Part shown: positions 1-33,605 of the stretch, piece after piece
How positions within the stretch are numbered: position 1 is the first letter of the stretch
Layout of the letters: each line of letters opens with the position of its first letter
Virus record (IMG/VR): IMGVR_UViG_3300010354_000018
Span: 1 to 33,605 of that record
Source of the DNA: a virus
Length of the DNA: 33,605 nt
Strand: one strand, 5' to 3'
Notes under the pieces: model-generated
Told to the model about the DNA's origin: nothing
The model's input: the letters and a program-made list of their open reading frames with translations, nothing else
Database searches by the model: none
Translations under genes and position numbers: made by a program

Positions 1-123
1 CGGTTTAACCTCGTCGAGGTCCTCCGGCTTAATAATTTCCTTACTAGCGTTAAGCTCGCAAAAGGTTGTATATTCTCCTCCGGCGCGTCGTCCACCTTTC
101 CAAATAGCGTAAGAGCTCTCGAA
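1..123. repeat. Terminal direct repeat, left copy
   Basis: These 123 bases are identical to 33483-33605 at the other end. The nuclease reading frame continues uninterrupted from one copy into the sequence preceding the other. This implies a circular or circularly permuted molecule of 33,482 bp; the overlap is probably an assembly overlap. A real short terminal repeat is less likely because it would split a gene. Confidence 0.9.
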
Positions 124-291
124 CTTTTCCGGCTCTAAAATAAGGGTGTGAATAAGGGCGCCCTTAATCATTGCGGGAGTGCTTTCTCTATCTCTATTCC
201 AATAGCTAACCAAGTGGTTAGGGCTTTCGCTAAACGCTTTAAGAGCGGAATAGCTTAAAGGTCGATCTTGTTTTAAAGTTGCTGCTTTCAT
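1..291 (-). CDS. RecE-like PD-(D/E)XK exonuclease, N-terminal part (gene continues at 33482 on the circle)
   Basis: The gene starts at 291 and runs off the left edge. On the circle it continues at 33482 and stops at 33015, giving 252 residues in total. This part carries the N-terminal signature of phage exodeoxyribonuclease VIII-like/DUF3799 proteins: a SYSALKAFSESPNHLVSYW segment (residues 13-31) followed by KGALIHTLILEP (43-54), where the glycine and histidine of motif I lie. The catalytic D and DxK residues are in the part at the right edge. Such enzymes resect dsDNA ends for recombination, usually beside an annealing or ssDNA-binding protein; the candidate partner here is the 989-1678 gene. 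The start follows a TTTAAAT-type leader shared exactly with the next gene upstream. Confidence 0.85.
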   Translation of the reverse strand, partial: MKAATLKQDRPLSYSALKAFSESPNHLVSYWNRDRESTPAMIKGALIHTLILEPEKFESSYAIWKGGRRAGGEYTTFCELNASKEIIKPEDLDEVKP

Positions 292-317
292 TGATTAAAA
301 TTTAAAGGGTTAATTTT
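285..317. repeat. 33-bp direct repeat, copy 1
   Basis: This stretch is identical to 621-653. Each copy covers, on the minus strand, the stop codon of one gene, an A/T-rich leader and the first codons (ATGAAAG) of the next gene. The two copies bracket the 105-residue gene, so recombination between them would remove exactly that gene and leave the operon joined. Confidence 0.9.
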
Positions 318-627
318 TTGCGTCTTTTTCTCTTGTTAATAATCGAACAAGCTCTAAGGTAAAGCTCTCGGTTATTTCTGCTTTTTTTGGCTCCGTTTCT
401 GATTTTTTTACCTCTTGTTTTTCTAAATGGTCTAAAGTTCTATATAAAAACGTTGGTGATGTTATATAGTTAGTCATTCCGTTAGGCTTGTCCACGAAAA
501 CTATAACGTCCTCAAATTCTCCACCGTCTGTATAAGAGGCGTGAAAAAATCCGGAGCTCGGATATTGACCGACGCTAAACTTATCGGTTACGCTTCTTAA
601 TAGTATTTGTTTTATTTCTACTTTCAT
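310..627 (-). CDS. Hypothetical protein, 105 aa, flanked by direct repeats
   Basis: I do not recognise this protein. It has a beta-rich first half (residues 1-60 with SGFFHASY and EDVIVFVD segments) and a charged lysine/glutamate-rich second half (about 75-105), with no signal peptide or membrane segment. It lies between the exonuclease and the small membrane protein in the leftward early operon. Its start and the start of the next gene sit in identical 33-bp repeats, so it behaves like a removable cassette. The ATG at 627 follows the usual TTTAAAT leader. Confidence 0.75.
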   Translation of the reverse strand: MKVEIKQILLRSVTDKFSVGQYPSSGFFHASYTDGGEFEDVIVFVDKPNGMTNYITSPTFLYRTLDHLEKQEVKKSETEPKKAEITESFTLELVRLLTREKDAKN

Positions 628-653
628 TGATTAAAATTTAAAGGGTTAATTTT
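621..653. repeat. 33-bp direct repeat, copy 2
   Basis: Second copy of the repeat at 285-317 (offset 336 bp, no mismatch). It contains the stop codon of the 92-residue membrane protein gene and the leader and start of the 105-residue gene. Confidence 0.9.
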
Positions 654-924
654 CTTTTTTTAGGTTTTCGACCTCTTGCTCAAATCTTGATCTTCTACCC
701 GGCCTTAAGTCTCTAAGGTCCTCCTCTTGCTTTTTTAAAAGTCTTGATCGGTAACTCGACCAAACAGGAAAGATTGCTAAAAAGATAGCCAACGGCGCCC
801 ATAAAGGACAAAGTACCCACCACCACGACCAAGTGATCGAGCCGGTTAATTTAAGTACAATAAAGATTAAAGTTAAAACTCCCAGGAAGCTCATACTACT
901 ATTATTTTCGTTTTTATTACTCAT
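646..924 (-). CDS. Small two-helix membrane protein ('transmembrane Fragile-X-F'-like)
   Basis: This is a 92-residue protein with two hydrophobic segments (about residues 12-30 and 35-54) separated by a short turn. The pattern VLKLTGSITWSWWWVLCPLW matches the small protein widely annotated in Bacteroidota and their phages as 'transmembrane Fragile-X-F protein'. The C-terminal third is strongly basic and acidic (KKQEEDLRDLRPGRRSR) and probably cytoplasmic. Its function is unknown; it sits among replication and recombination genes, not with the lysis genes, which argues against a holin. The name carries no functional meaning here. Confidence 0.8.
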   Translation of the reverse strand: MSNKNENNSSMSFLGVLTLIFIVLKLTGSITWSWWWVLCPLWAPLAIFLAIFPVWSSYRSRLLKKQEEDLRDLRPGRRSRFEQEVENLKKEN

Positions 925-960
925 TTTGTATTTTTTTTGAGGTTATTTTATAAGGTATAA

Positions 961-982
961 AGGGGCGACCGGAGCCGCCCCG
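961..982 (-). terminator. G/C-rich hairpin after the ssDNA-binding-like gene
   Basis: A perfect 6-bp stem, GGGGCG (962-967) with CGCCCC (976-981), has an 8-nt loop and lies just after the stop of the 989-1678 gene. On the minus strand it is followed only by a weak T-rich run, so it may be a leaky terminator or an RNA-stabilising hairpin. Confidence 0.45.
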
Positions 983-988
983 GGTTTA

Positions 989-1678
989 TTAAAAAGCTTG
1001 GCGTCCTTTTTTCGGAGCTGTGTCCGGGATTCTATCGTTTGTTTCGATTGTCTCCTCCTCCGCGGGAGTTATTGCGGGAGCTTCCTCTCCGCCTTGTGCT
1101 CTAGCGGGGAAAGGGATCGAGTTTATTAAAGCGGTGTAAAACTCTAGTTGCTCCGTGTCGTCCCAAACTAAGTTCCCTTTAACTTTAATTTGCTGCATCT
1201 TAGGGAGTCCGTTTGGTTTCTCTTTAGTGTAGAAAGCCTCGATTTTTTTACCGTCTTGGTAAGGAACTAAAAAGGAATTAAATCGGCCCGTCTCTTTGTT
1301 TTCGATGTTATACCCTTTAAGTAAAACGTCCTTATTAAAGTCCAAAACCGGAACGCGAGACAAAAATCCTTTTGCCGGTCCGCTCGATAGCGGTAAGCTG
1401 ATTTTCACTTTTGCGTCCGGCTCCTCAACTGTTGAAACGTCCATAAAGATATGTAGACGGGTCCCGTACTCGCTCGCCTCTGTTTGTAGGTCGTAAATTT
1501 GTCCCTCGTACCCTTCAAATTGGATCTCGTGGACCGTTTTCCCGGTGTTTGGGCCTTTCTCTAATACTCGAGCTACTGCTCCGGTCGTGTTTTCGTCCAC
1601 TCTTTGGACAAATTTTCCATTGGAAAAAGTAAGATACTTTTCTCCGCTTTGCTTTTCTGTTTTTGCTCCTCTACTCAT
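989..1678 (-). CDS. Candidate ssDNA-binding protein (Bacteroidota phage family), 229 aa
   Basis: It begins MSRGAKTEKQSGEKYLTFSN and is beta-rich over residues 1-190. It then carries a flexible acidic tail (about 195-225, with GGEEAPAITPAEEETIE) ending in KKGRQAF with a terminal phenylalanine. A compact beta domain plus an acidic tail is the layout of phage ssDNA-binding proteins, and the gene is co-oriented with an exonuclease, helicase and primase. That role is an inference; I cannot show an OB fold. An in-frame ATG at 1714 would add 12 residues but overlaps the upstream gene. The ATG at 1678 is preceded by the standard TTTAAAT leader and starts after that gene stops, so I chose it. Confidence 0.75.
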   Translation of the reverse strand: MSRGAKTEKQSGEKYLTFSNGKFVQRVDENTTGAVARVLEKGPNTGKTVHEIQFEGYEGQIYDLQTEASEYGTRLHIFMDVSTVEEPDAKVKISLPLSSGPAKGFLSRVPVLDFNKDVLLKGYNIENKETGRFNSFLVPYQDGKKIEAFYTKEKPNGLPKMQQIKVKGNLVWDDTEQLEFYTALINSIPFPARAQGGEEAPAITPAEEETIETNDRIPDTAPKKGRQAF

Positions 1679-1683
1679 AAAAA

Positions 1684-1911
1684 TTAATTTAAAGTTGTGT
1701 GATTTTCTAGGCACTCCTTAACGCGGTGCTCGTCTCGTAAATAGTCGGCCGCGTACAATATAGCGGCTTTAATAACTTCATGTTTTGATCCTAAGAAGGA
1801 AAAAGCGGCGGCGAGTTCGTGCTCGTAACCTTCAAACTCAAGACTTACCTCGTCGATAAAATTATCTTTTTCGTCTTTTGGCGCCTCTATTTTAAAAATA
1901 AACTTTTCCAT
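1684..1911 (-). CDS. Hypothetical protein, 75 aa
   Basis: An acidic small protein of unknown function. It opens with a beta-like MEKFIFKIEAP segment and then two predicted helices (about residues 30-50 and 52-66, including HEVIKAAILYAADYLRDEH). No catalytic motif or membrane segment is visible. It lies 4 bp after the promoter-proximal gene and 5 bp before the ssDNA-binding-like gene, so it is clearly in the same transcript. Confidence 0.7.
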   Translation of the reverse strand: MEKFIFKIEAPKDEKDNFIDEVSLEFEGYEHELAAAFSFLGSKHEVIKAAILYAADYLRDEHRVKECLENHTTLN

Positions 1912-1915
1912 AGTC

Positions 1916-2119
1916 TTAAGGGTTTACTTGTTCGATAGCGTCGGCGAGTTGCTCCAAGTTTCTAAGGATCTTCTCGTCGTGTATTTTTCCGCTTATTGTG
2001 TTTTTAATGCGGGAGAAATTTTTCTCCTCCGGGAACGCTTTAAGGTAAAGCGGATAAACCCCCACCGGGAGCCGCTTCTTAACTGCGTCTAGTTTTGTGT
2101 GAAATTCTAGTTTGCTCAT
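1916..2119 (-). CDS. Small possible DNA-binding regulator, 67 aa
   Basis: First gene of the leftward early operon. After a basic opening, the segment GVYPLYLKAFPEEKNFSRIK followed by NTISGKIHDEKILRNLEQLA has the helix spacing of a short helix-turn-helix protein of the Cro type, with S-R-I-K-N-T-I-S-G resembling a recognition helix and the following turn. That is only a pattern judgement. Its position next to a divergent promoter region with an inverted repeat is where an autoregulator would be expected. Alternative: an unrelated small early protein. Confidence 0.65.
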   Translation of the reverse strand: MSKLEFHTKLDAVKKRLPVGVYPLYLKAFPEEKNFSRIKNTISGKIHDEKILRNLEQLADAIEQVNP

Positions 2120-2148
2120 TTGATTATTTTTAATTGTTATTGATGTGG

Positions 2149-2179
2149 TAAAGATAGAGGTATTTTTTCAACCACCAAA
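2149..2179 (-). promoter_or_regulatory. Leftward early promoter candidate
   Basis: On the minus strand TTTG (2179-2176) is separated by 19 nt from TATCTTTA (2156-2149). This is one base from the Bacteroidota TTTG-N19-21-TAnnTTTG consensus. It lies 30 bp upstream of the ATG at 2119, the first gene of the leftward operon. Confidence 0.6.
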
Positions 2180-2186
2180 TAAAAAG

Positions 2187-2216
2187 TAACTTTTTTTAAT
2201 TAACAGTAAAAAGTTA
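2187..2216. repeat. Inverted repeat in the divergent control region
   Basis: TAACTTTTT (2187-2195) and AAAAAGTTA (2208-2216) form perfect 9-bp arms with a 12-nt spacer. It lies between the outward-facing promoter candidates, so it may be an operator; a transcript hairpin is also possible. Confidence 0.55.
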
Positions 2217-2248
2217 ATAAAAAATAAGTAGCGTATTAAAAAAGTTTA

Positions 2249-2256
2249 TATCTTTG
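2249..2256 (+). promoter_or_regulatory. Rightward promoter -7 element candidate
   Basis: TATCTTTG fits the Bacteroidota TAnnTTTG -7 element and lies 22 bp upstream of the ATG at 2279. No TTTG is visible at the proper distance upstream, so the assignment rests on one element only. Confidence 0.4.
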
Positions 2257-2278
2257 TTAAAATCTTAAATACTAAAGC

Positions 2279-2377
2279 ATGAATTTTTTAACCGTTATTT
2301 TTGAACTCTTTTTCCAACTGCTCGCGCTAGCCGCTTGCATCTTATTAATTAAAATAATTGTAAGCGATGAAGATTAA
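2279..2377 (+). CDS. 32-aa single-pass membrane peptide
   Basis: An ATG at 2279 opens a 32-codon frame reading MNFLTVIFELFFQLLALAAC, then a second hydrophobic stretch, and ending in an acidic VSDED. Nearly the whole peptide is one hydrophobic helix (residues 3-27) with a charged C-terminus. It starts 22 bp after the rightward -7 element, is preceded by TAAA-rich leader sequence, and its end overlaps the start of the DnaA-like gene (2367) by 11 bp, as in a coupled operon. Its function is unknown; the length makes it uncertain, but context and composition favour a real gene. Confidence 0.5.
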   Translation: MNFLTVIFELFFQLLALAACILLIKIIVSDED

Positions 2378-2849
2378 TAAAACTTTCAAAGTGATAAACG
2401 ACTCCTCTATTATAAAAATAGTGTGCGATACTCTCGCGGTCGACTTTCACGAACTAATAAAGAAAAACGCGACGCGACCCTTTCCGGATTATAGAACTAT
2501 TTTAGCCTATTGCTTAAAAGAGTACGGTCCTCCTTTTGGCGCCTCTGTTCGTATTGGTCGAATTTTAAACCGAAAGCATGATAATATATTATATATGTTC
2601 AAAAAATCGAGCAACTTAATAGAGACGGACGTAGAATTTAGAGCAAAATTAAACGAGTGTATTTTTAAACTTGAAAAACTAAAAACTGATAAAATGCAAA
2701 AGACAACGATCGAACTACTTAACGAGATGCAAAAGGCCCAAGTAATAACGGAGGCTTTTAAACTCACAATTTTAAGAGCTATTGAGCTCGAGAAAAACGA
2801 AGCTATACAAGCAATATTAGAGCAAAACAATTTAAACCAACCCAAGTAA
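2367..2849 (+). CDS. Stand-alone DnaA domain IV-like DNA-binding protein
   Basis: Residues 30-85 resemble the C-terminal DNA-binding domain of DnaA. RTILAYCLKEYG corresponds to the helix that precedes the turn, and IGRILNRKHDNILYMFKK corresponds to the DnaA signature region around RDHSTV, here R69-K-H71-D72-N73. There is no AAA+ ATPase domain. The rest (about 95-160) is alpha-helical and glutamine/lysine-rich, perhaps for dimerisation. Such proteins in phages could direct replication or repress transcription; the sequence does not decide which. Its stop overlaps the next ATG (TAATG), so the two are translated as a pair. Confidence 0.75.
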   Translation: MKINKTFKVINDSSIIKIVCDTLAVDFHELIKKNATRPFPDYRTILAYCLKEYGPPFGASVRIGRILNRKHDNILYMFKKSSNLIETDVEFRAKLNECIFKLEKLKTDKMQKTTIELLNEMQKAQVITEAFKLTILRAIELEKNEAIQAILEQNNLNQPK

Positions 2850-3613
2850 TGAAAGGAAAAACCCTAAATTTAAGCCGCCCGTTAATAACGTTCGACTTAG
2901 AAACCACCGGACTAAACTCCAAAACCGACCGCATTGTCGAAATTTCAATTATCAAACGCTTTCCCGGAGGCAAAAAGGCCGACGTTATAAAGACTCGGAA
3001 AATAAACCCGTGCCGACCAATACCGGAGGAGGTGAGTAAGATACACGGAATTTACGACAAAGACGTTAAGGACTGCCCAACCTTCCAAGACGTAGCGGAG
3101 AGCCTCGCGGCCCTCATTAAAGGGTGCGACTTTGTCGGATATAACTCGAACCGCTTCGATATTCCTTTCTTATTAACCGAGTTTGAACGCGCCGGGATTT
3201 ACGACGCTTTGGACGGGGCGGAATTTATCGACGTTTTTAACTTGTATTGTAAATTTAACCCTCGCACGTTGTCGGCTGCTTATTCCGAGTATTGCGGTAA
3301 GAGTTTGGACGCCCATAAAGCGGAGGAGGACGCTAAGGCGACGCTCGAGGTATTGGAGGCAATAATTAACGAGCATAGCCACGAACTCGAGGACGATAGT
3401 GTCAAAGGATTGGCGGGAGTTGGTAAAAAGACGGACGCCGTAGATGTTTTAGGTGTGGTTATTAACTCACCAAAGGGCCCTGTTTTCTCCATTGGCAAGC
3501 ATAAGGGCGAACTTGTAAAGGATTGCCGTTCTTATTGCGATTGGATCATTAACGCGAGCGACTTTAGCTTCAATACAAAAAAAGTAATTGAGAAAATTTT
3601 AAAAAATAGTTAG
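2849..3613 (+). CDS. DnaQ-like 3'-5' exonuclease (DEDDh) with ExoX-type tail domain
   Basis: All exonuclease motifs are visible: Exo I FDLETTG (D16, E18), Exo II GYNSNRFDIPFL (D104) and Exo III AHKAEEDA (H156, D161), which makes it a DEDDh enzyme. After a linker, residues about 215-254 (IGKHKGELVKDCRSYCDWII) resemble the small DUF3820-like domain found at the end of exodeoxyribonuclease X-type proteins. It probably degrades 3' ends of DNA during replication or repair, or host DNA. It is coupled to the DnaA-like gene by a TAATG overlap. No DNA polymerase is encoded in the window, so it would proofread for the host polymerase or act alone. Confidence 0.88.
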   Translation: MKGKTLNLSRPLITFDLETTGLNSKTDRIVEISIIKRFPGGKKADVIKTRKINPCRPIPEEVSKIHGIYDKDVKDCPTFQDVAESLAALIKGCDFVGYNSNRFDIPFLLTEFERAGIYDALDGAEFIDVFNLYCKFNPRTLSAAYSEYCGKSLDAHKAEEDAKATLEVLEAIINEHSHELEDDSVKGLAGVGKKTDAVDVLGVVINSPKGPVFSIGKHKGELVKDCRSYCDWIINASDFSFNTKKVIEKILKNS

Positions 3614-3615
3614 TT

Positions 3616-4101
3616 ATGGAAGATAAAATTTTAAAACAAATTGAAAGCGAGGCAGCTAAATTATATCCGTGTGTTCAATTAACATCACTTAGTGCGCCTC
3701 ACGCTTACTCACTTGAAGAGTTAGCGTTTATAGAGGGCGCAAAGTTCGGCTACAACATCAAGGAGAGTATTAACGATACGATTACAGAAGCGGTAAGAGT
3801 AATGACAGGTTACTTATCGAAAGTAGAAGAAAAAGAAGATAGGCAAATTATCATTAAGGCTATGTATGAGTGTGAAAGACTTTCCGCCTCCCAAAACACT
3901 GTAAGCAATGAAGAGTGGATAAGCGTGGAGCATGCCTTGCCTAAGAACGCTGATACTGTTTTAGTTTTTACGAGTGCAGGGGGAACTTCAACGTGTTTTA
4001 TTACAGCTAAACAATGGAGATACGCTTGGAATAGCAAGTATATTGACAGCAGTTTAACTGTTACTCACTGGAAAGAAATTAACCCACCTAAAGAAAAATA
4101 G
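3616..4101 (+). CDS. DUF551-like protein, 161 aa
   Basis: The C-terminal half (about residues 100-158) begins with EWISVEHALPKNADTVLVF and ends with VTHWKEINPPKEK. This is the layout of DUF551, a short domain common in phages (WISV..LP...VLVY ... THW.PLP.PP). The N-terminal half is helical (EELAFIEGAKFGYNIKESI). Function is unknown. The gene begins 2 bp after the exonuclease stop but is poor in CpG and uses A/T-ending codons, unlike the exonuclease, so it starts the compositionally different group 3616-4714. Confidence 0.75.
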   Translation: MEDKILKQIESEAAKLYPCVQLTSLSAPHAYSLEELAFIEGAKFGYNIKESINDTITEAVRVMTGYLSKVEEKEDRQIIIKAMYECERLSASQNTVSNEEWISVEHALPKNADTVLVFTSAGGTSTCFITAKQWRYAWNSKYIDSSLTVTHWKEINPPKEK

Positions 4102-4102
4102 T

Positions 4103-4285
4103 ATGGCAACATTTAAGGTAGTATGCAGAATACAAGAAGAAGGAAAGTTCAAAGAGCATCCTTTGTTTATAAAAAATCAGAAAGATAGTAATGAGGCCGA
4201 GAAAACTGCTAAATACTATTTTTTAGAAGAAAATTCTAAATTGAAACAACAAATATTGGATAATTTACTAACCCACCCACTGTAA
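4103..4285 (+). CDS. Hypothetical protein, 60 aa
   Basis: A small lysine/glutamate-rich soluble protein (MATFKVVCRIQEEGKFKEHP) with a predicted helix over residues 27-55. There is no recognisable family. It starts one base after the previous stop codon and shares the low-CpG composition of its neighbours, consistent with transfer as a block. Confidence 0.65.
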   Translation: MATFKVVCRIQEEGKFKEHPLFIKNQKDSNEAEKTAKYYFLEENSKLKQQILDNLLTHPL

Positions 4286-4294
4286 AATAAGAGT

Positions 4295-4558
4295 ATGGAA
4301 AAGGAAAAAATTAAAATGGAACAGGGTAAAATATACTTCATTAGCTATGGGGGAAATACTCAAATACTTGGAAGATATGAAAAGTCAGATATTTGTCAGC
4401 ACTTCTTTTATGATTTACTTCATTATTGGAATGGCTTTGAATCGTTTAGAAAAGGTGGTCAATATTGCGTTACAAGTGGAATAGAAGAAATTCGTCCCGC
4501 ATCACAAGCCGAAAAAATGGCTTTAGTTAGATTTGAAATTGAACATAATTGTATTTAA
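4295..4558 (+). CDS. Hypothetical protein, 87 aa
   Basis: The protein is rich in aromatic residues and beta-like in its first part (KIYFISYGGNTQILGRYE), then FFYDLLHYWNGFESFRKGG and an acidic C-terminal helix. I have an impression of similar small proteins in Bacteroidota phages but no function. A second in-frame ATG lies 21 bases downstream (residue 8, MEQGKI) and could be the true start. Low CpG, like its neighbours. Confidence 0.65.
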   Translation: MEKEKIKMEQGKIYFISYGGNTQILGRYEKSDICQHFFYDLLHYWNGFESFRKGGQYCVTSGIEEIRPASQAEKMALVRFEIEHNCI

Positions 4559-4561
4559 CCT

Positions 4562-4714
4562 ATGACAAACAAAGAACAACAAAAACAAGAGCGAGAAAAA
4601 GCAGTGAGGGAATACAAGGATAAACTGATTGACGAATTAGATAGCGGAATATCACTTGATACTACCTACGTTTATTACGCTGAATTAGTAGGGTTAATTG
4701 AAAAAATCACTTAG
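4562..4714 (+). CDS. Hypothetical protein, 50 aa
   Basis: A short frame begins at the ATG at 4562, three bases after the previous stop codon. It encodes a glutamine/lysine/glutamate-rich helix (MTNKEQQKQEREKAVREYKD) followed by an acidic, tyrosine-containing end. It is the last gene of the rightward operon and overlaps the last 8 bases of the convergent spanin-like gene. The terminator at 4776-4805 follows. Its function is unknown. Confidence 0.6.
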   Translation: MTNKEQQKQEREKAVREYKDKLIDELDSGISLDTTYVYYAELVGLIEKIT

Positions 4715-5318
4715 AAAGCATAAGCCAAATAAAACCGGCCGCCGTGGCCACCGGGTAAAGTACCCGCTGTATTTTAAGGACCGTAATTTTACGGTCCTTT
4801 TTTTTGTGCTGCTTTTTAGACTCCTCAAGATCGGCCCGAACTGCTCCGAGCTGCTCCTCTGTTAAAGCGAGGGTTTTCTCTACGTTGGCCGTAATTGTGT
4901 CCTTTTTGCTTATTATCTTGGCTAGGTTGTTAATAGTTGAGTCTTTAACCTCGACAAGTGTCTCGAGGTCCTTTATTTGCCCTTTCATTGCGTCTGTGTA
5001 CTCAATAACCAAAGTATCTGTAATTTTTACCGTCTCGCTTAAATACTTAATCCTTTCCTTACCTTTTACGACTTTGCTCTTAATGTTTTCCGCCCTTTCT
5101 GCGAGCGAGTCGTTGAGGTCGAAAAGTTCGTCGACCTCTTGCAAAAGAGCCGCGTTTTGATACTTTAAAAAAATTTTCTCTGTCTCTATCTTTTCGAGCT
5201 TTGCGCTTAAGTTGTCGATTACTTTCTCGCCTCCGCAACCTTTACCAAGAAGGACCAAGACAAGAAAAGTTATAATAACATAAGGAAGGGCAAAAAATAT
5301 TTTTTCTCTAGTGCTCAT
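4707..5318 (-). CDS. Spanin-like protein: N-terminal signal/TM, long coiled coil, C-terminal TM
   Basis: 203 residues. A hydrophobic segment (residues 7-25) is followed by G-K-G-Cys28-G-G. About 140 residues of heptad-rich coiled coil follow, then a C-terminal hydrophobic helix (about 185-201, PVATAAGFIWLML). An N-terminal lipoprotein-like signal, periplasmic coiled coil and C-terminal membrane anchor is the layout of unimolecular spanins (phage T1 gp11), which fuse inner and outer membranes at lysis. The residue before the Cys pair (K26) is atypical for a lipobox, so it may instead be anchored by two transmembrane helices. It follows the M15 peptidase by 4 bp at the end of the lysis cassette. 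Confidence 0.6.
   Translation of the reverse strand: MSTREKIFFALPYVIITFLVLVLLGKGCGGEKVIDNLSAKLEKIETEKIFLKYQNAALLQEVDELFDLNDSLAERAENIKSKVVKGKERIKYLSETVKITDTLVIEYTDAMKGQIKDLETLVEVKDSTINNLAKIISKKDTITANVEKTLALTEEQLGAVRADLEESKKQHKKKDRKITVLKIQRVLYPVATAAGFIWLMLSK
4776..4805 (+). terminator. Rightward Rho-independent terminator
   Basis: A perfect 11-bp inverted repeat, AAGGACCGTAA (4776-4786) and TTACGGTCCTT (4789-4799), runs into eight T residues (4798-4805) on the plus strand. It lies 62 bp after the last rightward stop codon and inside the coding part of the convergent spanin-like gene (its KKKDRKITVLK region). Confidence 0.85.
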
Positions 5319-5322
5319 AAAA

Positions 5323-5874
5323 TTATACTTTGATAAATCCGAAAACCGTTTTAGGAGTTACAACTTTAATCGAGTCCGCGCTCTTTTCGTGCTCTCTAAC
5401 GTCGAAGTGTAACCACCCCGGCGTGTCTTTTGGGTGTTCTAACCTTCTTAAGCCTAAAGCGTGGAAAGCTTTCGCGTTGGCTGTTACTATTGCGTACATT
5501 TGCGCGCCACTCATTCCGGAAACGTGTAAATCCGTCCCTCCGTCGTTGTGAGTCTTACCTTTTAAAATTCTATGAGCCGAGGCCGGCGCCCCTTGAGTGC
5601 ATCGGTCCGTACGAAGTCCGCACCAATCCGAGTAAGATCCTTTTGTAATATCTTCGATAATTTTATCAATTGATAAAGTATCTTTGTGCTCTTGGTAGTA
5701 AGGCCACCAATTATTAATAAAACAAGATTTACCGACAAGCTCGCGGAATAGTTGAGCGATAGCGAAGGCCTTAGGGTTTACTTTGCTTAGTCCGTTATCC
5801 GCACTTTTAAAGTAAGTCATCGGGTCGACAAACTCGTCTAAAAAAAAGTTTTTCGATACTGCTTTCCTTTCCAT
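5323..5874 (-). CDS. Endolysin-type peptidase, M15 family
   Basis: The 183-residue protein begins with SKNFFLDEFVDP, typical of phage and Bacteroidota M15 peptidases. It carries the zinc-site regions SAHRILKGKTHNDGGTDLHV (99-118; H101 or H109 and D115 as ligands) and GWLHFDVR (153-160; H156 and D158). The spacing in the first motif is longer than the classical SxHxxGxAxD. It probably cleaves peptidoglycan peptide cross-links during lysis. It has no signal peptide, so export would depend on the holin. It lies between the holin-like and spanin-like genes. Confidence 0.85.
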   Translation of the reverse strand: MERKAVSKNFFLDEFVDPMTYFKSADNGLSKVNPKAFAIAQLFRELVGKSCFINNWWPYYQEHKDTLSIDKIIEDITKGSYSDWCGLRTDRCTQGAPASAHRILKGKTHNDGGTDLHVSGMSGAQMYAIVTANAKAFHALGLRRLEHPKDTPGWLHFDVREHEKSADSIKVVTPKTVFGFIKV

Positions 5875-5883
5875 AAAATAAGA

Positions 5884-6183
5884 TTATTGAGTTACTTCTT
5901 TTGTCGGAGTAGCTTCGGGAGTTTTCTCCGGGCCTCCGCCGCTCTTAAATTTGATAATTTGATCCGCCGTAACAAGGCCAATAAAAAAGGCCGCCGCCAC
6001 CACGTCAATAATTAAAATGCTTATAGCGAGATGATCGCTTATAACCGGGAGGTTAAAAACTTGGTAATTTGCATAAACTCCGCAAAAAGTAAAAGTAAAA
6101 GCCGTTAATTTTCTCCCGCTGAAACCGTTGTCTTTTTTATTGTCAAAAGATCCTAAAAGCCCGTTTATTATTTCTTTTCTCAT
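5884..6183 (-). CDS. Holin candidate, two transmembrane segments
   Basis: 99 residues with two hydrophobic helices, about 27-46 (TAFTFTFCGVYANYQVF) and 51-76 (AISILIIDVVAAAFFIGLV), and a polar proline/glutamate/threonine-rich C-terminus. Size, topology and position just upstream of the M15 peptidase fit a class II-type holin; no family is recognised with certainty. Its ATG overlaps the stop of a 17-codon micro-frame. Confidence 0.65.
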   Translation of the reverse strand: MRKEIINGLLGSFDNKKDNGFSGRKLTAFTFTFCGVYANYQVFNLPVISDHLAISILIIDVVAAAFFIGLVTADQIIKFKSGGGPEKTPEATPTKEVTQ

Positions 6184-6233
6184 AAAGTTAGCTCGTAATT
6201 TTCAAAGGCTTCGCTAATAGTGTCAATTCTCAT
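6180..6233 (-). CDS. 17-codon micro-ORF coupled to both neighbours
   Basis: The ATG at 6233 overlaps the stop of the 6230-6571 gene (ATGA). The frame reads MRIDTISEAFENYELTL and its TGA overlaps the ATG of the holin-like gene. A purine-rich GAGGAAAG precedes the start. It may be a translational coupler and not a functional peptide. Confidence 0.4.
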   Translation of the reverse strand: MRIDTISEAFENYELTL

Positions 6234-6571
6234 CTTTCCTCCATTTCTTTTGCAAGCATTTTTAATTGCGCTTTTATATTATTGATTTCGTGCCCTTGCT
6301 CGATAACCTTGTCGACGTTATTCATTACAATTTGATTAATATCGCTCACCCTTCTGTTAGCTCTCTCGAGGTCCTTATCAATATTCATTAAAGAGCTGTC
6401 TATTTTAACCATGGATAAATTGATTAAATTAACTCTGTCGCTTAGATTGTTGAAGTTTTTAACGTGGTCGATTAAATTATCCTCAATTCTTTTTAAAGTA
6501 GTTTTAAGAAAAAAACCAATTACGCCAATAACAGCGGCTAAAATAATAGTGCTATATTGCTCATTCATCAT
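6230..6571 (-). CDS. Membrane-anchored coiled-coil lysis-cassette protein, 113 aa
   Basis: One N-terminal transmembrane helix (residues 7-24, TIILAAVIGVIGFFL) is followed by a long coiled coil over the rest of the protein. This arrangement resembles inner-membrane spanin subunits (Rz type) and also mirror images of XhlA-like proteins. Its place in the lysis cassette supports such a role. Its start overlaps the stop of the 64-residue gene. Confidence 0.6.
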   Translation of the reverse strand: MMNEQYSTIILAAVIGVIGFFLKTTLKRIEDNLIDHVKNFNNLSDRVNLINLSMVKIDSSLMNIDKDLERANRRVSDINQIVMNNVDKVIEQGHEINNIKAQLKMLAKEMEER

Positions 6572-6762
6572 TTAACCTTTTTTAAACCTTCTTTTTTCTC
6601 CTCTGCGATAGGCTTTACTTCGATACTTTCGACGTGCTTCATTAACATAGTAGCCGCCTCGAGGCTTGCGTCGTGCGCTTGTTTCTCTACCGGGGCCTTT
6701 GTGCTAATAGTATAAACGAAGTTTAAAGCTTCAACTAGCTTTTGTTTTTGTTGTGCATTCAT
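6568..6762 (-). CDS. Hypothetical protein, 64 aa
   Basis: A helical, lysine- and glutamate-rich small protein (MNAQQKQKLVEALNFVYTIS at its start). No signal peptide or known domain is visible. It opens the lysis cassette, its stop overlaps the start of the next gene by four bases, and its ATG follows an ATTTAAGGGGTTAA leader like those upstream of early genes. Confidence 0.65.
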   Translation of the reverse strand: MNAQQKQKLVEALNFVYTISTKAPVEKQAHDASLEAATMLMKHVESIEVKPIAEEKKEGLKKVK

Positions 6763-6786
6763 TGGGATATATTTAAGGGGTTAATA

Positions 6787-7092
6787 TTAAATTTCGTCGA
6801 CTACCGTTTTACCGGCCGCCGTTAAAGTCGCTTTTATTTTTTCGTAACATTGCTCCTTAGTTAAGCCCTCGGTTAACTCTTGAGCTCCGCCCTCGATATT
6901 TTCGAGTTGGTAGTTAAAAGATTTTTCGAAAGGAGAAAAAACTTCAACCTCTGCGCCTCCTTTTCCTTTGTAATATTTTACCGGTAGGATAACGTTACCC
7001 GCTTTATTTTGGTAAAACTCGGTAATATGTAAATATAAAACGGAGGTATTCCCCTCGCTTGTTGTTGTTGTTGTTGTTACTTTTAAGCCCAT
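6787..7092 (-). CDS. Hypothetical protein, 101 aa, downstream of tail fibre
   Basis: Unrecognised. Residues 5-11 are a threonine run encoded by a (GTT)6 tract on the plus strand (7061-7078), a possible slippage site. The middle is beta-rich (VLYLHITEFYQNKAGNVILP), the end helical. Since it immediately follows the fibre gene it could be a fibre accessory or chaperone, but nothing in the sequence proves this. Confidence 0.65.
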   Translation of the reverse strand: MGLKVTTTTTTSEGNTSVLYLHITEFYQNKAGNVILPVKYYKGKGGAEVEVFSPFEKSFNYQLENIEGGAQELTEGLTKEQCYEKIKATLTAAGKTVVDEI

Positions 7093-7148
7093 AGATATAT
7101 ATTTTTGATAAAGATAATTTTTTTTAGCTAATTTTTTCGCTCTCTCCT

Positions 7149-8747
7149 TTATATTTTAGTCCAACACGCGCCCGTCGCGTTATATTGGAACGTCGCCCCA
7201 CAGTTGTTGCGGATAGTTAAATTACTTGCTGTGTTGGTATATATAACCTCTCCCGCTGCTGCACTACCGTAAGCGTCGACGATAGTAATAGCCGCGCCCG
7301 TCTCATTCATTATAGTTAACAAGTGCCCGCCGGCGACCCCCGCGATAATACTACCGATAGAAGTTAGAGAGGCATTTGTTACCACTACCGTTGAGGTAGG
7401 GTGATCCGTAATTCTCGCGTTTGCTCCGGTCGCCGTGCTGTTTGTTGATTGAGAAAGTACGACGTCCCCGCCAAAGGTGGCGCTTTTATCGTCTTTAATT
7501 TCTAGGGCCGTGCCTCCGTCCGAGTTTTGAAAAATTGCGGTACTCGTACCGGGAGTATTCCCCGACCCTTTCGCGTGAAACCTTGCTAAGGCTGTGGATA
7601 AGCCGACCCCTAAATTATTTAAAAAATAAGAGTCTCCGTTCCCCGATATTCTACTTTTTGTAGCGCCTGAACTGTTTTTGATTTCAGCGTACCCGTGTCC
7701 CGAATCATTACCTAAATATACTGTATGATTTGATCCGTTCGTCCCTACAAAATGAAAGCTCCCACTCGTTCCCTCGGCCCATAAATTAATAGAAGTATTG
7801 TAGTTAAAATAAGTCGAGAGCGATCCTCTTTTCGCATAAACCATACCGCTAGTTTCAACCCTAAAACGCTCCGCTAAAGCCGAGTCGTAAACATTATACG
7901 CGGTACTTGTCCCGGCGGCGCAAAACTGCAATATTCCGAAAGCGGAAACCCCGTAAGGATCCAATTTTATATAAGTTGATCCGTCGCCAAAATTTGCGAT
8001 TTTGTCGCCCGACAATTTCAAAATAGAGCCCGTAGGTGAAAGAAACTCTAAATAATTTAGAGGAGTCGCCCCGTTAAGTGTATAGCTCCTAACATTTGCG
8101 TCCGCCGTAAGGTTTGCGTTTCCTAAGTTGTTCGCGCTCACCGCTGCCCAAGTAGGTACTCCGGCAACTAAGCTTAAAAAATGCCCGTTTGTGCCGACCG
8201 CCACCTCTCCAAAGGTATTGGTCGCGCTTATATACGGAATAGATCCCGCAACCCATGAAGATTTGCCGGTCCCTCCCTCTGTTGCTGCTACTTGAGCCGA
8301 AACGCTTAAAAGCCCCGTCCCGCCGCTAGTCTTAACGAAGCCGTTTGTATTTAGCAAGCTAAAGAGGTAATTAACCCCGTTGTCGGTAATACTACTATCG
8401 GCAACCGGGCCGCCGGTCGCGCTAAATTTTGCCAACTTATTAACAGTTCCCGAACCTGATACAAACAGCGTCCAATGTGCGGCGTTAAAAGCTCCCGGTC
8501 CCGTTACTTGGTTTGCTATATAAATAGCTCCTAAGTACGTGCACCCTTGGCCACTTTCGTAAGTTACTAAAGTGTTATAAGCTTTTAATCCAACGAGCGG
8601 CGCGTCCGTTATCTTGTTAAACATACTCGCCGCCAAGTTTTCCGCCATTTCGCGGACGTCTAAGGGGCTAATCTGTTGTGTCGTGTTGTTTGGTAACGAG
8701 CTCGCCGCTTGCGTTAAAAGGTCGTTTGTATTTTTTTGAACTGCCAT
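7149..8747 (-). CDS. Tail fibre / receptor-binding protein, 532 aa
   Basis: The N-terminal about 110 residues (starting MAVQKNTNDLLTQAASSLPN, with YESGQGCTYLGAIYIA) look like a baseplate-attachment domain. The middle is low-complexity and glycine/serine/asparagine-rich, with repeated short beta motifs such as GGTGLLS and GGTGKSS, as in trimeric fibres. The C-terminal about 100 residues (TSTVVVTNASLTSIGSI ... TIRNNCGATFQY) form a beta-rich tip. It probably contacts the host surface. It comes directly after the baseplate genes in transcription order. Confidence 0.75.
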   Translation of the reverse strand: MAVQKNTNDLLTQAASSLPNNTTQQISPLDVREMAENLAASMFNKITDAPLVGLKAYNTLVTYESGQGCTYLGAIYIANQVTGPGAFNAAHWTLFVSGSGTVNKLAKFSATGGPVADSSITDNGVNYLFSLLNTNGFVKTSGGTGLLSVSAQVAATEGGTGKSSWVAGSIPYISATNTFGEVAVGTNGHFLSLVAGVPTWAAVSANNLGNANLTADANVRSYTLNGATPLNYLEFLSPTGSILKLSGDKIANFGDGSTYIKLDPYGVSAFGILQFCAAGTSTAYNVYDSALAERFRVETSGMVYAKRGSLSTYFNYNTSINLWAEGTSGSFHFVGTNGSNHTVYLGNDSGHGYAEIKNSSGATKSRISGNGDSYFLNNLGVGLSTALARFHAKGSGNTPGTSTAIFQNSDGGTALEIKDDKSATFGGDVVLSQSTNSTATGANARITDHPTSTVVVTNASLTSIGSIIAGVAGGHLLTIMNETGAAITIVDAYGSAAAGEVIYTNTASNLTIRNNCGATFQYNATGACWTKI

Positions 8748-8786
8748 ATTTCAAGTATTAAATATCTTGTTAACTGTTGTCTCTTG

Positions 8787-9068
8787 CTAATTGAATCCGT
8801 TAATCTGAAAACCTAAATCGAAGCCGGAGCCTTGTAAAGGGTTGCCCGTTCCCGTGTTTACTATCGTCTTTTTATCCTCAAAATATTGAGCTACCGTAAA
8901 GCCTTCCCTAGGCGTGTACTCTATAACAGTCCCCGGAGGGATAACTCCCGCGATACTATTTAAAGTAGGGTTGTCGCTTAGTATCTTAACGGCGTTCGAC
9001 GTGTCTCCGTATAATTGGAGGCTTAAATCAAAAATCGTTTGCCCGTTGGTTGTTATGTAAGTGGCCAT
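8787..9068 (-). CDS. LysM/gpX-like tail protein
   Basis: Short protein beginning MATYITTNGQTIFDLSLQLY, then GDTSNAVKILSDNPTLNSI and PPGTVIEYTP. This is the LysM-like pattern of phage tail protein X and related baseplate proteins (YTT.GQT..DLA...YG....A..IL..NP.L......P.GT.I). The C-terminal 40 residues are glycine-rich and end in GFQINGFN. It probably joins hub to tube or wedge, and it lies 3 bp after the gp25-like gene. Confidence 0.75.
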   Translation of the reverse strand: MATYITTNGQTIFDLSLQLYGDTSNAVKILSDNPTLNSIAGVIPPGTVIEYTPREGFTVAQYFEDKKTIVNTGTGNPLQGSGFDLGFQINGFN

Positions 9069-9071
9069 AAA

Positions 9072-9374
9072 TTATTTACTTATTCTTTCCCCCGTTATGT
9101 AAACCTGATTATTACTAATAACTACCTTATCCGCTCTATACCCGTCGCTGTTAAGTTGGATTTTAATAGCTCTTTTAACAACTTGAACGCCGCCCGAGGC
9201 TCCTAAAAAACGTTTTACCCCTACGCCAAGCGTAGGGAACTCCTTCCACCAACCGGCGTAAGAATTTATAATATCTTGGACGTGTTGAGGGTCCGAGTCC
9301 GCGAGTAAAAAGTCGCCGGTCGTCGCGTCGATCGCTAAATCGTTATTTTCGAGCTTAAAATCTCTGCTTACCAT
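9072..9374 (-). CDS. Baseplate wedge protein, gpW/gp25 family
   Basis: The 100-residue protein contains LAIDATTGDFLLADSDPQHV followed by QDIINSYAGWWKEFPTLGVG and then KRFLGASGG. This is the layout of Mu gp46/T4 gp25-type wedge proteins, with the conserved initial strand, the helix and the gvGv turn. In other phages it nucleates sheath assembly onto the baseplate. It is flanked by the spike-like and LysM-like baseplate genes. Confidence 0.85.
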   Translation of the reverse strand: MVSRDFKLENNDLAIDATTGDFLLADSDPQHVQDIINSYAGWWKEFPTLGVGVKRFLGASGGVQVVKRAIKIQLNSDGYRADKVVISNNQVYITGERISK

Positions 9375-9386
9375 AAGCGTAAAGGT

Positions 9387-9424
9387 AAAAAAAAAGAAAA
9401 GGCCCCGCGGCGAAGTGGTCCACG
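9387..9424 (-). terminator. Weak terminator-like element between spike and gp25 genes
   Basis: On the minus strand CGTGG pairs with CCGCG (one G-T pair) just after the stop of the 9428-9928 gene, followed after a short G/C run by a long T-rich tract (complement of 9387-9400). The stem is short, so this may only attenuate. Confidence 0.3.
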
Positions 9425-9427
9425 TTT

Positions 9428-9928
9428 TTAACCGTGTAAAACCTTTTCGTTTTCGAGGTCGCTCTTTTGTGTCGTCGGCGCTATTGGTTGAATATTCGCA
9501 AAGCTTGGGGCCAAAGGATAAGCTCCGGAGGGAGCTAAAGGGACCACTATCCCAACTAAAGCCGTGTAAAGGTCGTTAACTTGTTTCTCTAAAGCGTTTA
9601 TCTTCTTAACCAACTCCTCGACCTTAACAAGGCCGCCGAATTGGTCCCCGCGTAGTTTTATAGTTTCTATTTCGGAGTAAAGGCTTACAAAAGCCGTGTC
9701 TTTACTTAAAAAAGTAGCGATAACAATAGAGTCGGCCGCCGGTGTAATTAAAAAAGGAGTCCCGGAGGTCCCCGCGATAAGCTTCACCGCTAAAAGGTTA
9801 GCGTCGCCGTTCAAAGGAGCAAGCTCCGCCTCCTCCCCGTTTACCTTCACCACTTTACAAATAACGCTATAAATTTCGTCGTTTGTCTCGGCTAGTTTCT
9901 TTATTAAGTCTCTTATGTTTTCCGTCAT
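9428..9928 (-). CDS. Baseplate spike protein, gpV/gp45-like
   Basis: Residues 15-95 form a beta-rich OB-like region (IYSVICKVVKVNGEEAELAP ... SIVIATFLSKDTAFVSLYSE). It is followed by IKLRGDQFGGLVKVEELVKK and a short helix, a layout common in spike proteins of Bacteroidota phages. The C-terminus is proline-rich (PLAPSGAYPLAPSFANIQPI) with no clear metal-binding spike tip. It probably sits below the hub and punctures the envelope. It lies between the hub gene and the gp25-like gene. Confidence 0.65.
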   Translation of the reverse strand: MTENIRDLIKKLAETNDEIYSVICKVVKVNGEEAELAPLNGDANLLAVKLIAGTSGTPFLITPAADSIVIATFLSKDTAFVSLYSEIETIKLRGDQFGGLVKVEELVKKINALEKQVNDLYTALVGIVVPLAPSGAYPLAPSFANIQPIAPTTQKSDLENEKVLHG

Positions 9929-9940
9929 TGTTTTGAGTTT

Positions 9941-10993
9941 TTACTCTGTTATCGGTTTTTGGACAAAAGTCCCGTTCCCACTATCTTCTAAGTCGTAAAT
10001 CTTTTGCTTTATCGTTACGTCTTGGCGCCCTCCAATATCCCAACCGAAACGAGTTACCACTTTAGTAACTAAGTAGCCGCCGGACTGCTCCGGGATTTCC
10101 AAGTTAATAAGCTCGACCACGTCCCCGTGATTGACTAAAGGAGTCGCAAAAATAGTAAATTCGCCGTCGTAACCGCTATATTTGTACTCCTTAACCAATC
10201 GGTCCGCCGTGCTCTGTAAATCCTTTAAAGTGTAATTATTAAAGTACATAGTTCTCACCTCCCCGCTCGGGTCGCCACTAGACGCCTCGAGAGTTACGTT
10301 TTTATTATCAATACTCTTGCAAACTACCTTAATTTTTCTCTCCGTGGCGTCTACATAGTTAAGCTTTTCGCCGTCTATTAATTGCGGCGTTTGAAATTGG
10401 AAACGGTGAACTTTTTGCAACTTTTTATTGATGCTTAACCCTACATAAAGAGTCCCGTCTCTAAAAAAAGAATATACTCCGTGCTTTGTTCTCAACTCGT
10501 CTAAAACCGCCGCCGCTGTGGCGTTATTTATGCGAAAATTTCCGAGGTTTTGCTCCGCCGTTATTTCGTACTTAATGCCCGCCGGGAGTATCTTAGCGAT
10601 AAGCTCCGAAAGTTTAGGATTTTCCAAGCTTAACGTTAAACTCGTTTTTTTAAGTTGGTAAATTTCATCTTCTAAGTTAAAGCGTAGCGGAAACTTTTGT
10701 CTTATCCCGGATATAAAGCCAATAAAGCAAGTGCCGAGAGCTCCGTTATAACCGACCTCGATCTTTGCCTTGTCCCCAATCTTAAAAAGTGGATTAACCC
10801 CTCGGACGATACTATCGACCGGGGCGCCGTCCTCCGTTACATAGCGCAACTTTTTAGGGATAACAAACTCCGCCGTGTCCGTTAAATTGTCATAACTAGA
10901 CTCGATTTTTACCTCCGTGCAAAAGTCGAAAACTTGCTTTACATTGGCCCCGGAGGAGTCGAAAAAGGTAATTTTGCTATCTAGGCGGTCCAT
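9941..10993 (-). CDS. Baseplate hub protein, gpD/gp27-like (late control D)
   Basis: 350 residues. The N-terminal half (KIESSYDNLTDTAEFVIPKK, FKIGDKAKIEVGYNG, FIGFISGIRQKFP) and the middle (LDELRTKHGVYSFFRDGTLY) show the duplicated tube-like beta domains of Mu gpP, P2 gpD and T4 gp27. The C-terminal part (FATPLVNHGDVVELINLEIP, GGYLVTKVVTRFGWDIGGR) ends in the usual coating/lectin-like strand pattern. It forms the trimeric hub between tube and spike. Confidence 0.75.
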   Translation of the reverse strand: MDRLDSKITFFDSSGANVKQVFDFCTEVKIESSYDNLTDTAEFVIPKKLRYVTEDGAPVDSIVRGVNPLFKIGDKAKIEVGYNGALGTCFIGFISGIRQKFPLRFNLEDEIYQLKKTSLTLSLENPKLSELIAKILPAGIKYEITAEQNLGNFRINNATAAAVLDELRTKHGVYSFFRDGTLYVGLSINKKLQKVHRFQFQTPQLIDGEKLNYVDATERKIKVVCKSIDNKNVTLEASSGDPSGEVRTMYFNNYTLKDLQSTADRLVKEYKYSGYDGEFTIFATPLVNHGDVVELINLEIPEQSGGYLVTKVVTRFGWDIGGRQDVTIKQKIYDLEDSGNGTFVQKPITE

Positions 10994-11002
10994 ATTTGCG
11001 GA

Positions 11003-11647
11003 TTATTTTCTTAGTACTGTTAACTCGATAGGGTCGTCCGAAATAGCCGATATTTCAAAAAGTTGTACGTTTTGCGTTCCCTCTACTTGCGGAAAACTAA
11101 ACGACTCTATTACTATCGTTTGAATATTAAAAACGTCGTCCAAAAACCTCGACGCTACCCCGATCGACGTCTCCGCCTCGAGGTACTCCTTGAGCTGCGC
11201 GACCTCCTCCTCCGGATAACGTAAAGAGCTCGGAGAAACTAAAGCCCCTCGTATAGTAATTTGATAGTCGCCCTTACTAATGTACTCTTTAACCGTCCCG
11301 CTTACCCCTTGTATATTGGTTTTAATTATTTGCTTCTGCTGCGATACGTCAATTAAAACGGTGTCGATCTTAAAGTTTTCGTTTTTATCGTCGTTCTTAT
11401 AAATCTCTCCGTAGTTCACCGTTTGCCCTTTCTTATCCTTATAAGAGCCCGGTATAAAAATAAGGTTAGCAAAAACCGGAGTACCTAAGTAACTTGTAAT
11501 TTTAGGGTCGTTTTCGTCCTCGTCCTCCTCTGAAAAAAGGACACTATAAACTTTAGATTTTAAGCTTTGCAAGCCGAAACCTCTTAAAACGATTTCCGGG
11601 TCCACTATCGGAGCGAAACGTCCGCCTATTTTATCGAAACTTTTCAT
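11003..11647 (-). CDS. DUF6046-like tail/baseplate protein
   Basis: The 214-residue protein sits between the tape measure and the hub. The core (TNIQGVSGTVKEYISKGDYQ ITIRG in order, then YPEEEVAQLKEYLEA) resembles the tail-proximal family DUF6046 described in Bacteroidota phages; similar cores occur in LysM-domain tail adaptors. It probably joins tail tube and hub. The family assignment is from memory of pattern, not a search. Confidence 0.65.
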   Translation of the reverse strand: MKSFDKIGGRFAPIVDPEIVLRGFGLQSLKSKVYSVLFSEEDEDENDPKITSYLGTPVFANLIFIPGSYKDKKGQTVNYGEIYKNDDKNENFKIDTVLIDVSQQKQIIKTNIQGVSGTVKEYISKGDYQITIRGALVSPSSLRYPEEEVAQLKEYLEAETSIGVASRFLDDVFNIQTIVIESFSFPQVEGTQNVQLFEISAISDDPIELTVLRK

Positions 11648-11675
11648 ACTTCACTTATTAAGCTTTCACTTAGTT

Positions 11676-13364
11676 TTATTGAGCAATGTTATTAACGTTA
11701 TTCACCGCACTTAAAAGAGCTTGAGCGACCAAATCCTTAGCTCTGTTATTAATATCGTCGAGGTTGGTCGCCGTTACGTTAAAAGTCTCGATAAGCTTAC
11801 CAATACTTATATTAATACTCGTCGGACGTCCCGACTTAACGGCGTCGACGCTTGTACTCGACTGCTTTCCACCCGCTCCCGCTCCGGCTGCTCCCGCTCC
11901 GGTCGCCTTTACTAAAGATTGAGACTTTAAAACGTCGTTAAAGTTTGCGGGTTTCTTTTCTCCTGTATCCGTCTTTAGCTTAAGAGGGTCCTTTATCATT
12001 TCCATATTAAAACCCTCCGCAAAGGCCGAGGCCATACGCTTACCTCCTTCGATAGGCGCGAAAGCGTCCGAAAGTCCGGAAAGCCCCTTTTTAATCTGAT
12101 CGACGTCTCCGCTAAAGATACCCGCCAATAAGTCGCCGACGCCGCCGAGTATATTCTTAGCCGAGTCCATTATTATAAGAAACCCCTCACGGATCAAATA
12201 TATAAGCCCTCTAAAAGTTTTACCTATAATAGGAAAACGCTCGAGAAAGCCGTCGAAAGCGTCTTTTATCTTAATTATAGCGTCGAAAACCGCCCCGAGT
12301 ACGTCGCGAATTTTCTCCCAAACCGGAGTCATAAATCGCATAACCTCTTGCAACCCGGCGAACGCGCTTTGTAAAGACTCCGCTATCGTTGCCCCTCCCA
12401 TTAATCTAGTGAAAAAAGACTCTACCAAGGCGCCCATTTCTCTAAAGTGAGTGATTAAAGGCTGTAAAGCTTGCATTATAACGCCGTAGTTAGTTTTAAG
12501 GAAGTTAAAGACGTTTTGGACTCCGCTCATAACCCTATTAATTATAGGCATCAATGAATTCCCTAAAGTAACCTTTAAATCTGTCATCATATTATTAAAG
12601 CGGTTAAAATTAGCTTGTGAGCTATTAACCGCCGTCTCTAATCCGCCGCCAAAAGTCTTTTTTAATTCATTCGAGAATTTAGGGAGAAAGTCCTCGGCCA
12701 TTATCTCGCCCTTTTCCATTGCTTTATCGAGCTGTTGCGTAGTCATTCCCATTGCACGGGCCGCAATATTGAAAGCTCCCGGAATACGCTCGCCGATTTG
12801 CCCGCGTAACTCCTCCGCTTGTACCTTTCCTTTACCCATTATTTGCCCTAGGGCCAACATAGCGCCTTTAGAGTCCTCCGCACTTAATCCCATTACCGAG
12901 CTCGCTACTTGGATCCCGTCGAAAATATCGCGAGTAGCTTGTCCTTCGAGCTTGGTCCCTATCATTGCGCCCGACAAAGTTTTAAAACCCTCCGCCGAGA
13001 CTCTTAAATCCGTACCTAGTAAATTCGACCGCTCTCGAATAAACTCCATATTTTTAGCGCCCTCCTCCGCCGATCCCGACGCGAAAGTTATCGCATTTTT
13101 TAAACTCTCAAACTCTCGGGCCGTCTTTACCGACTCCGACGCGAAACCGATAGCCGCGTTTAAGCCTTTATAAGCCAACGCCGCAAGCCCCACCTTTTTA
13201 ATTAAAGACTCTAAACCGCCGCCGGCCATATCCGCCCCTTGCTTTCCCTTCTTACCTATTCCCCCAATAGCATTATCGAGCCCCATAGCGGCGGCCGCTG
13301 CCTTTTTTAATCCGGGGCTTAACTTGTCGTTTAGCTCTATAACGTAGGTCGTACTTTCTGCCAT
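11676..13364 (-). CDS. Tail tape measure protein, 562 aa
   Basis: The conserved tape-measure core is clear: KTAREFESLKNAITFASGSA, then AEELRGQIGERIPGAFNIAA, RAMGMTTQQLDKAMEKGEI and AEDFLPKFSNELKKTFGGG. Hydrophobic segments lie near residues 50-75 and 380-420. The C-terminus is alanine/glycine/serine-rich. By the usual 0.15 nm per residue, 562 residues would give a tail of about 84 nm. A terminator (13401-13425) precedes the gene, so its expression is probably set below that of the chaperone. Confidence 0.9.
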   Translation of the reverse strand: MAESTTYVIELNDKLSPGLKKAAAAAMGLDNAIGGIGKKGKQGADMAGGGLESLIKKVGLAALAYKGLNAAIGFASESVKTAREFESLKNAITFASGSAEEGAKNMEFIRERSNLLGTDLRVSAEGFKTLSGAMIGTKLEGQATRDIFDGIQVASSVMGLSAEDSKGAMLALGQIMGKGKVQAEELRGQIGERIPGAFNIAARAMGMTTQQLDKAMEKGEIMAEDFLPKFSNELKKTFGGGLETAVNSSQANFNRFNNMMTDLKVTLGNSLMPIINRVMSGVQNVFNFLKTNYGVIMQALQPLITHFREMGALVESFFTRLMGGATIAESLQSAFAGLQEVMRFMTPVWEKIRDVLGAVFDAIIKIKDAFDGFLERFPIIGKTFRGLIYLIREGFLIIMDSAKNILGGVGDLLAGIFSGDVDQIKKGLSGLSDAFAPIEGGKRMASAFAEGFNMEMIKDPLKLKTDTGEKKPANFNDVLKSQSLVKATGAGAAGAGAGGKQSSTSVDAVKSGRPTSINISIGKLIETFNVTATNLDDINNRAKDLVAQALLSAVNNVNNIAQ

Positions 13365-13400
13365 TATCTTTTATATTGGTGGTCGTTGTGTAAAAATAGC

Positions 13401-13425
13401 AAAAAAAGGGAGTTACCTCCCTCTT
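13401..13425 (-). terminator. Terminator between chaperone and tape measure genes
   Basis: On the minus strand GGGAG-GTAA-CTCCC (plus-strand arms 13408-13412 and 13417-13421) is followed by seven T (complement of 13401-13407). It lies one base after the stop of the frameshifted chaperone frame. Confidence 0.75.
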
Positions 13426-13982
13426 TTAGTCCTTGTTTTTGTGCCGCTCGTTTTCTTGTCTGATAACCCACTCGAGGCCCGCCACTAACTTAAAATAAGC
13501 CTCGTCGCTCAAAGGCTCCGGATCTATTTTAAAGTGATAACGGATAAGTGAGTCCCATTGCAAACCCTCGTCGGCGTCGACGTTAATCTCTTTTATCCTT
13601 GCGTCGTAAAAATTTATTTGCCTAAATACTCCAAAAGAGTAAGCAAGCGATAAGTCTATCGACTCTAAAATCTTTACAACTTCGCTACGTTTCCCGAGCG
13701 CGTGCCTATTACAGTACCGAGCAAGCTCGCCGCAATTCTTAACGCTTCAAAGTCCTTAATAACGTCCTCAACCGGACCCGAAACCGTTAACGATCTCAAA
13801 AACATTTCCGCCGCGAGTAGTTCGTCTTTCTCCAACAACTTAGAGCCGGCCGAATAAGTTACGCGGTCCAACTTTTTAAGGATTAAAACGACCTCGTCGT
13901 CTTTTAACGGGATTGTTAGCTTAAACAATTCGCCGTGCTTGGCTTTTAAGCTTTCGATTTCTTTTTCTGTGATTTCTGCCAT
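13426..13982 (-). CDS. Tail assembly chaperone, -1 frameshift product (G-T type, 185 aa)
   Basis: From the ATG at 13982, ribosomes that slip back one base at GGGAAAC (13695-13689) leave the frame after codon 98 (AAC). They continue in an open frame of 87 codons that ends at 13426. The extension begins RSEVVKILESIDLSLAYSFG and ends ERHKNKD; it has no ATG near its beginning and no other source of expression. Two overlapping frames joined by a slippery heptamer immediately before the tape measure gene is the hallmark of tail assembly chaperones (lambda G/GT and counterparts). The long form would bring the tape measure to tail tube subunits. Confidence 0.85.
13674..13982 (-). CDS. Tail assembly chaperone, unshifted product (G type, 102 aa)
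   Basis: Short form made without frameshifting: an acidic helical protein (MAEITEKEIESLKAKHGELF at its start; ending SGNVAKL). Size and helix content fit gpG-type chaperones. The last four codons after the slippery site are unique to this form. It starts after the terminator at 14014-14049 with the usual AATTTTATA-type leader, and is made in excess of the long form in related systems. Confidence 0.8.
   Translation of the reverse strand: MAEITEKEIESLKAKHGELFKLTIPLKDDEVVLILKKLDRVTYSAGSKLLEKDELLAAEMFLRSLTVSGPVEDVIKDFEALRIAASLLGTVIGTRSGNVAKL
13689..13695 (-). promoter_or_regulatory. -1 ribosomal frameshift site GGGAAAC
   Basis: On the minus strand the heptamer reads G GGA AAC in the zero frame (codons 97-98), the canonical X XXY YYZ form. 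The zero-frame stop follows 12 nt later, while the -1 frame stays open for 87 codons. A weak stem (AGCGA with TCGCT about 30 nt apart) begins three bases downstream and might stimulate slipping. Confidence 0.85.
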
Positions 13983-14013
13983 ACTATAAAATTTAAAGTT
14001 TAACCAAAGATAT

Positions 14014-14049
14014 AAAAAAAACCTCCGGGTTTTTAGTCCGGAGGTTTTT
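14014..14049 (-). terminator. Terminator after the tail tube gene
   Basis: AAACCTCCGG (14019-14028) pairs with CCGGAGGTTT (14038-14047). On the minus strand the stem is followed by eight T (complement of 14014-14021). It also has a short T run on the plus strand, so it may act in both directions. It lies between the tube gene and the chaperone gene. Confidence 0.85.
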
Positions 14050-14089
14050 CCCCTTTAAATAATCAATATAAACACAAAAGAAAAGCCAA

Positions 14090-14518
14090 CTATTGCGCCC
14101 AATCAATATGAGAAACCGCAAGCTCGAGCTCCGCGATAACGTTACTATCGCCCTCCGCCGCGCCGCTTGGCGTGTTTTTAAATCGGCAATTTTTAATAAT
14201 ATCCGTAACCGGCGCGCTCCCCTCGGGAACGTAAGAAACGGTAATATCAAACTCGCCAATATTTTGAAGTCTGTTTTTTGGAGCCGCTTTAAGCAAAGCG
14301 TTTAACTCCGCACGGTCGATTGTCATACTCGCCTCACTTTCGATTTTCCCCAAGCCTCTCGATACGGGAAAACGTCCCGCTCCAAAGTTTTCGGTAATTT
14401 CTTGTTTATCCGAGTAGTTAATCGCCGTTATCCCGGCTAGTGGTGAACCCAAAACCGTAACGATGATGTCGGCGTAAGCATAAGCTTGTCCGTTTACTAG
14501 TGGTGTATTGTCTGCCAT
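14090..14518 (-). CDS. Tail tube protein, 142 aa
   Basis: A beta-rich protein (AYADIIVTVLGSPLAGITAI, then EITENFGAGRFPVSRGLGKI and SEASMTIDRAEL) directly after the sheath gene and before the chaperone, the normal place and size for the major tail tube subunit of contractile tails. The motif region with the G.g..P..r..G pattern resembles gp19/Hcp-fold tube proteins of Bacteroidota phages. A frame of 88 codons on the same strand (13993-14259) overlaps it and is spurious. Confidence 0.8.
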   Translation of the reverse strand: MADNTPLVNGQAYAYADIIVTVLGSPLAGITAINYSDKQEITENFGAGRFPVSRGLGKIESEASMTIDRAELNALLKAAPKNRLQNIGEFDITVSYVPEGSAPVTDIIKNCRFKNTPSGAAEGDSNVIAELELAVSHIDWAQ

Positions 14519-14530
14519 TTTCTTAAAGTT

Positions 14531-15706
14531 TTAGAGGCTTGGTACAAAGCCGAGGTTAATAACTATTTCGCGAGCTACGCCAACCGGAACCAATTTAACG
14601 GTTATTTCTAATTTACTTGTACTAACTACGTTTTGAGCCGAGTTAATTACAATTTCGTAAGCCGAAAGCTCTCCGTTTGCCTCCATTGATGCGAGAGCAC
14701 GGTCCGCCAATGCTTTAAACGTTTTAACGGTGTCCTCTCTAAGAGTGCCGTCCGCGTTTACTCTTAACGGGCTACCAAGTTTCGGAACTATAAAAGTTCT
14801 CAAGTTTCTTGTCGCCTTGTCAATAGTTCTATTATTCTCGATCGTCGCCAAGTCGTTTGTTACCGCTACGCTGCTATAACTATCGTTATTGTAAGTATTA
14901 GAGAAACCTATCTCTTTTACTAAAAACAAGTAACCTTTATCGTCGATCGCATTTACTAAAGACGTCGCAGTCAAAGCAAAAGCGCCGCCGTTTGCGAAGT
15001 GTGCCGTGTCAAATTCCGCCCCGTCTGTTACCATTGGGAACTTCTCAAAATAACTTATAGACTCGTTAACGTTGGCCGCTGAAACAGCCCCAAGTTTAGC
15101 GCCTAAATCGGTAATTGAGTAAGATTTTGATAAAAACAAAGCTCTACCTTTCGCGTTACCGTCTTGGCCAATACATACCGAAACAGAGGGGGCCGTCAAG
15201 GCTCTAAGGTCCGGAAGTGTTGACAAGTCGGAAACCGCGAAAATATTAGGACCGTATAAAATAGATAACGGTTTATTTTCTGTTTTTAAAGTTGTTGCAA
15301 CCGCTTGCAAAGCTGTTACTTGAGCCGTAGCAAAAGCCGCCAAAGGATAATATACGCCTACTTGGCGAATATTTCCAAGAGCTGTGTCTTGCATTGTTTT
15401 AACGTCGATAAACGTCGGGGTGCTTACCGGCTCGGCAAAGTAACCGATCCAAAGCTCGCCGTTTGGCTGTTTTTGGAAAAATTCTCTTACGTGATACCAA
15501 TGTACGCCAAAATCTGCGCTACCTTCGATAATACCTAAAGCCTCCGCTTGAGCTAAAGAGAAAACAGTTTTGATACGGGCGTTACTTGAGAAACCACTCG
15601 GGAGAGTGTCCTCGTAAAACACTAAACCGCTGATGTGGTCCTTACTCGTTAAAGGAGTACCAAGGCCGGCCGTGTTGATGTTGAATAATACTTTATTTAG
15701 TGCCAT
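14531..15706 (-). CDS. Tail sheath protein, 391 aa (DUF2586-like)
   Basis: The N-terminal half carries HISGLVFYEDTLPSGFSSNA and WYHVREFFQKQPNGELWIGY. The C-terminal half carries TNDLATIENNRTIDKATRNL RTF and VKLVPVGVAREIVINLGFV. This is the layout of contractile sheath proteins, in which the insertion/protease-like domain is followed by a conserved polymerisation domain. The sequence resembles DUF2586 sheath proteins of Bacteroidota. Gene order sheath-tube-chaperone-tape measure confirms the role. Confidence 0.85.
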   Translation of the reverse strand: MALNKVLFNINTAGLGTPLTSKDHISGLVFYEDTLPSGFSSNARIKTVFSLAQAEALGIIEGSADFGVHWYHVREFFQKQPNGELWIGYFAEPVSTPTFIDVKTMQDTALGNIRQVGVYYPLAAFATAQVTALQAVATTLKTENKPLSILYGPNIFAVSDLSTLPDLRALTAPSVSVCIGQDGNAKGRALFLSKSYSITDLGAKLGAVSAANVNESISYFEKFPMVTDGAEFDTAHFANGGAFALTATSLVNAIDDKGYLFLVKEIGFSNTYNNDSYSSVAVTNDLATIENNRTIDKATRNLRTFIVPKLGSPLRVNADGTLREDTVKTFKALADRALASMEANGELSAYEIVINSAQNVVSTSKLEITVKLVPVGVAREIVINLGFVPSL

Positions 15707-15863
15707 TTTTTAGCTTTTTTTCGGGTTTCTTACATTCTTCTACTGTTAGCCCATTTTTTGAGGCGTGAGCTTTCGCGAAAGTTTCGTCGTAAAAAATTAC
15801 TCCGTCGGAGGTCCTATAAACGACCTCCGACTTAGTAAAATATTTGTCCGCTACCTTTTCCAC
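15693..15863 (-). CDS. Small protein between capsid and sheath, GTG start, 56 aa
   Basis: A frame with a GTG start at 15863, two bases after the capsid stop, encodes KYFTKSEVVYRTSDGVIFYD and then an alanine-containing helix and a lysine-rich end (CKKPEKKLKNGTK). It overlaps the sheath start by 14 bases. The beta-turn-beta followed by a helix is typical of small accessory proteins in this position. No ATG alternative exists in frame. Function is unknown; a small head or neck protein is possible. Confidence 0.6.
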   Translation of the reverse strand: MEKVADKYFTKSEVVYRTSDGVIFYDETFAKAHASKNGLTVEECKKPEKKLKNGTK

Positions 15864-15865
15864 GA

Positions 15866-16771
15866 CTAAACCGCTTGAATAAGTGCGTAAACTCCTTTTT
15901 CGTCTGTTCTCGATGCAGTTCCGCCCGCTCTCACGCTCGCGTTAAAGATTGACCCTAAATATAAAGGGTTGTCGATGTCCGCGTAAACTTTTACCGCACC
16001 TTCTGCACGTCTTACACAGTTGTCAGCCCAAGCCAAAATAGAAAGGTGATCCGTTACCGCTGTTGCTGCACCTACCGCTTTTTTCACGTTTGACGTGTTG
16101 AAAACAACCGACTTAGATCTCTTAAAAACTTTCATTCCGAAAATTTCGCCGATTTGACCGTCAACTGTTGGTTTTCTGTTCACGTAGTCAAAATTGATAA
16201 AAGAGTCAATTTTCAACAATTGAGCGTAAAGTCTCGCGTCAACCAAGATATTTCTTTGTCCCGCCGGAACGTCGTCGATGTCGAATTTAATCGCTAAATC
16301 GCTCAAATCGTTACGCGTTAAGGTTTTTCCTGTACCCGTTGCGCCCGGAGCTAAAGCCGTGCCGTCCGCTGTACCCGTCATATAAGACTTTTGTCCCGCG
16401 ATTGTCGGAGCCCAAGCGTAAGCGATTTCGTCCGCAATTCTTGTGTTTAAGGTTGCCGTGTGGTCCTTCAAAATATCGCTTCTTTTTTGGTAGTTGGTAA
16501 CCATTTCGTTAACGTCTGTAATGTGGATCGCGTCGGTAGCGTAAAGGTCTACGGTGTAACTCTTAACGTCGTCCGTTCTTTGTGCCGCTGTTAACGGGAA
16601 AGAAGAAGGGTTTTTAGTTATGCCCGGAGTTGATCCCGCTTGCGGAACGTCAACAGTGCCGAAACGCGCGTCGATGTCGCCGTCAACTTTTGACTGTTTG
16701 TAAAATTCGTTTGAAGGAAACAAGTTACTTTGTAACTCCTTACTAAATAATTTGATAATTTGCTCTGCCAT
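15866..16771 (-). CDS. Major capsid protein, 301 aa (HK97-type fold expected)
   Basis: It lies directly downstream of the protease/scaffold gene and has the length of a P22/HK97-type coat subunit. Visible elements are an N-terminal arm (ELQSNLFPSNEFYKQSKVDG), the segment DVNEMVTNYQKRSDILKDHT forming a spine-like helix, LVDARLYAQLLKIDSFINFD in the axial domain, and a C-terminal beta end. The N-terminal region shows no obvious cleavage site. The assignment rests on context plus these features. Confidence 0.85.
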   Translation of the reverse strand: MAEQIIKLFSKELQSNLFPSNEFYKQSKVDGDIDARFGTVDVPQAGSTPGITKNPSSFPLTAAQRTDDVKSYTVDLYATDAIHITDVNEMVTNYQKRSDILKDHTATLNTRIADEIAYAWAPTIAGQKSYMTGTADGTALAPGATGTGKTLTRNDLSDLAIKFDIDDVPAGQRNILVDARLYAQLLKIDSFINFDYVNRKPTVDGQIGEIFGMKVFKRSKSVVFNTSNVKKAVGAATAVTDHLSILAWADNCVRRAEGAVKVYADIDNPLYLGSIFNASVRAGGTASRTDEKGVYALIQAV

Positions 16772-16810
16772 TTTTGTAAATTTTAATTGTTAATATTTTT
16801 TTTTTGTTTT

Positions 16811-17941
16811 TTACTCTGCGATATAAGCATTAAGTAAAGCCTCGAACTCCTCCGGAGCGTCTGCTTTTAATTGCTCCAATCCTTTTGGATCTTCTTGTCC
16901 CCACTTTTGGAAGTCCCAATCCTTACGGCTTTCTTTTTCGTCTTTTTTACCCTCTACTTTCAAAGCGTTGTTAATTCTCACCGCTTTAGTTTCTCCGGCA
17001 AAGCTTGACAATAAAGAGCGCGTAACGTCTAAGTCGTTAACCGCTTGGTTAATCCAAGACTCGCGAGAGTCCTCTTTAATTTTACCCGCTTTAATTGCGT
17101 TTTCTACTACGTCCGTAGCTGCTTGCAATTTAAGCGCCTTGTTAGCTTCTTTCACCGTGTTTAACTCGTTGGTTAAGCTTTCGATTTCGGTAGTTTTAGC
17201 CGTAAGCTCGTTGTTAAGCTCCTCGACTTTTGCCGCCTCTGCTTTGATCTCCGTAACCTTAGCGATAATTTGCTCCTCGGTTGCGTTCTCTAACTGTAAA
17301 AAATCGTTTAAATTTTTCATTTCGTCGTTTTTAGTTATAAAATTATTTGCCATTTCATAAAGGGCCTCCACGTTGTTACTAACTAGTAACTCCGGTTTCA
17401 TTCCTTTAGTTTCTTCTATTTCGTCAAAAAGCCCCATATTAAAAGCCTCTTGAGCTGTTAAAACTGTTTCCTTACCAAGTAAAGCGTTAACTTGTTCGTC
17501 GCTCAAACTTGTTTTAGATCTTATCATTGTTTTAAGGCTCTCAAGCATTTTATTTAAAAGGTCCGCCTCGACCTCTTTGCCTTTCGGAACTTGCGGCCCG
17601 TGAGCGTGAAAAAGTCCGTAGTCTTTTATAATGCGATAGTCTCCCGCTTGCGATATAATCCCGGCCATACTCGCCGCGATACCAATAACCTTGGTTACCG
17701 TTCTAAAAGGAGCGTCTTTAATAGCTGCAAAGATACTAAAGCCCTCTTTAATGTTTCCGCCGGGGCTATTAATCTCGATAACAACCTCCTCGACTCCCGC
17801 CTCCGCTAAAAAATCCATTTCGCGAGCGAAGTCCGCCCCGTTGATACTCGGGCCGTTATCGCCGCCGATAGGACGGTTTAAACTCATTTTCGCCGTTTTT
17901 CTGCCGACAATGTAGTTATTTATATAGCGGAATTTTTCCAT
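16811..17941 (-). CDS. ClpP-type prohead protease fused to scaffold domain, 376 aa
   Basis: Residues 1-195 are a ClpP-like serine protease: INSPGG (57-62), IAASMAG with the catalytic serine S91, and FHAHGP with histidine 112 or 114 as the base. Residues about 205-376 are a long acidic coiled coil (LTAKTTEIESLTNELNTVKE) ending in a basic/acidic capsid-interacting tail, as in protease-scaffold fusions. It probably assembles the prohead and is then degraded. It precedes the major capsid gene. A TACCTTTG element abuts its start codon but no upstream element is visible. Confidence 0.88.
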   Translation of the reverse strand: MEKFRYINNYIVGRKTAKMSLNRPIGGDNGPSINGADFAREMDFLAEAGVEEVVIEINSPGGNIKEGFSIFAAIKDAPFRTVTKVIGIAASMAGIISQAGDYRIIKDYGLFHAHGPQVPKGKEVEADLLNKMLESLKTMIRSKTSLSDEQVNALLGKETVLTAQEAFNMGLFDEIEETKGMKPELLVSNNVEALYEMANNFITKNDEMKNLNDFLQLENATEEQIIAKVTEIKAEAAKVEELNNELTAKTTEIESLTNELNTVKEANKALKLQAATDVVENAIKAGKIKEDSRESWINQAVNDLDVTRSLLSSFAGETKAVRINNALKVEGKKDEKESRKDWDFQKWGQEDPKGLEQLKADAPEEFEALLNAYIAE

Positions 17942-18027
17942 ACAAAGGTAAAAATAACTATTTTTAGCACCTTAACCGGCGCCTCGAGGTAAGTAATTGG
18001 ACCAAAAAGGACCACAATATTAAAAGT

Positions 18028-18180
18028 ATGTCAATAAAAATAGAGGTAAAAGCTTGGATCCACGGCCGCCGCCGTATGCTATTCGAGAGGCTAAAAAACA
18101 AAAAGGAGGCCAATACAGCCGCCCTTTTGCGTGAAATTATAGACTACTATTTCGATAACCACCCCGACGTAAAACCCTAA
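18028..18180 (+). CDS. Ribbon-helix-helix type regulator, 50 aa, antisense within late operon
   Basis: A short plus-strand frame starts at the ATG at 18028. A beta-strand-like IKIEVKAWI is followed by two helices (RRRMLFERLKNKKE and TAALLREIIDYYF) separated by a short N-T turn, matching the size and order of Arc/MetJ ribbon-helix-helix proteins. Its last 4 bases overlap the end of the convergent fibre gene. It is the only plus-strand gene between 4714 and 33605. A short GGACC repeat (GGACCAAAAAGGACCA) lies just upstream. It probably regulates late transcription, but that is inferred. Confidence 0.6.
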   Translation: MSIKIEVKAWIHGRRRMLFERLKNKKEANTAALLREIIDYYFDNHPDVKP

Positions 18181-19217
18181 GGCGTAACGTTTAAGAAACT
18201 TGAGTCGAAAGTATAAACGTCTCCGGCCGGAGCGTCGTTTCGTCCGTAAACAATAGCGTTAATAATTAAAATCGGGTTACCCGTTAAAGAGGCCCAACCG
18301 CCGGTTGGCTCTTGTAACCTAATTTCCCCGCTAAAAGTAACGCAAACCCTAGGGAACTCGAGAGACTGATCGGTCCAAGACGCAAAGACGCCAACCGAGA
18401 AACCCGTATTGATAGCGTGAGAGCTTAAAGTCGCCAATCTAACATTGGACCCCCCTCCAATAGTCGCCGAGTTTATTTTTAATCCTCCTCTTATCTCTGT
18501 AAAATTCCCTTTCAAAATTCGTGAAACTAAATAAGGCATTGTAGTAGCGTCAAAAGAGACGAAAGTATTTAAACTGCTATGGGAAACCCAAGCCGGCTTA
18601 AATAATTGCGCTCCCATTGTTATAATCCCGAGAGCCGCCTCTTTAGTAAAATAGCTCTCCGCTATTGTTTGAGTATTAACCCCGCAACAAATAACCACAA
18701 CCTCCGACGTCGGTACTATTGCCGTCCCCGCCGGCATTTGTGGACCTTGAGCTCCTACGCTCGCCGTCTCCACCGTGCAAGCAAAAGAGGTGAAAATCTG
18801 TTTATTTCCCCCGTCGTTAAAAACTCGGGAAACCGTAGTCTCCGCGCCTTTAAACAAGTAAATCAACCCCGCGTTTGTTGGTCCGGTGTTGTAAGTACCT
18901 CCGGGAAAGTAGCAAATTTCGCCGCCCGAGTAAATAAAGCCCTCGCTTATTACCGGGTTTTGTGGGTCCGTGTTGTTATACTCGCAACCGCTCAAGATTA
19001 ACCCGTTTTTAAAGTTCGCCGCGTTGGGGTTTCCTACGCCTTGGTAGTACATTAACGCCGGGAGCTTACTCCTATAATATTCGAGCTCGTTTAATAAGTC
19101 CGCTCTCGCGTTTTCTTGCAAAGTAATAATATCGTCGGCCAATATCGGAGCTCCTCCGGTATTCATTTCGCCGCTACCTATTACCTTAAACCTTGGTTTT
19201 TTTGTTTTTAGTGCCAT
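18177..19217 (-). CDS. Putative tail fibre / baseplate-attached protein, 346 aa
   Basis: Follows the gpI-like gene, the place of fibre genes in P2 and Mu. The N-terminal part (ADDIITLQENARADLLNELE YYRS) is helical; the middle is glycine- and aromatic-rich beta structure (YSGGEICYFPGG, AGLIYLFKGAE). The C-terminal third (ASWTDQSLEFPRVCVTFSGE) is beta-rich. I see no recognised enzymatic motif. It is distinct in sequence from the 532-residue fibre and could be a second adhesin or a connector. Confidence 0.6.
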   Translation of the reverse strand: MALKTKKPRFKVIGSGEMNTGGAPILADDIITLQENARADLLNELEYYRSKLPALMYYQGVGNPNAANFKNGLILSGCEYNNTDPQNPVISEGFIYSGGEICYFPGGTYNTGPTNAGLIYLFKGAETTVSRVFNDGGNKQIFTSFACTVETASVGAQGPQMPAGTAIVPTSEVVVICCGVNTQTIAESYFTKEAALGIITMGAQLFKPAWVSHSSLNTFVSFDATTMPYLVSRILKGNFTEIRGGLKINSATIGGGSNVRLATLSSHAINTGFSVGVFASWTDQSLEFPRVCVTFSGEIRLQEPTGGWASLTGNPILIINAIVYGRNDAPAGDVYTFDSSFLNVTP

Positions 19218-19221
19218 AAAA

Positions 19222-19722
19222 TTAATATTGTACGATTGTGTAAAAAGTTGAATAAGGTCTTAGTCTGTCGACTTGCTGCTTAATAGCCGGCTCGCCTACT
19301 GCTGCATAAACCGCCGCCGGAACGTAAACAACAAAATTACGGTTGTTTGTTACCTCTGCTTGGTTGTTAAAATAGGCCGGAGTTTGCCCCTCCGACTCAT
19401 TATAAAATATGTAAGGAGGCAACCCCTCGGACTCATTAAAGAAAATATCCGGAATAACGTTGTCCCCGCTGTTATCAATGTAGATAAAAGGGGCCGAAAC
19501 AACCGAAAAAGCCGCGTTAAGTACCGACTCCATTAAAATACGTTGCCCGTTATGCTTTGCGCGGTCCACAATATCCGGTTTAAATACGTCGAAAGTATCG
19601 ACGTGCAAAGTATTTAAAGGCTCTAAATTAGCGCCTAAAAAAGCTTTATTAACCGGCTCCCGCTTATCCGGCGGAAGGTAGTCCGTAACAAAGTCGTCCC
19701 AATTAACTACATAAATACTCAT
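19222..19722 (-). CDS. gpI-like baseplate protein with internal NESEG repeat, 166 aa
   Basis: The position after the gpJ-like gene, and the segment LGANLEPLNTLHVDTFDVFK followed by NGQRILMESVLNAAF, fit the wedge/fibre-connector proteins that occupy the gpI slot in Bacteroidota phages. Residues about 88-121 contain an 11-12 residue unit repeated two to three times (PDIFFNESEG, PYIFYNESEG, PAYFNNQAEV), which is unusual. The remaining C-terminus is beta-rich. The gpI equivalence is mainly positional. Confidence 0.6.
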   Translation of the reverse strand: MSIYVVNWDDFVTDYLPPDKREPVNKAFLGANLEPLNTLHVDTFDVFKPDIVDRAKHNGQRILMESVLNAAFSVVSAPFIYIDNSGDNVIPDIFFNESEGLPPYIFYNESEGQTPAYFNNQAEVTNNRNFVVYVPAAVYAAVGEPAIKQQVDRLRPYSTFYTIVQY

Positions 19723-19725
19723 ATC

Positions 19726-20595
19726 TTAAGAGTTGGGGATTAAGTCGTCCGTAAAATAGTCGATTTCGTCGTCCCAAGTATAGCCGGCCGTATCTTCTAA
19801 AATAGCGTAACCCGCCGCCGTTTCGACTTGGGTATTAATTAACACGCCGCCCGGGGCCGGTGTTGAAAAGTTACGTAAAAAAGGACCGCCGCCAAAGTCG
19901 CCAACTAAAGCGACTCCCTCGATAGCTTGCAAGCGATCTATTAACGTTGATCTTACGACAACCCCGTTAAAGTTAGTAGTCGATATTTCTTTTAAATAGT
20001 TTTCTCCCGCCAAGTTAACCGCGGCCTTTATTGCAACTAAATCATATTGTCTGTAATAGTAAATACTAAGCCCCACCATACGAACGCGGTCCGGCTGTTG
20101 ACTAATAACGTCAATCGGGATTCCTACAAAGCCAATGCGAGACAAGTAACCGCTTAAAGCTGTTAATTGTGGCCCCGTTAAAGGCTCCAAAACTCCGCCG
20201 CCGCTTGTCTTAGCCGCTTTTACTAAAGCTCGCCCGTTTGCTTGCTCCTTTACCGCCGCCGCTGTTACTATTCTAAGCGCCGGATCTACTACCGGATAGG
20301 TAACTCGTCCGTCCACCACTTGCACCACTTGAGGGCTCAAAGCATCATATTGGAACTCCAAAACTCGACGCTGTAACCATTGAGCGGTACCCGGAACGGC
20401 CTCGCGAGCGATTTGCTCGAGCTCCGCCCTAAAAATATCGTTAATTTGCTCCTCTGTTTCCAAAGCCGCCGCCACCACTCGAGTAATAAGTCGCCAAAAA
20501 GCGACCGCGCTCGACGAGGTTAAGCCCGCGAGAGTTGGGTCCGCTTGCACCGCTGCGATTATTTCGTTTTGTATTTCGTCTACCGTTCTCGCCAT
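19726..20595 (-). CDS. Baseplate protein J-like (Mu gp47 family), 289 aa
   Basis: The N-terminus RTVDEIQNEIIAAVQADPTL, then AFWRLITRVVAAALETEEQI with aromatic and acidic residues, matches gpJ-type proteins. The C-terminal YYYRQYDLVAIKAAVNLAGE and STLIDRLQAIEGVALVGDFG are the usual late strands/helices. It would form the wedge that triggers sheath contraction. It is located with the neck genes, away from the gp25-like gene. Confidence 0.8.
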   Translation of the reverse strand: MARTVDEIQNEIIAAVQADPTLAGLTSSSAVAFWRLITRVVAAALETEEQINDIFRAELEQIAREAVPGTAQWLQRRVLEFQYDALSPQVVQVVDGRVTYPVVDPALRIVTAAAVKEQANGRALVKAAKTSGGGVLEPLTGPQLTALSGYLSRIGFVGIPIDVISQQPDRVRMVGLSIYYYRQYDLVAIKAAVNLAGENYLKEISTTNFNGVVVRSTLIDRLQAIEGVALVGDFGGGPFLRNFSTPAPGGVLINTQVETAAGYAILEDTAGYTWDDEIDYFTDDLIPNS

Positions 20596-20606
20596 TGTCT
20601 TAAATT

Positions 20607-21158
20607 TTAAACGTTGTCGTTTGTATTTCTTGCGGTACGGATACCGTTATCCGTTACCGGGTTTATTATTACTTGAGTCGTAGCGTCTAAGGTAAGAGTT
20701 ACCTCTTGGCCTTGGTCGACGTACTTAGACGAGTCTATTACTCCCGTCTTATAGTCTTGAAGAAAAATATAGTAATTTGTTCGGTCCTCGTCCGGCTCCT
20801 CGTGTATTCTTGAAAAACTTTTTACCCCTTCCACGCTCCACCCTTGGAACGCCTCGAAAACCGTTTGTTTTAAATCTAATATTTCGAGTACCGTCTTACT
20901 TATCGAGAGACGGCTCGCCGTTAATTGGTCGGCAATATAAAAGCGGACCGTTAAGTCTTTAGTCTGTTGAACTTTCGCCGTGTAGTCGGTATAATCCGCC
21001 CCGTCCGGAAAGGATATAAACAAAGCCGGAAAGCGAAAAGAGTCTATTTTCGCCGTGTCTTGCTTATTAAATTGGTCGTTGTATAGGTCGACGGTTTTAA
21101 ACTGCGGGAGGTCCGCGGCTATCTTATCTAAAATACTTTCGATTAATATCCTTTGCAT
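20607..21158 (-). CDS. Putative tail terminator/completion protein, 183 aa
   Basis: An N-terminal helix (ILIESILDKIAADLPQF) leads into beta strands (DSFRFPALFISFPDG, KDLTVRFYIADQLT) and a helix-strand pair (SISKTVLEILDLKQTVFEAF). The size, fold pattern and place between the virion morphogenesis gene and gpJ fit a tail terminator of gpU type. No decisive motif is visible; the C-terminal 40 residues look flexible. Confidence 0.55.
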   Translation of the reverse strand: MQRILIESILDKIAADLPQFKTVDLYNDQFNKQDTAKIDSFRFPALFISFPDGADYTDYTAKVQQTKDLTVRFYIADQLTASRLSISKTVLEILDLKQTVFEAFQGWSVEGVKSFSRIHEEPDEDRTNYYIFLQDYKTGVIDSSKYVDQGQEVTLTLDATTQVIINPVTDNGIRTARNTNDNV

Positions 21159-21169
21159 AAGGTGTAAAT

Positions 21170-21619
21170 TTAAAGTATTTTCTTAATCCTTTTCTCTATT
21201 AGTCTAACAATTTTACGGTTTAAAACAACGCTTTCACCCATAAATTTTCGTTTAGGCATTATAAAGCCTCGACCTCGTCCCGCTCTTAGTCCGAAATTGT
21301 GAACGGAGGCGTAAACGTTGGCCGGCCCTTTTATACCAATAACAACCCTCGACGCCGATAAGCTCGTCCGCGCGATACTTTTATAAAGCTTGGCGCCTCC
21401 ACCCTTTCCGACTAATATATTACGCCCCGGGTCGACGTTGCCCTTTCTTGGCTTCCATTTTTCCGTGGACCTATTCAAGAAACCTTGGCGACCGGTTATA
21501 TTATCTTGGAAAAATTGGACGGCCTCCTCTGCCGCTAGTATGAGAATTTTTTTAACCTCGTTTTTAGCGAGCTTTTGGTCCTCCCTTAGTTGGGGGCCTA
21601 GTTTATTCCTCTTGGCCAT
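21170..21619 (-). CDS. Virion morphogenesis / tail completion protein (Mu gpG-like), 149 aa
   Basis: Contains an N-terminal helix, then FQDNITGRQGFLNRSTEKWK with the typical W.P.. turn (KWKPRKG), LYKSIARTSLSASRVVIGIK and YASVHNFGLRAGRGRGFIMP with KRKFMGES. These are the ordered motifs of phage virion morphogenesis proteins (L..SI, VGi, YA..HqfG, mPaR.flG). An upstream in-frame ATG at 21646 would overlap the preceding gene by 44 bases; I chose the ATG at 21619 (MAKRNKLG), which gives a shorter overlap and a natural start. Confidence 0.75.
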   Translation of the reverse strand: MAKRNKLGPQLREDQKLAKNEVKKILILAAEEAVQFFQDNITGRQGFLNRSTEKWKPRKGNVDPGRNILVGKGGGAKLYKSIARTSLSASRVVIGIKGPANVYASVHNFGLRAGRGRGFIMPKRKFMGESVVLNRKIVRLIEKRIKKIL

Positions 21620-21788
21620 TTTGTAAAAGTTCAAGCATTTTATCACTTATACCGCTAAAAATAGCCTCGATAGCTCCCGGAGTTTGCTCGTCTTGGGCCG
21701 CTATCTTGTCAATTATTTGCTGTACCTCTTTAGGGTCGTCCGACTCCTTAGCTCTAAAAATTAAGCTTTTAATTTCTTCCCATTCCAT
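21603..21788 (-). CDS. Hypothetical protein, 61 aa
   Basis: A short acidic helical protein (MEWEEIKSLIFRAKESDDPK at its start), with no recognised family. It overlaps the stop of the portal fusion by one base and the start of the next gene by 17 bases, so it is tightly coupled in the head/neck block. A scaffold, neck or regulatory role cannot be told apart. Confidence 0.6.
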   Translation of the reverse strand: MEWEEIKSLIFRAKESDDPKEVQQIIDKIAAQDEQTPGAIEAIFSGISDKMLELLQNGQEE

Positions 21789-24778
21789 TACTTAGCGATT
21801 TTAAAGGTTTTTATATCTACGCCTAATTCATTGTGTAAGTTGACTAAAAAGTCGTAAACTTTTCCGTGTTCTTTTTTTAGGTAGTCGTGAGCGTGAACGT
21901 AAACGGCCATATTTTCGGCGTAAAACTCGGACCAATCGCTCGAGCCGTAAGTCGTTACGGAGTCTTTAAGTCTTACCCCGTACTTTATAGCGGCCGCCTC
22001 TGTTTTTAATCGTCGTCCTCTAGTTATCGGATCAATCGAGTTGTGGATCGCGTGGTTAACTTCGTGGCTAATTAACGGAGCTATCGACTTACTACTTATT
22101 CCGCTCGCCTCTGTAACTCCGTGAAACAAAACAAAACCGTCGGGCTTAATATCCCCCATAACTTGCGCGGTTGGTAGTCCGGTTTTTCTACTTATCCCCG
22201 TCCTTTTGCAAAGTTGTTTTCTTGTATTAATATAATAGGTTTCCGGGAATTTTTTAACAACGTCCTCGGCTTTGTGTACCATATTAACGACCTCAAAATT
22301 AAGATTTTCGTCTCTTTTCTTAATTATATTAATAAATCTATTTGATTGAGCGCAATGTCCAAGCGAGTCGCTAGTTACATTTTGCACGTTATTCGCTCCC
22401 GTTTCTTTTGCCCACTTTAGAGATCCGGCTCCGGTACGCTCCGACGACGTTCTTATCCCTAAATCCGTCCTAAAGTCGTTTAAAACTTTAGCGGCCCCGT
22501 CTTGGTTGTTGATAAGGTCCTCAAGTTGTGCCCTATCTAAGTCCTTAATAGTGGATTTTATAAGGTTAGAGTCTAATTTCACCACCGGAGGAGTATAAGC
22601 CTCTTGAGCCTTCTTAATCTCTTTAACTATCTCCTCGCTGCTTAGTTTCGGCGGCTCCGGGAGGCCAAAGTTATTGGCTTGGTCCTTCTTAAAAGCTCGA
22701 GGGATTTTAAAATAAGGGTGTTCTTTTCCGAAAACCTCGACGCCCGGGTTATTTTTCATATAGTCCGGAGTTTGTAGTCCTTTGCCGTCCGTCTCTTTAT
22801 TTATTCTCTCCTCGATAACGTCGTCCGGCGTCTCGATAGCCTCCTCAACTTGCTTTAAATCACAGCGACAATTCCAACCGTTAAGCGGCGCGTTTTCCTT
22901 CCAAAAAGGAGAGTCGTATCTCTTAACGATACCGTTCAAAGCTTTGTGAGCCGGGCGGACCCTATCGTCTCCCGCTGTTACATAGCGCAAATAAGGGAAG
23001 AGCTCCGCCTCCTCACCAAATTGCTTCCACTTGTCGGCCATTTGAGCGGACCCCTTAGCGTGGTTTATTTCAGTCCTTAGATAATTAACGTTAAACTCGC
23101 CAAAAACCTTTTTAGCGTAGTCCTTATATTCTTTGAAACTGCGAGGGTTTCCGTTTTCGTCGATTAAGTAGTCGCTCATAAGCTTAACCTCGTGCCAAGT
23201 CTTAGCTCCGGAAAAAGTAAAGAGGTTTTTTTGAAGTGTTTTAATATACTCCGGGTCCTTAATAGTACTAAGAGCCTCGCCCGTCGCTAGTCCGTCGTAA
23301 AGCCCTTGCATAAGTCGCGCCCCTATTTCGTTGTAAAGGTTTGCCGGGAGGTTGTCGATAGTATAAAGCCCGGAATAAACTCCCGCGATAACCTCCTCGA
23401 CGTACTCGTCGGACCACTCCGGGAGAGGTGTCTCCTCGTAGTCCAAAGTATTGCATACGTGTAAGCTACTCGCCGAGGTAAAAGCTTCGTAAATACTCGC
23501 TAAAGTCGTTTTTTTTTTAATTGAGTTGTCCAACTCGTCGCCCTCCGCGCTATCTTCTTTTTTTGGCCCTTCCTTTGGTCCTTTTGGCCCTCCTTTTTCG
23601 TCGTCGTTTTCTTCCTTTTCGTCGATAGGTGTCCCGTAAGTGTCTGTAAGGTAAGCCTTAGGAACGTTAAACCCGAGCTTAATAAGCTCCGAGTCTATTT
23701 TAAACTGCTCCGCCTTGGTCGTGTTTTCCGTGTCGTCAAACATAAAGCGCCCGGTAATATTGAAACCGTGGTACTTATTAAGGAAAGGGATAAGCTCGTC
23801 GTTAACCAATGAAGTAATAAAGAAAGCGTCCTCTTTGTTGATCGCGGCGCTTGTTCTCTCGTGAACCTCGCTTTGTGAGCGGCTGCTCCCGGCGTCCATT
23901 GTCATAGTGGACCCAAGTATTAACTTGCTAACCTCCGAGTTAACTCTCTCAATTAGTTGGTTATATACGTTATGGGAGTCGGTTTTCCCGTCTCTAATAA
24001 ACTCTAAGCTGTCCGACTCGTCGAAAACTCCGAAAGCATTACGCCCCATATTTTCCAACATATCAAACATATTATCTCTAAGCTCTTTATCTCTTATATT
24101 AGTTTTTCCTAGTCTGAAAGGAGCCCCGAAAAGCTCCGCGAACTCGGTCCAAGATCCGATAGCCGTCTTTTTATAGATAACAAGCGGCGCCGCTTTCATC
24201 AAAAGCCCTAAGTCGGTCGGTTTCCCAACTCCCATAAGCCAAGCGTCGTAAGGAGCGTCGTCAAAGTAAATTAAATCGTTTGAGTCATACGGCGACTTCC
24301 TTACCGCGTTTTTTTGTGCATAAACATACTCGCGAGGGATAAGCTCAACGCTTTTAAAACGCTTTCCTTTAAGGTCGCCAAACTGAATAAGAGAGTAACC
24401 AAAAAATTTAGACTCTAGGGCTAACCTTAAAAAATCCCTAAACCAAGGAGAGGTAAAGATTTCAGTCTCCTCTTTAAGCTCCTCGTTTTTATCGTCCACG
24501 ACTTTAAAGTCTTTCGACGTTGTTCTTATAATCCTTGAGTCAATAGAGGCGCTAAGATGAGCGTCGATAATTACGTCGTTATATACGCGGATAAGGTCCA
24601 CGCAAATAGGGTTGTAAGGGTCCTCGAAATTACTTACGCCACTTTTCCAACTCTTTAACTCTTGGTTAAAGCGGTACATTTGTTGGCGGATAGTCTTTTT
24701 CTCTATTCTCTCCGCTTGCTTTGCAGGCTCGTTAACTGCCGGCTTAATAGCGTTAAATAATTTATCTAGTAGTCCCAT
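21788..24778 (-). CDS. Portal (DUF935-like) - MuF head protein - zincin metallopeptidase fusion, 996 aa
   Basis: Three domains in one chain. Residues 1 to about 380 are a Mu gp29/DUF935-type portal (FGYSLIQFGDLKGKRFKSVE, and the MTMDAGSSRSQSEVHERTSA segment). Residues about 490-645 are the Mu F minor head domain (EINHAKGSAQMADKWKQFGE, GWNCRCDLKQ). Residues about 770-996 are an added domain with HEVNH (905-909) and SEFYAE (950-955), the HExxH zinc-binding helix and downstream glutamate of zincin peptidases. Linkers are glycine/lysine/glutamate-rich. MuF proteins with C-terminal effector-like domains are known; an N-terminal portal fusion in the same chain is rarer. The peptidase may cut a head protein or act in the host. 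Confidence 0.85.
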   Translation of the reverse strand: MGLLDKLFNAIKPAVNEPAKQAERIEKKTIRQQMYRFNQELKSWKSGVSNFEDPYNPICVDLIRVYNDVIIDAHLSASIDSRIIRTTSKDFKVVDDKNEELKEETEIFTSPWFRDFLRLALESKFFGYSLIQFGDLKGKRFKSVELIPREYVYAQKNAVRKSPYDSNDLIYFDDAPYDAWLMGVGKPTDLGLLMKAAPLVIYKKTAIGSWTEFAELFGAPFRLGKTNIRDKELRDNMFDMLENMGRNAFGVFDESDSLEFIRDGKTDSHNVYNQLIERVNSEVSKLILGSTMTMDAGSSRSQSEVHERTSAAINKEDAFFITSLVNDELIPFLNKYHGFNITGRFMFDDTENTTKAEQFKIDSELIKLGFNVPKAYLTDTYGTPIDEKEENDDEKGGPKGPKEGPKKEDSAEGDELDNSIKKKTTLASIYEAFTSASSLHVCNTLDYEETPLPEWSDEYVEEVIAGVYSGLYTIDNLPANLYNEIGARLMQGLYDGLATGEALSTIKDPEYIKTLQKNLFTFSGAKTWHEVKLMSDYLIDENGNPRSFKEYKDYAKKVFGEFNVNYLRTEINHAKGSAQMADKWKQFGEEAELFPYLRYVTAGDDRVRPAHKALNGIVKRYDSPFWKENAPLNGWNCRCDLKQVEEAIETPDDVIEERINKETDGKGLQTPDYMKNNPGVEVFGKEHPYFKIPRAFKKDQANNFGLPEPPKLSSEEIVKEIKKAQEAYTPPVVKLDSNLIKSTIKDLDRAQLEDLINNQDGAAKVLNDFRTDLGIRTSSERTGAGSLKWAKETGANNVQNVTSDSLGHCAQSNRFINIIKKRDENLNFEVVNMVHKAEDVVKKFPETYYINTRKQLCKRTGISRKTGLPTAQVMGDIKPDGFVLFHGVTEASGISSKSIAPLISHEVNHAIHNSIDPITRGRRLKTEAAAIKYGVRLKDSVTTYGSSDWSEFYAENMAVYVHAHDYLKKEHGKVYDFLVNLHNELGVDIKTFKIAK

Positions 24779-24781
24779 TTC

Positions 24782-25201
24782 TTAGTAATTTTGTGAGTCT
24801 TTTTTCGGCTGCGAGCCCCAACGTATAGGCCAACCGCTTTGGTTTGCCTCGTCAACCTTAGTAAGGTTAACAACTATTTTACCCTTACTCACGTCCTCAA
24901 GCCAAGCCTCCGCGTACTGCATCGCTTGGATCCTTCCCTCCGGCAAAACGTCCGTATAAAGGCGCTCGAATAAGTAATAAATCGCTAATGATATGCAATG
25001 TTTTAATAAAGATCTTTGTCTATTGGCTCCGGTTTTAGCGAACTCGGTCGCGGTGTTAACTCTTTGGCCTATTCTCTCGCTAATTCTCTCCTCCGCGTCC
25101 TTTATTGCCTCCGTAACGAGAGTGTCGTCGTCGTCCGTAAGTTGGTCGATAGTAGTCTCGTCGATGTATCTTATTAAGTCGCTTTTAACGATAAAGGCCA
25201 T
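24782..25201 (-). CDS. Head-tail connector, Mu gp36/DUF1320-like
   Basis: The 139-residue protein begins FIVKSDLIRYIDETTIDQLT DDDD and continues with EAIKDAEERISERIGQR and a helical middle (LLKHCISLAIYYLFERLY). This is the signature of DUF1320 gp36-like connector proteins, in which an N-terminal y.....l...i helix pair is followed by a long helix. It lies between the terminase large subunit and the portal, the same order as in Mu-like head modules, and probably forms the ring under the portal. Confidence 0.8.
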   Translation of the reverse strand: MAFIVKSDLIRYIDETTIDQLTDDDDTLVTEAIKDAEERISERIGQRVNTATEFAKTGANRQRSLLKHCISLAIYYLFERLYTDVLPEGRIQAMQYAEAWLEDVSKGKIVVNLTKVDEANQSGWPIRWGSQPKKDSQNY

Positions 25202-25202
25202 A

Positions 25203-26654
25203 TTAATAACGGTTTGAGGGTTTTCTTAGTCCAAATATAGGAGTTTTTACGACTCCGCCGTCAATAAATCGCGTGAATTGTGGTTTAAATATCTCTAAGT
25301 GTAAATAATCGTTTGCGTCGGAGGTGTGGCCGTACTTCTCGAAACGAACTTTACTCACCTTGTCCGCTGTTTTCTCCTTATGCTTTAACCCGTCGGCGGC
25401 CTCCTTTAAATAAAGGTAGTCGGCGACCGTGTTATTACATTGATCCCCTATAATAATACGAGCGTTCGGAATATTCCCGGAGAAAATTTGATTAATAAAC
25501 TCGCCCCGGCTTTTTACTCCCGGGTTACGACTTGGCAACCTCTCCACCGGATTAAATTCGCGTAAGTAGTTGCTCGCCAAGCTGAAAAAGTTCTCCCCTT
25601 TCTCAAGCTTCGTGTCCTCCTTTTTACTTGTGCGGTCCCCGTAAATATAAAGGCCTTCCTTGTGGTCCTTAAATATCCGAGCGAACTCCTCGCAAGTATT
25701 CCGGAGCGTATTCCTTGGGCTCTTTAAACATATCTCGCCTATTTGCCTAACTTCCATAACGTCGCCAACTTGTTCGGCTTGGTGTATTGTGAGCGTGAGG
25801 TAAGGGTTAACGTTTTCGTCTAAGGATATATGTAGCGGGAGCCTTGGGTTATAGTCCACCGCCTCGACGTGGTCCAAAGTAAAGCATTTATAAAACCTAT
25901 TGCCGACCTCCTTATTACCCCAAAGGCCGAGCGTGTAAACAGTATAATAAAACGGCGACGTCCTTTTAAAGTCCTCGTAAGTTGCCGCTATCGACGGCGG
26001 GAGAAAAGGGTTATCTCTGTAAGTACTGTGAATAGAGTCGACGGTATAAGAGACGGGACCGTCCGGAGTCTCTACGTCGATAACCGTCTTAAACGTTTTC
26101 TCTACCGTGTCGCTAAAAAAACGCTTATATATCCAAAAGTCGTTAAAATCGGGCTCGTCGCTCTCCGGGTTAAAGCTAAAAATCTCTTGTAAATAGTCGG
26201 CCTTATTACTTCTTACGGTTGTCGATACCGTGTTAAAATCGTCCTCCGTTATCTCGTTACCCTCCTCGTACCAAACGAAAGAAGGGTCTTTTATCGACTT
26301 TATTTTCTCCGCCTTATCCAAACCTCGAGCGATTAATCTGTTACCGTTTACGCAAGTAATAGAAAGGGGCGAAGTCTTGAAAATAAATAAGGAGCTAAGT
26401 CCTAGGTCCTCGATAGTCTGCTTAATGCTATCGAATTGGGACTCTTTAATCGTATCGTAAACCTTTCGGACCAATATCCCTTTAAAATAGTTAGCGGTTA
26501 ACATTCTATATATAACCTTCATAACTGTTCCGTGAGTCTTACCTGACCCACGACCACCCCAAAGCAAAATGAGGCGGGCGTCGTTATCAAACAACCCCGC
26601 GAAAGGAGCGTTAACCGTCTCCGCAAAGTCCGGGAGCTCGACGTTTATACTCAT
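25203..26654 (-). CDS. terL: Terminase large subunit, 483 aa
   Basis: The ATPase has Walker A LWGGRGSGKTH (K39, T40) and Walker B FVWYEEGNEI (residues 126-135) with the acidic pair E130-E131. The C-terminal nuclease shows SLDENVNPYLTLTI and YIYGDRTSKKEDT, the usual aspartates of the RNase H-like domain. It translocates and cuts DNA during packaging. It starts within four bases of the end of the small subunit gene (ATGA overlap), so the two are coupled. Confidence 0.92.
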   Translation of the reverse strand: MSINVELPDFAETVNAPFAGLFDNDARLILLWGGRGSGKTHGTVMKVIYRMLTANYFKGILVRKVYDTIKESQFDSIKQTIEDLGLSSLFIFKTSPLSITCVNGNRLIARGLDKAEKIKSIKDPSFVWYEEGNEITEDDFNTVSTTVRSNKADYLQEIFSFNPESDEPDFNDFWIYKRFFSDTVEKTFKTVIDVETPDGPVSYTVDSIHSTYRDNPFLPPSIAATYEDFKRTSPFYYTVYTLGLWGNKEVGNRFYKCFTLDHVEAVDYNPRLPLHISLDENVNPYLTLTIHQAEQVGDVMEVRQIGEICLKSPRNTLRNTCEEFARIFKDHKEGLYIYGDRTSKKEDTKLEKGENFFSLASNYLREFNPVERLPSRNPGVKSRGEFINQIFSGNIPNARIIIGDQCNNTVADYLYLKEAADGLKHKEKTADKVSKVRFEKYGHTSDANDYLHLEIFKPQFTRFIDGGVVKTPIFGLRKPSNRY

Positions 26655-27163
26655 TGTTTAGGCTTTCCGATCGTTACCTTAATTGTAGCTTTTCCGCTTT
26701 CGTCGTTATTAAAGGCGCCGACGTGGCGGCCCAAAAGCTCCAAAGCTTTTATTTTATCTTGGCGGGTTATCTTTAAATTCGTTGTTTTTCCGCCGTCTCC
26801 GGTGGTTGTGCTTGAGCTTACCGTATTTAACGAGGCTTTTCCGCTCTCGTTCATATCGTTAGAGTTGTGCAATATAAATTCTCCCTCCTCCGTAAATTTA
26901 CCTAAATCGTCGATCGTACCGAAAGCGATTTTAGCCAACTCCCGGACAACTCGGTCCGCTGTTATCTCGGTCCGCTCGGTCCTTTCCTTAGTTAGGCGCT
27001 TAATTTCGTTTTGTATCTCAAGTTTTACCAAGATTTCGCTCGCTATACGGTCCGCAGTTTTTTCGGAATATCCGGCCGCTTTTGCTGCTCTTGTCCCGTT
27101 AAAATCTATAACATACTCACGGCAAAATAATTTCTGCCTTTCGTTTAGTTTTGATCGTTCCAT
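26651..27163 (-). CDS. terS: Terminase small subunit, 170 aa
   Basis: The N-terminal region carries LNERQKLFCREYVIDFNGTR, then AAKAAGYSEKTADRIASEIL, the helix-turn-helix pattern of terminase_2-type small subunits. The middle helices (RVVRELAKIAFGTIDDLG) and the C-terminal beta end are also typical. It recognises the packaging signal. A start at 27217 would overlap the zinc-ribbon gene by 50 bases, so I chose the ATG at 27163, which follows its stop by four bases. Confidence 0.85.
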   Translation of the reverse strand: MERSKLNERQKLFCREYVIDFNGTRAAKAAGYSEKTADRIASEILVKLEIQNEIKRLTKERTERTEITADRVVRELAKIAFGTIDDLGKFTEEGEFILHNSNDMNESGKASLNTVSSSTTTGDGGKTTNLKITRQDKIKALELLGRHVGAFNNDESGKATIKVTIGKPKQ

Positions 27164-27167
27164 AACT

Positions 27168-27356
27168 TTAACCTTTTTGTTTTTCGTTTTTACTTCTACT
27201 CCTCCCGCTTTTATCAAAGCCTCCCAACTTTGGGGCCGATATAGCTCTCTCCATTTTTTTACCGCAAGAGTCGCAAATTACGACCTCTTTAAAGTCTTTA
27301 ACTATTTCGTCAAGCTTGGACTCTCCGCAACTACAAAAATAATCGTAAATAGGCAT
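27168..27356 (-). CDS. FmdB-like zinc ribbon protein, 62 aa
   Basis: MPIYDYFCSCGESKLDEIVK and then VICDSCGKKMERAISAPKLG show two Cys pairs (C8/C10, C28/C31) in the FmdB-like zinc ribbon pattern (MPxYxYxC..CG ... CP.CG......S.P.. GG). The C-terminus is basic. Such ribbons are small DNA- or RNA-binding proteins. It lies between the VRR-NUC gene and the small terminase gene, and may help the nuclease or terminase; that is only context. Confidence 0.8.
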   Translation of the reverse strand: MPIYDYFCSCGESKLDEIVKDFKEVVICDSCGKKMERAISAPKLGGFDKSGRSRSKNEKQKG

Positions 27357-27357
27357 A

Positions 27358-27549
27358 TTAAATAAAATATATTTGTTTCATTCTCTTTAACTCCTCTACT
27401 GTTACTATTATATAACCGTTATCTTTAAGCTGTTGCTCCCAACTTTCCGCCGTATCTAAAGAGACTAAAAGAGTTTTAAGCCCGTGCTCTTTGTCCGGCT
27501 TTAAAGAGTTAACCAACCTCTTAACGTCCCGATCTATTTCCTTTGTCAT
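27358..27549 (-). CDS. Hypothetical protein, 63 aa
   Basis: Starts MTKEIDRDVKRLVNSLKPDK and continues with two predicted helices and a short strand (YIIVTVEELKRM). An alternative start at 27606 would be inside the upstream nuclease gene; the ATG at 27549 overlaps its stop by four bases (ATGA), the typical junction of this operon, so I prefer it. The pattern is vaguely like small regulators but no family is recognised. Confidence 0.65.
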   Translation of the reverse strand: MTKEIDRDVKRLVNSLKPDKEHGLKTLLVSLDTAESWEQQLKDNGYIIVTVEELKRMKQIYFI

Positions 27550-27902
27550 ACTAAAGTTAAATATTTTAGTATAATGTTTTTCGCGTCCTCCAAGTTGTCG
27601 GCCCACTCAACACAGTTGCCCGCCGACCTTAGCCTTTCCATTTGCTTAACTTGGTCCGGTCGAGGTTTCTCTCCGGCTTTTTTTAATTCAATGTAAAGAG
27701 CTCCAAAGCCTCCGCGAGGTATTGCGAGAGTAAGGTCCGGGTTACCCTTAACGAGTCCTAGGGCCATAAGTTGCGCCCCGTTTATTTCATTGCGTGGGTT
27801 GCTAAAGTTGTGATATAACAAACCTCTAAACTCCGTGAACTCATTCCAAAACCAAACGACTAACTCGCTTTGTATTTTTGCTTCGCTTTTTTTATCTGTC
27901 AT
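27546..27902 (-). CDS. VRR-NUC domain nuclease, 118 aa
   Basis: All three parts of the VRR-NUC active site are visible: E7 and Q11 in the N-terminal helix (KKSEAKIQSELV), GNPDLTLAIP (D56), and ALYIELKK (E72, K74). It is a stand-alone PD-(D/E)XK nuclease of the type found in phages, thought to resolve branched or flap DNA. Its neighbours are terminases, so a role in resolving replication concatemers or trimming ends before packaging is plausible. Confidence 0.88.
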   Translation of the reverse strand: MTDKKSEAKIQSELVVWFWNEFTEFRGLLYHNFSNPRNEINGAQLMALGLVKGNPDLTLAIPRGGFGALYIELKKAGEKPRPDQVKQMERLRSAGNCVEWADNLEDAKNIILKYLTLV

Positions 27903-27938
27903 AAAGTAAAAATAAAGCTTTTTAGCCTTTTCGCCAAC

Positions 27939-28358
27939 TTATGCGGTTTTTTCTTCTGTTAACGGGACTACTTTATAAAGCCTATATGTTTTCCCGCATA
28001 TTTTTTTTATGTGCTGTCTAAAACCTAGTTCTTTTAATTCTTGGCCTACCTTCCAAGCTTTTAAAACTTTTCCGCTTTTGTGCTCAATGTGGTTTTTTAT
28101 TTCCGTCGCTGTTCTAAAAACAAACTCTTTAGAGCTGTCGGAGTAGTGAGGTAATTTATAGCTTAAACTTATTAACGTTTTATAGTCCGCGCTAATTTTA
28201 AATTTTTCTATCTCCTTTTTTTTGGCGTCTGTTTCAATTTTATTAAAACCGCTGCATCGGATAAACTCTTTAATTATTTTTTTAATAGGTACCTCTAAAA
28301 CTTCGGGCACGTCAAAATAAACTCTTTTAAATTTTTCGGGTGTTTTTTTAATTTCCAT
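27939..28358 (-). CDS. Stand-alone copy of the primase C-terminal (DUF3874-like) domain, 139 aa
   Basis: The C-terminal about 80 residues are clearly related to the end of the neighbouring primase-helicase. FRTATEIKNHIEHKSGKVLK here corresponds to LLTATEIKTYVEEKSGQKLS there, KVGQELKELGFRQ to KIGQELKALGFEQ, and KICGKTYRLYKVVPL to KMFGKTQRLYRVIVL. The preceding LSYKLPHY matches MYYKLPEY. Residues 1-60 are lysine-rich and unique. It looks like a duplicated winged-helix-type domain, possibly a DNA-binding competitor or partner of the primase. It starts the packaging block just after the repeat region. Confidence 0.75.
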   Translation of the reverse strand: MEIKKTPEKFKRVYFDVPEVLEVPIKKIIKEFIRCSGFNKIETDAKKKEIEKFKISADYKTLISLSYKLPHYSDSSKEFVFRTATEIKNHIEHKSGKVLKAWKVGQELKELGFRQHIKKICGKTYRLYKVVPLTEEKTA

Positions 28359-28403
28359 AGGTTTTTATTTTTTTTTCTAAAGTTACGGGTTTACAACTAA
28401 GGC

Positions 28404-28676
28404 TGTAACTTTTGGACCAAGTGTAACCTTGTTTTATTAAAAAATTAACTGTTTTTAACATATTGGTTACAGAGTTACAGAGTAAAAACCAACATAGGGA
28501 GCCTATAATATAAAAGACGAGTATTTTAAAAAAAGGGCTGTTTTTTAAAATAATTTCCTAAAAGTTTGGTTTTATTCTGTAACTCTGTAACCGTCTTTAT
28601 AACTATCTGTTTTTTAGCTCTTTACGTTGTTACAGAGTTTTATTTCACTTTGTAACCGCTTTGTAACTCTGTTACC
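28404..28676. repeat. TGTAAC repeat cluster (iteron-like region)
   Basis: TGTAAC or its complement GTTACA occurs nine times in about 270 bp: at 28404, 28422, 28466, 28474, 28578, 28587, 28629, 28651 and 28662 (approximate starts). A near-palindrome GTAACTCTGTTAC lies at 28663-28675. The repeats often come in pairs spaced 9 bp (CTGTAACTCTGTAACC at 28577-28592). The stretch holds no gene. It has the look of an origin with iterons or a multi-site operator. Confidence 0.75.
28465..28592. repeat. Long imperfect inverted repeat
   Basis: The left arm 28465-28492 and right arm 28566-28592 are 27-28 bp long and complementary except for one insertion and one substitution. The spacer of about 73 bp is A/T-rich. 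Each arm carries two TGTAAC units, so the repeat symmetrically presents two pairs of sites. It could form a cruciform. Confidence 0.8.
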
Positions 28677-28684
28677 TTTTAAGC

Positions 28685-28720
28685 AAAAAAAAGGGCCGAC
28701 CCCCTAAAAGTCGACCCCTT
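28685..28720 (-). terminator. Terminator after the primase-helicase gene
   Basis: On the minus strand GGGTCGAC (28717-28710) pairs with GTCGGCCC (28700-28693), eight pairs with one G-T, followed by eight T (complement of 28685-28692). It lies 18 bp downstream of the primase stop and would end the leftward early operon. Confidence 0.75.
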
Positions 28721-28738
28721 CACCCTAAAAAAAAAATC

Positions 28739-30973
28739 TTAAAAAGCGAGTCCGCTCGGTTTGTGGTCCTTAGCCTCCTTTTTATATTTTTCTGCGCTTA
28801 AGTCCTCCGGGTTTAAGACAATAACCCTATACAGCCTTTGAGTTTTTCCAAACATTTTGCGGACCTCTTGCTCAAAACCTAAAGCTTTTAACTCTTGGCC
28901 AATTTTCCATTGGCTTAACTTTTGGCCGCTTTTCTCCTCAACATAGGTTTTGATTTCGGTCGCCGTCAATAGCTCAACTGATTGGATCCCCTCGGCGTAC
29001 TCCGGGAGCTTGTAGTACATACTAATAAGCTCCGCCTCGTGTCTTATTTGTTCAAACTCGATAGTGTTGTTATTAAGTTTCTGCACGTCCTCCGCCGTAA
29101 GCCTCCAATTATAACCCTCGTTATAAAGGTGGTAAGCCTCGAGTAAAAGCTCCGTTTTATTAATTGAGTTATAAAGGGCGTGGTCGATACTTAAAACGTT
29201 TATCGGTACGATTCGACGGTTACCGGTAGGGTCGTTAAGGACAAGCTCGTCGTTTGAAGTTCCGCAAAGTACGGCCAAGCGTTTAAGTCTTACGTTTTTA
29301 CGGCCGTAAGGCTCGCGGAGGGTGAACTCGTCTTTACTTGTAAGCTCTTTTAAGCGTTTAGCCTCTTGCTTAGACTTACCGCCGAGCTCGTCGTCCATTA
29401 TTAGGAGCTTTTGACACATTAAAATTTCGTCGTCCTTCCCGGCGTCGAGTTTGCTCTCGGCGTAATAAGGTTTAAGTTTATCCGGGAGGAGGCGGCGGAA
29501 AAATTCCGTTTTCCCGGTGTTTTGTCCTCCGGTGAGAACTAATAAAATTGGCGAGTGCTGTTTATATATCGAGGCGATGATCCCGACAAACCACTTACGA
29601 ATAAATAAATATTTATAATCGGGGTCCACGTCGTTAACCTTGGCGCCGGTGTCGGTGTCGATACTTTTCGCGAGTTGGTCGAGTAGTCCAACGGGGCGTA
29701 GGTGGGCGTTTTGCTCTAAAAATTCGATAAGAGGGTTATACTCCGGGATAAAGTCGGAGGAAATAAGGCGCTCCACGGTGTCGACCGGAATTTTATCCGA
29801 GACGATCCTTTTAACTTGGAAGTAAACCGAGTTACTAAAAACGGTATCGACCTCGACCCCGTTGTTTTCTATATAGCGAGTAACTTCGTTACGTTTAAGG
29901 TTATAGTTATTTTTAATGAATAGCTCCAACTTTTCGAGAGGAGTAAGGTCCTCGGTAAGTTTCAGCTCGACGCTCGAGTTAAAAACCTTTTCGACGATGC
30001 TTTTACTATCTTTGTCGCTAATATTATCGACTTGGTCGAGTAATTTTAAAACGTCCTCTTTTGTTCGTCCGCCTCTTTTACCTTGGTTGGCCACGGCGAC
30101 TATGTGCTTTGTTTTCGGCGAAACAAGGTTGAGGTTTGCCTCTTTAGCGTAATAAAAAAGGGTTGCTATTTTAATCCCGGTCCCTCCGCTTTTAATACAG
30201 TGGTTATATTGGCGGTCGCAAACCTCCGGGTTATATTTTTGGTTAAATCGGCTTATTGAGTGGTAATAAGGGCGGCCATTTTCGCCAAGTTCGGAGGCGA
30301 TAGCAAAACCTATCTCAAGCCAAATCTCGTAAGATCCGCGGGTAAGGTCGACGCCTCCGTTATTAATTTGCTCGATAAGGTAGTCGAGGTCGGACTCTCC
30401 GGTTATTATTTGCGGGAGCTTTTGGACCGGTGTACTCTTTTTAACTACTGCTTTAAAAAGTTGGGCCTTTTCGTTTATAAATGTTTGAGGGTCGAATGAA
30501 ACAAAGCGCGGGCGGGTTATATCCTTGCAAGACTTATCTAAAATTATTTGATAATTTTCTAGGTAATAAGTTTCGAGAGAGAGAAAGCTCTCGAGGTGTT
30601 TACTTGGATCTATTTTAATGATTACCGCAAGGCCGAGGCCCGAGGCGGAGCGAAAAGCTCCGTAGGTAAAGCGGTCGTTTGTTATATTTTGCCAATCTCT
30701 GCCAAGGTCCGGTGAGTCGTCAATATCGAGGCAAATAAAACCGGAGTGAGCTATTAGCTCGCTTTTAACTCTCTTGGTAAACGTCCCGGAAAGGGTAACG
30801 TAGGGGAGAGTATTTTCTTTTAATGCTTTGCGCTTAACTTTTTCCTCCTCCGCATTTATTGGCTTTATAAGGTTGGCCCAAGTTCCGTGCTTTACATTGT
30901 TTAAAAACTCAAGGATCGAACTCTCGCGCTCCGGCGTGTTGTCGAAGATTTTTTTAAAAAAGCTTATTCTCAT
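28739..30973 (-). CDS. Primase-helicase, BT4734/VirE type with DUF3874-like tail, 744 aa
   Basis: N-terminal residues 1-175 (ILEFLNNVKHGTWANLIKPI, HSGFICLDIDDSPDLG, KDITRPRFVSFDP) match the BT4734/VirE N-terminal domain, related to archaeo-eukaryotic primases; the D-x-D pair is LDIDD. Residues about 195-290 resemble a primase C-terminal linker domain. The middle (about 430-640) is a VirE-type helicase/ATPase with Walker A GGQNTGKTEF near residue 480 and LLIMDDELGG as Walker B. The last 100 residues are a DUF3874-like winged helix, duplicated in the next gene. It probably primes and unwinds phage DNA. The gene ends the early operon. Confidence 0.88.
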   Translation of the reverse strand: MRISFFKKIFDNTPERESSILEFLNNVKHGTWANLIKPINAEEEKVKRKALKENTLPYVTLSGTFTKRVKSELIAHSGFICLDIDDSPDLGRDWQNITNDRFTYGAFRSASGLGLAVIIKIDPSKHLESFLSLETYYLENYQIILDKSCKDITRPRFVSFDPQTFINEKAQLFKAVVKKSTPVQKLPQIITGESDLDYLIEQINNGGVDLTRGSYEIWLEIGFAIASELGENGRPYYHSISRFNQKYNPEVCDRQYNHCIKSGGTGIKIATLFYYAKEANLNLVSPKTKHIVAVANQGKRGGRTKEDVLKLLDQVDNISDKDSKSIVEKVFNSSVELKLTEDLTPLEKLELFIKNNYNLKRNEVTRYIENNGVEVDTVFSNSVYFQVKRIVSDKIPVDTVERLISSDFIPEYNPLIEFLEQNAHLRPVGLLDQLAKSIDTDTGAKVNDVDPDYKYLFIRKWFVGIIASIYKQHSPILLVLTGGQNTGKTEFFRRLLPDKLKPYYAESKLDAGKDDEILMCQKLLIMDDELGGKSKQEAKRLKELTSKDEFTLREPYGRKNVRLKRLAVLCGTSNDELVLNDPTGNRRIVPINVLSIDHALYNSINKTELLLEAYHLYNEGYNWRLTAEDVQKLNNNTIEFEQIRHEAELISMYYKLPEYAEGIQSVELLTATEIKTYVEEKSGQKLSQWKIGQELKALGFEQEVRKMFGKTQRLYRVIVLNPEDLSAEKYKKEAKDHKPSGLAF

Positions 30974-31033
30974 TTTTAGGGTGTATTTAAAGGGTTAAAA
31001 AAAGGGTTGTAAATATAGGGTAAAAATTTAGAG

Positions 31034-32383
31034 CTACGCTCTTTCGCTTTGCTTTTTCTTTTGCAAATTTATTTGAACGTGGACCCAACGAGGGTTATAT
31101 CCCATTTTCTCGGCGTGGGCTTTAAGATCTTCGTATGTGGCGCTCATTGAGTTAAAGAGGTTAATCCCTCCGCGGCTACTTTTAACCTCGACAAACTCAC
31201 CTTTCTTGAGTGCTTTCTTTTTAATATCGAAAGGCTTTTTACATTCTTTGCACTCGCGGGCGCTTGCGTGATTCATTGCTTCGCAACCTTCGCAAAGTTT
31301 CACCGGGGCAACGCCGGAGGAGCTACGTCTTGGCTTATGAAGGGACCAAGTGCGAGCGTCGTCCCAAAGCCCGTGCTTATAACAGTTAGCGCCCATATCA
31401 ATAAGGATAAAATACGGCTTGTTTTCAAAAAGTCGGGAGCCACGTCCGGCCATTTGTAACCAAAGCGGTAAGCTCATTGTCGCTCTATTAACGATAATAG
31501 CCTCTATACTTGGCTCGTCGTAACCGGTAGTAAGGACCGAGCAATTACTTAAAATTTGAAAAGCTCCGGCTTTAAAGTCTGCGAGTATCTTACGGCGTTT
31601 TTCGCTTGGTGTTGATCCGTCGACGTGCTCGCAAGTATAACCGGCCTCTCTTAGTTTTTCAACCGTTTTAAGGGAGTGCTCGACGTTAACATTAAAGATC
31701 AAAGTCTTTTTATCGCGGGCGAATTTCTCGAACTGCTCGACAAGTCCGTCGTAAAGGACCGCCTCGTCGAACTTCTTAAAAAGTGCGGCGTTGTTGTAGT
31801 CGTTACCGGTAACTTTAACGTCGGAAAAGTCGGCTTTTGCTGCATAGGTGCGACAAGGGACGAGGTAACCCTCCGCGAGTAGTTTCTCGATAGTTGTCGG
31901 CTCTGTTATCGTTTCATAGTAAAGACTTAAAGCGTCTTGTCCTCCGGTCCTTAGTGGCGTGGCTGTTGCTCCAATAATTAGCGGATCCTTTCCGCTTTCA
32001 CGGTAGCGGACGATTAGCTTATCAAATGTCTGCTTGTGAGCCTCGTCGATAATAATAACGTCCACGTCCGGTAACTCTCGGCGTCTAAGGGAGTCGACGC
32101 TTGCGAGGTAACAGTTATTTAAGTATTGAGGGTAACCCGGAGCGATAATAGTAGGGTTTAGGCCTAGGCGGAGGAGGTTGTCGTGTGCTTGGCTTATTAA
32201 CTCCTTTCGGTCGCATACGATCATTATACGGGACCCGCGACTTATCGCGCTTTTTGCTATTGTGGTAAAAACTACGGTTTTACCTCCTCCGGTAGGTATG
32301 CAAAGGATCGCGCTGTTTTTACCTTGGGCAAAAGTAGCGCGCAAGCTTTGGACGGCTTGCTCTTGGTAGGGTCTTAGTTGCAT
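31034..32383 (-). CDS. DEAH-box superfamily II helicase with C-terminal Cys4 zinc finger
   Basis: 449 residues from the ATG at 32383. Motif I is CIPTGGGKT (29-36), motif II IIIDEAHKQT (111-119; DEAH 113-116), motif III IGATATPLR, motif VI AGRGSRLFENK. The C-terminus carries CEGC, then ECKECKKPF, a Cys4 zinc finger. It belongs with type III restriction/RecG-like unwinding helicases used in phage replication or repair. A longer frame from a TTG at 32425 exists, but the ATG at 32383 follows the stop of the upstream 41-residue gene by one base, so it is preferred. Confidence 0.85.
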   Translation of the reverse strand: MQLRPYQEQAVQSLRATFAQGKNSAILCIPTGGGKTVVFTTIAKSAISRGSRIMIVCDRKELISQAHDNLLRLGLNPTIIAPGYPQYLNNCYLASVDSLRRRELPDVDVIIIDEAHKQTFDKLIVRYRESGKDPLIIGATATPLRTGGQDALSLYYETITEPTTIEKLLAEGYLVPCRTYAAKADFSDVKVTGNDYNNAALFKKFDEAVLYDGLVEQFEKFARDKKTLIFNVNVEHSLKTVEKLREAGYTCEHVDGSTPSEKRRKILADFKAGAFQILSNCSVLTTGYDEPSIEAIIVNRATMSLPLWLQMAGRGSRLFENKPYFILIDMGANCYKHGLWDDARTWSLHKPRRSSSGVAPVKLCEGCEAMNHASARECKECKKPFDIKKKALKKGEFVEVKSSRGGINLFNSMSATYEDLKAHAEKMGYNPRWVHVQINLQKKKQSERA

Positions 32384-32384
32384 A

Positions 32385-32510
32385 TTACTTTGTTTTTTCT
32401 TTTTTTTCTTTGATTTTAGCCTCAAGATATTTTATAACTTTCTTTTTTGAAATAAAAATAGGTTGGTTGGCTTTAATTACTTTTTGATAGTAGTCTCTTT
32501 CTTTGCTCAT
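32385..32510 (-). CDS. Lysine-rich hypothetical protein, 41 aa
   Basis: The ATG at 32510 overlaps the stop of the 32507-32692 gene (ATGA), and the TAA lies one base before the helicase ATG. The protein reads MSKERDYYQKVIKANQPIFI and ends in a lysine- and glutamate-rich helix. Tight coupling on both sides supports it as a real gene; function unknown, perhaps a nucleic-acid-binding peptide. Confidence 0.6.
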   Translation of the reverse strand: MSKERDYYQKVIKANQPIFISKKKVIKYLEAKIKEKKEKTK

Positions 32511-32692
32511 ATATTTTTGTTTTGTATCTCTCTGTAAAAGTAGTGTCTTGCGTTGTCTTTATGGTCGAATATCGGGGAGACGGCGACCCAAAAGAAAAGA
32601 AAACATTTTTGTTGCACTATGTAGCCGAAAAGCTCGACGCCGTCGGAGGTTGTCCTCCTTACTTTTACTATTCTATACTTATATCCTTTCAT
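32507..32692 (-). CDS. Hypothetical protein, 61 aa
   Basis: Small basic protein (MKGYKYRIVKVRRTTSDGVE, then LFGYIVQQKCFLFFWVAVSP) that looks like a small beta-barrel or Sm-like domain, with hydrophobic residues in strands more than in a membrane helix. Its start overlaps the previous gene by four bases and its stop overlaps the next start. Plus-strand frames in this stretch (32503-32779) are longer but lack any coupling or leader and are not supported. Confidence 0.6.
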   Translation of the reverse strand: MKGYKYRIVKVRRTTSDGVELFGYIVQQKCFLFFWVAVSPIFDHKDNARHYFYREIQNKNI

Positions 32693-33024
32693 TGTTTAAA
32701 TCTTTTAGTTGGTAGTACCTTTTCCCTAAACTCCTCGAGCTGCGAGTCAAAACTCGGCTTTATAAAGGCGAGCGTATAGTCGTCGTTAAACTCTAAAATA
32801 GGGTAGTCGGAAAAATATTTATAATTGTCGCAATAGTGGAAAACCAACTCTTTAAACTCCTCGAGGTCGTCGGTTGCCCTTATTACTTGTATAAATTGGC
32901 CGGCGTAATTTTTGGCGAGCTCTCCGGGCTTTGGGTCGTATAAGGCGAGAACGCCGCCAACGTTCTCGCGTATATAATTAACCATTTTTTGGTATTTTTC
33001 CCGGTTAAAAGGTTTTATAGCCAT
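32689..33024 (-). CDS. Hypothetical protein, 111 aa
   Basis: Unrecognised soluble protein with helices and strands (KYQKMVNYIRENVGGVLALY, QFIQVIRATDDLEEFKELVF, DYTLAFIKPSFDSQLEEFRE). It lies directly after the exonuclease gene; its ATG overlaps the exonuclease stop by 10 bases. Together with the exonuclease it may form part of a recombination module, but no motif says so. Confidence 0.65.
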   Translation of the reverse strand: MAIKPFNREKYQKMVNYIRENVGGVLALYDPKPGELAKNYAGQFIQVIRATDDLEEFKELVFHYCDNYKYFSDYPILEFNDDYTLAFIKPSFDSQLEEFREKVLPTKRFKQ

Positions 33025-33605
33025 TCCGGTAAGCTTAAAGTTAAAACTCCGTTTTCTGCTAGTGGGTTAAAAAACTCATATCCTCCCGGCTCTCCGTTCC
33101 AATCTTTAAAAGCTTGTACGTGCTTAGCCACCTCGGCGAAACCTTTGTCAATAAATTCCGGAGCCACTTTATAGACTTGGACGTTAAAGGGTGCGCTTGT
33201 CTCTACGGCAACGATAAAAAAGTCAGGTAAGTCTCCCGCTAAGTTTAGTGATCTGTTGGCGTGAAGATATAAGGCCGCTTGCCAATAGTACTTATATTTT
33301 ACAAAGTCTCTTAAAAAAGCTTTCGGAGAGGCGTCCGACGTTGTTTTAATATCTAGTATAAACCCGTCTCCGTAGCCGTCAACAAAACCCTTAAAAGGTA
33401 CGCCGGCAAAATCCCACTCTATAAGGAGCTCGGTCCCTTTTAGGTTTTTAATAAGGATATTCTTACGAGCTAAGTCGGCTATCGGTTTAACCTCGTCGAG
33501 GTCCTCCGGCTTAATAATTTCCTTACTAGCGTTAAGCTCGCAAAAGGTTGTATATTCTCCTCCGGCGCGTCGTCCACCTTTCCAAATAGCGTAAGAGCTC
33601 TCGAA
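33015..33605 (-). CDS. RecE-like PD-(D/E)XK exonuclease, C-terminal and overlapping part
   Basis: The frame enters from the right edge; the 123 terminal bases repeat residues 57-97 of the copy at 1-291. It then continues to TAA at 33015. The active site is visible: GFVDGYGDGFILDIKTTSDA carries the motif II aspartate (VD) and the D-x-K of motif III (LDIKT), the PD-(D/E)XK core. A Y-W-Q-A-ALYLHANR segment follows, where RecB-type nucleases carry the QxxxY motif. The protein ends SLPEWL. On the circle the full gene is 252 residues, a usual size for phage RecE-like/DUF3799 nucleases. Confidence 0.85.
   Translation of the reverse strand, partial: FESSYAIWKGGRRAGGEYTTFCELNASKEIIKPEDLDEVKPIADLARKNILIKNLKGTELLIEWDFAGVPFKGFVDGYGDGFILDIKTTSDASPKAFLRDFVKYKYYWQAALYLHANRSLNLAGDLPDFFIVAVETSAPFNVQVYKVAPEFIDKGFAEVAKHVQAFKDWNGEPGGYEFFNPLAENGVLTLSLPEWL
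33483..33605. repeat. Terminal direct repeat, right copy
   Basis: Identical to 1-123; see the left copy. Everything upstream of 33483 continues the exonuclease gene in the same frame. Confidence 0.9.

Follow-up and report, generated by a model that had tools for sequence, protein, structure and literature searches.

A predicted -1 frameshift at G_GGA_AAC in a probable tail assembly chaperone gene, conserved among Bacteroidota phages and prophages

The gene at 13426–13982 on the minus strand of the window (the whole stretch of DNA that was analysed, a virus record of 33,605 bases) very probably encodes a tail assembly chaperone in a short and a long form, the long form arising from a -1 slip at the heptamer G_GGA_AAC. 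The two reading frames, the slip site, its conservation and the order of the surrounding genes are read directly from the DNA. Frameshifts of this kind are known from the G/GT gene of phage lambda; the predicted case described here belongs to a new, widespread branch that extends, mostly without being annotated, across a large group of Bacteroidota phages. The gene and its neighbours are as follows.

14531..15706, minus strand: tail sheath (PF10758 DUF2586, PHROG 907)
14090..14518, minus strand: tail tube protein (PHROG 4579 tail protein)
13674..13982, minus strand: zero-frame ORF of 102 aa, predicted short (G-like) form of the chaperone (PHROG 19076, unknown function, E 4e-9)
13689..13695, minus strand: slippery heptamer G_GGA_AAC, invariant in 15 of 15 close loci
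13674..13676, minus strand: zero-frame stop TAA, 12 nt (four sense codons) past the heptamer
13426..13689, minus strand: -1 frame extension, 87 codons plus TAA, predicted T-like domain
11676..13364, minus strand: tape measure protein (PF20155)
11003..11647, minus strand: baseplate hub-type protein (PF19512 DUF6046, PHROG 5233)

The zero frame begins with an ATG at 13982. Counted from there, the first G of GGGAAAC is the third base of a codon, and the heptamer is read as G GGA AAC. The initial annotation had placed this heptamer 12 nt before the end of the zero frame, followed by a -1 frame of 87 codons that ends at 13426 and gives a product of 185 residues. Both claims agree with the coordinates – the heptamer occupies 13695–13689 and the stop 13676–13674, the first codon after a slip is CGT at 13689, and 98 residues from the zero frame plus 87 from the extension, which is closed by the TAA at 13428–13426, make 185. 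The -1 frame opens at 13746, which gives the two frames an overlap of 73 nt. The extension had also been said to lack a start of its own, and this too is correct: the first ATG, GTG or TTG that the -1 frame offers is a TTG at 13563, which falls mid-way through the conserved domain of the extension. A second open frame that overlaps the first without its own start is one mark of G/GT-type chaperone genes, and a place between the tube and tape measure genes is another. Here the order is sheath, tube, chaperone, tape measure and then the DUF6046 baseplate gene, with a terminator-like hairpin (13427–13402) preceding the tape measure gene at 13364–11676, as had been proposed.

The heptamer alone is not unusual – GGGAAAC occurs four times in the window, against 7.15 expected from shuffles. 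It is the phase, place and conservation of the motif that go beyond chance, rather than its mere presence. All 15 loci of the window's clade have GGGAAAC in an identical phase, with the zero-frame stop exactly 12 nt beyond it; the close relatives were taken from IMG/VR and have extension identities of 41 to 99%. In a codon alignment of 12 close relatives, the third base is constant in only 4 of the 102 columns, and three of these four are the consecutive codons of the heptamer. The codon preceding GGA varies (TCG, ACG, GTG, AAG or GCG) and ends in G in 12 of 12 sequences. GGA and AAC are likewise used in all 12, though GGA makes up 17 to 29% and AAC 50 to 65% of their synonyms. If the slip occurs at the heptamer, ribosomes do not translate its bases in the -1 frame, and dual coding therefore fails to account for their constancy. 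In five loci (L013 and L030–L033), a stop closes the -1 frame only a few nucleotides upstream of the heptamer, which confines the shift to a stretch of eight codons, and the sole strict slippery motif in that stretch is GGGAAAC. Conservation of the heptamer in relatives had been suggested as a check, and its loss from relatives that keep both frames, each with its own start, as the observation that would speak against a frameshift. No such relative was found; the closest exceptions are head-less contractile clusters, described below, in which the long form is one in-frame gene and the short form has a gene of its own.

A wider family of loci was gathered from viral contigs and Bacteroidota genomes by searching with the extension alone. 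All 46 of the two-frame loci analysed have a chaperone-like ORF upstream, and in each of them the extension is in the -1 frame relative to it. A strict slippery heptamer in phase inside the overlap is present in 41 of the 46, a count to be read with the caution that some of the loci are near-identical and the independent support is smaller; the background density of such motifs would account for 6.5 loci, and in 500 synonymous shuffles the count averaged 13.8 and never exceeded 22. The remaining five loci have no strict heptamer. G_GGA_AAC (15 loci) and A_AAA_AAG (13 loci) are joined by other types, including A_AAT_TTT and runs of A. With 15 of 15 close loci and 41 of 46 across the family, a conserved in-phase slippery site within the overlap is a third feature shared with G/GT-type genes.

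The relatives occur in Bacteroidota genomes and in phages of the Winoviridae. Three isolates of the latter, pippi8-1, Peternella and FPSV-S1, share the extension, and in each of them A_AAA_AAG lies three bases ahead of the stop that ends the zero frame. In the public records the extension is unannotated (FPSV-S1, Peternella) or appears as an isolated ORF of 42 aa (pippi8-1), and in none is it given as a frameshift; the long protein is missing from the records examined. Papers on the Winoviridae (PMC8776804) and on Porphyromonas phages (PMC10367356) do not mention a frameshift in the chaperone or tail genes, although absence there is not proof. The lambda-type G/GT frameshift is extended, on the direct evidence of the sequences, to Bacteroidota phages and prophages with contractile tails, which form a broad group. 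Annotations of such genomes could be corrected by a simple signature: a short ORF ending just past A_AAA_AAG, A_AAT_TTT or G_GGA_AAC, together with a -1 frame domain carrying a RYHFKIDP-type motif.

The extension itself has the properties of a protein. Most substitutions between the window and its relatives affect the third codon position of the -1 frame – against L002, for example, there are 7 at the first position, 3 at the second and 22 at the third – and this bias indicates that the extension evolves as a protein in that frame. A motif around RYHFKIDP is common to distant members. The extension is predicted by AlphaFold2 to be helical, with high confidence in the C-terminal half and a core pLDDT of 95–98. 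Searches of Pfam and PHROGs assigned it to no family. Its only profile matches among solved structures were S100 proteins, with E above 0.05, which were taken as chance, and a likeness of the model to histones was a single weak fold match (Z 2.3) and uninformative. Rows from the phage collection were excluded from two of the structure runs.

Five genomes encode a homologue of the extension together with an N-terminal part like the zero-frame product in one long open frame. In one of them, a single ORF of 156 aa, profile comparison confirmed both halves (hhalign E 3e-8 and 1e-10). The presence of both halves in one in-frame gene favours the reading of the two frames as one protein. In the four examined (L087–L090), DUF6046, hub and spike genes come immediately after the long gene, and no homologue of the tape measure gene was found between them. 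The most widely read of these clusters, G320, has sheath, tube and baseplate genes, and no homologues of terminase, portal or capsid were found in it. A separate short chaperone of 114 residues adjoins the tube gene in two genomes. The one in G320 matches the zero-frame family (E 2e-18), and its gene contains neither a slippery site nor an open -1 frame. The genes are located as follows.

L087, 6679–7149: single-ORF long chaperone
L091, 14078–14422: separate short chaperone
L088 and L093: matching genes

With a separate short gene that has no slip site and a single-ORF long gene, the head-less clusters seem to make the two forms from two genes. Comparison with these clusters opens the long-standing question of why both products are kept by phages to a direct test. 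One tail-like cluster, L091, also encodes (5670–8201) a protein of 843 aa with fn3 repeats and a C-terminal Hint/pretoxin-Hint-like domain, which is possibly a self-processing protein borne on the particle.

Gene order and the predicted fold both support the view that the protein is a chaperone. The model of the zero-frame product has a mean pLDDT of 86.6. Its top match among 996 chains is 3FGX (Z 9.6, 92 aligned residues, 2.7 A), which is also found by the zero-frame sequence profile (E 0.005) and is itself uncharacterised. YqbN (3KLU, Z 4.9) and the HK97 tail assembly chaperone (2OB9, Z 4.5) rank second and third, both of them weak matches, and neither was detected by the sequence profile. 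Because 3FGX is uncharacterised and the other fold matches are weak, the chaperone identity is supported, not proved. A real frameshift in some other tail morphogenesis factor would agree with the lack of an assigned function for PHROG 19076 and with the modest matches to proven chaperones, but we consider it improbable, since the gene stands directly after the tube gene and before the tape measure gene, has the two-form layout, and finds known chaperones among its best structural matches. The original assignment to the G/GT chaperones, from position, two-frame layout and slip site, is thus in agreement with the gene order and the zero-frame fold, with the frameshift as a prediction. For a G/GT-type chaperone, both forms are expected to be absent from virions.

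Alternatively, each frame could be a gene in its own right, with translation of the second starting by re-initiation or at a non-standard start codon. Coupled re-initiation is possible in principle, since the zero frame ends within the second open frame, and the pippi8-1 record does contain a separate ORF within the extension. However, the window offers no ATG, GTG or TTG ahead of the conserved domain, coupling needs neither an invariant GGGAAAC nor a -1 relationship at every one of the family loci, and the single-ORF homologue joins both parts; two separate genes are therefore very improbable. A single contig alone could not exclude that a frame-breaking mutation or an assembly error has split one gene. 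Yet dozens of contigs, drawn from separate samples, share the same -1 layout, as do bacterial genomes and isolated phages, and the slip site is under constraint. Conservation of the layout across loci already refutes a mutation or assembly error, to which we assign next to no probability.

The frame might instead be changed by slippage of the transcribing polymerase rather than of the ribosome. Polymerase slippage is established for homopolymers of about eight or more, and a few relatives (L037, L039, L071 and L073) have runs of 8–9 A at the frame junction, which could allow transcriptional slippage besides ribosomal slippage. In the window's clade the only runs are GGG and AAA, which are too short, and we consider this route very improbable.

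Under the favoured reading, a -1 ribosomal slip in a chaperone gene, most ribosomes would stop at 13674 and release the protein of 102 residues. A minority, with both tRNAs on the G_GGA_AAC site, would move back by one base, translate 87 more codons and produce the protein of 185 residues. By analogy with lambda gpG/gpGT, the shared N-terminal part may keep the tape measure protein soluble and the extension may recruit tail-tube subunits, and the proportion of the two forms, set by slippage, would be important for a contractile tail to reach its correct length. Slippage in vivo is inferred, as are how often it occurs and what the two parts bind.

In lambda, the short form has the tape measure protein as its binding partner and the extension has the tube protein, and the balance between the two forms matters (PMC5009743). 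Lambda uses a -1 frameshift at G_GGA_AAG; the present phage is likewise predicted to shift by -1, at a heptamer that ends in C. It differs from lambda in that the tail is contractile, the phages belong to Bacteroidota hosts, and the extension has no detectable similarity to known families. A point against the favoured reading is that, in E. coli, a heptamer that ends in AAG is a better shift site than its AAC counterpart, and A_AAA_AAG shifts much more than A_AAA_AAC (PMC5009743). For mammalian ribosomes, G_GGA_AAC ranks among the best -1 sites (PMC3483164, PMC5009743). G_GGA_AAC has been predicted in the same kind of gene in Burkholderia phage KL1 (gp18/gp19) and in the haloarchaeal virus HCTV-1 (PMC3483164, PMC5009743); their hosts are unrelated to that of the present phage, and the likeness consists of the heptamer and the kind of gene. 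With YqbN and the HK97 chaperone the zero-frame product shares a partly similar predicted fold, at Z under 5 and 9–13% identity. Phage Mu also recodes its tail gene, through a -2 shift in genes 41/42 (PMC5009743), and Mu-type portal and head genes occur in the present phage. A shift of the Mu 41/42 type does not fit the extension, which is in the -1 frame in 46 of 46 loci. The present phage encodes a Mu-type portal and a terminase, and an ORF of 996 aa at 21788–24778 of the window fuses Mu-type portal and Mu F-like head morphogenesis domains.

Several candidate RNA elements lie within or around the gene.

13667..13683, minus strand: possible weak hairpin, candidate stimulator, 5 nt past the heptamer with the zero-frame stop in its loop
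13405..13424, minus strand: predicted intrinsic terminator at the junction of chaperone and tape measure genes
14018..14048, minus strand: predicted intrinsic terminator upstream of the chaperone gene
14005..14012, minus strand: TATCTTTG, which resembles the Bacteroidota -7 promoter box TAnnTTTG and probably has a similar counterpart in relatives

In the hairpin at 13667–13683, 76% of cells are paired in register, compared to 38–56% when the stem is slid. The stem around the stop thus beats its slid versions but is broken in several relatives, so it is only a candidate. RNAalifold found no consensus structure in 12 close junctions, and Rfam searches around the gene gave only sub-threshold matches, over the terminator region.

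Only three intrinsic terminators are predicted on the operon strand of the whole window, and two of them bracket the chaperone gene; ten shuffles of the window strand contained 0 to 2. The upstream terminator is present in 13 of the 13 clade loci checked, with a stem sequence that differs between relatives. A stricter scan found the downstream terminator in 11 of the 13, and the other two have an obvious hairpin of lower score. In most of these 13 loci, a TAnnTTT-like promoter-like box follows each terminator. Among the other lineages, a terminator was found only in L035 (upstream) and L018 (downstream). This arrangement suggests that the chaperone gene may be transcribed as its own unit in the window's clade. 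Chaperone dose may then be set twice in this clade, by the -1 slip and by a separate unit between terminators, each followed by a promoter-like -7 box, one ahead of the chaperone gene and one ahead of the tape measure gene. In the head-less clusters two genes, one short and one long, would have replaced the slip, and together these would form a natural series for the stoichiometry of the two products. This is a tentative idea, held with slightly less than even confidence.

Outside the Bacteroidota, Meiothermus phage MMP7 (L097, 5900–6368) has an XkdN-like ORF with a downstream frame of 65 codons in the +1/-2 register, and this locus is possibly a further case of recoding.
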